A stretch of 64,000 nt of DNA, taken from contig NZ_CP031219.1 in the NCBI RefSeq assembly GCF_003346775.1, positions 2,790,001-2,854,000 of the forward strand. Direction: 5' to 3'. The notes beneath the pieces were generated by a model. The model ran no database searches. It saw nothing but the letters and a program-made list of their open reading frames with translations, and was not told where the DNA came from. This document shows positions 1 to 64,000 of this stretch, piece by piece. Both the position numbers and the translations under genes were made by a program. Source of the stretch: Malaciobacter mytili LMG 24559. Its GTDB lineage: Bacteria > Campylobacterota > Campylobacteria > Campylobacterales > Arcobacteraceae. Position 1 is the stretch's first letter. Every line of letters begins with the position of its first letter.

Positions 1-291
1 GAGTATTTAGAATGTATAAAAAATACAAAATATCTTTTAACGGGTTCTTTAAATACAGTACTTGAATCTATTTTTTGTGGTAATTCTCCCGTATTATTAA
101 AAAGAAATGATAAAGAGTATGATGAAAATACTATAAAAAAATATAATATTCCTTATATTCAAGAGAAATCTTTAGATAAATTAATTTTAGAGTTTAATAA
201 TATAATATTAAATTACCCTACATTAGCTACAATTAAGCCATTTAATTTCGATAAGATAAGCTCTGAAATACAAAACATAATAACAACTTAA
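1..291 (+). CDS. C-terminal fragment of a glycosyltransferase-like protein
   Basis: The reading frame is open from the first base to a TAA at 289-291, giving the last 96 residues of a protein that begins outside the window. The stretch LTGSLNTVLESIFCGNSPVL resembles the nucleotide-sugar-binding part of GT-B glycosyltransferases and related surface-polysaccharide enzymes, where a Ser/Thr-rich turn is followed by a short helix and a G-x-P-V strand. No catalytic N-terminal domain is available, so substrate and exact family cannot be named. It is followed by 123 bp without a gene and then ccoG, which looks like a separate transcription unit. Confidence 0.55.
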   Translation, partial: EYLECIKNTKYLLTGSLNTVLESIFCGNSPVLLKRNDKEYDENTIKKYNIPYIQEKSLDKLILEFNNIILNYPTLATIKPFNFDKISSEIQNIITT

Positions 292-414
292 ATTAGGTAA
301 TTAATTTAAATAACAGCAGAATTATAACCTTAGCTTATATATACTTATGTTTATTATAAGGTTGTTTTATATACAATACTTGTAACAATTCTGTTATTAT
401 ATAAAGGAAATATT

Positions 415-1797
415 ATGAGTCAAGAGAATGAATATTTAAATAAGACTCCTTATAGAATAAAAAGATACTATGCCTATGCATTAGCAACTATCTTTGCTTT
501 AGTTATCCCTTTTATTACAATCAATGGGAATCATCTATTTTTATTATCATTTGATAAAAAACAACTTCATTTAATGGGTGTTGCATTTGATATGCAAGAA
601 CTTTACCTTATGCCATTTTTATTAATGCTTTTATTTTTAGGGATTTTTGCAGTTACTGCTATTGGTGGTAGAGCTTGGTGCGGATGGGCCTGTCCCCAAA
701 CTATTTTTAGGGTAATTTACAGAGATTTAATAGAATCAAAACTATTAGGTTTAAGAAGAATTAAAAATAAGCAAAAAGAACCTGATTGGAAAAAAGCAGA
801 AAATGCTTCAAAAAGAGTTATTGGTATTTTAATTTGGGCTTTTATTTCATTGGTTGCAGCAGCTGATTTTATGTGGTTCTTTGTACCACCTGAAGATTTT
901 TTTGCTTACTTACAAAATCCTACAGAACATATGTTTTTAATAGGATTTGTTTTAGCAATTGCTGGATTTTTAATTTATGATGTAATTTTCTTAAAAGAAG
1001 AGTTTTGTGTATATGTATGTCCTTACTCAAGGGTTCAATCTGTTTTATATGATGATAATACATATCAAGCTATTTATTCTACATCAAGAGGTGGGAACAT
1101 CTATAATGAGAGTAAAGAAAAGATTATATTTAAACAAAAAGATTTACCAGATGAAAAAAATGAATGTACAACATGCGAAGCTTGTGTAACTGTTTGTCCT
1201 ACTCATATTGATATTAGAAAAGGTTTACAACTTGAATGTATTAACTGTTTAGAATGTGTTGATGCATGTACTACAGTTATGGGAAAACTTGGGAAGCCTT
1301 CTCTTGTTCAATGGTCAAGTACAAATGAAATCAAACATAATAAAGAAACAAAAATTGTTAGAAAATCTACAATTTTATACACAGTTGCACTTCTTGTTAT
1401 TATTGGATTGTTATTTGTAATGGGTGGTAAAAAAGAGTATATGTTATTAAATGTAAATAAAACTACTCAATTATATAAAATTAAAGAAGGTAATGAAGTT
1501 ACAAATAACTTTTTATTACTATTCCAAAATACTGATTCTAAAAAACATACATATAATTTAGAATTAATTGACCATAAAGATATTGTTATTAAAAGATTTA
1601 ATCCATTTACTTTAAATCCTCATCAAATGACTAAAAAAGTAGTAGTTTTAAGTACAACTGCTAGATTAGTAAATGACAAAACAAAAGATACACCAATTAC
1701 AGTTACTTTAAGAGCTTATGCACAAGATGATCCTCAAAGAGTTAGTGTATTAAGAAAAGCTGTATTTATCTATCCAAGAGCTGATAAGCTTAAATAA
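415..1797 (+). CDS. ccoG: Cytochrome c oxidase accessory protein CcoG (polyferredoxin)
   Basis: Membrane-bound polyferredoxin needed for assembly of cbb3-type cytochrome oxidase; the family is known to act in copper reduction for the CuB centre. In 460 residues I see TM segments near 21-37, 65-83, 135-155, 172-193 and 320-338. CxxxC-type motifs sit at C89/C93 and C198/C202. Two classical 4Fe-4S ferredoxin motifs follow at C251/C254/C257/C261 and C275/C278/C281/C285. A C-terminal periplasmic Ig-like FixG_C domain covers about 350-460. Length is normal for the family. It appears monocistronic, ending in a strong hairpin at 1801-1827. The ccoNOPQ genes are not in this window. Confidence 0.95.
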   Translation: MSQENEYLNKTPYRIKRYYAYALATIFALVIPFITINGNHLFLLSFDKKQLHLMGVAFDMQELYLMPFLLMLLFLGIFAVTAIGGRAWCGWACPQTIFRVIYRDLIESKLLGLRRIKNKQKEPDWKKAENASKRVIGILIWAFISLVAAADFMWFFVPPEDFFAYLQNPTEHMFLIGFVLAIAGFLIYDVIFLKEEFCVYVCPYSRVQSVLYDDNTYQAIYSTSRGGNIYNESKEKIIFKQKDLPDEKNECTTCEACVTVCPTHIDIRKGLQLECINCLECVDACTTVMGKLGKPSLVQWSSTNEIKHNKETKIVRKSTILYTVALLVIIGLLFVMGGKKEYMLLNVNKTTQLYKIKEGNEVTNNFLLLFQNTDSKKHTYNLELIDHKDIVIKRFNPFTLNPHQMTKKVVVLSTTARLVNDKTKDTPITVTLRAYAQDDPQRVSVLRKAVFIYPRADKLK

Positions 1798-1800
1798 ACC

Positions 1801-1830
1801 GCAAAAGAAGTCCTAAACTTCTTTTGCTTA
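1801..1830 (+). terminator. Intrinsic terminator after ccoG
   Basis: A perfect 10-bp inverted repeat (GCAAAAGAAG at 1801-1810 and CTTCTTTTGC at 1818-1827) with a 7-nt loop lies directly after the ccoG stop codon and before the pyrG promoter. It separates the two transcription units. Confidence 0.75.
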
Positions 1831-1854
1831 ACTTTATCTTAACCCAAACTACGC

Positions 1855-1860
1855 TATAAT
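1855..1860 (+). promoter_or_regulatory. -10 element of the pyrG-recJ promoter
   Basis: A perfect TATAAT lies 38 nt before the pyrG start, just after the ccoG terminator. No clear -35 hexamer precedes it; Campylobacterota sigma-70 promoters often lack one. Confidence 0.6.
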
Positions 1861-1897
1861 CGCGAAATTATTATTATCATTTTTTACGGAGTTTTTA

Positions 1898-3514
1898 ATG
1901 ACAAAATTCATTTTTGTAACGGGTGGAGTTCTAAGTTCTTTAGGAAAAGGAATCACTTCTGCTTCAATTGCAACAATATTAAAACAATCTGGACTTAGAG
2001 TAAGTATGCTTAAAATTGACCCTTACTTAAATGTTGACCCAGGGACTATGAGTCCACTAGAACATGGAGAGGTTTTTGTAACTGCCGATGGTGCAGAAAC
2101 AGACTTAGATATTGGACATTATGAAAGATTTATCGATGCTACATTAAGTGCAAAAAATAACTTTACAACAGGACAAGTTTATCAATCAGTTATTAAAAGA
2201 GAAAGAGAGGGAGGATATTTAGGAAAAACTATTCAAGTTATCCCTCATGTTGTAGATGAAATTAAAAATAGAATTTTAAACGCTGGTGAAGGACACGATT
2301 TCTTAATTGTTGAGTTAGGTGGAACTGTTGGAGATATTGAAGGGTTACCATTTATGGAAGCTATTAGAGAATTAAGACATGATTTACCAAAAACTAATAC
2401 AATGAATATCCATGTAACTTTAATTCCATATATTTCAGCTGCTGGTGAGCTTAAAACAAAGCCTTCTCAACACTCAGTTCAAGAGTTAAGAAGAATTGGT
2501 ATTACTCCACATATGCTAGTATGTAGAAGTGAAAAACCTCTACCAAAAGAGTTAAAAAGAAAATTAGCTATGTCATGTGATGTTGATTATGATGCAGTTA
2601 TTGAAGCTGGTGATGCACAATCAATTTATCAAGTACCATTAAACTTTATTAAAGAGGGAATTTTAAATCCAATTTCAAATCACTTTAATATTAAACTTAA
2701 ACCAAATATGGAAAAATGGGAAACATTAGTAAAACATATTATTTTACCTCAAGACGAAGTTACAATTGCTTTTGTTGGGAAATATTTAGATTTAAAAGAA
2801 TCTTATAAATCATTAACAGAGGCATTAACTCACGCTGGAGCACATTTAAATGCTAAAATTAATATTAACTGGTGTGATAGTGAAAGAATAGAAGATGTAG
2901 GTGCTTATGAAGTTATAGGAAATGCAGATGCAATTTTAGTTGCTGGTGGATTTGGACACAGAGGTGTTGAAGGAAAACTAAAAGCAATTGAATATGCAAG
3001 AGTTAATAAAATTCCTTTCTTAGGTATTTGTTTAGGTATGCAATTATCTATTGTAGAATACTGTAGAAATGTATTAAACTTAGAAGATGCTAACTCTGTA
3101 GAGTTTGATGAAAACACATCAAATCCAGTAATTTACTTAATTGATGAATTTATTGACCAAAGTGGAATAAAACAATTAAGAACTATAGAATCACCAATGG
3201 GTGGAACTATGAGGCTAGGAGAGTATCCTTTTGAACCAAAAGAGGGAACAAATCTTAGAAAAGCATATGGGAATAATGAAACATACTATGAAAGACATAG
3301 ACATAGATATGAAGCAAATCCAAAATATAAAGAAGCTTTAGAAAAAGCTGGTATGATTATTTCAGGTGAGTCAAATGGACTTATTGAAGCAGTTGAGATT
3401 AAAGATCACCCTTGGTTTGTTGGTGTTCAATTTCACCCAGAATTTACTTCTCACCTAGAAACACCAAACCCTATTATTTTAGATTTTGTTAAACAAGCAA
3501 ATAAAAAAGATTAA
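1898..3514 (+). CDS. pyrG: CTP synthase
   Basis: Makes CTP from UTP, ATP and glutamine, the last step of pyrimidine nucleotide synthesis. The N-terminal amidoligase domain (about 1-265) opens with the typical [20 protein letters not shown]-loop. The C-terminal class I glutamine amidotransferase domain (about 290-538) has nucleophile C378 in GICLGMQ and the catalytic His/Glu in the FHPEFTSH stretch. The 538-aa length fits. A GGAG-like ribosome site precedes the ATG. The stop codon overlaps the recJ start by one base (TAATG), so the two are probably translated from one message. Confidence 0.98.
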
Positions 3515-5082
3515 TGTCAAAAGTTACAAAACAAAAACTTTTTGAAATTCTTTTAGAAAGGCACAAGGAAAACCCTTGTGCTAAACTTGCAGATATACCC
3601 CCTCCAAATCAATTAAAAGATATACAAAAAGCTACAAAAAGAATAAAACAAGCCATACTAAATAATGAAAAAATCACAATAGTAGGTGATTATGATGTTG
3701 ATGGAGTAGTTTCAACAACAATTATGATAGACTTTTTTAATAAAGTTGGCTATAAAGTTGATTATATTATTCCAAATAGATTTGAGCATGGCTATGGCTT
3801 ATCAGAAAAAATTGTTGATTTAATTTCTGAAGGATTGGTAATAACTGTAGATAATGGAATAAGTGCTGTAGTTGCAGCTAAAAAACTTGCTTTAAAAGGT
3901 ATAGATTTAATTATTACAGACCATCATACGGTAGGAGAAGAGTTACCTCAATCTTATGCCATAATTAATCCTAAACAAGAAGAATGCACTTTCCCTTTTA
4001 AAGAGATATGTGGGGCTCAAGTTGCTTGGTATTTATGTGGTGCAATTAAAAATGAACTAAAGTTAAATATAAATATGGGAGAGTTTTTAGACCTTTTAAG
4101 TGTAGCTATCGTTGCTGATATTATGCCTATGACAAATCTTAATTATACTATTGTAAAACATGGTTTAAAAAAAATAAAAGAGTCTAAAAGAGCTGCTTTT
4201 AAAAAACTTGATGAAGTTTTATCAAAAAAATTTTATATGTCTGATGATATAGGATTTATGATAGCTCCAAAAATAAATAGTGCTGGAAGAATGGATGATG
4301 CTTCTATTGCTTTATCTTTTTTACTTGCTAAAACTGAATATGAAGCAAATGAAGCTTTAAATTTATTGGATGAGCTAAATAATTATAGAAAAACTTTACA
4401 AGAAGAAATTACAAAAAAAGCTATAAAAGAGATAAATCACAATGATAATGTAATAGTAGTATGGGGAGAAGATTGGCATGAAGGAGTTATAGGAATTGTT
4501 GCTTCAAAACTTTCAAATGCTTATAAAAAACCTGCTTTTGTTTTCTCAATAAAAGAAGGTATTGCAAAAGGTAGTGCAAGAGCAAATGCTACAATAAATC
4601 TTCATACCCTAATAACACAATGTTCTTCTTTACTTAAGGGCTTTGGAGGACATAAAAATGCAGCTGGATTAGCCCTTGAAGAAAAAAACTTAAAAGAGTT
4701 TCAAAATAAAATCAACTCTTTAGTTTTAGATGTTTCGAAAGAGCAATTACATATTGAATATGACTCTTTAGGAGAACTTGATGTTTCAAGTGTTGATTTA
4801 GAGTTTCTTTCAATTATAGAAAATTTTGAACCTTATGGCTTAGATAATAAGAAACCTATTTTTCAAGTATCAAATGCAAAAGTATTAAAAAGTGAATTAA
4901 TAGGAAAAGATAAAAATCATCTAAAACTTCTTTTAAATAGTGATGGATTTATTTTTGAAGCATTAAGATTTCATTGTGATGAGCCATATACAAAAGAAAA
5001 TATTGATATTATTGTATCAGTTAGTAAAAATGAATTTAGAGGAGAAGTATCTGCTCAGTTTTTAATAGAAGATATTTTATAA
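3514..5082 (+). CDS. recJ: Single-stranded-DNA-specific 5'-3' exonuclease RecJ
   Basis: Degrades single-stranded DNA 5' to 3' in RecF-pathway recombination and mismatch repair. The DHH phosphoesterase core shows the Asp-rich GDYDVDG motif at 58-64 and the DHH triad at 136-138. The DHHA1 part has GFGGHKNAAGLAL in the second half, and a C-terminal OB-like region follows. At 522 aa it is a compact RecJ typical of this phylum. The ATG overlaps the pyrG stop codon. The 3' end overlaps by 6 nt the convergent lipoprotein gene. Confidence 0.93.
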   Translation: MSKVTKQKLFEILLERHKENPCAKLADIPPPNQLKDIQKATKRIKQAILNNEKITIVGDYDVDGVVSTTIMIDFFNKVGYKVDYIIPNRFEHGYGLSEKIVDLISEGLVITVDNGISAVVAAKKLALKGIDLIITDHHTVGEELPQSYAIINPKQEECTFPFKEICGAQVAWYLCGAIKNELKLNINMGEFLDLLSVAIVADIMPMTNLNYTIVKHGLKKIKESKRAAFKKLDEVLSKKFYMSDDIGFMIAPKINSAGRMDDASIALSFLLAKTEYEANEALNLLDELNNYRKTLQEEITKKAIKEINHNDNVIVVWGEDWHEGVIGIVASKLSNAYKKPAFVFSIKEGIAKGSARANATINLHTLITQCSSLLKGFGGHKNAAGLALEEKNLKEFQNKINSLVLDVSKEQLHIEYDSLGELDVSSVDLEFLSIIENFEPYGLDNKKPIFQVSNAKVLKSELIGKDKNHLKLLLNSDGFIFEALRFHCDEPYTKENIDIIVSVSKNEFRGEVSAQFLIEDIL

Positions 5083-5649
5083 CACCATTGGTGAATAAAT
5101 ATCTTTTATATTTTTTTGTCTTTCTAAATCTAAAATCTCTTCATTTATTAGTGTACTTTCTTGAGAAGAGACTAAAATATCTCCACTTTGTAAATCAATT
5201 AATTTAATAAAAACTATTAAACTTTTTGTAGTAATTGAGTAACTCCCAACAAAAGCATATCTAGCATCAACAGTTTTATTTATATCATTTACATCTCGAC
5301 TTAGAAGATTTAAGCCATTTATATTTAAATTAAAATCTTTTCTTAGTTCTATTTCTTTTACAGTTATATCATTTGCTAAAAGTCTATCTTTTAATGTTGA
5401 AGATAATAAGAAGCCAAGCTTTGATCTATTTTTCAATCTATCTATATTTACAAAATCAGAAACAACAACGGCTTCACTTATAGATACATCTTTATTTATT
5501 TTTTCAATAGATTTTTCAACCATAGTATTAACTAAACTAGTAAAGTTAATTGAACCATCTATATTTCTATGATAGATACAAGAAGTTAAAAAAAGAGTTA
5601 AAAAAAGTAAAGCAACTACTTGCTTTACTAATTTAAGAGGTTTATTCAT
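5077..5649 (-). CDS. FlgO-like lipoprotein (second of a pair)
   Basis: A 190-residue predicted outer-membrane lipoprotein: an N-terminal hydrophobic signal with lipobox FLTSC and lipidated C24. The body resembles the FlgO domain: a DFVNIDRLKNRSKLGFLLSS-type strand and helix, then an AFVGSYSI segment. FlgO proteins of Vibrio are outer-membrane lipoproteins linked to flagellar stability, but FlgO-like domains are also widespread in proteins of unknown role. It lies 8 nt downstream of a paralogous gene on the same strand, so the two are probably co-transcribed. It overlaps the end of convergent recJ. Confidence 0.7.
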   Translation of the reverse strand: MNKPLKLVKQVVALLFLTLFLTSCIYHRNIDGSINFTSLVNTMVEKSIEKINKDVSISEAVVVSDFVNIDRLKNRSKLGFLLSSTLKDRLLANDITVKEIELRKDFNLNINGLNLLSRDVNDINKTVDARYAFVGSYSITTKSLIVFIKLIDLQSGDILVSSQESTLINEEILDLERQKNIKDIYSPMVL

Positions 5650-5657
5650 CTACTTAA

Positions 5658-6344
5658 TTACTCTTCTTTTACAATTTTAATTGTTCTTGGAGGTTTACAA
5701 TCTTTAAAAACTACACAATCATTTCTTTTATTATGTTGATAAATTGCTCTTGAACTTGAGATAATTCTTCCAGAAATATTATCAACAACTCTCGCATTTA
5801 ATACAACTTTACCATATTGTCTTGAATATGTTCCCACTACCACATAAGTATTTGGAATTTTTTCTTTTAATTTACTAATATCTCTTGAGATAAAATATTC
5901 TCCATTTTCATCAATAGAAACATTTAATTGTCCTCTAAACTCAATAACATTAAACCCTCTATTTGAAAGTTCATTTATTAAGCTTTCCCCAATTACTCTA
6001 CCAAACTCATTTGTTTCTTTAAAGTTATCTAATCTTACAAAAGATGTAACAAGAACCGGTTTATTTGTAGGTATCTTAGTGTTTCTCATCATTTGAGTAG
6101 CTAATGAGTCAATTGTACCTTCTAAACTATTTTGTGTTGTTATGTTAAATTGTTTATCTTGTGCAACTTTAAGATACTCTTTTGTAATTTGAACTTTAGC
6201 ATTCTCTTTTTGAACACTAGTGTCAAGTTTTGGGTTAAAGTTATCATTTGAAGAAGTGTTATTTGTAGTTGTTGCAACACATCCAGAAGCTAATAAAGCA
6301 ACAGCTGTAACACTTAAGCAACTCTTAATGAAAGTTTTAAGCAT
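5658..6344 (-). CDS. FlgO-like lipoprotein (first of a pair)
   Basis: A 228-residue lipoprotein with signal peptide and lipobox LLASGC (C22), a Thr/Asn-rich linker, and a FlgO-like domain from about 75 to 215. The conserved-looking parts are VLVTSFVRLDNFKETNEFGR and YVVVGTYSRQYGKVV. It shares the same domain layout as the next gene, so the pair arose by duplication. A ribosome site (AAGGGG) precedes its ATG. No flagellar genes are adjacent, so a flagellar role is only a family-based guess. Confidence 0.7.
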   Translation of the reverse strand: MLKTFIKSCLSVTAVALLASGCVATTTNNTSSNDNFNPKLDTSVQKENAKVQITKEYLKVAQDKQFNITTQNSLEGTIDSLATQMMRNTKIPTNKPVLVTSFVRLDNFKETNEFGRVIGESLINELSNRGFNVIEFRGQLNVSIDENGEYFISRDISKLKEKIPNTYVVVGTYSRQYGKVVLNARVVDNISGRIISSSRAIYQHNKRNDCVVFKDCKPPRTIKIVKEE

Positions 6345-6387
6345 GTATTCCCCTTTTTATAATTGATAAATTTTATTTAATTCAAAC

Positions 6388-7108
6388 TTATAAACTCTTG
6401 AAAAGGTTAGTTGTAATACCCTTATAATAGTCCTTTATTTCATCATTTGCTAAAGCAACGGATACTTTACCTTGGTCACAATTTTCTCTTATAGTTATCT
6501 CAAATGGAATTTTCCCTAGTAATGGTATATTATATTTTTGACAAATTTGCTCACTATTACCTCTTCCAAAGATATAATATTTACTCTTTGTATCAGGAGC
6601 AATAAAGTAACTCATATTCTCTACAAGACCGCCAATATGGACACTTGTATCTTTAAACATCATAATTGCTCTACTTACATCATCTATACTAACCATTTGT
6701 GGAGTGGTTACTATAATTGTAGCACTAATTGGCAATTCTTAAGCCATTGTTAAGTTGAACATCTCCTGTTCCAGGAGGCATATCAATTACTAAAAAATCT
6801 AACTCTCCCCATTGTACATCTTCTAAAAATTGAATTAAAGCAGAAATTGCAACAGAACTTCTCCAAACTAAAGTGGTATCATCATTTGGAGTTGTTAAGG
6901 CTACAGACATTATTTTTATACCAAAATTTTCACTAGGTATAATTTTATTATTTTCATTCCATTGTATTTTCTCATTATTAACTCCTAACATTCTTGAAAT
7001 ATTAGAACCATATACATCTACATCTAAAAGCCCTACTTTATACCCTGCTTGTGTTAAAGAAACTGCTAGATTTGAACTTACTGTACTTTTACCAACTTCC
7101 CCTCCTCT
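6388..7108 (-). pseudogene. Decayed Mrp/ApbC-type iron-sulfur carrier ATPase
   Basis: Read on the minus strand, this is a P-loop Mrp/ApbC protein in pieces. The 5' piece has an altered Walker A (GGEVGKST instead of GKGGVGKST), then GLLDVDVYGSNISRMLGV and the Walker-B-like IDMPPGTGDVQL. Directly after that an extra A (plus-strand T at 6750/6751) shifts the frame. In the restored frame MA*ELPIS shows that a CAA Gln codon became TAA (6739-6741). The 3' piece then continues intact from PISATIIVTTPQMVS through VENMSYF to the stop at 6388. The roughly 90-residue N-terminal domain and a start codon are missing. Three independent defects mark it as a pseudogene rather than a sequencing error. Confidence 0.9.
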
Positions 7109-7201
7109 TAAAAAATCATTCTTTAAAGGATGTTTATAAGATTTGAGTATTTCTCAAACCTTTTTTATATATAATCTTATAAAAGATATAAAGGAGAAGT
7201 T

Positions 7202-7744
7202 ATGGCAAAAATTTTAGTTCCTATTTCAAATGGATTTGAAGAGATTGAAGCAATATCAATAATTGATATATGTAGACGAGCAGATATTGAAGTGGTTATA
7301 GCTGCACTTGAAGAGCTAGAAACAGTAGGATCACATAATATAAAAATTATTGCTGATTGTAAAATAGAAGAGGTAAAAGCACAAGAGTTTGAAATGATAG
7401 TTCTTCCGGGTGGATTACCAAATGCTTTTACACTTGCAGAGAATAGCTATGTACAAGCTTTATTAAAACAAATGAAAAGTGAAAATAAATATATTGGTGC
7501 AATATGCGCAGCACCTTATGCTTTAAATAAAGCAGAAGTTCTAAATGAAAACTATACTTGTTATCCAAGTTTTGAACAAAAAATAAGACTTGAAGGTTAC
7601 CATAATGAAGATGCAGTTGTAATTGATGGCAAAGTTATTACTTCAAGAGGGCCAGCAACAGCAACAAGATTTGCTTTAGAATTAGTAAGAGCTTTAAAAG
7701 GTGATGAAATATTTAAAAGCATAAAAAATGGGATATTAGCATAG
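7202..7744 (+). CDS. DJ-1/PfpI family protein (YajL/ThiJ-like)
   Basis: A 180-aa DJ-1 superfamily protein. It has the nucleophile-elbow cysteine C102 in GAICAAPYAL, the partner glutamate in the N-terminal GFEEIE motif (E14 or E15), and the substrate-site PGG and SRGPATATRFALELV segments. Members include glyoxalase III-like and oxidative-stress proteins such as YajL; older annotations call them ThiJ. The exact activity cannot be decided from sequence. GGAGAAG precedes the ATG. A 46-aa ORF follows after 21 nt. Confidence 0.88.
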   Translation: MAKILVPISNGFEEIEAISIIDICRRADIEVVIAALEELETVGSHNIKIIADCKIEEVKAQEFEMIVLPGGLPNAFTLAENSYVQALLKQMKSENKYIGAICAAPYALNKAEVLNENYTCYPSFEQKIRLEGYHNEDAVVIDGKVITSRGPATATRFALELVRALKGDEIFKSIKNGILA

Positions 7745-7765
7745 TAATATCCCCTAAAGAGAGGA

Positions 7766-7906
7766 ATGGATAAAATAACAGAATTTTTAAATTGGAGTAT
7801 TGCTTACTTTTTAGGAGTAAAACATATGTGTCAAACACCTTTTTATAAAGATATTTATGATTTTACTATTGAATTTTTATCTTCTGATTATGAAAATATT
7901 TCTTAA
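7766..7906 (+). CDS. Small protein of 46 residues, unknown function
   Basis: An ORF starting MDKITEFLNW and ending SDYENIS, rich in aromatic residues, with one Cys. A good ribosome site (AAAGAGAGG) lies just before its ATG, and it starts 21 nt after the DJ-1 gene, so it could be its operon partner. I do not recognise the family. The amphipathic aromatic composition could fit a membrane-surface peptide. The alternative is a chance ORF, but the ribosome site argues for expression. Confidence 0.5.
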   Translation: MDKITEFLNWSIAYFLGVKHMCQTPFYKDIYDFTIEFLSSDYENIS

Positions 7907-7951
7907 TTAAATTGTTATTTAAATGTAACTTATTTTTTTTACAATGCTTTT

Positions 7952-8689
7952 ATGAAATACAAAAGCATTTTTATATCAGATGTTCATCTTGGCACAAGGT
8001 TTTCAAAAGCCAAGAATCTTTTAAAATTTTTAAAAGAAAATCAAAGTGAAAACCTCATCTTAGTGGGAGATATTATAGATGGCTGGGCTATGAAAAGAAA
8101 ATTTATTTGGCCCCAAACACATTCCAATGTAATACAAAAGATACTAAAAAAAGCAAAGAAAGGTTGTAAAGTTACTTTTATTACTGGAAATCATGATGAA
8201 TTTTTAAGACCTTTTGTTCCTTTGTTTTTAGGAGATGATTTAAATATTTCCAATGAACTTGAATATAAAGCTTTAAATGGGAAAACCTATTATATAACCC
8301 ATGGGGATTTTTTTGATTCTATTACTATGACTAAAAAATGGCTTGCTATTTTAGGAGATTATGGATATGACCTTCTTTTATATTTAAATGCCTTATTAAA
8401 CTTTATAAGAAAAAAACTTGGCATAAAAAAATATTGGTCTTTATCAAAATATGTAAAAGACAATGTTAAATCCTCTGTCTCTTTTATAACTGATTTTGAA
8501 AAAGTTTTATCAACACATGCAAAAAATAAAGGATATGATGGTATTATTTGTGGTCATATTCATAAAGCAGAAATTAGAAAAATAGAAGAGATAGAATATT
8601 TAAACTGTGGAGATTGGGTAGAGTCTTGTACAGCTATTGCTGAAACCTATGAAGGGGAATTTATTATAATAGATTGGCTTGAGAAATAA
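7952..8689 (+). CDS. LpxH-like UDP-2,3-diacylglucosamine diphosphatase family metallophosphoesterase
   Basis: A calcineurin-like phosphoesterase of 245 aa with the metal-ligand motifs in order: D10-x-H12, GD at 39-40, GNHDE at 79-83, a THGD motif near 117 and GHIH near 202. The segment WPQTHSNVIQKILKKA places it in the LpxH/YbbF subgroup that cuts UDP-2,3-diacylglucosamine to lipid X, including LpxH2-type proteins whose substrate is less sure. Other Campylobacterota use LpxJ for this lipid A step, so the assignment is tentative. Its stop overlaps the patatin start (TAATG). Confidence 0.78.
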   Translation: MKYKSIFISDVHLGTRFSKAKNLLKFLKENQSENLILVGDIIDGWAMKRKFIWPQTHSNVIQKILKKAKKGCKVTFITGNHDEFLRPFVPLFLGDDLNISNELEYKALNGKTYYITHGDFFDSITMTKKWLAILGDYGYDLLLYLNALLNFIRKKLGIKKYWSLSKYVKDNVKSSVSFITDFEKVLSTHAKNKGYDGIICGHIHKAEIRKIEEIEYLNCGDWVESCTAIAETYEGEFIIIDWLEK

Positions 8690-9462
8690 TGCAAAAAAAA
8701 ATCTTTCCTACAAATCTTGCACTTGCTCTTGGCGGAGGTGCTGCAAGGGGTGCTTTTCATCTTGGGGTTCTTGAATTTTGTGAAAAAAATAGTATAGAAA
8801 TACAAGCTTATAGTGGTTCTTCTATTGGCAGTATTATAAGTGTAGCTCATGCTAGCGGAGTTTGTGCTAAAGAACAATTAAGAATTTTTGCTTCAAAAGA
8901 ATTAAGAAGAGCTTTAAAGTTTAACTATTTTCGAAATGGCTTACTAAAAATTGACCATACAAGTAAAATTATTGATGAATTAATACCTATAAAAAACTTA
9001 GAAGATTTACCAAAACCTGTATATATAAATGCCTATGATATAAAAGAGAAAAAACTACACTACTTTAATAGTGGAGATTCCATTACTTTATGTATGGCTT
9101 CTAGTGCTTTAGTACCTATTTTTAAACCCATAAAGTACAAAAATATGTATTTAATTGATGGAGGATTATTTGATAATGTTCCAATAAAACCCTTACAAAA
9201 TAAAGGTTATGAGATTTTTGCAGTGGATTTATTTCCCAAAAGAACACAACATACAACAAAAAAAGTAAATCCTTTAAAACTTTTAAAGAAAAAGGTTTTT
9301 AAAGAACTATATGAAAACCATTCCCATAGTTTGGCTAATACAAACTACTACTTAGGAAGTACTCATATAAGAAACTTTTCATTATTTACTTTTAAAGAGC
9401 TTGAAGAGTGTTTTAATTTAGGTTTTAAAGAGGCTCAAAATCATTTTTTAGGTATACTTTAA
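8689..9462 (+). CDS. Patatin-like phospholipase, RssA/YchK type
   Basis: A 257-aa patatin domain with a Ser-Asp dyad: oxyanion loop GGGAARG at 15-21, nucleophile S45 in GSSIG, and catalytic D157 in DGGLFDN. There is no signal peptide or membrane anchor, so it is probably a cytosolic lipid acyl hydrolase. It is translationally coupled to the LpxH-like gene by a 1-nt overlap. Both proteins act on or near lipids, which suggests, but does not prove, a shared envelope-lipid role. dnaE begins 27 nt downstream. Confidence 0.88.
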   Translation: MQKKIFPTNLALALGGGAARGAFHLGVLEFCEKNSIEIQAYSGSSIGSIISVAHASGVCAKEQLRIFASKELRRALKFNYFRNGLLKIDHTSKIIDELIPIKNLEDLPKPVYINAYDIKEKKLHYFNSGDSITLCMASSALVPIFKPIKYKNMYLIDGGLFDNVPIKPLQNKGYEIFAVDLFPKRTQHTTKKVNPLKLLKKKVFKELYENHSHSLANTNYYLGSTHIRNFSLFTFKELEECFNLGFKEAQNHFLGIL

Positions 9463-9489
9463 ATTAAAAAAAGCATAAAGATTTAAAAG

Positions 9490-12400
9490 ATGTCCGAAAT
9501 ACCTAAATTTAGCCATTTACATTTACATACTGAATATTCATTACTTGATGGTGCAAATAAAATAAAACCCCTAGCAAAAAAAATAAAAGCCTTAGGAATG
9601 AAAAGTGTTGCCATGACAGACCATGGTAACATGTTTGGAGCTATTGACTTTTATAATGCAATGAGAGCGGAGGGAATTAAACCTATTATTGGAATGGAAG
9701 CATATATTCACAATAGTAGTGAACTTGATGATAAAACTACAAAACAAAGATTTCACCTTTGCTTATATGCAAAAAATGATATAGGTTATAAAAATCTAAT
9801 GTTTTTAAGTTCTCAAGCTTATATGTATGGATTTTACTACTATCCAAGAATTAATAAAAAACTATTAAGGGAAAATAGTGAAGGATTAGTTTGTAGTGCC
9901 GCTTGTTTACAAGGGGAAGTAAACTGGCATTTAAATACTCAAAATGAAAGAAATGTAAGAAATGGTGCAAAAGGTTATGAAGAAGCAAAAAAAATCGCTT
10001 TAGAGTATAAAGAGATTTTTGGAGATGATTTTTACTTAGAGATTATGAGACATGGAATTTCAGACCAACTTTTTGTAGATGATCAAATTATTAGGCTTTC
10101 AAAAGAGACAGGTATTAAACTAGTAGCTACAAATGATACTCACTACTTAGAACAAAAAGATGCCGATGCCCATGAAGCTTTTATGTGTATTGCCATGAAT
10201 AAACTTTATGATGATCCAAATAGACTAAGACACTCTGTACATGAATTTTATTTAAAATCACCAGAACAAATCTCAAAACTCTATGCTGATATTCCTGAAG
10301 CTATTGAAGCTACACAAGAAATAGCAGATAAATGTAATTTAGAGATAAAACTAGGAAACCCTACTCCACCAAACTTTAAATTTACTAGACAAAAATTAAC
10401 ACAAGAAGGTTTACAAATACCAGAACCTGAAAATGAATATTCCCTTGAAAATGATAAGGCTTTATTTATTCATGAATGTTGGAAAGGTTTAGAAAAAAGA
10501 CTTGAACTTGTACCGCAAGAAAAACATCAAGAGTATAAAGATAGGCTACAAGTTGAAATAGATATTATTAATAATATGAAATTCCCTGGATATATGCTTA
10601 TTGTATGGGATTTCGTTAGAGTTGCAAAAGAAATGAAGATTCCAGTAGGTCCAGGAAGGGGTTCAGCAGCAGGAAGCTTAGTTGCTTTTAGTTTAAAAAT
10701 TACCGATATTGACCCTATTCCTTATGGATTACTTTTTGAGAGGTTTCTAAATCCAGAGAGAGTATCAATGCCTGATATTGATATGGACTTTTGTCAAAGT
10801 AGAAGGGGAGAAATTATTGATTATGTTGTTCAACAATATGGTAGAGCCAATGTTGCACAAATTATTACTTTTGGTAAACTTCTAGCAAAAGGGGTTATTA
10901 GAGATGTTGCTAGAGTTTTAGATATGCCTTATGCAAAAGCTGATGCTATGGCAAAATTAATCCCTGATGAATTAGGAATAAACCTTACACAATCATATGA
11001 AAAAGAACCAAAAATTAAAGAACTTTGTGACTCAGACCCACAAGCTAAAAGGGTATGGGAATTTGCTTTAGCACTTGAAGGCTTAAATAGAAATGCAGGT
11101 ACTCACGCTGCTGGTGTTGTTATTTCAAATGAACCATTATGGAAAAAAACTCCTCTTTTTAAACCCTCTGGGCTTGATACCTTAGCTACTCAATATAATG
11201 GGAAATATGTTGAAGATGTGGATTTAATTAAATTCGACTTCTTAGGTCTTAAGACCCTAACTGTTATTGAAGAAGCAAATAAATTAATTGAATTAAGGCA
11301 TGGAAAAAGAGTAAATTTTCTTGAAACAGATGTGAATGATAAGGGAGTTTATGACCTTATTCAAACTGGTAATACAATTGGATTATTCCAAATAGAATCC
11401 GATGGAATGCAAGATTTATGTAAAAGATTAAAACCTTCAAACTTTGAGGATATTATTGCCGTACTTGCATTATATAGACCAGGTCCAATGGAATCAGGAA
11501 TGCTTGATGACTTTATTGAAAGAAAACATGGAAGAGCAAAAATTGATTATTTCTATGATGAATTAGAAACTGCTTTAAAACCTATACTTGAAAATACTTA
11601 CGGAGTTATTGTATATCAAGAGCAAGTTATGCAAATCGTGCAATCTATTGGTGGCTTTTCACTTGGTGGTGCCGATTTAGTTAGACGGGCAATGGGTAAA
11701 AAAATTAAAGAAGAGATGGATAGATTAAAAGGTGAATTTGCCGATGGGGCTGTAAATAAAGGTTATACAAGAGCCTATACAGAAGAGTTATTCGACCTTA
11801 TTGTAAAGTTTGCTGGATATGGATTTAACAAATCTCACTCAGCAGCCTATGCTTTAGTAACTTTTTATACTTCATATTTAAAATGCTACTACCCAGCTGA
11901 ATTTATGGCAGCCTTACTTACACTTGAAAAGGATAATACAGATAAGGTTGTAAAGTATGTTGATGAAGTTAAAAGATTAGGACTTGATTTATTTCCACCT
12001 GATATTAATAAATCAGACCTTGTTTTCTCTGCAAAGAAAATTGAAAAAGAAGAAGTTGTTATGTTTGGGATGGGTGCCATTAAAGGTGCTGGAGATGTGG
12101 CAATTAAATCAATTTTAAAAGCAAGAAATGAAGGTGGAGAATTTAAAGATTTATCTGATTTTATTAGTAGAATTGATGCGAGTAAAGTAAATAAAAGAGT
12201 AATTGAATCTTTAGTTAAAGCAGGTGCGCTTGATTGCTTTGAATATAGTAGAAAAGCCTTATTAGAACAAATTGAACTAATTGTTGAAGCTGCAGGAAAA
12301 GCTATGCAAGCAAAGAAAATGGCAACGGGTTCCTTATTTGGAGATGATGAAGAGCTTACAAGTATAACAATTGAGCTTTCACATATTCCAGAATACTCTT

Positions 12401-13038
12401 CTAAAGAGCTTTTAGAACTAGAAAAAAGTGCCTTAGGTTTTTATGTATCTGGACATCCCCTTGATGAGTATAGAGAACAACTTGATAAGATAAACTATAC
12501 TTTAAGTTCTGAAATTGATGAGATAAGTGATGGAAGTGAAGTTTTATTTATAGGTAAAGTTGAAACTATAACAGAAAAAATTTCTAAAAAAGGTAATAAA
12601 TTTGCTATTTTAAATATTATGGATTTCCACGGAAATATTGAGCTTATGATGTTTGAAGATAAACTAAATGAGTTAAAAAATGAATTTAATTATCAAGATG
12701 AACCCCTTGCTTTTAAAGTAAAAATATCAAAAGATGATCAATTTACAAGAATGAGTCTAAGAAAAATTGAAAACTTAGATGATGCAAAAAATGATAAACA
12801 AAAAGTTAAAAAAGTAGAGAAGATAGAACCTCCTGTAAATGTTGCTATTCCTTTTTCAAATAGTGAAGAAATTATGTATAAACTTTTTGAAGTAATTGCA
12901 CATAATCAAGGAAAAAGAGAGTTTAAAATTATTATAAAATCAAAACTTGGAGATATTGAACTTGAAACAGGTTTTAAAGTTGCTTCAAATATTGAGAATC
13001 TTATAAAAAATATGGAAGGATTATATTTAGTAGAATGA
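9490..13038 (+). CDS. dnaE: DNA polymerase III alpha subunit
   Basis: The replicative polymerase, 1182 aa. The PHP domain opens with HLHLHTEYSLLDG. The palm catalytic aspartates are in PDIDMDF near 428-434, following VGPGRGSAAGSLV. Helix-hairpin-helix and OB-fold regions follow (ESLVKAGALDCF; VLFIGKVETITEK). This is the DnaE1 architecture, with polymerase and degenerate or active PHP in one chain. The ATG follows a weak AT-rich leader. The stop codon overlaps the surE start by 4 nt (ATGA). Confidence 0.98.
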   Translation: MSEIPKFSHLHLHTEYSLLDGANKIKPLAKKIKALGMKSVAMTDHGNMFGAIDFYNAMRAEGIKPIIGMEAYIHNSSELDDKTTKQRFHLCLYAKNDIGYKNLMFLSSQAYMYGFYYYPRINKKLLRENSEGLVCSAACLQGEVNWHLNTQNERNVRNGAKGYEEAKKIALEYKEIFGDDFYLEIMRHGISDQLFVDDQIIRLSKETGIKLVATNDTHYLEQKDADAHEAFMCIAMNKLYDDPNRLRHSVHEFYLKSPEQISKLYADIPEAIEATQEIADKCNLEIKLGNPTPPNFKFTRQKLTQEGLQIPEPENEYSLENDKALFIHECWKGLEKRLELVPQEKHQEYKDRLQVEIDIINNMKFPGYMLIVWDFVRVAKEMKIPVGPGRGSAAGSLVAFSLKITDIDPIPYGLLFERFLNPERVSMPDIDMDFCQSRRGEIIDYVVQQYGRANVAQIITFGKLLAKGVIRDVARVLDMPYAKADAMAKLIPDELGINLTQSYEKEPKIKELCDSDPQAKRVWEFALALEGLNRNAGTHAAGVVISNEPLWKKTPLFKPSGLDTLATQYNGKYVEDVDLIKFDFLGLKTLTVIEEANKLIELRHGKRVNFLETDVNDKGVYDLIQTGNTIGLFQIESDGMQDLCKRLKPSNFEDIIAVLALYRPGPMESGMLDDFIERKHGRAKIDYFYDELETALKPILENTYGVIVYQEQVMQIVQSIGGFSLGGADLVRRAMGKKIKEEMDRLKGEFADGAVNKGYTRAYTEELFDLIVKFAGYGFNKSHSAAYALVTFYTSYLKCYYPAEFMAALLTLEKDNTDKVVKYVDEVKRLGLDLFPPDINKSDLVFSAKKIEKEEVVMFGMGAIKGAGDVAIKSILKARNEGGEFKDLSDFISRIDASKVNKRVIESLVKAGALDCFEYSRKALLEQIELIVEAAGKAMQAKKMATGSLFGDDEELTSITIELSHIPEYSSKELLELEKSALGFYVSGHPLDEYREQLDKINYTLSSEIDEISDGSEVLFIGKVETITEKISKKGNKFAILNIMDFHGNIELMMFEDKLNELKNEFNYQDEPLAFKVKISKDDQFTRMSLRKIENLDDAKNDKQKVKKVEKIEPPVNVAIPFSNSEEIMYKLFEVIAHNQGKREFKIIIKSKLGDIELETGFKVASNIENLIKNMEGLYLVE

Positions 13039-13823
13039 AACAAATCTTATTAACAAATGATGATGGATTTGATGCAATTGGATTAAAAGCTTTAATTCAA
13101 GCTTTAAGCCCTATTGCAAAAATAACAGTAGTTGCCCCTGCAAAAAATAAATCAGCGTGTGGGCACTCTTTAACTTTAGATAGACCATTAAGAATGGCTA
13201 AAGTTGATGATGATTTTTATAAAATAGATGATGGAAGTCCAACAGATTGTATGTTTATTTCTATTCATAATCTATTTAAAGAAGGGTATAAACCTGATTT
13301 GGTAATTAGTGGAATAAATATTGGTGCAAATATGGGAGAAGATATTACTTATAGTGGAACAGCCTCTGCTGCGATGGAAGCAGTTTTACATAATATTCCT
13401 GCCATTGCAATTTCACAAGTTTGTAAAGATAGATGTCAAGATATAAAAAATGGTTGGGATTTTGCTTTAGCAAAAGATACAATTGTAAAAATAGCCAAAA
13501 AGATTTTAAATAATCAATTTCCATTGGGTGAACGAAAATTTTTAAATATAAATATTCCTCCAATTGAACCAAAAGAGTGTAAAGGTATAAAGATTACTAA
13601 AGCTGGATATAGAGAGTATGGAAATGATACTTCTAGGCATTTAAATCCAAGAGGAGAAGAATATTATTGGATAGGATTACACCCTTTAATTTGGAAAAGT
13701 AGTGAAAATAAAGATTGTGATTTTGAAGCAATAAAAGATAATTATATTTCTATTTCTCCTATTAAATTAGATATGACTTCATATGAAGATATTTCTATTT
13801 TAAATCAATGGATAAAAAATTAA
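13035..13823 (+). CDS. surE: 5'/3'-nucleotidase SurE
   Basis: A metal-dependent survival-protein nucleotidase of 262 aa that dephosphorylates nucleoside monophosphates. The metal site NDDG is at 8-11, followed by VVAPAKNKSACGHSLT, the GSPTDC motif and ISGINIGANMG. Length and motif order are normal. It starts inside the last codon of dnaE (ATGA overlap), so translation is coupled. An AT-rich short hairpin (AAAAAG-TAG-CTTTTT) follows the stop and may weakly terminate. Confidence 0.96.
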   Translation: MKQILLTNDDGFDAIGLKALIQALSPIAKITVVAPAKNKSACGHSLTLDRPLRMAKVDDDFYKIDDGSPTDCMFISIHNLFKEGYKPDLVISGINIGANMGEDITYSGTASAAMEAVLHNIPAIAISQVCKDRCQDIKNGWDFALAKDTIVKIAKKILNNQFPLGERKFLNINIPPIEPKECKGIKITKAGYREYGNDTSRHLNPRGEEYYWIGLHPLIWKSSENKDCDFEAIKDNYISISPIKLDMTSYEDISILNQWIKN

Positions 13824-13854
13824 AAAAAAAGTAGCTTTTTTATTGGGATTACTA

Positions 13855-13860
13855 TATAAT
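13855..13860 (+). promoter_or_regulatory. -10 element before the 87-aa gene
   Basis: A TATAAT hexamer lies 28 nt before the ATG at 13889, in the gap after surE. It suggests the small gene has its own promoter. Confidence 0.45.
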
Positions 13861-13888
13861 TGCAGCTAAATATGCCAAAAGGAAAATA

Positions 13889-14152
13889 ATGAATTTTACT
13901 CAATCTATATTAGATAATATTGATAGACTTGTTGGAACATTAAAACCTGAAGAAGAGTTACAAGAAGTTCTAAAAAGAAAATTCACAAAAAAAGAATATA
14001 AGGTTTTTGTAGCTATTGAATCTGGAGAATCATTTGAAGATTTAGAAAAAATAATGAAAGATGATAAAAAAAGAATTGAAGAGCTATATAAAAATGCTTG
14101 CAAAAAATTAAATCAAGAATTATTTAAAAAAGAATTAGTTTATATAAACTAG
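13889..14152 (+). CDS. Small all-helical protein with a sigma-region-4-like helix pattern
   Basis: An 87-aa charged protein. Residues about 28-78 (FTKKEYKVFVAIESGESFED through KNACKKLNQ) follow the spacing of a sigma-70 region 4 or LuxR-type helix-turn-helix, in which LTxREREV...GLSYEEIA...ARKKL is usual. That suggests DNA or RNAP binding, but the match is by pattern only. A ribosome site (AAAAGGAAAA) precedes the ATG. It converges on the shape-peptidase gene through a shared hairpin. Function unknown. Confidence 0.65.
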   Translation: MNFTQSILDNIDRLVGTLKPEEELQEVLKRKFTKKEYKVFVAIESGESFEDLEKIMKDDKKRIEELYKNACKKLNQELFKKELVYIN

Positions 14153-14177
14153 ATACTACAACTTTTTTGTAGTATCT
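14151..14177. terminator. Bidirectional terminator between converging genes
   Basis: A perfect 11-bp stem (AGATACTACAA at 14151-14161, TTGTAGTATCT at 14167-14177) with a 5-nt loop spans the gap between the two convergent stop codons, so it can serve both strands. Confidence 0.7.
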
Positions 14178-15511
14178 TTCTCACTATTAGAAACTATTGA
14201 CAAATCATCTATAAACTTAACTAATACCATCCCAGCAAATTTTTCATCTTTATAAAATTCAACTCTGTAGATTTTACCTTTTTTATCAATTGAGTATCTT
14301 TTTAAGATATTTGTTTTAGAAATTTTTAATCCTGCTTCATTCTTTTGAGATTTATTAACATATCCAATAACATTTACTCTTATATCCTCTTTGGGTTTTA
14401 CTAAAAAATCATCTTTTACATAAATTAGTGAACCCATTTCTATCTCTTTTATTTCTCCATCAATATTAATATCTACATTTTTTAATTCATGATTAATTTC
14501 AAAATAGTCAGGAGATAACCTTGATACTCTTCTATTACCATAATGAATATTATATAAATTTCCATCTTTTATAACAGTCATTAATGGATTGCTCCCCACA
14601 AACTCAATACTTCCATCTTTTTTAATAGGAAAATAATTTAAACTATTTCTAATTTCCCTAAGTGGAAGTTTAATTTTATCATCATAAAAAGAAATAGAAA
14701 TATCATTATCTATTACATCTTTTAAAACTATTGGTGTTAATTCAAATTTTCTTTTATAATCAATATTCATAATTTGCATATATTTTTCAATAGCTAAAAG
14801 ATGATAATATGTTCTTTCATGTAAAGGTAACTCTTTACTTGCTTCATTACCAAAGGCTGCTTTCCCTATATTAATAGCATAATAAGTAAGAGTTTTTTCC
14901 ATCTCTTTATCACCAAGTCTTGTTTTTGTATTTTTAACTGAATAGTAGTCTCTTTGTCTTATTAATTTATTATTTATATATTCACAAACTTGAGAAGAAA
15001 TTTCTTCTAAATTTCCATATTTTTCTATATTTAAATAAGATTGGTCAATAATTGAACTTTGTCCCCATTTATGTGGAGAATGAATACTATCAATATGTTT
15101 TTTTCTATAAAAACCACTACCATCATGTAAATTTAAAATAAGTTTAACTTTATCATTTGACATATATTCTTTTATTCTTTGTATAGTATTATAATCAGGG
15201 TCTTGAGAAGAAATAGAAGCAAATTTTCTATTCATATCTCCAAAAGCTCCTCTTCCTCTTTTAATAATAGAATAAAAGTTTAAATTAGGGATTACCCAAA
15301 CAGAACCCTTATTAATTTCATAATGAGTAGCAATAAGGGAAGCAGCCATAAAACCTCCTGGCTCATCACCTTGTATTCCACCAACAATTAAAAGTGTATT
15401 ATTATCTGTTTCACCTTTTTTTATTAAATCAAAATTTTGAATATTTGCAAAAAGCGAAATTGAAAAAATAAAAAATATAAAACTAAATAACTTTAATATG
15501 CCAAGGTTCAT
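14156..15511 (-). CDS. Csd4/Pgp1-type D,L-carboxypeptidase for cell shape
   Basis: A periplasmic M14-like zinc peptidase, 451 aa. A signal peptide covers residues 1-22. The zinc site is Q47-x-x-E50 in GGIQGDEPGG plus H129 in LNLHDGSGFY. Helicobacter Csd4 and Campylobacter Pgp1 trim murein tripeptides and set helical shape, and Csd4 is known for a Gln (Q46), Glu and His ligand set; this protein matches that set within one residue. The catalytic half is followed by beta-rich domains, as in Csd4. It overlaps the M15 peptidase gene by 29 nt. No other Met exists near the start, so the overlap is real. Confidence 0.9.
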   Translation of the reverse strand: MNLGILKLFSFIFFIFSISLFANIQNFDLIKKGETDNNTLLIVGGIQGDEPGGFMAASLIATHYEINKGSVWVIPNLNFYSIIKRGRGAFGDMNRKFASISSQDPDYNTIQRIKEYMSNDKVKLILNLHDGSGFYRKKHIDSIHSPHKWGQSSIIDQSYLNIEKYGNLEEISSQVCEYINNKLIRQRDYYSVKNTKTRLGDKEMEKTLTYYAINIGKAAFGNEASKELPLHERTYYHLLAIEKYMQIMNIDYKRKFELTPIVLKDVIDNDISISFYDDKIKLPLREIRNSLNYFPIKKDGSIEFVGSNPLMTVIKDGNLYNIHYGNRRVSRLSPDYFEINHELKNVDINIDGEIKEIEMGSLIYVKDDFLVKPKEDIRVNVIGYVNKSQKNEAGLKISKTNILKRYSIDKKGKIYRVEFYKDEKFAGMVLVKFIDDLSIVSNSEKDTTKKL

Positions 15512-16310
15512 ATCTTACTCCATCTTTATTGTTTATTGTATATCTCATCTCAATATAAGTTAAGCTTTTCATTTTTAAAAATTCATCAGTTAATGCAAAT
15601 CTTGATGTAAAATTATCATATCCCAAACCAATTTTTCCCACATCAAAATCACCAATAGAGTGATATGTAAATGCTGGTGGAGCTAAAGATTTTGAAGCCT
15701 CTGTTATATTTCCATCTGTTGAATATATCTTATCAAGATAAAGGTTCATCTGTTTTACAATACTTCTAACACCTGAAGTTAAGATTATAGTATCTCCAAT
15801 ATCCTTTTTCATTTCATAATAAGTCTGTTCAGGCTTTCCTCTAAATAAATAATGACCTGTTCTTGGTATTTTTACAATATCTTTTTCACTGATTTTTTCA
15901 GTAATTGAAGAAGAGATTTTTTTACCATAAAAACCATATTGTGTGGGATTAATATAAAATATTTTTTCTAAAAAACTTAATTCTTTATTTGTAAATTCTC
16001 CAATATTTTTTGCATATTTTGCATATTTTATTAAGTTATCAAAACTTACAACATTAAAATTACCATATCCAATATGTCTTTGCACAAGTCTTAATTTTTT
16101 TCTAACAGCTATAAATTCATTTATATCATTATCTTCAATAAAAATATCACTTTTTTTAATAGGAGTACTTCCTATAGCCAATGAATCAGCAGGATATATC
16201 TCCTCATTAGTTTCAAACTCTTCATCAGCTTTTAATAATAAAGAAGAAGTAAAAGTACTTAAAGCTGCTAATTTACAAGAATTAAAAAAATCTCTTCTAT
16301 TCATATACAA
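15483..16310 (-). CDS. Tat-exported M15 (VanY/DacB-like) murein peptidase
   Basis: A 275-aa protein with a twin-arginine signal (MNRRDFF at 3-9, then a hydrophobic stretch to about 28). The C-terminal half holds the LAS-type zinc site: SGVRS with R182, H217-x-x-G-x-x-D223, and E268-P-W-H271. This arrangement is typical of M15 D,D- or L,D-carboxypeptidases. Its gene lies directly before, and overlaps, the Csd4-like carboxypeptidase, so the two probably act in sequence on peptidoglycan stem peptides. The metal-binding residues are complete. The real start may be the ATG two codons in. Confidence 0.82.
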   Translation of the reverse strand: MYMNRRDFFNSCKLAALSTFTSSLLLKADEEFETNEEIYPADSLAIGSTPIKKSDIFIEDNDINEFIAVRKKLRLVQRHIGYGNFNVVSFDNLIKYAKYAKNIGEFTNKELSFLEKIFYINPTQYGFYGKKISSSITEKISEKDIVKIPRTGHYLFRGKPEQTYYEMKKDIGDTIILTSGVRSIVKQMNLYLDKIYSTDGNITEASKSLAPPAFTYHSIGDFDVGKIGLGYDNFTSRFALTDEFLKMKSLTYIEMRYTINNKDGVRYEPWHIKVI

Positions 16311-16313
16311 TAC

Positions 16314-16577
16314 TCATATAATCATTTTAATATGTTCATGATCACTTAAAAGCTTATATAGCTCTTTTCTATCATCTTCATTGTGAACTAATAACTCTAA
16401 AGAATAACTTTTATATTTTCCTTTAGAACTTGTTTTTGATTCTTTTACACTATGCTCTCTTGTTTTTAGTACATCTACTACAATCTCTTTAATATCTTTT
16501 TCATGATGACATACTAATTTATATATCCAAGTACAAGGATAATTTAATGCTAAAGTCTCTTTACTTAAATCAATCAT
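16314..16577 (-). CDS. DUF493 (YbeD-like) protein
   Basis: An 87-aa protein of the YbeD/DUF493 family, a small ferredoxin-like ACT-type fold of unknown biochemical role. The pattern is YPCTWIYKLV at the N-terminus, a central SSKGKYKSYSLELLV strand, and a closing L-x-x-H-x-x-I-K-M-I. It sits between moaC (12 nt upstream) and the two peptidase genes (3 nt downstream), on one apparent minus-strand message. Confidence 0.82.
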   Translation of the reverse strand: MIDLSKETLALNYPCTWIYKLVCHHEKDIKEIVVDVLKTREHSVKESKTSSKGKYKSYSLELLVHNEDDRKELYKLLSDHEHIKMII

Positions 16578-16589
16578 TTATTTTTCCTA

Positions 16590-17072
16590 TTAATTTAAAT
16601 TTTCTCTATTAAAATCACCACTTTTCCCACCAGACTTATGTTCTAATTGAACATTTGAAATAATCATAGATTTATCTATTGCTTTTACCATATCATAAAT
16701 AGTAAGTAAACCTATACTAACCCCTGTTAAAGCCTCCATCTCAACTCCAGTTTGCCCCGTAAGTTTAGCAGTAACATAAAGCTTAAATCCAGGCAATTTT
16801 GGAAGTTCTTCAATATCACAATTTATTCCACTTAATAATAAAGGATGACACATAGGGATTAGTTCACTTGTTTTTTTAGTTCCCATAATTGCTGCAATTA
16901 CAGCTGTTTGTAATACTGGACCTTTTTTTGTATTATTACTTATAATAGCCTCAAATGCTTCTTGGCTCATAGAGATTTGTCCAGAGGCTACTGCAACTCT
17001 TGTTGTATCATTTTTATCAGAAACATCAACCATCTTTGGTCTATTTTTATCATCTAAGTGTGTTAAGTTCAA
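16590..17072 (-). CDS. moaC: Cyclic pyranopterin monophosphate synthase MoaC
   Basis: The second step of molybdopterin synthesis, converting the MoaA product to cPMP. All family marks are present in 160 aa: [18 protein letters not shown] at the start, [18 protein letters not shown], the IPMCHPL active-site loop, [11 protein letters not shown] and YDMVKAIDK. The start is a TTG codon preceded by an AAAGG ribosome site. A TATAAT-like -10 on the minus strand lies at 17102-17107. It heads the minus-strand set moaC, DUF493, M15 peptidase and Csd4-like. Confidence 0.96.
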
Positions 17073-17145
17073 GTGATTTGCCTTTTTTTTTTAATTTTAC
17101 CATTATATCTTAAATTAATTAAATAGTAATTAAGTTTATTTTAAA

Positions 17146-17151
17146 TATAAT
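17146..17151 (+). promoter_or_regulatory. -10 element of the rpsU promoter
   Basis: TATAAT lies about 35-40 nt before the GTG start of rpsU in the divergent gap with moaC. Confidence 0.55.
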
Positions 17152-17187
17152 CTATGTTCAAATTTTAAAAGAAAGAGGGTGATTTTA

Positions 17188-17400
17188 GTGCCTGGCATTA
17201 AAGTAAAAGAAACTGAATCTTTTGACGAAGCTTATAGAAGATTTAAAAAGCAATGTGACAGAAACCTTATCGTTACTGAAGCAAGAGCTAGAAGATTTTT
17301 CGAGCCAATGACAGAAATTAGAAAAAAACAAAAAATTTCTGCTAGAAAGAAAATGCTTAAAAGATTATATATGCTTAGAAGATACGAGTCAAGATTATAA
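17188..17400 (+). CDS. rpsU: 30S ribosomal protein S21
   Basis: A small-subunit protein of 70 aa that begins [19 protein letters not shown] and ends in the very basic [18 protein letters not shown], as in Campylobacter S21. I chose the GTG at 17188 because family members start MPGIKV. The in-frame GTG at 17179 would leave no space after the AAAGAGGG ribosome site, whereas 17188 is 9 nt from it. A strong terminator follows. Confidence 0.96.
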
Positions 17401-17418
17401 GATTCAATTCTATCCATT

Positions 17419-17447
17419 AAAAGGTCAGCTTATGCTGGCCTTTTTTT
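17419..17447 (+). terminator. Intrinsic terminator of rpsU
   Basis: A stem of AAGGTCAGC (17421-17429) with GCTGGCCTT (one G-T wobble), a TTAT loop and a run of seven T. This is a classical Rho-independent terminator. Confidence 0.9.
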
Positions 17448-17584
17448 ATATCTAGAAAAAAGTAAAATAAAAAACAATACAACTAATATAAAAGCCCTAT
17501 AAGATGTCTAGAAGAAAAAGAAAATAGAAATAAGTATATTTACTTGTTTTTTATAAATTAATCCATTTAAAGCTTTATTTTAAT

Positions 17585-17698
17585 GGCTTTTTTCACAAGA
17601 AAGTAATAGCTTATACTTTTTAGTTCAATAAAGTTAAATTACTAGAAAATAAGCATTTAAAAAGTAGTATAAATAAAAAGCTTCTTGTGAAAAAAGCC
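17585..17698. repeat. Inverted repeat with 17-bp perfect arms
   Basis: GGCTTTTTTCACAAGAA at 17585-17601 pairs perfectly with the complement at 17682-17698. The arms enclose about 80 bp, which itself holds TCAATAAAGTTAAATTACTAGA (17625-17646); that sequence recurs inverted at 18182-18203. No ORF is present. It is part of a non-coding palindrome cluster between rpsU and the rRNA operon. Confidence 0.8.
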
Positions 17699-17865
17699 AG
17701 ACTTTATTGAAGCCAAAAATAGGAAGATAATTTTCGAGAAAGCCTGAGGACTGTTTGAAATAAAAAGAGTGATAAATTCACTCTTTTTATAAGTTCCGCA
17801 AGGCAGAAAATTAGAATAATATTTTTGGGAAGCATTTATGCCTTCAATAACTTGTCTGGGAGTTT
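17698..17865. repeat. Long imperfect palindrome
   Basis: The two halves align as inverted copies with gaps: both ends read CCAGAC followed by TTATTGAAG on their own strand. Shared AATTTTC and GCCT blocks lie inside. The centre is a perfect 11-bp hairpin, AAAAAGAGTGA (17762-17772) with TCACTCTTTTT (17778-17788). As RNA it would fold into one long interrupted hairpin. No coding potential is seen. Confidence 0.7.
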
Positions 17866-17870
17866 CTTTG

Positions 17871-17898
17871 TACCTTTCTTTACGGTTAAAGAAAGGTA
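17871..17898. repeat. Perfect 12-bp hairpin
   Basis: TACCTTTCTTTA (17871-17882), loop CGGT, TAAAGAAAGGTA (17887-17898). The right arm runs on into GAAAGGTAATTAAAAAAA, which recurs as a direct repeat near 18203-18220. Confidence 0.85.
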
Positions 17899-18031
17899 AT
17901 TAAAAAAAGAAATATAAAATATAAGATAAAAGTTTTATTCTCTTATTGTATTTTCTACTTATAAATATATATTTCTATAATTAATATTTAGACTAAAATA
18001 CTTTTTTTTTATAAAAAAAGTAAACAAAAAA

Positions 18032-18203
18032 AATCGTTCGCTAGATGAAAAATTACGCTAAATCTTTTTTAAAATCCTAAAATTGTAAGACTCGGCAAAT
18101 TCTTGCCTCAAACAAGTTACAATTTCTTTACGAATTTTAAAAAATATTCTTTACGCTATTTTTCAAATGTTCACCCTTTTATCTAGTAATTTAACTTTAT
18201 TGA
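18032..18203. repeat. Long imperfect palindrome near the rRNA operon end
   Basis: The left half from CTAGATGAAAAAT and the right half up to TTTTATCTAG are inverted imperfect copies, sharing TTTTTTAAAAT and AATTGTAA blocks. The centre is GGCAA-ATTC-TTGCC. Its outer right edge carries the 22-nt TCTAGTAATTTAACTTTATTGA (18182-18203), the exact inverse of 17625-17646. Nothing in 17450-18227 codes for a recognisable protein. Confidence 0.7.
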
Positions 18204-18227
18204 GAAAGGTAATTAAAAAAAACAAGG

Positions 18228-18281
18228 TAAAAAAAAAGCCTCTATCGAAATCAACAGTAAATATTGACTTAGATAAAGGCT
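18228..18281 (-). terminator. Terminator of the rRNA operon
   Basis: On the minus strand, AGCCTTTATCTAAGTCAA (complement of 18264-18281) pairs imperfectly with the complement of 18237-18254, and a run of about nine T follows. It lies directly downstream of 5S. Confidence 0.8.
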
Positions 18282-18304
18282 AAATTGTTATATAAAAAAC
18301 TCAA

Positions 18305-18422
18305 GAGCTGGCAGAGACCTACGTTTCCACAACTGAAAGCTGCAGTATTATCAGCGCTGAAGTGCTTGACTTCCAGGTTCGGTATGGGTCTGGGTATTTC
18401 CACTTCGCTATATCCACCAGCA
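18305..18422 (-). rRNA. rrf: 5S ribosomal RNA
   Basis: The minus strand reads from GCTGGTGGATATAGCGAAGTG through CCCATACCGAACCTGGAAGT to GGTCTCTGCCAGC. The ends pair into the terminal stem, and the length of about 118 nt is normal. It is the last gene of the operon, about 120 nt after 23S. Ends are approximate to a few bases. Confidence 0.93.
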
Positions 18423-18539
18423 AGTTGAGTGATAAAAATAGTTCTTCTATTCTTAACACTCAACTTTGTGAGTTTTTTGTTAAAGTCTTTTACACAACTT
18501 TTATATTTAATAAGATAGTAAACCAAAGAATTGTAAAAA

Positions 18540-21450
<2,911 letters not shown>

Positions 21451-21724
21451 GTATAAATTAAATATTCCTATTTAATCTACCTTTGATAATTATTCCTTGG
21501 CTACTATCTTATTAAACATAAGATAGTTGTGTTTTCTTTTTTGAAATTTTATTTTTTATTAAAACTTTCGTTTCAATAAAACTCTTTCGAAAAATTTAAA
21601 GACTTTAACATTGTGTTTTTAAATAACTTTTAGGTTTTTTAAACCTAATATAAAAACTAATCTCTTTTAGTTCTTATATTAAGTTTCTTTTCTCACCTTA
21701 TTTTCTTCTTTTTTATTTATAAGT

Positions 21725-21800
21725 TGGTGGAGAATAGCGGGATCGAACCGCTGACCTCCTGCGTGCAAGGCAGGCGCTCTCCCAGCTGAGCTAATTCCCC
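21725..21800 (-). tRNA. tRNA-Ala (TGC)
   Basis: A 76-nt cloverleaf on the minus strand beginning GGGGAATTAGCTCAGC, with anticodon TGC in CTTGCAC, the T-loop GGTTCGATCC, and encoded CCA. It lies in the 16S-23S spacer after tRNA-Ile. Confidence 0.97.
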
Positions 21801-21819
21801 ATAAAGATTATCTTTCTTA

Positions 21820-21896
21820 TGGTGGGCCTAACAGGACTTGAACCTGTGACCTCACGATTATCAGTCGAGCGCTCTAGCCAGCTGAGCTATAGGCCC
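21820..21896 (-). tRNA. tRNA-Ile (GAT)
   Basis: A 77-nt cloverleaf on the minus strand beginning GGGCCTATAGCTCAGC, with anticodon GAT in CTGATAA, the T-loop GGTTCAAGTCC, and encoded CCA. It is the first tRNA in the 16S-23S spacer. Confidence 0.97.
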
Positions 21897-21914
21897 CTTT
21901 CACCTATCTTTAAA

Positions 21915-23654
<1,740 letters not shown>

Positions 23655-23737
23655 CTTTCCTTATAAACTTTTTGTTTTTAAAGAACTCAATTTCTATCTC
23701 TCCCGCTTCTTAAGCGTTCCAGCGAATTTGGACGGGA

Positions 23738-23766
23738 ATTATAATAGATTTTTTACCCCTTGTCAA
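23738..23766 (-). promoter_or_regulatory. Full-consensus sigma-70 promoter of the rRNA operon
   Basis: On the minus strand TTGACA (complement of 23761-23766), a 17-nt spacer, and TATAAT (complement of 23738-23743). Both hexamers match consensus at all 12 positions with ideal spacing, about 240 nt upstream of 16S. The rest of 23500-23974 holds the rRNA leader and the upstream region of the plus-strand BI-1 gene; no ORF is supported there. Confidence 0.88.
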
Positions 23767-23974
23767 GGGTTTTTCCTAAATCCTAGCTTAAATTCTTAAA
23801 TTCTTTGGGTTTTTGCCATTTTTATTATTTTTAGACACATTTTGTTATTTTATGTTAATATTTCGTTTACATTTATACTGTAATATATCAACAATGTAAT
23901 AGATATGTTATATAAGCTTTAACATATTAATATTACAAATCTAAATTTTATAATAATAAATAAAAGGACAGAAA

Positions 23975-24673
23975 ATGTATAACAGAGATTATTTAGAACA
24001 ATCTCACAATCATACAGCACAGAACTCTTCAAGAGTTCAACTTATGAGCTTTTTAAAAGCTACATATCAATTATTTGCGGGATCACTTTTAGCAGCTACT
24101 GCAGGAGCATATATTGGACTTGATATTGTTTCTATTATTGCAGGACCAGTAATGTGGATTTTATTTGCAGTAGAGTTAGCATTGATATTCTTTGTTATTC
24201 CAAGAGTAAAACATACTCCTGGTGTAAACTTAGCAGTATTATTTGCATTTACATTTATCACAGGACTTACAATTGCTCCTTTATTAACAGCAATTTTTGC
24301 TATGCCAAGTGGTGCTTCTATAGTTGGTCAAGCATTTTTAATGACTGCTGTAGCGTTTGGGGGAATTTCTATGTTTGCTATGACAACAAAAAAAGACTTC
24401 TCTTCAATGGGTAAATTTTTATTTATTGCATTAATTATAATGATTGTTGCAGGTATTTCTAATATCTTTATTCAATCTTCAATGATGCAATTAATTATTG
24501 CAAGTGGTGGTGCTTTATTATTTTCAGCATTTATTCTGTATGATACGCAAAATATCATCAGAGGTGGTTATGACTCACCAGTTGAGGCTGCACTATCTTT
24601 ATATTTAGATTTCTTTAACCTATTTGTATCTTTATTACAAATTTTAGGAATTATGAATAACAATAATGAATAA
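23975..24673 (+). CDS. Bax inhibitor-1/YccA family membrane protein
   Basis: A 232-aa seven-helix inner membrane protein of the BI-1/YccA group, which includes pH-dependent calcium-leak channels and the FtsH modulator YccA. The N-terminal soluble stretch holds YNRDYLEQSHN. Helices follow from about 30 on, and the C-terminal pattern ASGGALLFSAFILYDTQNI with the Asp pair (YDTQNI, YLDFFNLF) is typical. AAAGGAC is the ribosome site. It ends in a clear hairpin and is probably monocistronic or leads weakly into the next gene. Confidence 0.93.
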   Translation: MYNRDYLEQSHNHTAQNSSRVQLMSFLKATYQLFAGSLLAATAGAYIGLDIVSIIAGPVMWILFAVELALIFFVIPRVKHTPGVNLAVLFAFTFITGLTIAPLLTAIFAMPSGASIVGQAFLMTAVAFGGISMFAMTTKKDFSSMGKFLFIALIIMIVAGISNIFIQSSMMQLIIASGGALLFSAFILYDTQNIIRGGYDSPVEAALSLYLDFFNLFVSLLQILGIMNNNNE

Positions 24674-24674
24674 A

Positions 24675-24700
24675 AACTAACTCCACTTGGAGTTAGTTTA
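24675..24700 (+). terminator. Hairpin terminator after the BI-1 gene
   Basis: A perfect 10-bp stem, AACTAACTCC (24675-24684) with GGAGTTAGTT (24689-24698), and loop ACTT. The following T-run is short, so read-through into the next gene is possible. Confidence 0.65.
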
Positions 24701-24713
24701 TATATGAGAAGAG

Positions 24714-25118
24714 ATGACAAAAGAACACTTACGTTTAATAGATGCTAATTTAAATAGATTAAGAGAAGGTCTTCGAGTAATTGAAGATATTTTTAGATAC
24801 ATCTATAATGATAAAGAAAATGCTTCAAGATTAAAAAAAATAAGACACCAAAGCAGACTTAACTTTTATAGTGAACTTCTATCTTCAAGAGATATAAAAA
24901 ATGATGTTTTAAAAAAATCAACTACTAGTGAACAAAAAAGAGAAGATTTAAACTCAATACTAATAGCTAACTTTAAAAGAGCACAAGAAAGTGCTAGAGT
25001 ATTAGAAGAGTTTACTAAACTTTTTTCAACAGAGAATAGTGAAACTTTTAAAGCTATTAGATATGAACTTTATGATTTAGAAATTGTCTTAACAAAAATA
25101 ACTTCAAATTCTAAATAA
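24714..25118 (+). CDS. Standalone ThiD2-like protein (thiamine synthesis)
   Basis: A 134-aa all-helical protein with the pattern LRLIDANLNRLREGLRVIED, IRHQSR and FKRAQESARVLEEFTKL. This is the domain often fused to the N-terminus of ThiE in other bacteria, known as ThiD2 and reported to phosphorylate hydroxymethylpyrimidine phosphate. Here it stands alone without ThiE, and older annotation would call it a thiamine-phosphate pyrophosphorylase fragment. Its last 49 nt overlap the convergent bioC. Function is by family; no other thi gene is nearby. Confidence 0.75.
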   Translation: MTKEHLRLIDANLNRLREGLRVIEDIFRYIYNDKENASRLKKIRHQSRLNFYSELLSSRDIKNDVLKKSTTSEQKREDLNSILIANFKRAQESARVLEEFTKLFSTENSETFKAIRYELYDLEIVLTKITSNSK

Positions 25119-25762
25119 TTTAAAGTATATTCTTTATAAAGCTTTTTTGCATCTTTAAAGCTTAAAGATGTGCCACCACTAACTCCTGAGTTTTTAATAT
25201 AATCAAAAAGTTTCTTTTTGTTTTCAAATTCTACATTATAATTATATACTTCAAATTCACAATTAAAGCTATGTAAAAAAGCCTCTTTAATAGTATTTGT
25301 ATCTAAAATAGGAGATTTATTCCCTGTTATAGCTTGTATTGATTTAAAAGTATTTGAAGTAAATAAAACAGCATTTATAGTATTTGTAACATTTGATAAT
25401 CTTGCAACAAGTTTTTTTAAATCCTTTGACCATTGCATAGCAGAAGAAGAAATAACCATTTCAAAATTTTTATTTTCTAAAAAGTTAAAAAACTCTTCAG
25501 AATCAAAATCAAAGCAAGATATATTTATATTTTTTGCTCGTGGGTGTAATTCACACATAGAAAGGGAAAAATCAATCGCAGTATATTCACATATTTCCCA
25601 AGTAATATTTTTATATACTTGACCTGAACCACAGCCAAGTTCTAAAATAGTTTTAGGAGTTGAAGCAATCTCTCTTACAAGAGCTTTTGCAATTATTTGC
25701 TGAATTATATTATTATTGTTATAATCTTTTGCATGTTTAGTAAATTCATTTTGTACAGACAT
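25070..25762 (-). CDS. bioC: Malonyl-ACP O-methyltransferase BioC-like
   Basis: A 230-aa class I SAM methyltransferase. Motif I is ILELGCGSGQVYK, the acidic motif II end is AIDFS, and SSSAMQWSKDL is the post-motif II seen in BioC (NxALQW-type). A C-terminal YIKNSGVSGGTSLSF resembles the substrate-lid region LKxxGAxxxG of BioC. It would start pimelate synthesis for biotin by masking malonyl-ACP. It stands alone on the minus strand and overlaps the ThiD2-like gene by 49 nt at the 3' end. Confidence 0.78.
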   Translation of the reverse strand: MSVQNEFTKHAKDYNNNNIIQQIIAKALVREIASTPKTILELGCGSGQVYKNITWEICEYTAIDFSLSMCELHPRAKNINISCFDFDSEEFFNFLENKNFEMVISSSAMQWSKDLKKLVARLSNVTNTINAVLFTSNTFKSIQAITGNKSPILDTNTIKEAFLHSFNCEFEVYNYNVEFENKKKLFDYIKNSGVSGGTSLSFKDAKKLYKEYTLNYLEFEVIFVKTISKS

Positions 25763-25877
25763 TTATTTAGATTTATCTCTTTTACATTAAGTATAGAATA
25801 TAGTTAAGTATTATTTTAACTTTTTCTTAATAAGTTTTAGATAAAATATACAGCATTTTTAAAAAAGGACAACCAAT

Positions 25878-26225
25878 ATGACTTCTACACTTTTAATAGT
25901 TCAATTTGTATTAGCTATTATATTAACAATAACAGTATTGCTGCAAAAAAGTTCTAGTATTGGACTTGGAGCATATAGTGGAAGTAATGACTCACTATTT
26001 GGAGCAAAAGGACCTGGAAGCTTTTTAGCTAAAGCAACAATGGCTGTAGGCCTTTTATTTGTTATTAATACTCTTGTTTTAGGTTATATGTATAATGAAC
26101 AAAGAAATAAAAGTGCTGTTGATACAGTAAAAATCAATAGCTTAATTCCTACAAAACCAGAACAAAAAGTAGAGCAAACAGCACCAGCTGCACCAACTGC
26201 ACCTAGTGTTCCAGCAAGTAAATAA
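25878..26225 (+). CDS. secG: Preprotein translocase subunit SecG
   Basis: The auxiliary subunit of the SecYEG channel, 115 aa. Two TM helices (about 3-24 and 52-71) flank the conserved cytosolic loop with LLQKSSSIGLGAYSG and FGAKGPGSFLAKAT. The C-terminal tail is rich in Ala, Pro and Thr. AAAGGAC serves as ribosome site. It starts an apparent operon with the deacetylase, frr, pyrE and the two membrane protein genes. Confidence 0.95.
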   Translation: MTSTLLIVQFVLAIILTITVLLQKSSSIGLGAYSGSNDSLFGAKGPGSFLAKATMAVGLLFVINTLVLGYMYNEQRNKSAVDTVKINSLIPTKPEQKVEQTAPAAPTAPSVPASK

Positions 26226-26244
26226 TTATAAGAAGTAGAGAAGT

Positions 26245-27201
26245 ATGAAATATCTACTACTTCTTATTATCTCTTATTACTATCTAAGTGCAAATGCCCA
26301 TGTATTTGTATATCATAGATTTGGAGATAGTAAACATCCAAGTACAAATACTACTTTAGAAGAATTAGAAAAAGAGTTTAAATACTTTAAAGATAATGGA
26401 TATAAAGTAGTAAAACTTTCACAAATTATTGAAAAAGTAAACAATAAAGAAAAAGTTCCAGATAATTGGGTAGCTTTAACTATTGATGATAGTTATAAAA
26501 GCTTTTATCAAAATGGATTAGAAATATTTAAAAAATACAATTATCCTTTTTCATTATATGTTTATGTAAAAGCAACACAGCAACAATATAGTGATTTTAT
26601 GACTTGGCAAGAGATAAAAGAAGCTTCAAAATATGGAGAAATAGGTCTTCATTCTTATAATCATCCTCATCTTACGCATTTAACAGAAGAGGAGATAAAT
26701 AAAGATACAAAAAAAGCCTATGAAATATTTGAAGAAAAATTAGGTTTTAAACCAAAATCATATGCTTATCCATATGGTGAGTATAATGAAAAAGTAAAAA
26801 ATGAAATAAAAAAATTTAACTTTGATGCAATATTAAATCAAAGTGCAGGTACAGTTAATGAAACTTCTGATGTTTATAGCATAAATAGAATTGCATTAGT
26901 TGGTGAAGTTAATTTAAAACAAAAATTAAAATATAAAACTTTAGATGCTACATGGATAGAACCACAAGAGTTTCCAACTGATGGAATATTAAGAAAAGTA
27001 AAAGCTAAAGTTGATCCAAAAATAAAAGAGATTAAATTATATATCACTGGTATTGGATGGAAAGAGATAAAAGTGAATAATGGTATAATTGACATCAAAT
27101 TAAATGAATACTTAAAAAACGCAAGAACAAGAGTTGCTTTAAGTACAGATTACTATACAATTTCAACTAAACTTATAATTAAAAATAAAAAGGAGAAATA
27201 A
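26245..27201 (+). CDS. Exported polysaccharide deacetylase (NodB fold)
   Basis: A 318-aa protein with a signal peptide (1-18). The NodB domain shows the DD pair at D81/D82 in LTIDDSY, the metal histidines H136 and H140 in GLHSYNHPHLT, and YPYGEY near 255-260 of the gene product's middle. About 230-318 is a beta-rich extension. It probably removes acetyl groups from peptidoglycan or a surface glycan in the periplasm. It is packed between secG (19 nt) and frr (0 nt), so expression is tied to housekeeping genes. Confidence 0.85.
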   Translation: MKYLLLLIISYYYLSANAHVFVYHRFGDSKHPSTNTTLEELEKEFKYFKDNGYKVVKLSQIIEKVNNKEKVPDNWVALTIDDSYKSFYQNGLEIFKKYNYPFSLYVYVKATQQQYSDFMTWQEIKEASKYGEIGLHSYNHPHLTHLTEEEINKDTKKAYEIFEEKLGFKPKSYAYPYGEYNEKVKNEIKKFNFDAILNQSAGTVNETSDVYSINRIALVGEVNLKQKLKYKTLDATWIEPQEFPTDGILRKVKAKVDPKIKEIKLYITGIGWKEIKVNNGIIDIKLNEYLKNARTRVALSTDYYTISTKLIIKNKKEK

Positions 27202-27759
27202 ATGTTACAAGAGATATATGCAGAGACAAAAAACCAAATGGAAAAATGTATTGAAGCATTAAAAAGAGATTATAAAACACTTAGAACAGGTAAAGTTTCA
27301 ACTTCTATCTTAGATGGTATTAGAGTAAATTATTATGGAACACCAACTGAGTTAAATCAAGTAGCTTCTGTTTTAGCACCTGATGCAACAACTATTGTTA
27401 TTTCACCATGGGAAAAAAACCTAGTAAGTGATATTGAAAAAGCAATTAATGAAGCAAATATCGGGGTAAACCCAAATAATGATGGAACAGTAGTAAAACT
27501 ATTTTTCCCTCCAATGACTGTTGATCAAAGACAAGAAGCTGCAAAACAAGCAAAAGGGATGACAGATAATGCTAAAGTTGCAATTAGAAATGTAAGAAAA
27601 CACTCTAATGATAAAGTTAAATCTTTACATAAAGATAAAGAGATTACAGATGATGAAAGCAAAAAAGCTCAAGATGAAATTCAAAAAATTACTGATGCTT
27701 TTGTAGTTAAAGCAGATGAAACTTTAAAAACAAAAGAACAAGAAATTTTAACGGTATAA
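27202..27759 (+). CDS. frr: Ribosome recycling factor
   Basis: Splits post-termination ribosomes together with EF-G. In 185 aa it shows the three-helix bundle sequence [20 protein letters not shown], the central [22 protein letters not shown], and a C-terminal helix with [12 protein letters not shown]. The ATG directly follows the deacetylase stop, with GGAGA inside that gene's end as ribosome site. Confidence 0.98.
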
Positions 27760-27761
27760 TT

Positions 27762-28370
27762 ATGAACGTAGAACAAATTTATAAAGATGCACAAGCTCTA
27801 TTAGAAGGGCATTTTAAATTAAGTAGTGGTAATCATTCAAGATTTTATTTACAATCTGCAAAAGTTTTAGAAGACCCAAAAACTGCAAAATTATTAGCCC
27901 AAGCTTTAGCAGAGCAAATTAAAGCTAGTGGAATTAAAGTTGATGCTGTTTGTTCACCTGCACTTGGTGGATTAATTGCAGGATTTGCACTTGCAACTGC
28001 TTTAGATGTAAGATTTATCTTTGCTGAAAGAGTTGAGGGAGAGATGACAATTAGAAGAGGGTTTGAAGTACAAGAGGGTGAAAACTATATTATTTGTGAA
28101 GATATTATCACAACTGGCGGAAGTGCTTTAGAAGCTGCTAAGCAAGTTGAACTTGGTGGTGGAAATATTGTGGCTTATGCTGCACTTGCAAATAGAGGTT
28201 TCTGTTCAAGAGTAGGAAGTTCTTTAGAAGCTAAAGATAATTGTAAATTACCACTTGATAAACCACTTTTTGCTTTAGATGATTTTACTTTTGAAATGTA
28301 CACACCAGAAGAGTGTCCTATGTGTAAAGAAGGAAGTATTGCATATAAACCAGGAAGTAGAGGAAACTAA
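27762..28370 (+). CDS. pyrE: Orotate phosphoribosyltransferase
   Basis: Joins orotate and PRPP to give OMP in pyrimidine synthesis. The 202-aa protein has [15 protein letters not shown] at the N-terminus, [15 protein letters not shown], and the PRPP loop [14 protein letters not shown]. The last 35 residues with MCKEG are typical of the longer epsilon and cyanobacterial type. It starts 2 nt after frr. pyrG is elsewhere in this window. Confidence 0.96.
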
Positions 28371-28375
28371 ACTTT

Positions 28376-28852
28376 ATGGGAAGATGGAGAGATGTAAAAC
28401 AAAATAGAGTTGAAAAACAAGAAACTATTATTAAACAAAAGAGCAATAATAGTATTGTTAGTGCATCTCTTTCATCAAGATTTAAAGCATTTTTAACTGA
28501 CTCATTTTTAATAACTACTCCAATAACTTACATTATAATGTATTTAGTTTTAGGTGGAGGGGAAGATTTTGCCCAAAATAGAATATATGGGTGGAGTTTA
28601 ATCCTTTCAATAACAGCAGCTATAATTTTATTTTTTTGGTATGTAAAATTTCAAACTCCAGGAATGAAAGCATATAGCGTTAAAATAGTAAATTTACAAA
28701 ATAAAAGAATAACTTTTATACAAGCATTTATAAGATATTTTGCAACACTTTTTTCTATGGTATCTATCTTTTTAATGTTTATGCCTTTTTTTCATAAAGA
28801 GAAAAAGACTTTTCAAGATTTAGTTTCAAAAACTATAATTGTTGATGAATAG
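28376..28852 (+). CDS. RDD family membrane protein
   Basis: A 158-aa protein with a charged N-terminus and then three or four TM helices. The RDD signature is in SSRFKAFLTDSFLITTP, where R and D are spaced in the first helix. The second half has PGMKAYSVKIVN and FIRYFATLFSM, as in most RDD proteins. The role is unknown; some RDD proteins act in ion transport. It follows pyrE by 5 nt and overlaps the MFS gene by 8 nt. Confidence 0.85.
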   Translation: MGRWRDVKQNRVEKQETIIKQKSNNSIVSASLSSRFKAFLTDSFLITTPITYIIMYLVLGGGEDFAQNRIYGWSLILSITAAIILFFWYVKFQTPGMKAYSVKIVNLQNKRITFIQAFIRYFATLFSMVSIFLMFMPFFHKEKKTFQDLVSKTIIVDE

Positions 28853-29924
28853 ACTTTTTTTTAATCTTTCAGCATTTTACTTTTTTTATTTTGCTGCAGT
28901 AGGAGTTTATGTAATTTTCCTTCCAAAAGTATTACATGATATTGGATATAGTGCTTTTGATATAGGAATAATCTTTGCTTTAGCACCACTTATGAGATTT
29001 GCAACTCCTTTTTTATTTCTAAAACATATTAGTTTAAATCAAAAAGTTTTTAAAACTGCCCTCTTTGGCTCTATCTTTTGCTCTATTTTATTTTATTTTA
29101 CAATATATAATTTTTATGCTTTTATGATAAATAATGCTATTTTAGGAGCTTGTTTAAGTCTTATTTTGCCTTATTTAGAAGTAATTGCAATAAAAGATTT
29201 AGGTAAAGAAAAATATGGGAAATCAAGGTTATATGGTTCAATAGGGTTTATGTTAATTTCACTATTACTAGCAAAATTTTTAAAAGATCCTACAACAGCT
29301 TTGGATTTTTATTTAACAGTTAATATTCTAACAGTTATCTTTGCTTTATTTTTATTAAGATTTGATGGTAACCATGAAACTACAGTATCCACAAAACCCT
29401 TTTCTTTTTTTGAACATTGGACTTTTTGGGCAGCTTTATTTTTAATGCAAATAAGCTTTGGAGGTTTTTATAACTTTTTTACAATTTATGAGACAGAACA
29501 TGGAATAAGTCTTGAAACAACTTCATACTTGTGGTCTTTTGGAGTTATTTGTGAGATAGTTATGTTATATTTTCAAGCACCAATACTAAAAAACAATCTT
29601 TTAAATATTATAAAATTTTGTTTAGCTATTACTTCTATTAGATGGTTACTTTTATATCTATTTCCTGATTCTTTAATGGTTACTTTTATATCTCAAAGTA
29701 TTCATGCTTTTTCTTTTGGATTATTTCATAGTGCTGTAATTATGTATTTATACTCTTTATATGAAAATAAAAAACTTGCTCAACAATTTATGTATGGGGT
29801 TGCATATGGGCTTGGAGGTTTTATAGGCGCAATTATTGCAGGATTGTTATATGGACCAAATTTATTTTTATATAGTTCATTTTTTTCTTTTTTAGCTTTT
29901 TTAGTAATAGCAAAAAGGAAATAA
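28845..29924 (+). CDS. Major facilitator superfamily transporter (MFS_1-like/3-phenylpropionate type)
   Basis: About 359 aa with 11-12 TM helices and the layout of the HcaT/LacY-like MFS subgroup (N-terminal FNLSAFYFFYFAAVGVYVIFLP; YGKSRLYGSIGFM after the first six helices). I chose ATG at 28845 over the TTG codons just upstream. It overlaps the RDD stop by 8 nt, so translation is coupled. The substrate cannot be told. It ends 4 nt before the convergent yaaA stop. Confidence 0.82.
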   Translation: MNRLFFNLSAFYFFYFAAVGVYVIFLPKVLHDIGYSAFDIGIIFALAPLMRFATPFLFLKHISLNQKVFKTALFGSIFCSILFYFTIYNFYAFMINNAILGACLSLILPYLEVIAIKDLGKEKYGKSRLYGSIGFMLISLLLAKFLKDPTTALDFYLTVNILTVIFALFLLRFDGNHETTVSTKPFSFFEHWTFWAALFLMQISFGGFYNFFTIYETEHGISLETTSYLWSFGVICEIVMLYFQAPILKNNLLNIIKFCLAITSIRWLLLYLFPDSLMVTFISQSIHAFSFGLFHSAVIMYLYSLYENKKLAQQFMYGVAYGLGGFIGAIIAGLLYGPNLFLYSSFFSFLAFLVIAKRK

Positions 29925-29928
29925 AGAA

Positions 29929-30666
29929 TTACTCTATTTCCATAATTAGTAATTTTATATTTTTCTTTTCTTGTATCTCTTTTAATTTTAAGCCTTCTAT
30001 ATTTAAAGTCATAAACTCAGCTATTGAAGAAACACTATTTTCAGCTAGATATTTTAATAAAATACCTCTATAATATTTTGCCCAATGGCTTATTACTTTA
30101 CCTTCTTTTATAAATTTAAAAGTTAATACATTTGCTTTTGTAATTTTATAAAATTTTTCATAATGTCCTGCTCTTAAATCAATAATCTCTTCACCTAAAT
30201 ACTCATCTAAAGCTTTAGAAAAATTTTCTAAATAAAACTTCTCTACATTAAGTTTTGGCAATTTAGCACCTTGTTTATATTTATAATCAGGGATTAAATC
30301 CTGTGCTTTTACAGGTCCAAAAAGATTTGAAAACAAAACTACATTTTCATCAATATATTTTTGTGCTTTTTCATTTAAACTATTATAATTTAATGCATCA
30401 AAAGCTACTCCATTGTATCTTTGGATTGCTTTCATTGTTGGTTTAGAAGCTAAAGTATGTTTATATTTTTCAACCTCTTTAAGATTTTTTAACCCAAACC
30501 AAGAAGATAATTCCTCTAAACTTAAAGAAGAAATATACTCTTCATAAGCTCTAATAATTTCTAATCTTTTTTCATAAAGATGCTTTAAAAAAAAACTATC
30601 TATTGAAAAAGAGCTATCTTTACCACCTTCATTTTTAGTCTCAGCTGGAGCTAAAAGTATCTTCAT
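29929..30666 (-). CDS. yaaA: Peroxide-stress protein YaaA (DUF328)
   Basis: A 245-aa member of the YaaA family, which in E. coli lowers free iron under hydrogen peroxide stress. It matches at the N-terminus (MKILLAPAETKNEGG), AIQRYNGVAFDAL, LFSNLFGPVKAQDLIPDYK and the C-terminal SHWAKYYRG. Length is usual. It lies 12 nt downstream of the ychJ-like gene on the same strand. Confidence 0.93.
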   Translation of the reverse strand: MKILLAPAETKNEGGKDSSFSIDSFFLKHLYEKRLEIIRAYEEYISSLSLEELSSWFGLKNLKEVEKYKHTLASKPTMKAIQRYNGVAFDALNYNSLNEKAQKYIDENVVLFSNLFGPVKAQDLIPDYKYKQGAKLPKLNVEKFYLENFSKALDEYLGEEIIDLRAGHYEKFYKITKANVLTFKFIKEGKVISHWAKYYRGILLKYLAENSVSSIAEFMTLNIEGLKLKEIQEKKNIKLLIMEIE

Positions 30667-30678
30667 TACACTTCCTTT

Positions 30679-31095
30679 TTATAAAAATATTCCATCAACA
30701 TAATACCACTTTCCATCAACTTTTAAAAATCGACTTTTTTCAGTAAAAGAGGCATCTAGTCCATTTTGAGATAATACTGCTTTAAAAGTTACAAAGCTTT
30801 CATTTTTTCCATCTATAAATTCTAAAATTTTTAAGGCATTAAAATCTGTATATTCACAAAAATTATAAATATCACTTAACCAAGCTTTTGTATTTAAAGT
30901 AAATTCTGGATTATCATAGTGTGTAGTTTTTATAATATAATCAGCATTATGTGAAGCAAAAGCACTAAATCTAGAACGCATTAAATCCAAAGCTGTAGGG
31001 GGATTTTCTCCATTATGGAAAAGTTTACAACATTTTTTATACTTTTTCTTACTTCCACAAATACATTGAGAATTAACTGCTAATTTCAAACTCAT
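30679..31095 (-). CDS. YchJ-like SEC-C motif protein
   Basis: A 138-aa protein of the YchJ/UPF0225 family. The N-terminal zinc-binding SEC-C motif is CICGSKKKYKKCC, followed by the family signature DLMRSRFSAFASHNADYII and a beta-rich NTF2-like domain. The function is unproven. It probably heads a two-gene message with yaaA. Confidence 0.88.
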   Translation of the reverse strand: MSLKLAVNSQCICGSKKKYKKCCKLFHNGENPPTALDLMRSRFSAFASHNADYIIKTTHYDNPEFTLNTKAWLSDIYNFCEYTDFNALKILEFIDGKNESFVTFKAVLSQNGLDASFTEKSRFLKVDGKWYYVDGIFL

Positions 31096-31204
31096 CCTTA
31101 TAATAAAATAAAAAAGAATTTTATCACATTTTTTGTAAATATTAAAAGCTATACAAAACTTAACATTTATTTATTATTTTATATAAACTCTTTTCTTTTT
31201 TTAT

Positions 31205-31345
31205 TTAAAGTAGTTTTTTAAACTTAATTTTGTTCTTTGGCTTTTTAGGCTTTTGATATATTGTTTTTGAGAAAATTAGCTCTAAAGTATAATAAGTTAC
31301 AGGTATCATCATTAGACTAATAAAAATTATATATATTAACTCGAT
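31205..31345 (-). CDS. Candidate small membrane protein (start uncertain)
   Basis: An open minus-strand frame encoding a hydrophobic segment (LIYIIFISLMMIPVTYYTLEL) followed by a Lys-rich tail (QKPKKPKNKIKFKKLL). A GGA ribosome site (complement of 31352-31354) stands 6 nt before a codon ATC at 31343-31345; the first normal start is the ATG at 31310-31312, which would cut the TM segment. Either a rare ATC start or a degraded gene. The rest of 31096-31444 shows only AT-rich promoter-like DNA. Confidence 0.3.
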   Translation of the reverse strand: MELIYIIFISLMMIPVTYYTLELIFSKTIYQKPKKPKNKIKFKKLL

Positions 31346-31444
31346 TGTTTATCCTTTTTACTTTTAAAAGTTTCATTATACTTTATTCTTTTATAATTTA
31401 GCCAAAATTAAGTAATATATTAAATAAAAATTAAAGGAGAGTGT

Positions 31445-31840
31445 ATGGAGGATAAACAAATACCATTAGAACTTATTTCAACAGGAGTTTCTATATTTAT
31501 AGTATTTGCAATATTTTTTAAAATCTTTCAGTATAAGCAAAAACTTGATGTTTTAAAAGAGCTTGATAGATTAAAAGATGAAAACCAGCTAACACAAAAA
31601 GATAAAGACTTTATAAAAACTAATTTAAAAGATTATAAAGAGCAATATGTAAGAAAAGAAGGATTAGTAAGACTTATTACTCCAATTTTTATTACTATTG
31701 CTGCTTTTTTATTTCTTCTTTTTGATTTTCAAGAAACTTTAATTCATCTAAATATACTTATTGTTGCATATATCTATTTACAAATTAATAGATTACACAC
31801 TAGAAACTTTACTAAATTTTTAGAAGAACTAGATAGCTAA
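31445..31840 (+). CDS. Small membrane protein of unknown function
   Basis: 131 aa with a TM helix at about 10-27, a highly charged helical loop (KQKLDVLKELDRLKDENQ through KEQYVRKEG), and two more TM helices at about 80-96 and 99-115. GGAGAG precedes the ATG. I do not recognise the family. It converges on the next gene with a 12-nt overlap. Confidence 0.7.
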   Translation: MEDKQIPLELISTGVSIFIVFAIFFKIFQYKQKLDVLKELDRLKDENQLTQKDKDFIKTNLKDYKEQYVRKEGLVRLITPIFITIAAFLFLLFDFQETLIHLNILIVAYIYLQINRLHTRNFTKFLEELDS

Positions 31841-32230
31841 TAACTTATTATAAGTTTTAAACTCATCTTGATTGTATATCTCAAAAGAAGCCTGATACAA
31901 AGGATTTGATTTTAAATAAGATATACAATCATAAATACACTTTTGTGCATCATTACAATAAATATAAAACTTCATTTCCCCTTCAAAAATATCAACAGCC
32001 ACTAAAAGAAGTCTATTTTCTTCTTCTAATACTTTAAGATGATTTTGTTCAAAACTTGTAAAAAAAGCTAAACAAGCAGGATCTGGAAACATAATATCAT
32101 CAGCTATATGAAAATGATGTTTTACTATCACTAAATTTTTATTTGAGATTTTTTCAGTTGAATTAATATTCTTTTTTACTCTTAACATCTGATTTATATT
32201 AGATGTAGTTTTTAATTGCCAATTTTGCAT
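31829..32230 (-). CDS. DUF695-like hypothetical protein
   Basis: 133 aa, alpha/beta, with MLRVKKNINSTEKI, a central ENRLLLVAVDIFEGEMKFYIYC strand pair, and a C-terminal FEIYNQDEFKTYNKLLA. The order resembles DUF695 domains (a strand pair ending in xFYxY, followed by a helix and a YxxxL tail), but the match is from memory and weak. It follows ung by 3 nt on the same strand. Confidence 0.55.
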   Translation of the reverse strand: MQNWQLKTTSNINQMLRVKKNINSTEKISNKNLVIVKHHFHIADDIMFPDPACLAFFTSFEQNHLKVLEEENRLLLVAVDIFEGEMKFYIYCNDAQKCIYDCISYLKSNPLYQASFEIYNQDEFKTYNKLLAI

Positions 32231-32233
32231 TTT

Positions 32234-32884
32234 TTACCAATCTATAACAGTTTTATTTAATGAAGTTAAAATTTCATTAGTTTTACTAAAATGTTTGCAT
32301 CCAAAAAATCCCCTGTAAGATGAAAGAGGTGAAGGATGAGGCGCCGTTAAAATATGATGTTTTGATTTATCAATTAATTTTGTTTTTGAAATAGCAGGAC
32401 TTCCCCAAAGTAAAAAAATTATATTTTCACAATTTAAACTTATATATTTAATAATATTATCTGTAAAAATTTCCCAACCTAAATTATGATGTGATTTAGG
32501 TTTTGACTCTTCTACTGTTAAAATAGTATTTAAAAGTAAAACTCCTTGTTGTGCCCAATAAGTTAAATCTCCATTTAAGCAAGCAGAATTTATTTCTAAA
32601 TCATCTTTAATCTCTTTCAAAATATTTACCATAGAAGGTGGATTTTTTATATTTGCAGGAGTTGAAAAAGCTAAACCTTGTGCTTGCCCTATTCCATGGT
32701 ATGGGTCTTGTCCTAAAATTACAACTTTTAAATCTTCAAATTTTGTTAAACTAAAGGCTTTAAAAATATTTTCTTTTTCTGGAAAAACTGTTGTTGTTTC
32801 ATATTTTTTATCTATTTGTTCTTTTAAACTTTTAAAATACTCTTTATTTTTTTCTTCTTCTATAATTTCTAGCCATTTATTCAT
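32234..32884 (-). CDS. ung: Uracil-DNA glycosylase (family 1)
   Basis: Removes uracil from DNA to start base-excision repair. In 216 aa: the water-activating D60 in GQDPYHG, GLAFSTP, the uracil-binding NTILTV region, LLWG, and the C-terminal catalytic histidine in HPSPLSSYRGF. All family-1 motifs are intact. A TCC-rich complement of AAAGGATAA before the start serves as ribosome site. Confidence 0.97.
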   Translation of the reverse strand: MNKWLEIIEEEKNKEYFKSLKEQIDKKYETTTVFPEKENIFKAFSLTKFEDLKVVILGQDPYHGIGQAQGLAFSTPANIKNPPSMVNILKEIKDDLEINSACLNGDLTYWAQQGVLLLNTILTVEESKPKSHHNLGWEIFTDNIIKYISLNCENIIFLLWGSPAISKTKLIDKSKHHILTAPHPSPLSSYRGFFGCKHFSKTNEILTSLNKTVIDW

Positions 32885-32977
32885 AATTTATCCTTTATTA
32901 TCTGTAATTATTACAAAAATATCCTAAAGATAAAAAAATATAAAAAGTTATATAATCTACAACTTTAAAGGATATTT

Positions 32978-33640
32978 ATGAAAAAGACAATTATATTTGA
33001 TTTAGATGGAACATTAATAGATTCAGTTTTAGATATTGCTTTATGTATGAATGAAGTATTAAAAGAGTTTAATCTAAAAACTTATGAAATAGAAGAATAC
33101 AACTACTTTTTGGGTGGAGGGGTAGATATTTTAGTTAATAATGTACTAAAAGAAAATAGTAATATAAATTTAAAAAATAGTATTACAAAAAGGTTTCAAG
33201 AGGTTTATGAAAATACTTTACACTCAAATACAAAACCTTATGAAGGGATTTATGAATTACTAGATGAACTAATAAAAATGCAGTTTAATATTGCAGTTTT
33301 ATCAAATAAACCTCATAAATTCACTTTAGGATATGTGGAAAAGCTTTTTGGAAAATACAACTTAAAAGAGGTTCATGGTCAAAAAACTACCATAGAGAAA
33401 AAACCCCATCCACAAGCTGCAATAAATATAGCAAATAGTTTTAATACTCCTTGTGAAAAAACTTATTTTGTAGGAGATACAAAAGTTGATATGCAAACAG
33501 CAACAAATGCGGGGATGATTTCAATTGGTGTTTTATGGGGTTTTAGAGACGAAGATGAATTAAAAAAATATAATGCAAATTATATTGTAGAAAAACCTTT
33601 AGATATTATAGAGATTTTAAAAAAAAATCATGAAAAATAA
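32978..33640 (+). CDS. gph: Phosphoglycolate phosphatase-type HAD hydrolase
   Basis: A 220-aa HAD phosphatase with motif I FDLDGTLIDS (nucleophile D8), motif II LSNKPH, and motifs III/IV K...HPQAA and FVGDTKVDMQTA. The helical cap is of the Gph type. It probably clears phosphoglycolate, though related pyrophosphatases look similar. The last 11 nt overlap the Rof-like gene. Confidence 0.85.
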   Translation: MKKTIIFDLDGTLIDSVLDIALCMNEVLKEFNLKTYEIEEYNYFLGGGVDILVNNVLKENSNINLKNSITKRFQEVYENTLHSNTKPYEGIYELLDELIKMQFNIAVLSNKPHKFTLGYVEKLFGKYNLKEVHGQKTTIEKKPHPQAAINIANSFNTPCEKTYFVGDTKVDMQTATNAGMISIGVLWGFRDEDELKKYNANYIVEKPLDIIEILKKNHEK

Positions 33641-33884
33641 ATATATTCCTATTAATTGTCATTTTTATGATGAATTAGAAGCCCTTGCTATAAAAAAAAT
33701 AAAAGCAAAAATTTTATATTTAGAAAAAAACAAAGAACTAGAAGTAGAAAATTTTATAATTGATTTTAAAAATCTTAATAAAGAAGAATTTTTAGTTCTT
33801 TCCTCGGGGCAATATATACGCTTGGATAAAATCATAAAAATCAATGATTTATTAGCCTCTTCTTATTCTTCTTGTTATTTATAA
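33630..33884 (+). CDS. rof: Rof/YaeO-like Rho-binding antiterminator
   Basis: An 84-aa protein whose start, YIPINCHFYDELEALA, matches the E. coli Rof (YaeO) opening YQPINCDDYDNLELA. Later strands ILYLEKNKELEV and LVLSSGQYIRLDKIIKI match Rof's LELKDGEKLQA and ...LRLDKI. Rof binds Rho and blocks its RNA-binding site, inhibiting termination. The gene overlaps gph by 11 nt and is translated with it. It has no partner that explains its control. Confidence 0.83.
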   Translation: MKNKYIPINCHFYDELEALAIKKIKAKILYLEKNKELEVENFIIDFKNLNKEEFLVLSSGQYIRLDKIIKINDLLASSYSSCYL

Positions 33885-33916
33885 ATCTTAAGCATAAAAA
33901 AAGTTCCTTTTAGTAA

Positions 33917-33934
33917 TAGTTGCATATACAACTA
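33917..33934. promoter_or_regulatory. Candidate MarR operator
   Basis: The palindrome TAGTTG-CATATA-CAACTA overlaps the ribosome-site side of the leader 12 nt before the marR-type start. Its size and position fit autorepression by the MarR protein encoded next. Confidence 0.5.
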
Positions 33935-33945
33935 AGGAGAAGCTT

Positions 33946-34380
33946 ATGGTATCATCATATAAAAATTCAATAGGATTTAAGATAAATCAAACAGCAAATA
34001 GAATAAATAATAGATTTAATGAGGTTTTAAATCAATATGATATTGCACCGGAACAAAGAGCAACTTTAGAGATAATAAAAACAGATAAAAATACAAATCA
34101 AAAGGAAATAGCCTCTATTTTAGGTAAAAATAAAACCACAATTAGTCGATCATTAAAAGCATTAGAAAAAAAAGGCTTTATAAAAAGAGTAGAGATAAAA
34201 GAAGATAAAAGAGTAAATATTATTGAATTAACACAAAAAGGGGAAGAAGTCTTAAAAGAATCTGCAAAAAGTGTTGCACAATTTAGACAAAATCTCTCTT
34301 TAAATTTACAAGAAGAAGAAATAAAGCAGCTTTTTAGCCTTTTAGATAAGGTTTATAAAAATATAAAGGAAACTTTTTGA
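33946..34380 (+). CDS. MarR family transcriptional regulator
   Basis: A 144-aa winged-helix regulator: the HTH runs through NQKEIASILGKNKTTISRSL, and the wing has KKGFIKRVEIKEDKRVNIIELT, the D-x-R pattern of MarR proteins. Helical dimerisation parts lie at both ends. It heads a two-gene unit with a Bcr-type efflux pump (4-nt overlap), so it most likely represses the pump and itself through the palindrome at 33917-33934. Confidence 0.92.
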   Translation: MVSSYKNSIGFKINQTANRINNRFNEVLNQYDIAPEQRATLEIIKTDKNTNQKEIASILGKNKTTISRSLKALEKKGFIKRVEIKEDKRVNIIELTQKGEEVLKESAKSVAQFRQNLSLNLQEEEIKQLFSLLDKVYKNIKETF

Positions 34381-35534
34381 AAAAATCAATAAATCATATA
34401 TATCTTATAATAATTTTAGCCGTATTATCTTCAGTTGCTCCAATGGCAATTGATACATATATTCCTTCTATTCCTAAAATTGCACTGGATTTTGAGGTAA
34501 GTATTGAAAAAATAGAACTTACATTATCTATATTTTTAATAGGATTTTCCATTGGACAAATTTTTGGAGGAGCTTTATCAGATAGAATAGGAAGAAAAAA
34601 ATCTTCACTTATAGGACTTATAGGTTTTAGTTTTTTTAGTTTTATTATTATCTTTAGTTCAAATATATATGAACTTTGGATTTATAGATTTTTTGAAGCC
34701 TTTTTTGGAGGTTTAGTAGTAGTAAATTCAAATGCCATAGTAAGAGATATGTTTCATGGCAAAGAAGCTGCAAAAATCTTTTCACTTATAGGAACAGTAA
34801 GAAGTTTAGCTCCTCTTATTGCTCCTGCAATTGGTTCATTTATAATACATTTTTATTCATGGAAAGCTGTATTTATTTTTTTAGGACTTTATGCTTTACT
34901 AGTTGCATTTTTTATTCAAAAAGATTTAAAAGAGACCTTTACATATACAAAACAAAATATTCTTGAGTCTTATAAAATAGTTTTTAAAAATACTATGGCT
35001 TTAAAAGCTATGCTTGTATTAGCTGTATGTTTTTCAGGTTTTTTTATATTAATAGCAAAATCCTCTTATATATATATTGAATATTTTAATATTTCAACAG
35101 ACTATTTTCCATTTTTCTTTGGGTTAAATTTTCTAATTTTAATTATTATGATAAGAGTAAATGTATATTTACTTAATAGTTTTACACAACTTGAATTAAT
35201 TAAATACTCTATTTTAATTCAAATTATTGCAGGTGTTTTACTAATGCTTTTATCAAATACGATAAGTCTAATAACTACTATGATATTAATTGCAACATAT
35301 ATGAGTATGATGGCTTTTATTTTTGGAAATTGTGTTGCATTAGCAATGGAGAGTTTTTCAAAAAATGCAGGGGTAGCTTCTTCAGTTATAGGAGTTTTAC
35401 AGTTTGGATTAGGAGCAATTATTTCTTCAATTGCTCTAGTTTTTCATTCAAATAGTTTTTTACCTATTGGAGCTAGTATCTCGTTTATATCACTAATAGC
35501 TTTTTTTATTATTAGAAGTTACAAAATTAAGTAA
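34377..35534 (+). CDS. Bcr/CflA family drug-efflux MFS transporter
   Basis: 385 aa, 12 TM helices. Characteristic DHA1 motifs: APMAIDTYIPSIPKIA in helix 1 and GGALSDRIGRKKS in loop 2-3 (motif A), then RFFEAFFGG and the motif-C-like GSFIIHFYSWKAVF. It starts at a TTG codon that overlaps the MarR stop (TTGA), with AAGGAAAC as ribosome site. Substrates of the family include bicyclomycin, chloramphenicol-like drugs and cysteine; the real one is unknown. Confidence 0.88.
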   Translation: MKKSINHIYLIIILAVLSSVAPMAIDTYIPSIPKIALDFEVSIEKIELTLSIFLIGFSIGQIFGGALSDRIGRKKSSLIGLIGFSFFSFIIIFSSNIYELWIYRFFEAFFGGLVVVNSNAIVRDMFHGKEAAKIFSLIGTVRSLAPLIAPAIGSFIIHFYSWKAVFIFLGLYALLVAFFIQKDLKETFTYTKQNILESYKIVFKNTMALKAMLVLAVCFSGFFILIAKSSYIYIEYFNISTDYFPFFFGLNFLILIIMIRVNVYLLNSFTQLELIKYSILIQIIAGVLLMLLSNTISLITTMILIATYMSMMAFIFGNCVALAMESFSKNAGVASSVIGVLQFGLGAIISSIALVFHSNSFLPIGASISFISLIAFFIIRSYKIK

Positions 35535-35561
35535 AGAGTAAAAGAGACTCTTTACTTAATT
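35525..35561. terminator. Bidirectional terminator overlapping two stop codons
   Basis: A perfect 15-bp stem, AATTAAGTAAAGAGT (35525-35539) with ACTCTTTACTTAATT (35547-35561), and a 7-nt loop. It includes the last codons of both convergent genes. Confidence 0.8.
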
Positions 35562-35958
35562 ATTCTACTCCAAACTCAAAAAATAGCTCTTCTATTTTTT
35601 CATATTTTGCAATTGAACAACTAATTTTTAAAGCATTTTCATAATCTTTAAACTCTTGAATAAATAGTTCTTGAAGTTTTTTAGCATCAGTTGCTCTAAA
35701 AACAAAATATCCTAAAACATTTTTACTTCTTGAACCCGCCTTTTCTATACCAAAACTGTCAAATTTCCAATCAACACCTTTAGCAAAGAAAAAAACTTCT
35801 TCAACTCTTTTTAACAATTCTTCTCTTACATTATTGTTATACTCTTTTAAATGTACATAAAAAGCAACATTAGTATTAAATTGTTTTTGAACTAATTTCT
35901 TTTCATCTTTTGTTATAGGTTCATTAGTTATTTCAAACTCTTCTTTTTGTATATTCAT
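35560..35958 (-). CDS. Hypothetical cytosolic protein
   Basis: 132 aa, acidic and basic helices with mid strands (VAFYVHLKEY, KNVLGYFVFRA). The motif FFFAKGVDWKFDSFG and the FEFGVE end are likely family marks, but I do not recognise the family. A strong AAAGG ribosome site precedes the ATG. It is isolated on the minus strand. Confidence 0.65.
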   Translation of the reverse strand: MNIQKEEFEITNEPITKDEKKLVQKQFNTNVAFYVHLKEYNNNVREELLKRVEEVFFFAKGVDWKFDSFGIEKAGSRSKNVLGYFVFRATDAKKLQELFIQEFKDYENALKISCSIAKYEKIEELFFEFGVE

Positions 35959-36168
35959 AACTTTTCCTTTTCTTCCTCATAAATAACATTGTAATTATAT
36001 ACAACTAAAATAAGAGAAAGGATAAATATATAAGAAACTTTTATAAATTTTAAAATATATTAAATATAGCTTACCAATATTTTTACTATTGTGGTAAAAT
36101 TAATTTAGAATAATAAGATTATTTTTTAAATTATTAATTATAATAATAAAAATGACAAGGAGTTAGCC

Positions 36169-37005
36169 ATGGAAAATGTTAGAAATATCGAACAGATAAA
36201 ATGGAAAAAAGAATATAATATTGGATTCCTGTCTATTGATAAAGAACATCAATTTTTATTTAATATAGCAAGAAAGGCACTAGGAGTTAGTTTAAAAAAA
36301 GAAAATATAAAGCCAGAAGAACTTAAAACAATAATCAAAGAGCTAACTTTATATGTAAAAAGTCATTTTTCAAATGAAGAGTCTTATATGAGAAAAATTG
36401 GTTATCCTGAATTAGATAATCATAAAATACTGCATAAAATGCTTATAAATTTACTAAATAATTTAATTAAAAATATTAATAATCTAGAATTTGAAGAGAT
36501 AAAAGAAGAACTTTTTAAGTTTATTGAGGAGTATTTTGTTAATCATATTATCTTAGAAGATAAAAAAATACAAATTTGGAGTATCTCTTTAGATGAGTTA
36601 AGAAAAAACTTTGGATGGAAAGATGTATATAGTGTAAATAATGTTCAAATAGATAAAGAACATCAGGAACTTTTCAATATTGCAAAAGAGGCTTTTTGTA
36701 TAGTGGATTCTTCAAAAAGAAATGAAAAAATAAAAATTATTTTAAATAGATTAATTACTTATATGAAAACTCATTTTGAATATGAAGAAGAGTTTATGAA
36801 AGAAAATGATTATATAAGATATGAAGAACATAAAAAAATTCATAAAAATATAATTGAGAAGCTAAACGATTTTATAAAAAAACTCCCCCATATGAATATT
36901 GAACTATTTGAAAAAGAGTTAGCACGAATTATTGATATTACATTAGTACAGCATATAATACAAGAAGATAGAAAAATTGTGGCTTGGTTAAATACCAAAC
37001 CTTAA
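36169..37005 (+). CDS. Tandem bacteriohemerythrin (two O2-binding domains)
   Basis: 278 aa made of two hemerythrin domains in a row. Domain 1 has ligands H27, H66, E70, H85, H89, H126 and D131; domain 2 has H165, H202, E206, H221, H225, H262 and D267. Both complete His5-Glu-Asp sets are kept, so each should bind a diiron site and oxygen. Single-domain proteins are usual. There is no signal peptide or signalling domain, so oxygen storage, sensing or delivery to oxidases in this microaerophile is possible. AAGGAG precedes the ATG. The 3' end overlaps the dksA-like gene by 4 nt. Confidence 0.93.
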   Translation: MENVRNIEQIKWKKEYNIGFLSIDKEHQFLFNIARKALGVSLKKENIKPEELKTIIKELTLYVKSHFSNEESYMRKIGYPELDNHKILHKMLINLLNNLIKNINNLEFEEIKEELFKFIEEYFVNHIILEDKKIQIWSISLDELRKNFGWKDVYSVNNVQIDKEHQELFNIAKEAFCIVDSSKRNEKIKIILNRLITYMKTHFEYEEEFMKENDYIRYEEHKKIHKNIIEKLNDFIKKLPHMNIELFEKELARIIDITLVQHIIQEDRKIVAWLNTKP

Positions 37006-37370
37006 CTATTTTTTTTATCTATATAATTTCTACAATCTATACAGTATTTAGCGTGAGGCTTAACTCTTAATCTTTTCATAGTAATCTCAGCATCACACAT
37101 CTCACATAAACCATTATATTCACCTTTTGCCATTTTACTTAAAACATAGTTTATTTGAGTTAATTCCTCTAACTGTTGCTTTTTGATATGAATATCTGTT
37201 GAGTAATCTCTACTTGCAGCTGCAAAATCTGCATCATCATTTAAATCCATCTCACTTAATGAAGCATGCTCATTATCAATATTTCTTAAAGTTGCCTCGA
37301 TTTTAGATTTATTTGTTAATAATAACACCTCAATTTCTTCAATTTGTGCCTGTGTTAAAGCTTTTGCCAT
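37002..37370 (-). CDS. dksA: DksA/TraR-type zinc-finger RNA polymerase factor
   Basis: 122 aa. The coiled-coil tip keeps the DksA-like acidic motif DDADFA (45-50), and a four-cysteine zinc finger is at C89, C92, C110 and C113. Proteins of this type bind the RNAP secondary channel and, with ppGpp, adjust rRNA and stress promoters. It is shorter than E. coli DksA, as is usual in Campylobacter. A TATAAT on the minus strand lies at 37397-37402. Confidence 0.88.
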   Translation of the reverse strand: MAKALTQAQIEEIEVLLLTNKSKIEATLRNIDNEHASLSEMDLNDDADFAAASRDYSTDIHIKKQQLEELTQINYVLSKMAKGEYNGLCEMCDAEITMKRLRVKPHAKYCIDCRNYIDKKNS

Positions 37371-37749
37371 TTTTTACCCTAAAAAATTTTTGGCGAATTA
37401 TACATAATTGCGACTAAGTTGCGGATAAAAGTTTGCTTAATTTTTATACAATTTAATTGTTAAACAATAATTTTATAATAATAGATTATATAATTTAGTT
37501 ATTTTTTTAAAATTATTTTTACTATTTAAGCCTAGCTATAATCCAATTTTGATAATTATTTTTACTTTTTTTATAAGATAATTTTATTATTTTTATTAAT
37601 TTGGGTATAAAAGATTTTGTAGTATTTTTTTTAAGGAATTATTTCATTTTTTATTAAGTAGTAAAAGATTTTGTATAAAAAAAACTAAAAATCATAAAAA
37701 GAGAAGAGACACAAAAACGAAACAAAAGCTACTTCTCTTTTATAATATT
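37371..37749. other. Non-coding gap of 379 bp
   Basis: Very AT-rich. It holds the dksA-side -10 (37397-37402, minus strand), two copies of AAAAGATTTTGTA about 50 bp apart near 37607 and 37661, and a long-loop inverted repeat AAAAGAGAAG (37697-37706)/CTTCTCTTTT (37732-37741) that may end the BaiN-like transcript. No ORF is supported. Confidence 0.6.
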
Positions 37750-38976
37750 TTATTTACTTAAAGCTTTTCCAGCTAAATATCCACTTGCCCAAGCAAAATG
37801 AAGGTTAAAGCCTCCTCTATTTCCAACTATATCTAAAACCTCTCCTGCAAAATATAAATTTTTACATAATTTACTTTCATAAGTTTTATTATCCACTTCA
37901 GCTGTTCTAATACCCCCTCCACTAGCTTCTGCATGTTTAAAACCTTGGGTGTCAATTACTTTCATTCTAAGATTTGTTAGGGTATTTACAAGAGTTCTAA
38001 TATGCTTTGAATTTAACTCTTTTGCTAAAATATCACTTGGTAAATTTGCTATTTCTAGTAATACTTTTGCTAACTTTTTAGAAACTATTCCTGTTAATAA
38101 AGTTACAGCAAAAGAGTCTTCTAAAGATTTAAAAAGAGTTTCTAAAATACCTAAAAGTTCATTTTTTGACAGTTGTGGGAAAAAATTTATAGAGATTTCA
38201 ACATTTTGATACAAATTTAAAGCATAAACAGCATATTGAGAAATATCTAAAATAGCAAACCCTGATACTCCATAACTTGTAAAAAGTAAGTCTGCTGTTA
38301 TTTCTACTTCTTTTTGTTTATCAATATATAAAGTAATAGTTGCTTCTTTTTTAACCCCTTGAAGTTTCTCTTTATATTTAAATTCAGTATGAAGTCCTAC
38401 CAAAGAGGGATAAGTAGGATTAAAACTATGGGCAAAACTACTTGCTAATGCTAATCCATCTTCTGTTGCATTTAATTGAGGAGCAGCCATTAAACCACTA
38501 GAAATTAACACTTTATCATAAAATTTAAACTTTTTATCTTCAGAATTTAAGATAAATTTTTCTTCTTGTTTTTCTATATTTATTATTTTTGTTTCCAATA
38601 TAAGATTTATTTTTAAAGTCTCTAGAGAATTTTCAAGTAAGCTTACAACTGATTTTGCTTCATTTGAAAGGGGATATACTTTACAATTTTCTTTTATATC
38701 TAAAAGCAATCCTATGCTTTTACAAAAATTTTCAAAGGCTTTAAAATCAAACTCTTTTAAAGCTTGATTAACAAAAGAAGGATTTTCACCTATATAGTTT
38801 TTATCACTTATTTGTGTATTTGAGATATTACATCTACCATTTCCTGAAGCAAGTATTTTTTTGCCTATGCTTTTATTTATATCAAAAATATCTATTTGTA
38901 AGTTTTTATTTAATCTTTTAGCAGTTATTGCAGCCATTACACCAGCTGCCCCTGCTCCTATTATTGCTATTTTCAA
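37750..38976 (-). CDS. BaiN/RdsA (HI0933-like) FAD-dependent oxidoreductase
   Basis: A 408-aa flavoprotein with the dinucleotide motif IGAGAAGVMAAITA at the N-terminus, then GKKILASGNGRCNISN, the hallmark of the HI0933/YhiN family. The C-terminal part has TQGFKHAEASGGGI and LYFAGEVLDIVGNRGGFNLHFAWASGYLAG, closing the FAD site. The substrate is unknown in most members. It is 10 nt downstream of the cupin gene on the same strand. Confidence 0.9.
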   Translation of the reverse strand: MKIAIIGAGAAGVMAAITAKRLNKNLQIDIFDINKSIGKKILASGNGRCNISNTQISDKNYIGENPSFVNQALKEFDFKAFENFCKSIGLLLDIKENCKVYPLSNEAKSVVSLLENSLETLKINLILETKIINIEKQEEKFILNSEDKKFKFYDKVLISSGLMAAPQLNATEDGLALASSFAHSFNPTYPSLVGLHTEFKYKEKLQGVKKEATITLYIDKQKEVEITADLLFTSYGVSGFAILDISQYAVYALNLYQNVEISINFFPQLSKNELLGILETLFKSLEDSFAVTLLTGIVSKKLAKVLLEIANLPSDILAKELNSKHIRTLVNTLTNLRMKVIDTQGFKHAEASGGGIRTAEVDNKTYESKLCKNLYFAGEVLDIVGNRGGFNLHFAWASGYLAGKALSK

Positions 38977-38986
38977 AATCTTTACC

Positions 38987-39301
38987 TTAATAAAATATTG
39001 CTAACCAAAGAGTTGGATTATCTTCACAAGTATATTTTACCCTATGCTTTATATAAGCTGGGATATTCAAATAATCACCTTTTTTTAATATAACTTCTTT
39101 ATCTTCAAACTCTAAAATTGCAAGGCCTTCCAAAAGAAGAACGAATTCATTTTCTTTTTGTTCATACCAAAAGTTTTCTTTACTCTTTTGTCCATTTGAA
39201 ACAATTCTTTCTATTTTTATATTTTGATTTTGATTTAAAGTTATAAACTCTTCTACACTCTTATCTATTTTTATATTTTCAAAGATATTTTTTACTTGCA
39301 T
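38987..39301 (-). CDS. Small cupin-domain protein
   Basis: 104 aa, one cupin barrel: FVLLLEGLAILEFEDKEVILKKGD is motif 1-like and YLNIPAYIKHRVKYTC is motif 2, with one clear histidine. Motif 1 lacks the usual HxH, so metal binding may be reduced. The function is unknown; small cupins are often sensors or sugar enzymes. It probably shares a transcript with the BaiN-like gene. Confidence 0.8.
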   Translation of the reverse strand: MQVKNIFENIKIDKSVEEFITLNQNQNIKIERIVSNGQKSKENFWYEQKENEFVLLLEGLAILEFEDKEVILKKGDYLNIPAYIKHRVKYTCEDNPTLWLAIFY

Positions 39302-39646
39302 TTTTATCCTTTATTATTATATGATTATACCAAATCAATGCAAAAACTACCATTTATTATTCTTTACTAAATTAATCAACTTTATTTTTAGGTGTTTTTT
39401 TCACTATTTTTTATTTTCTTTTAGAGAAAATATTTTTTATTTAAAATTCTTTTTCATATTTAGGAAGATCCCTATTTTTAGGTGGTTTTAAATTTTAAAA
39501 ACTATATTTTTATATAAAATTAGATTTTTAAAAAGCTAAATTCTTATTTAATTTATAAAGTTTTTTACAAATCCTTACCAAAACACTTGACATTATAAAA
39601 AAAATAGTATAGAATTTCACTATATTTAAAATCAAAGGGAAGAAAA
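39302..39646. other. Upstream region of the sulfur cluster (345 bp)
   Basis: No ORF. It contains two direct copies of ATTTTTAGGTG exactly 90 bp apart (39384-39394 and 39474-39484) and, near the right end, the metY promoter. No S-box or other riboswitch fold could be recognised by eye. Confidence 0.6.
39587..39624 (+). promoter_or_regulatory. Sigma-70 promoter of the sulfur cluster with a possible operator
   Basis: TTGACA at 39587-39592, a 17-nt spacer, and TAGAAT at 39610-39615. A small inverted repeat TATAG (39608-39612)/CTATA (39620-39624) covers the -10 and likely start site, where a repressor such as the Rrf2 protein could bind. Confidence 0.6.
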
Positions 39647-40918
39647 ATGCAAAAAGAGACTATTGCAATTCATGCTGGATATGATAAAAAAGAGGGATAT
39701 GGTTCTATGAGTGTACCTATTGCTCAAACAACAGCATATGCTTTTAGAGATTCTGAGCATGCTGCAAATTTATTTGCGTTAAAAGAGCTAGGTCCTATTT
39801 ATACAAGATTAACAAACCCGACAACTGATGTATTAGAGCAAAGATTTGCTACATTAGAAGGAGGAGCTGCTGCAATTTGTACTTCAAGTGGACAAGCAGC
39901 AATTTTTTATGCAATTGCAAATGTGGCTGAAGCTGGCGATAACATTATTATTTCAGATAAATTATATGGTGGGGCGGTAACTTTACTTACACATACAATG
40001 AAAAGATTTGGAATTACTGCTAAAGTATTTAAAAGTGAAGATGCAAGTGATTTAGAAGAGCAAATTGATGAAAAAACAAAAGCTATTTTCTTTGAATCAC
40101 TATCAAACCCTCAAATTGCCATTACAGATGTGGAAAAAGTAGTTGAAATTGCAAAAAGAAATGGAGTTTTAACTATTTGTGATAATACAGTTGCAAGTGC
40201 AGCACTTTTCAATCCAATAAAATGGGGAGTTGATGTTGTAGTTCACTCAACATCAAAATATACAAATGGACAAGGAACTGCAATTGGGGGTATTGTTGTA
40301 GAAAGAGAAGGTCTTGCAGAGTTTTTTAAAGAAAATAGCAAAAGATACTATCACTTTACTACACCAGATGAGAGTTACCATGGATTAGTTTATACAGAAG
40401 TTCCTCTTCCAAATTTTTGTTTAAGAATTAGATTAGCCCTATTAAGAGATATTGGAGCAACACAATCTCCACATAATTCATGGTTACTAATTCAAACATT
40501 GGAAACTTTAGGATTAAGAGTAGATAAGCACTCTGATAATGCTTTAGAAATTGCAAAATTTTTACAATCACATCCTAAAGTTAAATCAGTAAATTATCCA
40601 GGATTAGAATCTAGTAAATATTATGATAAAGCACAAAAATATTTTAAAGAGGGAAAAGCCTCTGGACTTATCTCTTTTGAAGTAGAATCTTTTGAAGAAG
40701 CAAGAAAAGTTATTGATAGTGCAAAACTATTTAGTGTAGTTGTTAATATTGGAGATAGTAAATCACTTATTACTCATCCAGCAAGTACAACACACTCTCA
40801 AATGAGTGAGAAAGAGCTAATTGAAGCTGGAATAAATCCTGCAACAGTTAGATTAAGTATTGGTTTAGAAAATACAGCTGATTTAATTGAAGATTTAAAT
40901 CAGGCGTTAAATAAATAG
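39647..40918 (+). CDS. metY: O-acetylhomoserine sulfhydrylase (aminocarboxypropyltransferase)
   Basis: A 423-aa PLP enzyme of the Cys/Met metabolism family that makes homocysteine from O-acetylhomoserine and sulfide. The N-terminus KETIAIHAGYDKKEG, YTRLTNPTTDVLEQR, the PLP-lysine region VVHSTSKYTNGQG and the C-terminal LITHPASTTHSQM are typical. It heads the cluster, so sulfide made downstream can enter methionine directly. Confidence 0.95.
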   Translation: MQKETIAIHAGYDKKEGYGSMSVPIAQTTAYAFRDSEHAANLFALKELGPIYTRLTNPTTDVLEQRFATLEGGAAAICTSSGQAAIFYAIANVAEAGDNIIISDKLYGGAVTLLTHTMKRFGITAKVFKSEDASDLEEQIDEKTKAIFFESLSNPQIAITDVEKVVEIAKRNGVLTICDNTVASAALFNPIKWGVDVVVHSTSKYTNGQGTAIGGIVVEREGLAEFFKENSKRYYHFTTPDESYHGLVYTEVPLPNFCLRIRLALLRDIGATQSPHNSWLLIQTLETLGLRVDKHSDNALEIAKFLQSHPKVKSVNYPGLESSKYYDKAQKYFKEGKASGLISFEVESFEEARKVIDSAKLFSVVVNIGDSKSLITHPASTTHSQMSEKELIEAGINPATVRLSIGLENTADLIEDLNQALNK

Positions 40919-40926
40919 GAAATTAA

Positions 40927-41340
40927 ATGCCATTAATTTCAACAAAGGGAGTATATGGGCTTACAGCCATGCATGAGTTAAGTAAGCACAATCCAAATAC
41001 TCCCATGCAAATTAAAGAGATTTCAAAAAATGCCAATATCCCGCAAAACTACTTAGAACAACTACTAAGTAAGTTAAGAAAAGCAGGTTTGGTAAAAAGT
41101 ATAAGAGGGGCAAAAGGTGGGTATGTTTTAGCCCACGAGCCAGAAAAGATAAATATTGGTGAAATATTAGCTGTTTTAGAAGATGATTTAAAATTAGTAG
41201 ATCAAAAAACTCAAAACCCAATATTAAATCTTTTCTTTGAGGATGCAAAAGCAAATATGACAAAATACTTTGATATTTCTCTTGCAAAGTTAGATGAATA
41301 TCAAGAAAAATATAATGAATTTTTACACTATAGTATATAA
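40927..41340 (+). CDS. Rrf2-family regulator, cysteine-free (CymR-like)
   Basis: A 137-aa winged helix with MPLISTKGVYGLTAMHELSK and YLEQLLSKLRKAGLVKSIRG-AKGGY. Rrf2 proteins such as IscR and NsrR bind Fe-S clusters through three cysteines; this one has no cysteine at all, like Bacillus CymR, the master repressor of cysteine metabolism. CymR works in complex with CysK, and here cysK follows after only 19 nt. I infer a CymR-CysK type control of the cluster. Confidence 0.85.
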   Translation: MPLISTKGVYGLTAMHELSKHNPNTPMQIKEISKNANIPQNYLEQLLSKLRKAGLVKSIRGAKGGYVLAHEPEKINIGEILAVLEDDLKLVDQKTQNPILNLFFEDAKANMTKYFDISLAKLDEYQEKYNEFLHYSI

Positions 41341-41359
41341 ATTTTAGAAGGAGATAGAA

Positions 41360-42292
41360 ATGAAATATGCAAAAAATGTTACAGAATTAATAGGAAATAC
41401 GCCACTAGTACAACTTCAAAAAGCAAGTATTGAATCTGGTGCAATAGTTTTAGGAAAATGTGAATTTATGAACCCAACTCATTCTGTAAAAGATAGAATT
41501 GGTACAAATATGATTAAAACTGCTTTAGAAAAAGGTTTAATCAATGAAAATACAACAGTAATTGAACCTACAAGTGGAAATACGGGGATAGCATTAGCTT
41601 CTGTTTGTGCAGGATTAGGAATAAAACTTGTTCTTACAATGCCTTCATCAATGAGTATTGAAAGAAGAAAATTATTAAAAGCATTAGGAGCAGAGCTTGT
41701 ATTAACTGAACCTGAAAAAGGAATGAAAGGTGCAGTAGATAAAGCGAATGAATTAAGCCAAGAAATTGAGAACTCATTTGTACCACAACAGTTTGCAAAT
41801 GAAGCTAATCCAGAGATTCACAGAAAAACAACAGCACAAGAAATCTTAAATGATACAGATGGAAAAGTTGATATTTTAGTTGCTGCAATAGGAACAGGTG
41901 GAACGATTACAGGTACAGGTGAAATTTTAAAACAACATAATCCAAATATTCAAATTATTGCAGTTGAACCTGAAGCTTCTCCTGTATTAAGTGGAGGGAA
42001 ACCAGGTCCTCATAAAATTCAAGGTATTGGTGCAGGATTTGTTCCAGATGTACTAAATACAAAAGTTTATGATGAAATAATTCAAGTATCAAATGATGAT
42101 GCAATTGCAACATCAAGAGATTTAGCTAAAAATGAAGGTTTATTAGTTGGTATTTCAGCAGGAGCAAATGCTTATGTTGCTCAAAAAATTGCTCAAAGAC
42201 CAGAAAATAAAGGAAAAACAATTGTTACAATCCTTTGCGATACGGGAGAGAGATACCTAAGCGCAGGATTATATGAATATGATGATGAGTAA
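41360..42292 (+). CDS. cysK: Cysteine synthase (O-acetylserine sulfhydrylase)
   Basis: 310 aa, fold-type II PLP enzyme making cysteine from O-acetylserine and sulfide. The PLP lysine is in NPTHSVKDRI, the substrate loop is EPTSGNTGIALA, the phosphate-binding loop is GTGGTITGTG, and KIQGIGAGFVP is present. GGAGAT precedes the ATG. A strong stem with T-run at its end may attenuate the downstream genes. Confidence 0.97.
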   Translation: MKYAKNVTELIGNTPLVQLQKASIESGAIVLGKCEFMNPTHSVKDRIGTNMIKTALEKGLINENTTVIEPTSGNTGIALASVCAGLGIKLVLTMPSSMSIERRKLLKALGAELVLTEPEKGMKGAVDKANELSQEIENSFVPQQFANEANPEIHRKTTAQEILNDTDGKVDILVAAIGTGGTITGTGEILKQHNPNIQIIAVEPEASPVLSGGKPGPHKIQGIGAGFVPDVLNTKVYDEIIQVSNDDAIATSRDLAKNEGLLVGISAGANAYVAQKIAQRPENKGKTIVTILCDTGERYLSAGLYEYDDE

Positions 42293-42321
42293 GATTACTC
42301 ATCCTCATATGACATTTTTTT
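42277..42321 (+). terminator. Hairpin with T-run after cysK
   Basis: A 16-bp stem with one mismatch (42277-42292 with 42295-42310), covering the cysK stop codon and followed by a run of seven T. It could end or attenuate transcription before the assimilation genes, separating metY-cysK from cysHDN. Confidence 0.75.
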
Positions 42322-42340
42322 AAACATATGAGGAAATACA

Positions 42341-42571
42341 ATGCACGAAAAACCCTACAGATCAGTTGTAAAAACCATTTCTTGGCGAACACTAGGAACA
42401 CTTGATACAATGATTATCTCATATTTTATTACTGGTAATTTAGTAATGGCTGCTTCTATTGGTTCAATTGAAGTAATTACAAAAATGATACTTTATTATT
42501 TTCATGAAAGAGCATGGAATAAAATACCATTAGGTAGAGTTCAACCAGCTCAAAATGATTATCAAATTTAG
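42341..42571 (+). CDS. DUF2061 small membrane protein
   Basis: 76 aa with the DUF2061 pattern: a basic start RSVVKTISWRTLGTLDTMIISYFITG, a second TM helix around ASIGSIEVITKMILYYFHERAW, and a short polar tail. It is 13 nt before cysH inside the sulfate-assimilation set. The biochemical role is unknown; placement suggests a link to sulfate or sulfite handling. Confidence 0.88.
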   Translation: MHEKPYRSVVKTISWRTLGTLDTMIISYFITGNLVMAASIGSIEVITKMILYYFHERAWNKIPLGRVQPAQNDYQI

Positions 42572-42584
42572 GTGAAGAGAAAAT

Positions 42585-43283
42585 ATGAGAATTATAGATG
42601 AATTAAATGAAAAGTTAAAAAATTCTTCAACACAAGAGATTATAGAATTTTTTATAAAAGAATATAAAGAAAAAATTGCCCTTGCTTCAAGCTTAGGAGC
42701 AGAAGATCAAGTTTTAACAGATATGATTTTTAAAACTGATAGAACAGCAAGAGTTTTTACACTTGATACAGGAAGATTAAATCCAGAAACTTATGATGTT
42801 ATGGATGCAACAAATCTTAAGTATTCAGTTAAACTTGAAGTTTTTTTCCCAAAATTGCAAGAAGTTCAAAACCTTTATGCAACTCAAGGTGTAAATGGAC
42901 ATTATGAAAGTATTGAAAATAGAAAAAGATGCTGTAATATTAGAAAAATAGAACCTTTAAAAAGAGCCTTAGAAGGTTTAGAGGTTTGGATTACAGGTCT
43001 TAGAAGTGCTCAAAGTATCACAAGAGAAGAGATGAAACTTGTAGAATGGGATGAAGCTTTTAATTTAATTAAGGTAAATCCTTTAATTAATTGGAGCGAA
43101 GAAGAAGTATGGAACTATATAAAAACTAATCATGTTCCATATAATAAATTACATGATCAAGGTTTCCCTAGTATTGGATGTGCACCCTGTACCAGAGCCA
43201 TCAAAGATGGCGAAGATGTAAGAGCTGGAAGATGGTGGTGGGAAACCCCTGAACATAAAGAGTGTGGTTTACATAAAAAGTAA
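42585..43283 (+). CDS. cysH: Adenylylsulfate (APS) reductase, CysH type
   Basis: 232 aa. The PP-loop-like ASSLGAEDQVL leads the N-terminal part. Cysteine pairs RCCNIRK and GCAPCTR are the 4Fe-4S ligands that mark the APS-reducing class, and the catalytic cysteine is in the C-terminal ECGLH. It reduces APS to sulfite with thioredoxin. No cysC (APS kinase) is present in the cluster, in agreement with direct APS reduction. Confidence 0.94.
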   Translation: MRIIDELNEKLKNSSTQEIIEFFIKEYKEKIALASSLGAEDQVLTDMIFKTDRTARVFTLDTGRLNPETYDVMDATNLKYSVKLEVFFPKLQEVQNLYATQGVNGHYESIENRKRCCNIRKIEPLKRALEGLEVWITGLRSAQSITREEMKLVEWDEAFNLIKVNPLINWSEEEVWNYIKTNHVPYNKLHDQGFPSIGCAPCTRAIKDGEDVRAGRWWWETPEHKECGLHKK

Positions 43284-43287
43284 ATGG

Positions 43288-43319
43288 TGATATATTCAAA
43301 CTTTCAACTTGAAATATAT
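43288..43319 (+). other. Hairpin between cysH and cysD
   Basis: GATATATTCAA pairs with TTGAAATATATC with a one-base bulge. There is no long T-run, so it may be an mRNA processing or stability element rather than a terminator. Confidence 0.4.
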
Positions 43320-43349
43320 CTAATAAGTTTTTAAATTGATGGAGAGATT

Positions 43350-44258
43350 ATGTTAGATACAAAAAGATTAACTCACTTAAAACAACTTGAAGCTGAGTCA
43401 ATTCATATAATTAGAGAGGTAGTTGCTGAATTTGATAACCCTGCAATGCTTTATTCAATTGGTAAAGATTCTGCGGTTATGCTTCATTTAGCAGTAAAAG
43501 CTTTTGCACCTGCAAAACTACCTTTCCCTTTACTACATGTTGATACAACATGGAAATTTAAAGAGATGATAGAATTTAGAGACCAAAGAGCTAAAGAGTT
43601 AGGAGTTGAATTACTTGTACATGTAAACCAAGAGGGAGTTGATCAAGGAATTGGACCTTTTACTCATGGTAGTGCTGTTCATACTGATGTGATGAAAACA
43701 CAAGGGTTAAAACAAGCTTTAAACAAATATAAGTTTGATGCTGTATTTGGTGGCGCAAGAAGAGATGAAGAGAAAAGTCGTGCAAAAGAGAGAATCTATT
43801 CATTTAGAGATAAAAATCATAGATGGGATCCAAAAAATCAAAGGCCAGAATTATGGAATGTGTACAATGGTAGAGTACATAAAGGTGAATCAATTAGAGT
43901 ATTCCCTCTTTCAAACTGGACAGAATTAGATATTTGGCAATATATTTACTTAGAGCAAATTCCAATTGTTCCTTTATATTTTTCTGCAAAAAGACCTGTT
44001 GTAGAAAGAGATGGGGTAAAAATAATGGTTGATGATGAGAGAATGCCTGTTGAACCAGGAGAGATAAAAGAGGAGATGGTTAGATTTAGAACATTAGGTT
44101 GTTATCCTCTTACAGGGGCAGTTGAAAGTAGCGCAACTACACTTCCTGAAATTATTCAAGAAATGCTATTAACAAGAACAAGTGAAAGACAAGGTAGAGT
44201 TATAGATAATGACCAAGCTGGGTCAATGGAAAAGAAAAAAATAGAGGGGTATTTCTAA
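43350..44258 (+). CDS. cysD: Sulfate adenylyltransferase subunit 2
   Basis: 302 aa, the catalytic ATP-PPi transferase of ATP sulfurylase. PP-loop [40 protein letters not shown] and the C-terminal [12 protein letters not shown] are all present. It starts cysDN, with 1 nt between the two genes, making APS for CysH. Confidence 0.97.
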
Positions 44259-44259
44259 G

Positions 44260-45669
44260 ATGGCACATCAATCAGATTTAATTGCTTCAAATATTGAAGA
44301 ATATTTAAAAGAGCATGAAAATAAAGAGTTATTAAAATTTATTACTTGTGGAAGTGTTGATGATGGTAAATCAACGTTAATTGGTAGGTTATTACATGAT
44401 TCAAAGATGATTTTTGAAGACCAATTAGCTGCAATTAAAAATGATTCTAAAAAAAGTGGAACAACAGAAAATGAGTTTGATTTAGCTTTATTAGTTGATG
44501 GTTTACAAAGTGAAAGAGAGCAAGGTATTACTATTGATGTTGCTTATAGATATTTTTCAACTGATAAAAGAAAATTTATTATTGCAGATACACCAGGGCA
44601 TGAGCAATACACAAGAAATATGGCAACAGGTGCTAGTACAGCTGATTTGGCAATTATTTTAATTGATGCTAGATATGGAGTACAAACACAAACTAAAAGA
44701 CACTCATTTATTACAAAACTACTTGGAATTAAACATATAGTAGTTGCTATTAATAAAATGGATTTAGTTGATTTTAGTGAAGAAAGATATAATGAAATTA
44801 AAACTAGTTATATTAAATTTGCTCATGAATTAGGAATTGAAGATGTTATTTTAATCCCTATTTCTGCTTTAAATGGGGATAATGTTGTAAATAAAAGTGA
44901 AAAATCACCTTGGTATAAAGGTGAAACTTTAATGCATACATTAGAACATATAGAAATAGCAAAAGATAGAGATTTACAACATTTTAGATTACCTGTTCAA
45001 TATGTAAATAGACCAAATTTAGATTTTAGAGGATTTTGTGGGACAATAGCTTCTGGAATTATTCAAGTTGGTGATGCAATTACAGTTTTACCTTCAGGTA
45101 AAAGTTCACATGTAAAAGAAATAGTTACATATGAAGGTAATTTAAGTTATGCATATGCAGAACAAGCAGTAACTATCACTTTAGAAGATGAGATTGATAT
45201 TAGTAGAGGTGATATTATTGTAAAAAGTGATGAGCAACCAGACCACGCTACTAGTTTAGATGTAGATATTGTATGGATGAGTGAAGAGCCTTTAATAAAA
45301 GGTAAATCATATTATATAAAAAGAGCAACTACTTCTACAACAGGAAGTATTGATAAATTCTATTTTAAAACAGATGTAAATACTCTTGAAAAAGATGATA
45401 GTACAAATGTTTTAAATTTAAATGAAATTGCTCACGCAAAACTTGATTTAAGCCAAGAAATTGCATTTGATGAATATGAACACAACAAAACAATGGGAAG
45501 TTTTATTATTATAGATAGAATTTCAAATAATACAGTTGGTGCTGGAATGATTAGAGGAAAATCAAAAGAACAAGGAAAGTTAGATTCTAACTACTCTGAG
45601 TTTGAAATTGAATTAAATGCTTTAATTAGAAAACATTTTCCACATTGGGATGCAAAAGTAATTAAATAG
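44260..45669 (+). CDS. cysN: Sulfate adenylyltransferase GTPase subunit 1
   Basis: 469 aa, the EF-Tu-like GTPase that drives APS formation. G1 [13 protein letters not shown], switch [16 protein letters not shown]4 NKMD, then beta-barrel domains. It has no C-terminal APS kinase, so it is CysN rather than NodQ. It is packed with cysD on one side and the sulfite-reductase-like gene 8 nt after. Confidence 0.97.
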
Positions 45670-45677
45670 GTTTAATT

Positions 45678-46760
45678 ATGTCTTATGATATTGAAAGAAT
45701 AAAAAAAGAAAAAGATGGGTTAGATGTCCTTGCGGACATCTACTTGTATGCAGTATTAGGAGAGAGTGTAGAAGAAGATGATATTAAAAGATTTCAATGG
45801 TATGGTTTAACACAAAATAAAAATGCTTCTTCTTTAGAATTTACTCTTAAAATCAAACTTATTAATGCCCTTCTTACAATTGAACAGCTTGAAATGTTAT
45901 GTAAAATCTCAAAAGAGTTTGCAAAAAACTCTTTAAGATTTGTATCTAGGCAAAATATTGAATTAGATAATATTAAAATCTTTGATGTTCCTGCTATTTT
46001 TAATTTACTAGATAGTGTAAAATTAAACTCGATTTTTGCCAATGGTCATGTTCCAACAAATATTATGTCTTGCCCTATAAATGGATATAATCCAAACCAA
46101 ATAGATGATGTAAGTGAATTAGTTGAAAAGCTAAATGAGATTTTTGAAGGAAATAAAAATTTTTCAAATCTACCAAATGAACTAAAAATTTTAATTGATG
46201 GATGTGGGTGTGTTAAGATAAATTGTCAAGATAATGATCTTTTTTTCAAAGCAATTAAGAGTTCAAATGGTAAAATTCAATTTGAAGTTACAGTAGGTGT
46301 AAAAGATACAGCCGTAAGAATAGGTTATATTGCACCTTCTCAAGTAGTTCCCTTTGCTAAAGCAATTGCTAAAATTTATAGAGATTTTGGTAATAGAACA
46401 GATGAAAATAAATCAAAACTTGCAAATTTAGTGGCTGATGTAGGGTTTAATAAATTTATTTCCCTTTTACAATCAGAACTTACATTTAAAATAAAAGATA
46501 CAGTAGAGTTTATAGATACAAAAAAAGCTTTTGATAACTATTATGGAGTATTTCAAAGCAACAAAGATAATTATAGTTTTGTTGGTTTTAATTTAAAAAA
46601 TAAAGATTTAAAAGCTCAAGGTTTAGAAAAATTATATGAATTAATGAAAGAGTATAATGCCTCTAAGATAAAAATTACTCCACTTGAAGATATTATAGTT
46701 TTAGATGTACCTACTAAAGTTGCTAAAGATTTTGAAAATATATTAAAAGAGAACTTTTAA
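45678..46760 (+). CDS. Sulfite/nitrite reductase-like protein lacking the catalytic C-terminal half
   Basis: 360 aa. The fold order of a siroheme sulfite reductase can be followed: first ferredoxin-like domain (about 38-120, with LRFVSRQNIEL), first siroheme domain (about 120-275, MSCPINGYNPNQ and FRDxGNRT-like FGNRTDENKSKL), and second ferredoxin-like domain (about 297-360, SKIKITPLEDIIVL). The gene then stops. The second siroheme domain, which carries the four cysteines for 4Fe-4S and siroheme, is absent and not found downstream in any frame. It is therefore a half-enzyme, perhaps a partner subunit or a remnant, in an otherwise intact assimilation operon. Confidence 0.8.
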   Translation: MSYDIERIKKEKDGLDVLADIYLYAVLGESVEEDDIKRFQWYGLTQNKNASSLEFTLKIKLINALLTIEQLEMLCKISKEFAKNSLRFVSRQNIELDNIKIFDVPAIFNLLDSVKLNSIFANGHVPTNIMSCPINGYNPNQIDDVSELVEKLNEIFEGNKNFSNLPNELKILIDGCGCVKINCQDNDLFFKAIKSSNGKIQFEVTVGVKDTAVRIGYIAPSQVVPFAKAIAKIYRDFGNRTDENKSKLANLVADVGFNKFISLLQSELTFKIKDTVEFIDTKKAFDNYYGVFQSNKDNYSFVGFNLKNKDLKAQGLEKLYELMKEYNASKIKITPLEDIIVLDVPTKVAKDFENILKENF

Positions 46761-46779
46761 TTTTAATAAAAGATGGTTG

Positions 46780-48066
46780 ATGAAAAAAGATCTATTTAGA
46801 AAAATTCTAAACTCTAACAATTTAAAAAAAGATATTATTGGACATCATAAAGAGTTATATTTTGATTATACTGCATCAGGATTAGCATTTGAACCAATAG
46901 AAGCTCGTATTAGAGAAGTGCTGCAAACTTATGCAAATACTCACTCAAAAGAAGCCTCTATGGCCCATACAACAAATAACTATTTTGAAGAAGCAAGAGA
47001 AAATCTTAAAAAAATGTTTGAACTTAGTGATGAGTTTACTATTTTACCAAATGGTTGTGGTGCCACAGCAGCAATAAAACATTTTCAAGAACTTTTAGGA
47101 ATATATATTCCTCCTGCTACAAAAAAAAGATATAACATAAGTGTAGATAAATCTAAACTTCCTTTAGTAATAGTTGGACCTTATGAGCATCACTCAAATG
47201 ATGTAAGTTTTAGAGAAGCTTTATGTGAAACTATTAGAATTGGCTTAGATAACCATGGATTAGTTGATTTAAAACATTTAAAAGAAGTTTTAGAAGAGAA
47301 TAAACATAGAGAAATTATTGGAAGTTTTTGTATTGCTTCAAATGTAACAGGAATTATTAGTGATTATAAAAATATTTCTAAATTATTAAGAGAATATAAT
47401 GCTATTGTATGTTTTGATGCAGCAGCTAGCTCTCCTTATATGAATATTCCATGTGAATATTATGATGCACTTTTTGCATCTCCTCACAAACTACTTGGAG
47501 GACCTGGAAGTTGTGGACTATTAATAATAAGAAAAAAGTTAATTGATAGTAGTATTAGCCCTACTTTTGCAGGTGGAGGAACAGTTTTATATGTAAATAA
47601 AAATACTCAAGAGTATGATTCTAAAATTGAAAATAGAGAAAATGCAGGAACTCCTGGTATTTTACAATTTATAAGAGCCTCTCTTGCATATCAACTTAGA
47701 AATGAAGTTGGTTTTGATTATATAAAAAATAAAAAAGATGAATTAATAAAATATTTAATTAGTGAACTTAAAAAAATAGAAGATATTATAATTTATGGAA
47801 ATTTAGAAGCAAATAATATAGGGATTGTGTCTTTTAATAAAAAGAATTTAAGTCCTTATGATTTATGTGCAAAATTATCTGATATTTTTGGAGTACAAAC
47901 AAGAGCTGGATGTTCTTGTGCTGGACCTTATGGTCATGATTTATTAGGAATAGAGAAAATAGATTTAAATAATAAACCAGGATGGGTTAGAGTATCTGTT
48001 CACTATACAATGCACAAAGAAGATATAGATAATCTTCTTCAAGCTATAAAAGATAGTATTAAATAA
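46780..48066 (+). CDS. Class V aminotransferase (cysteine desulfurase/selenocysteine lyase-like)
   Basis: About 428 aa, fold-type I PLP enzyme. The PLP lysine is in SPHKLLGGPGSCG, the Asp contact in CFDAAAS, and a cysteine lies in RAGCSCAGPYGHDLLG in the place of the desulfurase catalytic loop. I chose the ATG at 46780; a TTG directly precedes it. Longer than NifS/IscS types and close to selenocysteine-lyase-like proteins. Its place at the end of the sulfur cluster suggests sulfur release from cysteine or a related thiol compound. Confidence 0.82.
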   Translation: MKKDLFRKILNSNNLKKDIIGHHKELYFDYTASGLAFEPIEARIREVLQTYANTHSKEASMAHTTNNYFEEARENLKKMFELSDEFTILPNGCGATAAIKHFQELLGIYIPPATKKRYNISVDKSKLPLVIVGPYEHHSNDVSFREALCETIRIGLDNHGLVDLKHLKEVLEENKHREIIGSFCIASNVTGIISDYKNISKLLREYNAIVCFDAAASSPYMNIPCEYYDALFASPHKLLGGPGSCGLLIIRKKLIDSSISPTFAGGGTVLYVNKNTQEYDSKIENRENAGTPGILQFIRASLAYQLRNEVGFDYIKNKKDELIKYLISELKKIEDIIIYGNLEANNIGIVSFNKKNLSPYDLCAKLSDIFGVQTRAGCSCAGPYGHDLLGIEKIDLNNKPGWVRVSVHYTMHKEDIDNLLQAIKDSIK

Positions 48067-48077
48067 TACTATCTTTT
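48048..48077. terminator. Bidirectional terminator in overlapping gene ends
   Basis: A perfect 14-bp stem with a 2-nt centre: AAAAGATAGTATTA (48048-48061) and TAATACTATCTTTT (48064-48077). It lies inside the final codons of both the aminotransferase and the convergent chemoreceptor. Confidence 0.75.
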
Positions 48078-50612
48078 CTCACAGTTAATCTCTCTTACTT
48101 TATCTAAAAGATCAAATACTTTTGAAACTTCATTTTCTACTTCATATGTCTCTTTTAGAATTTGTTCATTAGAACTACCTTTTGCATATAAATCTATTGT
48201 AACTTGAACTTTTTCATGTACATTTTTATGAGCTTTTAATAACTCTTGCCACTGAGTAGTTTGTGCAAATTTTTCATTTGCATTTGCATCTAACCATTTA
48301 CCTAAATTACATTCATGATGGCTTTTAACTTTAAAGAAATTTCCCTCATGACAATTATTAAAGTTTGTATCTTTAAAAACAATATGATCAGATTTTAATT
48401 TATTTACATTAAAAATCATACTTGGGTCACATATTCTTTTTTTAGATTCTTCGTTATATGAAGTATTTCTTACTGCATTATTTAACTGCTTAACTAAATG
48501 TTGAGTATTTAAAGCCATTTTGCTAATAGTTGAAGCCAATGATGCATTTTCTTGAGTTGCTTTATCTAAAGAGTTTACCGTATCATTAATTTGTGAAATT
48601 GCATTTTGTTGCTCTTTTGAAGCAGTAGCAACTTCATTTATTAACTCAATTGTTGTATGAATACTCTCATCTAATTGATTATATCCTGTTAGCATTTTAT
48701 CTGTAATACTTTTACTTTCTTGAGCTTTTTGTGTAGCACTTTCTACTAAGTCTTTTATCTCCTTAGCAGCTTGAGCACTTCTATTTGCAAGATTTCTTAC
48801 CTCTTGTGCAACAACTGCAAAACCTTTCCCTGATTCCCCTGCTGTTGCTGCTTCTACTGCTGCGTTAAGTGATAATATATTTGTTTGAAAGGCTATTTGA
48901 TCAATTACTGTAATTGCTTCATGAATAGAGATAACTTTTGCACTTAATTCATCCATAGCATTAACTGTTTGGTTTGCTAAAGCTCTTCCTTGTTCATTTG
49001 AAGAAGTTACATTTTGTGCATGAATTGTCATTTTATGCGCATTTTCACTACTATGATTTATTGTTGAAGTTATCTCTTCAATTGCAGCTGCTGTTTCTTC
49101 TAAGCCTGCAGCTTGGATATTTGAAGATTCACTTAATCTTTTTGAAGCATTTGATAACTCATTTGCACTACTATTTAACTCTTTATTAGATTTATCTATA
49201 AGAGCCATAACCTCTGACATTGTTGATTGTGTTACTTTTACTCCATTTAATAAAGAAGCAATAAGTCCTGTTACTCCATTGATTGTAGGGACTGCAACAT
49301 CATATTTTGCTTGAGATAATAAAACAAGTGTTTCAGATAAAACAAATAGGTTTTTACCTGTTTTTTCTATCATATCATTTATTACATTGATTAATAAGGC
49401 TACTTCTTTAGAGTTTGCTTGTTTTTTTATCTTATCATTAAATAATCCAACATTAACCTTTTCCATTACAACTCTTGCTTCATGAATAACTTCTCTATCT
49501 TTTTCTATTCCAGCTTCAATAGAGTCTAAATATAAATTAAAACTTTGTACTACTTCGCCTATTTCATCTTGATTTTTAACCTCAATATGAGAAGCATCTA
49601 AGCTTTGTACTCTAATACTATCAATAGCTTTTTTTAAGTCTTTAATTGGAGTTATAATATTTGTCTTCATATTTATAAGAGAAATTACAAATGTAACCAA
49701 AAGAGCAAGAACTAAAATAACCAAAGCAATAAAAATTAAATTTGTAGATTTATCTATTGCCAAATGTACAATCTCATAAGGTTTACCCACAAGTGCTATT
49801 CCAACATTATTACCTTCAAAATCTTTTATATACTCATATGTATAAGTAAACTTAGAACTATTAAAAATTCCTTCTTTTAAAAGAGTTTTAAAATCAAGAG
49901 TTTTACTATCTTCTAAAAACTCTTTATTTATAAATTTTTGAGAAATAATATAATCTTTTAGTTTTAAATTTTCATCAACTTTTGCAACAGCTAAAGAAGC
50001 ATCCATTAAAAGTAAAAAACCATCTTTATTTTTATCAAAAGCTTTTGCAACAGAGTTAATACCTTGCATAAACTCTAAAGAGCCTAAATGTTCACCACTT
50101 TGTGAGAAAATAGGTACAACTGATCTAATACTAAGTCCAGCTTTCCCCACTTCAAAAGTATTTACAATAACTTTTTCTTTATTTACTTTTACAACACTTT
50201 TTCTAAAAGAACTTAAATCATCTCCAAATTTATTTACTTGCCAATTTCTTAAAAAAGAGTGATTATCTTTTGTATGAATATGTACCTTAATATTTTTAAA
50301 AGGAGTATTATCTTTCATATTTTTTGATAAATTAGCTAAGGCTTCAATTGCTAAATCCCTATTATTTTCCGCTAAAGCTCTTTTTATCATTGTATCATTT
50401 GCTATTGATATTGCATTTGATATACCAACATCAAATTTTCCTTCAATTCTATCATTTGCAATATTTTTTAAATCAATTTCTATATTTTTATATACATCCT
50501 TAATTAAACTATTCTTATAATTGTTTAATATAAAGTATCCAATAACTATTGTTAGTAAAGTCATTATAAATGATACTAATGTAAATTTTTTTGAAATTGA
50601 TAAATTTCTCAT
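48069..50612 (-). CDS. Methyl-accepting chemotaxis protein with double-Cache and CZB domains
   Basis: 847 aa. TM1 at about 10-28; a large periplasmic double-Cache-type sensor (about 35-285, [16 protein letters not shown] and [11 protein letters not shown]); TM2 near 290-315; HAMP; a methyl-accepting coiled coil with the hairpin tip [17 protein letters not shown]; and at the C-terminus a CZB zinc-binding domain with H, CNLGKWL, and later H residues. CZB domains sense zinc or hypochlorous acid in other receptors. It may thus integrate an external and an internal signal. It stands alone on the minus strand. Confidence 0.92.
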
Positions 50613-50714
50613 ATAAGCTCCTTCTATATCCCTAATATAATAATTTATTATATCTTTAAATTTATATAATAAAACTTTTAGCTTTAACTCAACTATTTTT
50701 TATATAATTATCCT

Positions 50715-51839
50715 ATGAGAGTTTTACTATTTGGAACAATTTTTCTAATTATTTTTTCTTTATTATGTTTATATATTTCAAAAAGATTTATAAATAAGCT
50801 TGATTTAAAGCCAAAATATAAAAAATATTTAAATTATTTTTTAGTTTTAAATCTTTTGGGGGTATTGGGTTATCTAGTATTTAGAAGATACCCAATTATT
50901 CCCAATGAAATATATTTTTTATTAAGTGTTCCTATTGGAATAATTTTTTTACTCTTCTCTACATCAGTTATTTATGATATTTTAAAATATCTTATCAATC
51001 ACTCTTCAAAAGATATTAAAAGAAGAGAGTTTTTTAAAAAATCTTTAGATATAACTGCTCTTCTTGCAGCTACTTCAATTAATGCAAAAGCTATGTATAA
51101 TGCAAGACATATACAAATAGAAGAAGTAAAAATTAAAATAAAAAATTTAAAAGAGTCATATAGCTTAGTTCAAATTAGTGATGTACATATTGGTGGTTTG
51201 GTTGATAAAGAATTTATTGCTTCTCTTGTAAAAAAAATAAATCTTTTAAAAGCTGATGTAGTAGTAATAACAGGCGATTTAGTTGATACTAATTTAAAGT
51301 ATGCAAAAGCTGCATTAGAAGAACTAGAAAATCTAAAATCTACTTATGGAACATATTTTATAGTGGGAAATCATGAATATTTTCATGGTATTGAAAATAT
51401 TATAGAAACAATGAAAAGTTTAAATATAAAAGTATTAGAAAATGAAAATATCTATATTGGAAAAGAAAATAGTGGTTTTTATTTAGCTGGAGTTTATGAT
51501 AGATTTGGAGAAAGATATGGAGAATATAAACCAGATATAAAAAAGGCTTTAGAAAATACAGAAGATTTTCCTACTATTTTATTGGCTCATCAACCAAAAT
51601 TTATTGAAGAAATTCCTTCAACATCAAATATTGATTTAATACTTTGTGGGCATACTCATGGAGGACAAATAATGCCTTTTAACCTTTTAGTAAAGCTTCA
51701 ACAGCCATATATTAGTGGACTTTATCAACATAATGATACTACTCAAGTATATGTAAATAAAGGAACTGGATTTTGGGGTCCTCCTATGAGATTAGGTGCA
51801 AGTTCTGAGATAACTTATATAAATTTAATAAGTAATTGA
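50715..51839 (+). CDS. Membrane-anchored YkuE-like metallophosphoesterase
   Basis: 374 aa. Four N-terminal hydrophobic helices (to about 95), a KRREFFKKSL stretch resembling a Tat motif before a short hydrophobic segment, and a calcineurin-type domain: DVH, GDLVD, GNHEYFHG, and GHTHGGQ with the final AHQPKF. The C-terminal VNKGTGFWGPPMR is the YkuE family mark. It probably cleaves phosphate from a lipid or envelope compound. A shorter paralogue lies at 60380. Confidence 0.87.
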   Translation: MRVLLFGTIFLIIFSLLCLYISKRFINKLDLKPKYKKYLNYFLVLNLLGVLGYLVFRRYPIIPNEIYFLLSVPIGIIFLLFSTSVIYDILKYLINHSSKDIKRREFFKKSLDITALLAATSINAKAMYNARHIQIEEVKIKIKNLKESYSLVQISDVHIGGLVDKEFIASLVKKINLLKADVVVITGDLVDTNLKYAKAALEELENLKSTYGTYFIVGNHEYFHGIENIIETMKSLNIKVLENENIYIGKENSGFYLAGVYDRFGERYGEYKPDIKKALENTEDFPTILLAHQPKFIEEIPSTSNIDLILCGHTHGGQIMPFNLLVKLQQPYISGLYQHNDTTQVYVNKGTGFWGPPMRLGASSEITYINLISN

Positions 51840-51896
51840 TTTCAATCATTGTTTTTTTTAACAGTTATAATAAAATAAAATAAAAAAAGTTTTATT

Positions 51897-52244
51897 ATGA
51901 CTGTGGAAAAATTTGAAAATGAAATTAATACTTTAAAAAAATTTTATAAAATTTATTGTGAAGATAAACATAAAGAACAAGAAGATATAAAAGAGATAAT
52001 CTTATATAAAGAAAAATATTTTGAGCTGGATTTACATTTATGTAATGAGTGTTTAAAAGATATTAGGTACTCAATAGAAAAACTTCAAACTTGCGTGCAT
52101 GAAATTAAACCTAGATGTAGAAACTGTCCAAATCCTTGCTATGAAAAAACTCAATGGAAAAAAACTGCAAAAGTTATGAAATATGGGGGAATAAAACTAG
52201 GGCTATCTTCCATAAAAAATAAAGTTTTAAAAATCTTTAAGTAG
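51897..52244 (+). CDS. YgbA-like nitrogen-oxide-linked family protein
   Basis: 115 aa with the cysteine pattern of the YgbA_NO family: IYCEDKHKE, LCNECLKD, a TCVHEIKPRC run, and CRNCPNPCYEKTQW, then KVMKYGGIKLG. E. coli YgbA is controlled by the nitric-oxide regulator NsrR and helps recovery from NO stress. The many conserved cysteines suggest a metal or Fe-S site. TTTTATT is the only weak leader seen; no clear ribosome site precedes the ATG. Confidence 0.82.
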   Translation: MTVEKFENEINTLKKFYKIYCEDKHKEQEDIKEIILYKEKYFELDLHLCNECLKDIRYSIEKLQTCVHEIKPRCRNCPNPCYEKTQWKKTAKVMKYGGIKLGLSSIKNKVLKIFK

Positions 52245-52289
52245 AGGAATACTCCTCCACTTAAAACTCAAAAAATAGGTGCTAGTTAT

Positions 52290-52409
52290 TTATTTATTTA
52301 AAATATATAAGGCACTTATACCAAAAATTTTGCCATAAATGCTTGCTAATATTAAGTAATCTTTTTTATATGAATTAAATTGTTTTTTTATATTTTTTAA
52401 AATTTCCAT
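52290..52409 (-). CDS. Small 39-aa protein downstream of hsp20
   Basis: Minus-strand ORF starting MEILKNIKKQFNSYKKDYL and ending GISALYILNK. A very strong ribosome site (AAGGAGGAG) sits right before the ATG and overlaps the hsp20 stop codon, so it should be made from the hsp20 message. The N-terminal half is a basic amphipathic helix and the rest is hydrophobic. No family is recognised. It is below the usual length limit for gene callers. Confidence 0.6.
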   Translation of the reverse strand: MEILKNIKKQFNSYKKDYLILASIYGKIFGISALYILNK

Positions 52410-52417
52410 ACTCCTCC

Positions 52418-52834
52418 TTACTTAATTTGAATGATTTTTTTATGTTTTTCCTCTGCTAATTTTGGAATCACAACTTCTAAAACTCCATCTTCATAGTTTG
52501 CATCAATATTTTCAATATCGGCATTTTCAGGAAGTGTAAAACTTCTTGTAAATTTACCAAATGAAGTTTCAACTTTATAATAATCTTCTTCTTTTATCTC
52601 TTCTTTTATTTTTCTTTCACCTGAAATTGTTAATATATCTTTATGTACATCTACTTTAATATTCTCTTTTTTTACTCCAGGTAAATCCACATCAATATGA
52701 TAAGCAAATTCTCCTTCTCTAGTATTTACAGAAGGAACAAACCCACTTACACCTTCATTTTGTGAAACTTTGTTATAAAATCTTTTTTCAAATTCTGCTA
52801 AATCTTTAAAGGGATCAAATCTTGTAACTAACAT
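52418..52834 (-). CDS. Small heat-shock protein (Hsp20/IbpA type)
   Basis: 138 aa. The alpha-crystallin domain (about 38-135) shows GEFAYHIDVDLPGVKKEN, ILTISGERK and the conserved NADIENIDANYEDGVLEVVIPK. It is a holdase that keeps unfolded proteins soluble. Its promoter overlaps a CIRCE operator, so it should be derepressed on heat shock through loss of HrcA. AAGGAG is 6 nt before the ATG, and an 8-bp hairpin opens the 5' leader. Confidence 0.95.
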   Translation of the reverse strand: MLVTRFDPFKDLAEFEKRFYNKVSQNEGVSGFVPSVNTREGEFAYHIDVDLPGVKKENIKVDVHKDILTISGERKIKEEIKEEDYYKVETSFGKFTRSFTLPENADIENIDANYEDGVLEVVIPKLAEEKHKKIIQIK

Positions 52835-52856
52835 CTTTTTCTCCTTAATTTAGAAT

Positions 52857-52879
52857 ACTTGATAGTTTTCTTATCAAGT
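52857..52879 (-). other. 5' leader hairpin of hsp20
   Basis: ACTTGATA (52857-52864) pairs with TATCAAGT (52872-52879). On the minus strand this hairpin lies at the very start of the transcript, upstream of the ribosome site. It may protect the mRNA end; it does not cover the ribosome site as a thermometer would. Confidence 0.5.
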
Positions 52880-52886
52880 TAATGAA

Positions 52887-52916
52887 ATTATAACAAATAT
52901 TTTTAGCACTTGTCAA
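52887..52916 (-). promoter_or_regulatory. Sigma-70 promoter of hsp20
   Basis: On the minus strand TTGACA (complement of 52911-52916), an 18-nt spacer and TATAAT (complement of 52887-52892). Both hexamers are perfect. The -35 lies inside the proximal CIRCE copy, so HrcA bound there would block polymerase. Confidence 0.8.
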
Positions 52917-52929
52917 GAGTATTTGCTAA
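52903..52929. promoter_or_regulatory. Degenerate CIRCE operator (promoter-proximal)
   Basis: TTAGCACTT-N9-ATTTGCTAA in the CIRCE 9-9-9 layout. The left arm fits 8 of 9 bases and the right arm 6 of 9. It overlaps the hsp20 -35. Confidence 0.6.
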
Positions 52930-52943
52930 TTTTTTATATTTTT

Positions 52944-52970
52944 TTAGCACTTTTTATTTTAGAGTGCTAA
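52944..52970. promoter_or_regulatory. CIRCE operator (promoter-distal)
   Basis: TTAGCACTT-N9-GAGTGCTAA, matching the consensus TTAGCACTC-N9-GAGTGCTAA at 17 of 18 arm positions. It is 14 bp from the proximal copy and is the binding site for HrcA. Confidence 0.85.
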
Positions 52971-53053
52971 GTAATAACAATAAAACTTGTAATAATAGTT
53001 ACAATATAAATTGTAAATACTATTAAATAATCTTTTTTATTTATATTATTCAT
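52967..53053 (-). CDS. Candidate 28-aa membrane peptide overlapping CIRCE
   Basis: Minus-strand ORF MNNINKKDYLIV followed by a single hydrophobic segment to SFIVIT. AAAGGAAG is the ribosome site, 6 nt before the ATG. Its stop codon lies inside the distal CIRCE. Upstream, a perfect 10-bp hairpin (53068-53077/53085-53094) lies just before the ribosome site. It could be a real small membrane protein or a leader peptide. The rest of 52835-53236 is promoter DNA and typA terminators. Confidence 0.4.
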   Translation of the reverse strand: MNNINKKDYLIVFTIYIVTIITSFIVIT

Positions 53054-53151
53054 TGTTTCTTCCTTTCATAGGAGAAACAATCAATTTCTCCTATATATTT
53101 ATATTATTTTTTTTAAAAATAAAAACATTTAGTTCCTTGATTTTTAGGTAT

Positions 53152-53183
53152 AAAAAAAGGGAAGATCAAAAGCCCTTCCCTTT
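53152..53183 (-). terminator. Intrinsic terminator of typA
   Basis: On the minus strand AAAGGGAAG pairs with CTTCCCTTT (53175-53183 and 53156-53164) and is followed by seven T. A second, imperfect hairpin (AAGCCTTTTG with CAAAAAGGCTT, about 53194-53223) lies between it and the typA stop. Confidence 0.85.
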
Positions 53184-53236
53184 ATAAAGTTCTAAAGCCT
53201 TTTGTCTTTTAATCAAAAAGGCTTAACTAATATTAA

Positions 53237-55054
53237 TTAATCAGCGAATTTAGCCTTTTTAGCTGTTCTTTTTCTTGCCGTTGGATCAAGTTCTCTTTTC
53301 CTAATTCTTACACTTTTTGGAGTAACTTCAACAAGTTCATCCTCTTCAATCCACTCTAACGCATTTTCTAAACTCATAACTCTTGGAGGGATAAGTTTAA
53401 TAGCATCATCAGAACCTGATGCCCTTACGTTTGTTAATGCTTTTCCTTTAATTGGATTAACATCTAAATCATTTGATTTTGCATGCTCACCAATTACCAT
53501 TCCTACATAAACTTTATCTTGAGGTTTTATATACATAATCCCTCTTTCTTGTAGGTTGAAAATTGAGTAACCTAAAGCTTCTCCATTTTCCATAGATACA
53601 AGTGCCCCATTTTTTCTTGTTTCAACTGTTCCTGAGTATGGTCTAAACTCTAAGAATGAGTGGTTCATAACACCCTCACCTTTTGTATCAGTTAAAAACT
53701 CTGTTCTAATTCCAATAAGTCCCCTTGCAGGAATTTCAAACTCTAATCTTGTAAATCCAGATCCCATTGGAACCATATTTGTCATATTTGCTTTTTTTCT
53801 TCCAAGTTTTTCAATAATTGTTCCAGAATACTCATCTGGAGTATCAATTACTAAATGTTCAAATGGTTCATAAACTACGCCATTTTCAATTCTTGTAATA
53901 ACTTCTGGTCTTCCAATAGAAAACTCAAAACCTTCTCTTCTCATATTTTCAGCTAAAATAGTAATTTGAAGTTCACCTCTTCCGTTTACTTTAAATTTAC
54001 CTTCACCAATTTGCTCATAACTCATAGCAATATTAGTGTTCATCTCAGCTTTTAATCTTTCATCAATTTTATTTGAAGTTACAAATTTACCTTCAGTTCC
54101 TGCTAATGGAGAATCATTTACTGCAAATGTAACAGATAAAGTTGGCTCTTCAATATGCATAGGGTCTAATGGCATTGGGTTACTTGGGTCACATAAAGAA
54201 TCCCCAACATCAATAGTTTCAAATCCTGCAACAGCTACAATATCCCCTGCACCTGCTGATTTAAGTTCAATTCTTTCTAAACCTTTAAATCCAATTAGTT
54301 TAGTTACTCTACCTTTAACTTTTTCACCATCTGCTTTACATAATAAAACAGTTTCACCTTGAGAGATAGTACCATTAAAAATTCTTGCAATTCCAATCTT
54401 ACCAATGAAGTTATCATAATCAAGAGTAAATACTTGAAGCTGTAAACCATTTTCTTCACTTCCATTTGGTTTTGGAACTTCTGTTAAGATAGTTTCAAAT
54501 AAAGGCTTTAAATCTTTCTTTTCATCATCTAAATTATGAATTGCATAACCATCTCTTGCAGCTGCATAAATTACTGGGAATTCAAGTTGCTCATCTGTTG
54601 CATCCATTTGTGCAAAAAGGTCAAATACTTCATCAACAACTCTATCTGGTTCACCAGCAGGTTTATCAATTTTATTTACAACAACAATTGGTCTATGCCC
54701 AAGTGATAAAGCTTTTTTTACAACGAATTTAGTTTGAGGCATAACTCCCTCTTGAGCATCTACAAGAAGTAGTACAGAATCAACCATCTTTAAAACCCTC
54801 TCAACTTCTCCACCAAAATCGGCGTGTCCCGGAGTGTCAATAATGTTAATTCTTACACCTTCATAATCAATAGCAGTATTTTTAGAAAGAATTGTAATTC
54901 CTCTTTCTTTTTCAATGTCATTGCTATCCATTACTCTTTCATCTACTTCTTGGTGTGAAGAAAAAGTTCCAGATTGTTTTAATAATTCATCTACCAGCGT
55001 CGTTTTACCATGGTCAACGTGCGCAATTACGGCAATATTTCTAATATCTCTCAT
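53237..55054 (-). CDS. typA: Translational GTPase TypA/BipA
   Basis: 605 aa, ribosome-binding GTPase linked to stress and cold adaptation and subunit assembly. G1 [14 protein letters not shown], switch [12 protein letters not shown]3 [12 protein letters not shown]4 NKID, then domain II, III, V and the BipA-specific C-terminal domain ([16 protein letters not shown]). Length is normal. It is transcribed alone and ends in paired terminators. Confidence 0.97.
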
Positions 55055-55145
55055 TTACTCTCTTTAAGTTAATTTTTCGCGATTATACTAAATATTTGCT
55101 TAAATTAAGGCAAGTGTAATTAAATTAATTGAAGATGAATAAAAA

Positions 55146-55193
55146 TTCATATTTCATTCATTCTGTTTTCATTCTTTCTTGATAAATTTTCAT
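55146..55193 (+). promoter_or_regulatory. Direct TTCAT repeats, 11-bp phased, upstream of the ABC/HCO-like operon
   Basis: TTCAT at 55146, 55157 and 55168 (exact 11-bp steps), and again at 55189. The hexamer TAAATT (55183-55188) stands 10 nt after the third repeat, in the -10 position. The layout is that of OmpR/PhoB-class activator sites and is shared with the region at 61102. Confidence 0.65.
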
Positions 55194-55215
55194 TAACAAT
55201 TTAAAAAGGAGTAGA

Positions 55216-56295
55216 ATGTCAAATGCAATAAAGGCTTTAAAAGCCAATAAACTTAAGACATCTCTTATTGTTTTAAGTCTGATTTTTTCTATAACATCAA
55301 TATTTTTAATTACTTCTATTTCAAATGGTGTTATTTCTATGTACTCTACAATGCTAAAAAGTGATGGAGATATAATTATCACTCAAAGAAAAATATCAGA
55401 TACATTTTTTTCAAATATAGATATAAACTTAATTGAAAAATTAAATAACTTTAAAGAAGTTACAAAAGCTTCAGGCTTAATTGTGGGTGCAACTATTGTG
55501 GAAGAGTTACCTATAGTTGCTGTTTATGGAGTTACTACAAATAGGTTTGAAAACTATAAATTAATAAAAGGTAAATATCCTTTAAAACAAGAAGTTTTAC
55601 TTGGAAAATCTATTTTTGATAGTTTAAAAAATAAAAATGAAGTATTAATTGCAAATAAAAAATTTAAAGTGTCAGGGGTTTTTCAAAGTTCTATTGGATT
55701 TGAAAATGGAGGAGTTGTATTAAATATTGAAGATGCAAGTTCTATTTTCAATAAAAGTGCTTCTATGATAATGGTAAATTGTAAAATTGACACAAATATA
55801 TCTAAATTAAGTGATAAAATCAATCAACTAGATAGAAATATTGAAGCAAAATCTACAACAAGTTTTGTGGATAATTATAATCAATTTAAAATAATTAAAA
55901 CCTCATCAAATGTAATTTCTTTTATCTCTTTTTGTATGGGATTACTAACTATTGCTTCAATTTTAAGTATTACTATAAATCAAAGAAAAAGTGAATTTGG
56001 AATTAAAAGAGCTATTGGGGTTCCTATGAAAAAAATTCTAATACAAATTATAAATGAGAGTTTGATTTTAGCAGTTATTAGTTTTTTTATTGCCTTATTT
56101 ATTTCAAATATTGCCTTATATTTTATAAAAAACAGCTCACTTTTATATGGATATGTAAATGGAGAGATTTCACTAAATATTGCATTTTTTATTTTTATTA
56201 CTTCTATTTTAATAGCTATATTAGGTTCAATTATTCCAGCACTAAATGCTTCAAAAACTGATCCAATTATTTTAATTCAAGGAAATAAAATATGA
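55216..56295 (+). CDS. ABC transporter permease, FtsX/MacB type
   Basis: 359 aa with TM1 near 15-38, a large periplasmic domain (about 45-240), and three C-terminal TM helices (about 240-262, 285-305, 325-348). Conserved ends NQRKSEFGIKRAIGVPMKKI and IPALNASKTDPIILIQG fit MacB/LolC-type permeases, which move molecules across the envelope by mechanotransmission rather than classical transport. AAAGGAG precedes the ATG. It overlaps the ATPase gene by 4 nt and leads the seven-gene set. Confidence 0.88.
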   Translation: MSNAIKALKANKLKTSLIVLSLIFSITSIFLITSISNGVISMYSTMLKSDGDIIITQRKISDTFFSNIDINLIEKLNNFKEVTKASGLIVGATIVEELPIVAVYGVTTNRFENYKLIKGKYPLKQEVLLGKSIFDSLKNKNEVLIANKKFKVSGVFQSSIGFENGGVVLNIEDASSIFNKSASMIMVNCKIDTNISKLSDKINQLDRNIEAKSTTSFVDNYNQFKIIKTSSNVISFISFCMGLLTIASILSITINQRKSEFGIKRAIGVPMKKILIQIINESLILAVISFFIALFISNIALYFIKNSSLLYGYVNGEISLNIAFFIFITSILIAILGSIIPALNASKTDPIILIQGNKI

Positions 56296-56912
56296 TAAAT
56301 TTAAAAAATATCTCTCATAAATATGATAAAGAATTTGCTTTAAAAAATATAAACCTTGAAATTAAAAAAGGTTCATTTGTGGCAATTACAGGGGAGAGTG
56401 GAAGTGGTAAAACAACACTTTTATCTATTCTTTCTACTTTATTAAAACCCACAAGTGGGGAAGCTTTTTTTGAAGGAATAAATTATGAAAATATTAAAAA
56501 TATAGATGAATTTAGACAAAAAAATATTGGTTTTATTTTTCAGTTTCACTATTTGATAAATTATTTAACAGTAAAAGAAAATATCAATCTTGCAAAAGAC
56601 AGTGCAACTAAAGAAGAAATTAAAAACCTATTGGCAACTTTAAAAATTGAAGATTTAATTAATTCATATCCAAATGAAATTTCAGGAGGACAAAGACAAA
56701 GAGTTGCAATTGCAAGAGCTTTAATTAATAATCCAAAAGTAATCTTTGCAGATGAACCCACAGGAAATTTGGATTCAAAAAACTCTTTAAATGTATTTAA
56801 TATTTTTAAAAAACTATCACAAAAAGGTGTAACTATTGTAGTTGCTACTCATGATAAAGCTTTAGCGGCTTTTGCAGATATTAATATAAAGGTAAAAGAT
56901 GGACAACTTTAA
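56292..56912 (+). CDS. ABC transporter ATPase, LolD/MacB type
   Basis: 206 aa. Walker A GESGSGKTT, Q-loop FIFQFHY, signature SGGQRQR, Walker B VIFADEPTG, and the H-loop ATHDK. It pairs with the FtsX-type permease before it (ATGA overlap). It also overlaps the following membrane protein start by 14 nt, so all three are coupled in translation. Confidence 0.95.
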   Translation: MINLKNISHKYDKEFALKNINLEIKKGSFVAITGESGSGKTTLLSILSTLLKPTSGEAFFEGINYENIKNIDEFRQKNIGFIFQFHYLINYLTVKENINLAKDSATKEEIKNLLATLKIEDLINSYPNEISGGQRQRVAIARALINNPKVIFADEPTGNLDSKNSLNVFNIFKKLSQKGVTIVVATHDKALAAFADINIKVKDGQL

Positions 56913-58461
56913 TACATTTATAGAAAAACAGTTTAAAATTTCTATTATATTTTTATTTTTGGGATTATTTTTTGGGATTTTATACTCTATTAATCTATTG
57001 GGAGTATTTATTGATTCTACAACTTTAAATCCAGTAAATATAAGAAGTTTACATATCTCTCTTATGCTTTATGGGTTTGTACCTTTAATGCTTTCATATC
57101 TTCCTTTTTTACTTATAAATAAAGAAGTAGGAAGTATAAAAGATGGACTTTTTTATCTAAACTTATATACAATTTTTTGGTATATCTTTTTAATTTTTAT
57201 GATAAGTTGCTTATTATTTGGGAATACAAGAGGCTTAGCTTTTTATGACTTTCCTTATGAACTAAATTTTATTTTAGCTTTTGCAGGTTTATTTTATATT
57301 ATTGCTTTATATAAATATATTAAACAATATAAAGTAAAACCAACTTGGGTTAAAGTATCACTTTATATAGTTACTCTTGCTCCTTTTACTCTTTTAATCT
57401 TAATGAACCCAACTATTGGACAAGTTGAAAGTACAATTAGTGGTCCCCATGGAGATAATACTTTAGGTATGAGTTTTGCTTTAATTCCTATATATTACTT
57501 AATTATTAAACTATTAAACAAAGAAGAATTTAAAGCTAGATGGAATATTTTTTGGATGATTCCTTTAGCTTTTTATATCTTATCAGTTTTACATAGAAGC
57601 TTTATAGGTTCTTTATCATATAACCAAGAGTGGTTTTTTCAATATCTAACTTTACTTTATATTCCTTTATTATATAGATGGTATAAAGACTCAAACATTG
57701 ATAAATACCCAAAGTTAGCTCTTTTAATCTCTATTCTTGCTTTTTTATTTGTGGATATTGAGGGAAATATTTTATTTATTCCTGAACTTAGATGGGTATT
57801 TCATAGAAATGATTTAGTGGTTGCTCATGCTCATGTGGCTATGGGAATTGGCGTATTTTTTATGGTTATTGCTATGTTTGTTCAATATATAAAACAACTT
57901 CAAAAAATCAACTTTTATATATTATATTTATTTGGTCTTCTTGGTATTTTTATAGTTTTAAGTATTAGTGGGTTTATTCAAGCAGGGATGATTAATGGCT
58001 CAACACAAAACCTTTGGGTTGCTAGAACTATTTTTGGAATTTTTACTTTTCTTTCACTAATAGCTTTTGTAAATTTTAAATTTAATTTTACAACTATGGA
58101 AAAATATAATCTATTTGGAGTGTTAAATGATGGTTTTGGAGGAGTATTTTTAATCTTACTTGCAAGTTTTTTATATCCAATATTAGATTTTAGTTTTGAG
58201 GGTAAATACGAATATATAGTTTTTGCTTTTGTAAGTATTACAGGGCTTATTCATTTTTTAGCTTTTAAATACAAAGAGTATGAATTAATACTTACAAAAC
58301 TTACTGTTTTAATAAGAGTTTTTATAAGTTCAGTTTTTTTTGCTTTGTATATGTCTCATACATTAGGAGTTGTTGCTTTAGTAATATCTCTTTTTGATAT
58401 TTCAATGGTTATTTTTTATCTACTTACTTTATATAAAAAGGAGCAATTATGCAAAAATTAG
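56899..58461 (+). CDS. Heme-copper oxidase subunit I-like membrane protein (no visible CuB His pair)
   Basis: 520 aa, about 12-13 TM helices. H52 in SLHISLMLYGF resembles the helix-II heme ligand, and H310/H312 in VVAHAHVAMG the helix-X heme ligands of CcoN and NorB. H184 in SGPHGDNTLG and H232 are the only other candidates for a helix-VI or VII ligand. I see no His-His dyad, so CuB is probably incomplete. It may be a heme protein of electron transfer or sensing rather than an oxidase. No subunit II or III genes follow. Its ATG lies 14 nt inside the ATPase gene. Confidence 0.75.
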   Translation: MDNFNTFIEKQFKISIIFLFLGLFFGILYSINLLGVFIDSTTLNPVNIRSLHISLMLYGFVPLMLSYLPFLLINKEVGSIKDGLFYLNLYTIFWYIFLIFMISCLLFGNTRGLAFYDFPYELNFILAFAGLFYIIALYKYIKQYKVKPTWVKVSLYIVTLAPFTLLILMNPTIGQVESTISGPHGDNTLGMSFALIPIYYLIIKLLNKEEFKARWNIFWMIPLAFYILSVLHRSFIGSLSYNQEWFFQYLTLLYIPLLYRWYKDSNIDKYPKLALLISILAFLFVDIEGNILFIPELRWVFHRNDLVVAHAHVAMGIGVFFMVIAMFVQYIKQLQKINFYILYLFGLLGIFIVLSISGFIQAGMINGSTQNLWVARTIFGIFTFLSLIAFVNFKFNFTTMEKYNLFGVLNDGFGGVFLILLASFLYPILDFSFEGKYEYIVFAFVSITGLIHFLAFKYKEYELILTKLTVLIRVFISSVFFALYMSHTLGVVALVISLFDISMVIFYLLTLYKKEQLCKN

Positions 58462-59417
58462 CCCTAATATTTTTTATAGCTTTTGAGTTATGTTATTATT
58501 TGCTTATAGCACAAACAGGAATTGTTGAACATTTTTCTTCAAATATTTTTATAATTGCTCCTCTTCCTATAGGTGGAGTTATTGGGTCAGTTTTAAGTTA
58601 TTATATTAAGACTTCAACAAAAAATAAAATATTAGCTTTTTTAACAATTCAGTTAGGTGTTAGTATGTTTTATCCAAATTTAAATACTTTACTTTTATTT
58701 ATTCTTGGAATTAGTGTTGGAGCACTTGCACCTTTACTTATAAATGAGTTAAAAAAAGCCTCAAATATTCAACTTGGGTTTGCTTTAGCTATCTCATATG
58801 CTTTAGGAACATTTATGTTTACATATGAAGCTTCAAAAAGAACAAATATTGCAATTGTTTTTACTCTTATTTCTTTAGTTTGTTCACTATTTTTAAATAT
58901 AAAAGAACATAAAGATTTAACTAAAAACAGTTCTAATTTTTCCCTTTTTATAATGGTTTTATGGATATTTTTAGATTCTACTTTATTTGAAACACTTTCA
59001 AGGGATTTAAATACTTCTATTTGGAGAGATGGCTTTACTTTAGAAATAATTACTTTTCATTTAATTGGTGTTGCTAGTGCTTTTTATTTAAAAATGGAAA
59101 AAAATCAAAAAGAGTTATTAATTTTAACTTTATTTGCTCTTTCTTATTTATTTTATTTTTTACAAGAGGGATTGATCTTATCTATTGTTTATCCATTTGT
59201 AATCTCTTTTTACAATGTGATAATTCTTCAAACTATTGTAAAAAAAGATTTAAAAACTTTAGCAATTTATATGATTTTTATAGGTTGGGCCGCTTCAGGG
59301 GCTGGATTATTTGTAGCTTTAGAAAATCTAATTTTATATGTTCCAATTATTTTTCTAATTTGCTTAATTAAGATTTTAATAACACAACAAAAAAAGGAGA
59401 TACCATGTATAAATTAA
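58449..59417 (+). CDS. Multi-helix membrane protein, MFS-like
   Basis: 322 aa with about 10 hydrophobic helices and short loops: ALIFFIAFELCYYLLIAQ at the start, LPIGGVIGSVLSYY, and FALAISYALGTFMF. The helix-6/7 loop KEHKDLTKNSS is the usual place for a central MFS loop, so a truncated MFS-type fold is possible, but no motif A is seen. It overlaps the gene before it by 13 nt and the YceI gene after it by 13 nt. The function is unknown; it may work with the heme-copper-like protein. Confidence 0.65.
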   Translation: MQKLALIFFIAFELCYYLLIAQTGIVEHFSSNIFIIAPLPIGGVIGSVLSYYIKTSTKNKILAFLTIQLGVSMFYPNLNTLLLFILGISVGALAPLLINELKKASNIQLGFALAISYALGTFMFTYEASKRTNIAIVFTLISLVCSLFLNIKEHKDLTKNSSNFSLFIMVLWIFLDSTLFETLSRDLNTSIWRDGFTLEIITFHLIGVASAFYLKMEKNQKELLILTLFALSYLFYFLQEGLILSIVYPFVISFYNVIILQTIVKKDLKTLAIYMIFIGWAASGAGLFVALENLILYVPIIFLICLIKILITQQKKEIPCIN

Positions 59418-59929
59418 TTTTAGTTGCATTACTTGCAGTTTTTGCAAATGCTCAAAGTTTAAATTTTTCTACAGGAAAAATAGAAGCACATACGGAAATT
59501 TTTGGGGATAGTAATATTAACCCTTTTTCAGAAAATATACAATCAACTTTATCAATTAAAGAAAAGATTGATTCTTTAAAAGGAGTAATAAAAATAAATA
59601 CTCTAAGCTTACATAGCAATAATGAAAAAAGAGATGAACATATGTATGAGTTATTAAATACTACATTACATCCTCAAATCTCTTTTGAAATTACTTCTTT
59701 AACAAAAATAGAAGAGTTTTATGAAATACAAGGGGTTCTAACTTTAAATGGAGTAAAACAAGTAATTATGTCAAAAGCTAATATTTTAGAAGAGAATAAC
59801 CATATTATTTTAAATGGAGATTTTTCTATAAATCTTACTTCATTTGAATTAAAACCGCCAAAACTTCTATTTTTAACAGTAAGAGATAGAATTGATATTA
59901 AATATAATTTAGATTATATTAAAGGATAA
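59405..59929 (+). CDS. Exported YceI-family protein
   Basis: 174 aa with a signal peptide (1-16, cut after ANA). The YceI lipocalin-like barrel runs from about 22 to 172, with VLTLNGVKQVIM and SFELKPPKLLFLTVRDRIDIKYNL as the typical strands. YceI proteins bind long isoprenoid chains such as quinones in the periplasm. With the membrane proteins of this operon, it may handle a quinone or isoprenoid lipid. Confidence 0.88.
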   Translation: MYKLILVALLAVFANAQSLNFSTGKIEAHTEIFGDSNINPFSENIQSTLSIKEKIDSLKGVIKINTLSLHSNNEKRDEHMYELLNTTLHPQISFEITSLTKIEEFYEIQGVLTLNGVKQVIMSKANILEENNHIILNGDFSINLTSFELKPPKLLFLTVRDRIDIKYNLDYIKG

Positions 59930-59932
59930 AAG

Positions 59933-60379
59933 GTGAAAAAGTTTTTATTATTAATAACTCTTTTAGTTTGTACTTATGCTCAAGAGTTTACCTTAAATAC
60001 TAAGATACAAAACTTCTCTTTAGCTAATCAATTTGATGAAAAAAGAACTATAACAAATAATATTCAAACTATTATTGTCTCATTTGAAAAAGATACAGGA
60101 AAAGAAATAAATGAGTTTTTAAATGAAAAACAACCAGATTTCTTACAAAAACATAATGCAGTTTTTATTGCAAATATCTCTGGTATGCCTATGTTTGTTA
60201 CAAAAATGTTTGCTCTTCCTAAAATGAGAAGTTATAAACATGAGATTTTACTAATTTATGATGAAAATGATAAAAGATTTATTGCCAAAGAGGGTAACTC
60301 AACTTTATATAAATTAGAAAATGGTGTAATAAAAAGTATAAAATTTATTACTAAAGATGATTTAGCAAAAGTTTTTTAA
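59933..60379 (+). CDS. Small exported protein, thioredoxin-like/YtfJ-like fold possible
   Basis: 148 aa starting at a GTG, with a signal peptide (1-16). The order of strands (IQTIIVSFEKDTG, NAVFIANISGMP, HEILLIYDEN) and the FALPKMRSYKHEILL segment are those of a thioredoxin-like fold without the CxxC pair. It resembles hypothetical periplasmic proteins next to YceI genes in this phylum. No catalytic cysteine is seen. It lies directly before the metallophosphoesterase gene (0 nt gap). Confidence 0.6.
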   Translation: MKKFLLLITLLVCTYAQEFTLNTKIQNFSLANQFDEKRTITNNIQTIIVSFEKDTGKEINEFLNEKQPDFLQKHNAVFIANISGMPMFVTKMFALPKMRSYKHEILLIYDENDKRFIAKEGNSTLYKLENGVIKSIKFITKDDLAKVF

Positions 60380-61099
60380 ATGAAACTTCCAATTGCAACT
60401 ACAAAAATTTTAGAAGTAAAAAGTGAGGCTTTGCATAATTTGCAAATCCTTCACCTAAGTGATTTACATATAAATAAAAAAACAACTCTTTGTGAAATAA
60501 AACAATTAATAAATATATGTAAAAACATAGCCTATGATTTCATTGCTTTAACAGGAGATATTATTGATTGTAAAGTAAAAGAGATAAAACCTCAACTAGA
60601 ACTTTTAAACTCTTTAGAAAAGGTATATTATATAAGTGGTAACCATGATTTATTTTATGGAATAGAGCCTTTAAAACAAAGTTTAAATAACTTTACTTTT
60701 TTGGATAATACTACTACTTTTTTTACTTATAAAAATAGACAAATTGCCATTGCAGGATTAAGTGATAGATTCTCTAAATTTTTTAAAATAAAAAGAGAAG
60801 AAAAAAAAATTACTAACTTTTTAAAAGCTAATCCTATTTCTATTTTATTAGCTCATCAACCAAAAGATTATACTTTTGCTATAAATTCAAATACAAAATT
60901 ATTTTTATGTGGACATACCCATGGAGGACAGATTTTTCCCTTTCATTATTTTGTAAAATTAGTACAACCTTTTTTAGCAGGAACCTTTTATAAACAGCAA
61001 ACTTGTATTTATGTAAATAGAGGATTAGGTACTTGGGGGATAGATTTTAGATATAAAGCAAATAATGAAATTACTTTACTTAAATTAGTATATAAATAG
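60380..61099 (+). CDS. YkuE-like metallophosphoesterase without membrane anchor
   Basis: 239 aa. Complete motif set: DLH, GDIID, GNHDLFYG, AHQPKDY and GHTHGGQ; the C-terminal VNRGLGTWGIDFR is the YkuE mark. Unlike the paralogue at 50715, it has no N-terminal helices. It closes the seven-gene set. The substrate is unknown; the family acts on membrane-associated phosphate esters. Confidence 0.87.
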   Translation: MKLPIATTKILEVKSEALHNLQILHLSDLHINKKTTLCEIKQLINICKNIAYDFIALTGDIIDCKVKEIKPQLELLNSLEKVYYISGNHDLFYGIEPLKQSLNNFTFLDNTTTFFTYKNRQIAIAGLSDRFSKFFKIKREEKKITNFLKANPISILLAHQPKDYTFAINSNTKLFLCGHTHGGQIFPFHYFVKLVQPFLAGTFYKQQTCIYVNRGLGTWGIDFRYKANNEITLLKLVYK

Positions 61100-61101
61100 T
61101 A

Positions 61102-61133
61102 TTCATCTAAAATTCATATTTTTGTAATATAAT
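61102..61133 (+). promoter_or_regulatory. TTCAT repeats and -10 before the two-component genes
   Basis: TTCAT at 61102 and 61113 (11-bp step), a 10-nt gap and a perfect TATAAT (61128-61133). The 12-mer AAATTCATATTT (61110-61121) also occurs at 55143-55154. The likely reader is the response regulator encoded directly downstream. Confidence 0.65.
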
Positions 61134-61163
61134 TATTATCTAATTAAAAAATTAGAGGTTTTT

Positions 61164-61832
61164 ATGAAAATACTAATTATAGAAGATGATGAAAAAATTA
61201 TAAACTTTCTAAAAAAAGGTTTAGAAGAAGAGTCATATGTTATTGATTATTCTTTAAATGGAGATGAAGGTATATATCTTGCAAGTGTAAATGAATATGA
61301 TTTAATTTTACTTGATATTATGCTTCCAATTAAAAATGGTATAGAAGTGTGTAAAACTTTAAGACAAAATAATATTAATACTCCAATAATTATGCTAACA
61401 GCAAAAGATACTATTGAAGATAAAATAAAAGGTTTGGATATAGGTGCAAATGATTATTTAGCAAAACCTTTTTCATTTAGTGAACTTCTAGCTAGAATTA
61501 GAGTACAACTAAGAACAAAAAACTCAAACCAAACAACACTTAAAATCTCAGATTTAGAACTTGATTTACTTTCAAAAACTGCAAAAAGAGCAGGAGATAT
61601 TATCAATCTAACAGCAAAAGAGTTTGCTTTTTTAGAATATCTAATAAAAAATAAAGATAGAGTATTATCAGAAAGTGTAATAAGTAGTGCCTTAAGCAAT
61701 ATGGATGATATGAATATTAGTAATATTGTAAATGTATATATTTATAGACTTAGAAATAAAATAGATAAACCCTATGAAAAAAAACTTATAAAAACTATTA
61801 GAGGGTTAGGATTTAAAATAAGTGATGAATAA
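61164..61832 (+). CDS. OmpR/CusR-type response regulator
   Basis: 222 aa. The receiver domain has acidic pocket EDDEK at 7-11 and the phosphorylated Asp in LILLDIMLP, then LTAKD and the K of YLAKPFS. A winged-helix DNA-binding domain follows (LTAKEFAFLEYLIKNKDRVLS; YIYRLRNKID; IRGLGFKI). It is closest in pattern to CusR/CopR-type regulators. It overlaps the kinase gene by 8 nt. Confidence 0.95.
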   Translation: MKILIIEDDEKIINFLKKGLEEESYVIDYSLNGDEGIYLASVNEYDLILLDIMLPIKNGIEVCKTLRQNNINTPIIMLTAKDTIEDKIKGLDIGANDYLAKPFSFSELLARIRVQLRTKNSNQTTLKISDLELDLLSKTAKRAGDIINLTAKEFAFLEYLIKNKDRVLSESVISSALSNMDDMNISNIVNVYIYRLRNKIDKPYEKKLIKTIRGLGFKISDE

Positions 61833-63210
61833 TATATCAATCAAAAAAAAGCTTTTAATATATAATATTTTTATTCAAATAGTAATTTTATTTCTTTTTT
61901 CAATCTCTTTATATAAAACTTTAGAAATCTCTTCTAAAGATAAAGTGGAAGCTACTTTAAAAGTAATATTACTTGATGTGGTTGATGATGTAATTGAGCA
62001 TAAAAATGAACTTACAAATAGAGTATTTGATGAAGAAAAAGAGTATAAGTTTGAACCTTTATATATTAGGCTTTTAGAACTACAAAATGATTTTTTAGTA
62101 ATTAAAAGTACAACTTTTCCAAATGAGATAAAAAGTAAAATAGCTAAACTTAAATTATTAAAATCTAACAATATAGTTTTTGAATATCAAAAAGATTATA
62201 TTATTAGTAGAATAAAGTTTGATATAAATAATAAAGACTATGTTATAGAAGTAGCAACTGATTTTACAACTATAAATTCTACTTTAGAAAATCTTATATA
62301 TATTCTTTTATTTATTGTTCCTATTATTTTGATTTTTTCTATAATTGGAGGATATTTTTTAATTTACAAATCTTTTTCTCCCATAGAAAAACTTTTAGCA
62401 AATTTAAAAAGTATAAATGCAAGTGATTTATCTAAAAGACTTCCTTTTAAAAATAAAAATGATGAAATAGACCTTTTAGCAAAAGAGATAAATAATCTTT
62501 TATATAGACTTGAAATCTCTTTTAATAAAATCTCTCAATTTAGTAGTGATGCTTCCCATGAACTTAAAACTCCCCTTACAATTATTAGAGGAGAAATAGA
62601 GATAGCTTTAAGAAAAGATAGAGAAGTTTGTGAATATAAAAAAAGTTTAGAAAACTGTTTAGATGAAGTTATAGTAATACAACAAACCATAGATGATTTA
62701 CTTTTTTTAGCAAGAAAAGAGCATGAAGTTATTGAACAAAGAAAAGATGAACTTTATCTTGATGAGGTTAGTTTAGAAGCCTTTAAAGAGATGCAATCTT
62801 TTGCAAAATTAAAAAATATAAAACTTTTATGCCAAATAGATGAAGCTATGCAAATAAAAGGTCATCATAAACTACTAAAAATAGCTATTAAAAATATACT
62901 TAAAAATGCAATTTCTTTTAGTTACGAAAATAGCGAAGTTATTATAAGAAATTATAGTGATGAATATAATTATATTATTTGTATTGAAGATAAAGGTATT
63001 GGCATTTGTAAAGAAGAACAAGAAAAAATTTTTGAAAAATTTTATAGAACAGATAAAAGTAGAAATAAAGAATCAGGTGGAACAGGACTTGGGATGGCTA
63101 TTGTTGAAAAAATAGTAAAACTTCATCAAGGTAAAATAAAACTTGAAAGCCAAGAAAATATAGGAACAAAAGTATATTTTGTATTTAAAAAGGAAAATAA
63201 TGAATATTAA
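61825..63210 (+). CDS. Sensor histidine kinase
   Basis: About 461 aa. TM1 near 10-27, a periplasmic sensor domain (about 28-160), TM2 near 165-188, HAMP, HisKA with the phospho-His in SSDASHELKTPLT, and HATPase_c with N, G1 (DKGIGI), F and G2 boxes (GGTGLGMAIV). The pattern FYRTDKSRNKESGGTGLG is frequent in heavy-metal sensor kinases, so copper or a similar signal is possible. I chose ATG 61825 over a GTG one codon upstream. Confidence 0.92.
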   Translation: MNNISIKKKLLIYNIFIQIVILFLFSISLYKTLEISSKDKVEATLKVILLDVVDDVIEHKNELTNRVFDEEKEYKFEPLYIRLLELQNDFLVIKSTTFPNEIKSKIAKLKLLKSNNIVFEYQKDYIISRIKFDINNKDYVIEVATDFTTINSTLENLIYILLFIVPIILIFSIIGGYFLIYKSFSPIEKLLANLKSINASDLSKRLPFKNKNDEIDLLAKEINNLLYRLEISFNKISQFSSDASHELKTPLTIIRGEIEIALRKDREVCEYKKSLENCLDEVIVIQQTIDDLLFLARKEHEVIEQRKDELYLDEVSLEAFKEMQSFAKLKNIKLLCQIDEAMQIKGHHKLLKIAIKNILKNAISFSYENSEVIIRNYSDEYNYIICIEDKGIGICKEEQEKIFEKFYRTDKSRNKESGGTGLGMAIVEKIVKLHQGKIKLESQENIGTKVYFVFKKENNEY

Positions 63211-64000
63211 AAAAGTTGTAAAACTAAACTTTTTAATTATTATTATTTTAATTTTATCTATTTTTTTAGTAAATAGTATTGTTTTGGAAAAATTAAAAGA
63301 GAATCAAATTTCAAAAAAAGAGATTTCAAAACTTGTATTTATGCAAGAAAATATGAATTTTTTAGTAAAAGATATAATTGATACTCAAAATCTTAAAGAG
63401 CTACAAGAGATAAAAGATGAATTTTTAACTTATGAAATAAAGTTTGAAAAAATAAAAGAGCTACTTTTAGTAAAAGATAAAGATGATTTTTTAGACTTTC
63501 TAATTAAAGATATACATAAACACCCTAAAGTTTTAAAGCACTTACTATTACTTTCAAAATCTGAAAAGAATATTGAAGAAAATTTTGAAAAAATTTTTGA
63601 AATACAAAAAAGAAAAATAGAATTAAATAGTCTATTTTTACAAGCTTATCCCAAAGAGAGTATCTTAAGAAAACAAATAGAAAAGCAAATTTTACAAACA
63701 AAAGATTTTACTATTTTAAAAGACTTTTCTGATATTAAATATTATAGTAAAGAGGTATTTTTTCAACATAAAGAAAAAGCCCACCTAGAACTTTTACTTA
63801 AAAAAATCTATTCTTTAGAAAAAAAATATTCAAATAAAGAAATCAAAGAGTATAGAAATATTGTAAAAATTATCTCAACTTATGTTTTAGAACTAAAAAA
63901 ACTAGAAAATCAAGAAAAACTTTTACAAGATAATATTACTAAAATTGTAAAAGAAAATAAAAATTTAAACTTTAAAATTGAACATGAAATAGAAAAGTTA
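63200..64000 (+). CDS. Start of a membrane-anchored protein, cut by the window end
   Basis: The frame is open for 267 codons from ATG at 63200 with AAGGAA as ribosome site, overlapping the kinase stop by 11 nt. TM1 is at about 9-27, followed by a long, Lys/Glu-rich helical region (LKELQEIKDEF; KENQISKKEISKL) like the periplasmic part of signalling proteins. No kinase, GGDEF or HAMP motif has appeared by the window end. Its overlap with the kinase suggests a third member of the signalling unit. Confidence 0.75.
   Translation, partial: MNIKKVVKLNFLIIIILILSIFLVNSIVLEKLKENQISKKEISKLVFMQENMNFLVKDIIDTQNLKELQEIKDEFLTYEIKFEKIKELLLVKDKDDFLDFLIKDIHKHPKVLKHLLLLSKSEKNIEENFEKIFEIQKRKIELNSLFLQAYPKESILRKQIEKQILQTKDFTILKDFSDIKYYSKEVFFQHKEKAHLELLLKKIYSLEKKYSNKEIKEYRNIVKIISTYVLELKKLENQEKLLQDNITKIVKENKNLNFKIEHEIEKL

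Follow-up and report, generated by a model that had tools for sequence, protein, structure and literature searches.

The known roles of heme-copper oxidases are those of terminal oxidase and nitric oxide (NO) reductase. Two described systems of other kinds resemble the locus analyzed here. In Burkholderia cenocepacia, the cytochrome b561 LcoA and the YceI lipocalin BcnA detoxify lipid peroxyl species and shield envelope lipids against peroxidation, also under polymyxin stress. Lipid peroxides build up in the mutants, and the authors of that study proposed that the ubiquinone bound to BcnA is reduced by LcoA (PMC9113575). In Vibrio vulnificus, CarRS drives a dgkA-eptA-mdoB operon (PMC10433830). 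Here we analyzed a seven-gene operon in a 64,000-nucleotide stretch of the genome of Malaciobacter mytili LMG 24559 (the window), in which a relative of the oxidases is encoded together with a YceI protein, an ABC transporter pair and a phosphoesterase. A preliminary description of the locus could not match it to a described system, and we found no match for the whole system in the open literature.

Results

Composition and conservation of the operon

The seven open reading frames at 55216-61099 lie on a single strand, and their junctions (-4, -14, -13, -13, +3 and 0 nt) are overlaps or gaps of 0-3 nt, so they form one unit, as first described (Table 1). The end of this unit at 61099 has to be moved, since a response regulator and a sensor kinase gene belong to it in Arcobacteraceae. 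The response regulator gene starts 64 nt after gene 7 in the host and 3-66 nt after it in most relatives; it overlaps gene 7 in a few Arcobacteraceae loci, and in locus L026 eptA-dgkA and one more gene lie between the two. The kinase gene comes after that of the response regulator and overlaps it.

Table 1 Features of the locus, with positions in the window unless a genome is named
Feature	Location	Strand	Basis or context
Operator ATGAA-N6-TTCAT-N6-TTCAT-N6-TTCAT	55135..55172	+	Exact match, 43 nt 5' of gene 1
Gene 1, FtsX/MacB/LolC-type ABC permease, 359 aa	55216..56295	+	Pfam FtsX 58 bits, MacB_PCD 58 bits
Gene 2, ABC ATPase, LolD/FtsE/MacB-like, 206 aa	56292..56912	+	Pfam ABC_tran 128 bits
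Gene 3, COX1-like protein, 520 aa	56899..58461	+	Pfam COX1 45.7 bits (cut-off 34.8); model; profile alignment
Gene 4, compact MFS-fold membrane protein, 322 aa	58449..59417	+	Structure model
Gene 5, YceI-family lipocalin, divergent subfamily, 174 aa	59405..59929	+	Pfam YceI 65.9 bits (cut-off 23.7)
Gene 6, secreted-looking protein, 148 aa	59933..60379	+	FEKxTG and MFALPKM motifs kept
Gene 7, calcineurin-type phosphoesterase (YaeI/LpxG-like), 239 aa	60380..61099	+	Pfam Metallophos 52.9 bits
OmpR-family response regulator (CusR/HprR group)	61164..61832	+	NCBIfam models; linkage in relatives
Sensor histidine kinase, partner of the response regulator	61822..63210	+	Pfam/NCBIfam; linkage
Membrane HD-GYP-type protein, start only, runs beyond the window	63200..64000	+	Overlaps kinase gene
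eptA and dgkA, beyond the window	Genome 2854858-2856819	Same as operon	
Extra operator site	G393		Precedes eptA-PAP2-dgkA
Extra operator site	G413		Precedes cptA
Extra operator site	G418		Precedes MdoB/LtaS-like (phosphoglycerol-transferase-like) gene, then eptA-PAP2-dgkA
Extra operator site	G023		Precedes cytochrome b561 gene, then LtaS-like gene
Extra operator site	G321		Divergent LtaS-like clusters with dgkA, PAP2 and CusR-like two-component system
Extra operator site	G007		Precedes DUF5666 gene with another two-component system

The best NCBIfam model for the ATPase of gene 2 is LolD (200 bits, under the cut-off). Gene 5 combines the YceI domain with a hydrophobic N-terminus resembling a signal peptide, as expected of a YceI-family protein, and its profile retrieves E. 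coli YceI, PA0423, C. jejuni YceI and BcnA-type structures. The two other YceI genes of the host, which score 155-161 bits, are canonical ones at a large distance from all cytochrome b561 matches; no cytochrome b561 gene lies beside the operon YceI gene, the host's being elsewhere. Pfam offers no credible family for genes 4 and 6. The model of the gene 4 product is confident (pLDDT 92) and shares its fold with MFS transporters (VIA Z 22-24; rmsd mostly 3.2-4.0, ~300 residues aligned). As the MFS matches are tied, they do not point to a substrate. The 148-aa product of gene 6 has no credible PDB relative, and searching PDB sequences with profiles of the COX1-like, MFS-fold and 148-aa proteins gave no real match, an absence that is not evidence in itself. 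The MFS fold of gene 4 was absent from the preliminary description, as were the two-component system, the operator, the exchange of phosphoesterases and the invariance of H184, H302 and H452 in the COX1-like protein, all described below.

Using a profile built from 31 homologues, we found the COX1-like gene in 60 of 397 sampled Campylobacterota genomes, belonging to 18 of 68 genera. The FtsX-type permease, the ABC ATPase and the MFS-fold protein are each linked to it in 59 of the 60 loci and YceI in 58, the 60 neighbourhoods including two second copies of the same contig; the 148-aa protein is linked in 41. The synteny of this five-gene core is far above chance, and the co-occurrence across Campylobacterota on which the preliminary description had staked its grouping holds, with each core gene in 58-60 of the 60 loci. 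As gene order differs among clades, the constant company of these genes is all the more telling.

Sulfurospirillum arcachonense carries an operon of the Arcobacteraceae type, two-component system included. Its COX1-like protein is 72% identical to that of the window, versus 53-54% in other Sulfurospirillum, and its CcoN is 78% identical to that of the host (79-80% in other Sulfurospirillum). Judging from these identities, this looks like transfer of the operon as a whole block. No homologues were found in a plasmid search, and the scan beyond Campylobacterota was a single genome-wide one with peptide patterns of the query alone.

A heme-copper oxidase fold lacking the CuB histidines

The host genome also encodes CcoN (L001) and a NorC-NorB pair (L002), and the COX1-like gene is a third, separate COX1-type gene, to whose product no NCBIfam family is assigned. 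The AlphaFold2 model of this protein (pLDDT 86.9) is nearest to subunit I of cNOR and cbb3 oxidases (VIA Z 24-26.5, with 25-26 for 4xyd, 3o0r and 8smr; rmsd 4.1-4.4 over 356-370 residues, covering model residues 1-396), and Foldseek matches it to cbb3 structure 3mk7 (E 8e-6). The heme-copper-oxidase fold occupies residues 1-393 and has the twelve-helix subunit I, the TM II histidine and the TM X HxH motif that characterize the superfamily; four extra helices follow (399-519), with an invariant H452.

Invariant among 74 distinct homologues are the histidines H52, H184, H302, H310, H312 and H452 and, besides them, D186, Y226, R233, Y241, E244 and D305. In the profile alignment, H52, H302, H310 and H312 fall on the matching histidines of the host CcoN and NorB with confidence 9; the high-spin heme ligand H310 and H302 match both proteins, and D305 matches CcoN. 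The preliminary description was therefore right to take H52, H310 and H312 as heme-type ligands, and the protein can be predicted to bind heme.

It was equally right that a His-His pair for CuB is missing: no conserved histidine is found there in any register of the 74 sequences. At the candidate positions, 232 is Y, H, I, T, E or W, 233 is an invariant arginine and 238 is variable. In the CcoN register, which places GDNTLG over GHNAVG, D186 lies at the first CuB histidine and G237/S238 at the His-His pair, with low local confidence; in the NorB and A-type registers the pair falls on 232/R233, and with the A-type alignment H184/D186 come to lie in the loop that precedes TM VI. The alignment of TM VI-VII is weak throughout (hhalign confidence 1-5). 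The His pair of the CuB/FeB site, which has three histidine ligands in oxygen and NO reductases, is missing from all 74 sequences, and the comparison with CcoN and NorB, proposed earlier as a check, yields matching heme ligands and no full set of CuB ligands. By this alignment, the protein seems to have retained both heme sites but not CuB. Beside the gene, the neighbourhoods listed contain no subunit II or III, as the preliminary description had noted for the host, and no cytochrome c subunit or quinol domain; a partner encoded elsewhere would be compatible with this.

Membership among respiratory oxidases or NO reductases was rejected on the absence of the CuB pair, the lack of a linked subunit II and the presence of the host's own CcoN and NorC-NorB; in our reading, the COX1-like protein is no oxygen reductase. 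A peroxidase-like distal pocket (H184 and R233) or a D186-R233 ion pair replacing CuB would be attractive, and neither is claimed here because the register of TM VI-VII is uncertain. Nothing relevant on CuB-less oxidases was found in the open literature.

Two enzyme families in the phosphodiesterase slot

The place of gene 7 is taken by a calcineurin-type enzyme in 42 of the 60 loci and by a metallo-beta-lactamase-fold enzyme in 15; three loci have neither and none has both, so that 57 of 60 have exactly one. No signal peptide was seen in the calcineurin-type phosphoesterase. The alternative enzyme belongs to Pfam Lactamase_B_2, and its nearest solved structure is NAPE-PLD (4qn9, E 3.3e-37, residues 15-284), a match that predicts for its core the metallo-beta-lactamase fold typical of the NAPE-PLD family. 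In one clade, its gene is on the other strand and converges with that of YceI. On the tree of the COX1-like protein, the exchange requires at least three changes, forced by the starred branches, one of the three depending on the long branch L054. A genome-wide search of 40 genomes found none with both enzymes at the operon, and the calcineurin paralogues of genomes with the alternative enzyme are longer or more distant (29-34% identical). YceI and the phosphoesterase lie together on a separate contig in genome G041, as does the alternative enzyme in G335. The pattern suggests that the reaction is what matters in this slot, two unrelated folds filling it. This reaction is probably the cleavage of a lipid phosphodiester, with substrates deduced from families that also include non-lipid enzymes.

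A two-component system and its candidate regulon

The 38-bp operator matches without a mismatch, where 0.05 sites would be expected in the window at up to three mismatches, and is the only site with up to two mismatches in the 3.04-Mb host genome. We surveyed 38 genomes. With at most one mismatch, the operator lies at the same place in all 26 of the searched genomes with an Arcobacteraceae-type operon; five operon-less relatives have two-mismatch matches or none, and a reversed control pattern gave four matches in all. At this stringency, we estimate ~0.011 chance sites per 3-Mb genome. A scan for promoter and terminator consensus sequences gave no more matches than in shuffles.

Six extra operator sites with at most one mismatch were found in relatives, each 40-49 nt 5' of genes (Table 1). 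The host's eptA-dgkA genes begin 858 bp beyond the end of the window, 3' of the two-component system and the HD-GYP gene, without an operator of their own, and eptA or eptA-dgkA is also found near the operon in loci L026, L105, L030 and L058. The regulator may act on the operator, and the operon is apparently turned on together with lipid A modification genes. The operator and an intact two-component system occur together only in Arcobacteraceae-type operons (G416 has a linked two-component system without the operator); Sulfurospirillum and the deeper clades lack both, which limits the regulon argument to part of the family.

Discussion

The linked gene families, the phosphodiesterase exchange and the regulon place this operon in an envelope-lipid context, and we regard an envelope-lipid function under the TTCAT-repeat regulon as likely. 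The data suggest a respiratory enzyme repurposed for the upkeep or repair of membrane lipids. We would give roughly an even chance to the fuller reading of a conserved envelope-lipid maintenance module that is co-regulated with the phosphoethanolamine modification of lipid A and in which electrons pass from the COX1-like protein to YceI; the COX1-like protein acting as a YceI reductase specifically is a tentative proposal, drawn by analogy. The preliminary description had proposed a periplasm-facing system handling quinone, heme or metal. This was too broad and probably mis-weighted, as the regulon and the enzyme exchange point to envelope lipids: for the YceI and oxidase-like proteins, quinone or heme redox remains plausible as a partner function, and only the family of the regulator points to metal.

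In the proposed mechanism, a dedicated two-component system would control the module in Arcobacteraceae, the kinase sensing envelope stress and the regulator binding the TTCAT-repeat operator to turn on the operon and, in several relatives, eptA or cptA, the PAP2 lipid A phosphatase, dgkA and MdoB/LtaS-like transferases. At the inner membrane, the MFS-fold protein and the LolCD/MacB-like ABC pair may transport lipids or extract them, and the YceI lipocalin could ferry an isoprenoid (quinone) or lipid through the periplasm. A cytoplasmic phosphodiesterase, calcineurin-type here and NAPE-PLD-type in other clades, would cut a membrane-lipid phosphodiester. Finally, the COX1-like protein, with two heme sites and no CuB, might take electrons from menaquinol and hand them to YceI-bound quinone or to lipid radicals, a step modelled on the role proposed for LcoA towards BcnA. 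Some of the lineages with the operon may be largely anaerobic, and lipid peroxidation should matter less there. The nearest named relatives of the regulator, which are copper/silver and peroxide/HOCl regulators, also speak against the envelope-lipid reading.

The alternative that survives best, although we consider it improbable, is a transporter of lipids or lipoproteins whose COX1-like component is redox-dead and serves as a mere membrane scaffold or proton-coupled part. The ABC, MFS, YceI and phosphodiesterase proteins are all compatible with lipid transport, and the oxidase relative has lost CuB, gained four helices and has no redox partner subunit. However, a scaffold would not need invariant heme ligands, and neither the three heme ligands nor H302 and D305, which lie near the heme edge, vary among the 74 sequences, down to ~47% identity.

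Somewhat less probable still is a detoxifying reductase of NO, peroxide or O2 that works without CuB, the other genes repairing the surrounding membrane. Such an enzyme would fit a fold closest to cNOR and cbb3, the match of H310 and H302 to CcoN and NorB and of D305 to CcoN, and a regulator resembling HprR, the HprSR system responding to HOCl. Yet the CuB/FeB pair is absent from 74 of 74 sequences, no subunit II or cytochrome c subunit is linked, the host already has CcoN and NorC-NorB, and the linked genes and the regulon are lipid genes.

A copper, heme or oxidase-assembly system, with an FtsX-type exporter, a metal-responsive two-component system and the COX1-like protein as scaffold or sensor, is the least probable, for although the response regulator is nearest to the Cop/Sil/Czt, HprR and CusR models of NCBIfam (under their cut-offs), the kinase to the heavy-metal (Cop/Sil/Czt) models, and FtsX-type ABC pairs are found in some metal systems, the linked genes include no metal chaperone, P-type ATPase or obvious metal-binding Cys/Met motif, the regulon sites point to lipid A genes, and the exchange with the NAPE-PLD-type phosphodiesterase is left unexplained.

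If the envelope-lipid module exists as proposed, a CuB-less, two-heme family tied to lipid rather than respiratory genes would be a new use of the heme-copper-oxidase fold, and lipid A modification and lipid redox repair would be joined in one regulon. The function lends itself to immediate testing, given the operator and the pair of interchangeable phosphodiesterases.

Four described systems can be compared with the operon. The ABC pair resembles LolCDE, MacB and FtsEX in combining an FtsX-type permease, which has a MacB core domain, with a LolD-like ATPase; it differs in scoring under every curated NCBIfam cut-off and in having a single permease gene, with neither MacA nor a second Lol permease in the operon. 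The COX1-like protein shares the fold over residues 1-393 and all heme-ligand positions with CcoN and NorB, but lacks the CuB pair, with the TM VI CuB histidine replaced by Asp186 in the best register and His184 two residues off; its four extra helices, its lipid-gene context and the lack of a linked subunit II/III or cytochrome c also set it apart. As with CarRS, a two-component system is apparently tied to EptA, DgkA and an MdoB-like transferase, the pairing of regulator and operator being putative here, whereas the operator consists of ATGAA-N6-TTCAT repeats instead of the CarRS GACA-N6-TACA, and the regulon adds the operon of an oxidase relative. The likeness to LcoA-BcnA lies in a membrane protein with b-type heme sites, predicted here, linked to a secreted YceI lipocalin in an envelope stress context, and in one relative (G023) the operator even precedes a cytochrome b561 gene. 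The heme protein of the operon has a CuB-less heme-copper-oxidase fold instead of being a cytochrome b561, and an ABC pair, an MFS-fold protein, a phosphodiesterase and a dedicated two-component system are added; if our reading is correct, the module would be the Campylobacterota counterpart of LcoA-BcnA.

Genes neighbouring the operon

Regulatory genes around the operon of the oxidase relative vary among Campylobacterota. One genome (G321) carries the operon itself without a two-component system, and two back-to-back copies of the operator separate divergent LtaS-like clusters that include dgkA, PAP2 and a CusR-like two-component system of their own. In two clades that lack the two-component system, a sensor kinase gene adjoins the operon, together with genes for a porin-like protein and for a small protein that is periplasmic-binding-like. 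At several Sulfurospirillum loci, the operon-adjacent kinase is shortened to about 228 aa, its ATPase domain missing, and no regulator gene is linked to it; in one Sulfurospirillum genome (G403, locus L104), eight stop codons break the COX1-like gene and the adjacent operon genes keep open frames.

Genes for haem proteins also occur nearby. A cluster encoding a DUF1924 (SHP-like) protein, a dihaem cytochrome c and a cytochrome b561 recurs close to the operon or beside an operator-led eptA cluster, and a multihaem lipoprotein gene lies close to the operon in some clades with the NAPE-PLD-like enzyme. The host additionally encodes a calcineurin-type phosphoesterase paralogue, common among relatives, which shares 38% identity with gene 7 and is longer (about 383 aa).

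Locations of neighbouring features (L226, host DNA that reaches past the window; other L numbers, loci in other genomes)
Feature	Location	Remark
Divergent LtaS-like clusters	L263:39-6486	G321
Kinase-containing neighbourhood of operon	L036:6256-11037
Kinase-containing neighbourhood of operon	L040:11605-14827
Shortened kinase	L042:10858-11544	Sulfurospirillum
DUF1924/dihaem cytochrome c/cytochrome b561	L226:6498-8866	host
DUF1924/dihaem cytochrome c/cytochrome b561	L259:4569-6619
DUF1924/dihaem cytochrome c/cytochrome b561	L059:2433-4502
DUF1924/dihaem cytochrome c/cytochrome b561	L027:943-2984
Multihaem lipoprotein	L087:2481-4253	MtrC/cytochrome c7-like; family checked at this locus only
Multihaem lipoprotein	L048:6086-7780
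Multihaem lipoprotein	L088:10316-12013
Phosphoesterase paralogue	genome 2841153-2841830 (window ~51153-51830)	+ strand
HD-GYP-type gene	window 63200-64000 and genome 2854000-2854774 (L226:180-1775)	host; overlaps kinase gene

Finally, several genera (loci L030, L056, L059, L060, L090 and L105) have a gene for an HD-GYP-type membrane protein that lies directly 3' of the kinase gene or adjoins the operon, and it is possible that this gene links the regulon to c-di-GMP.
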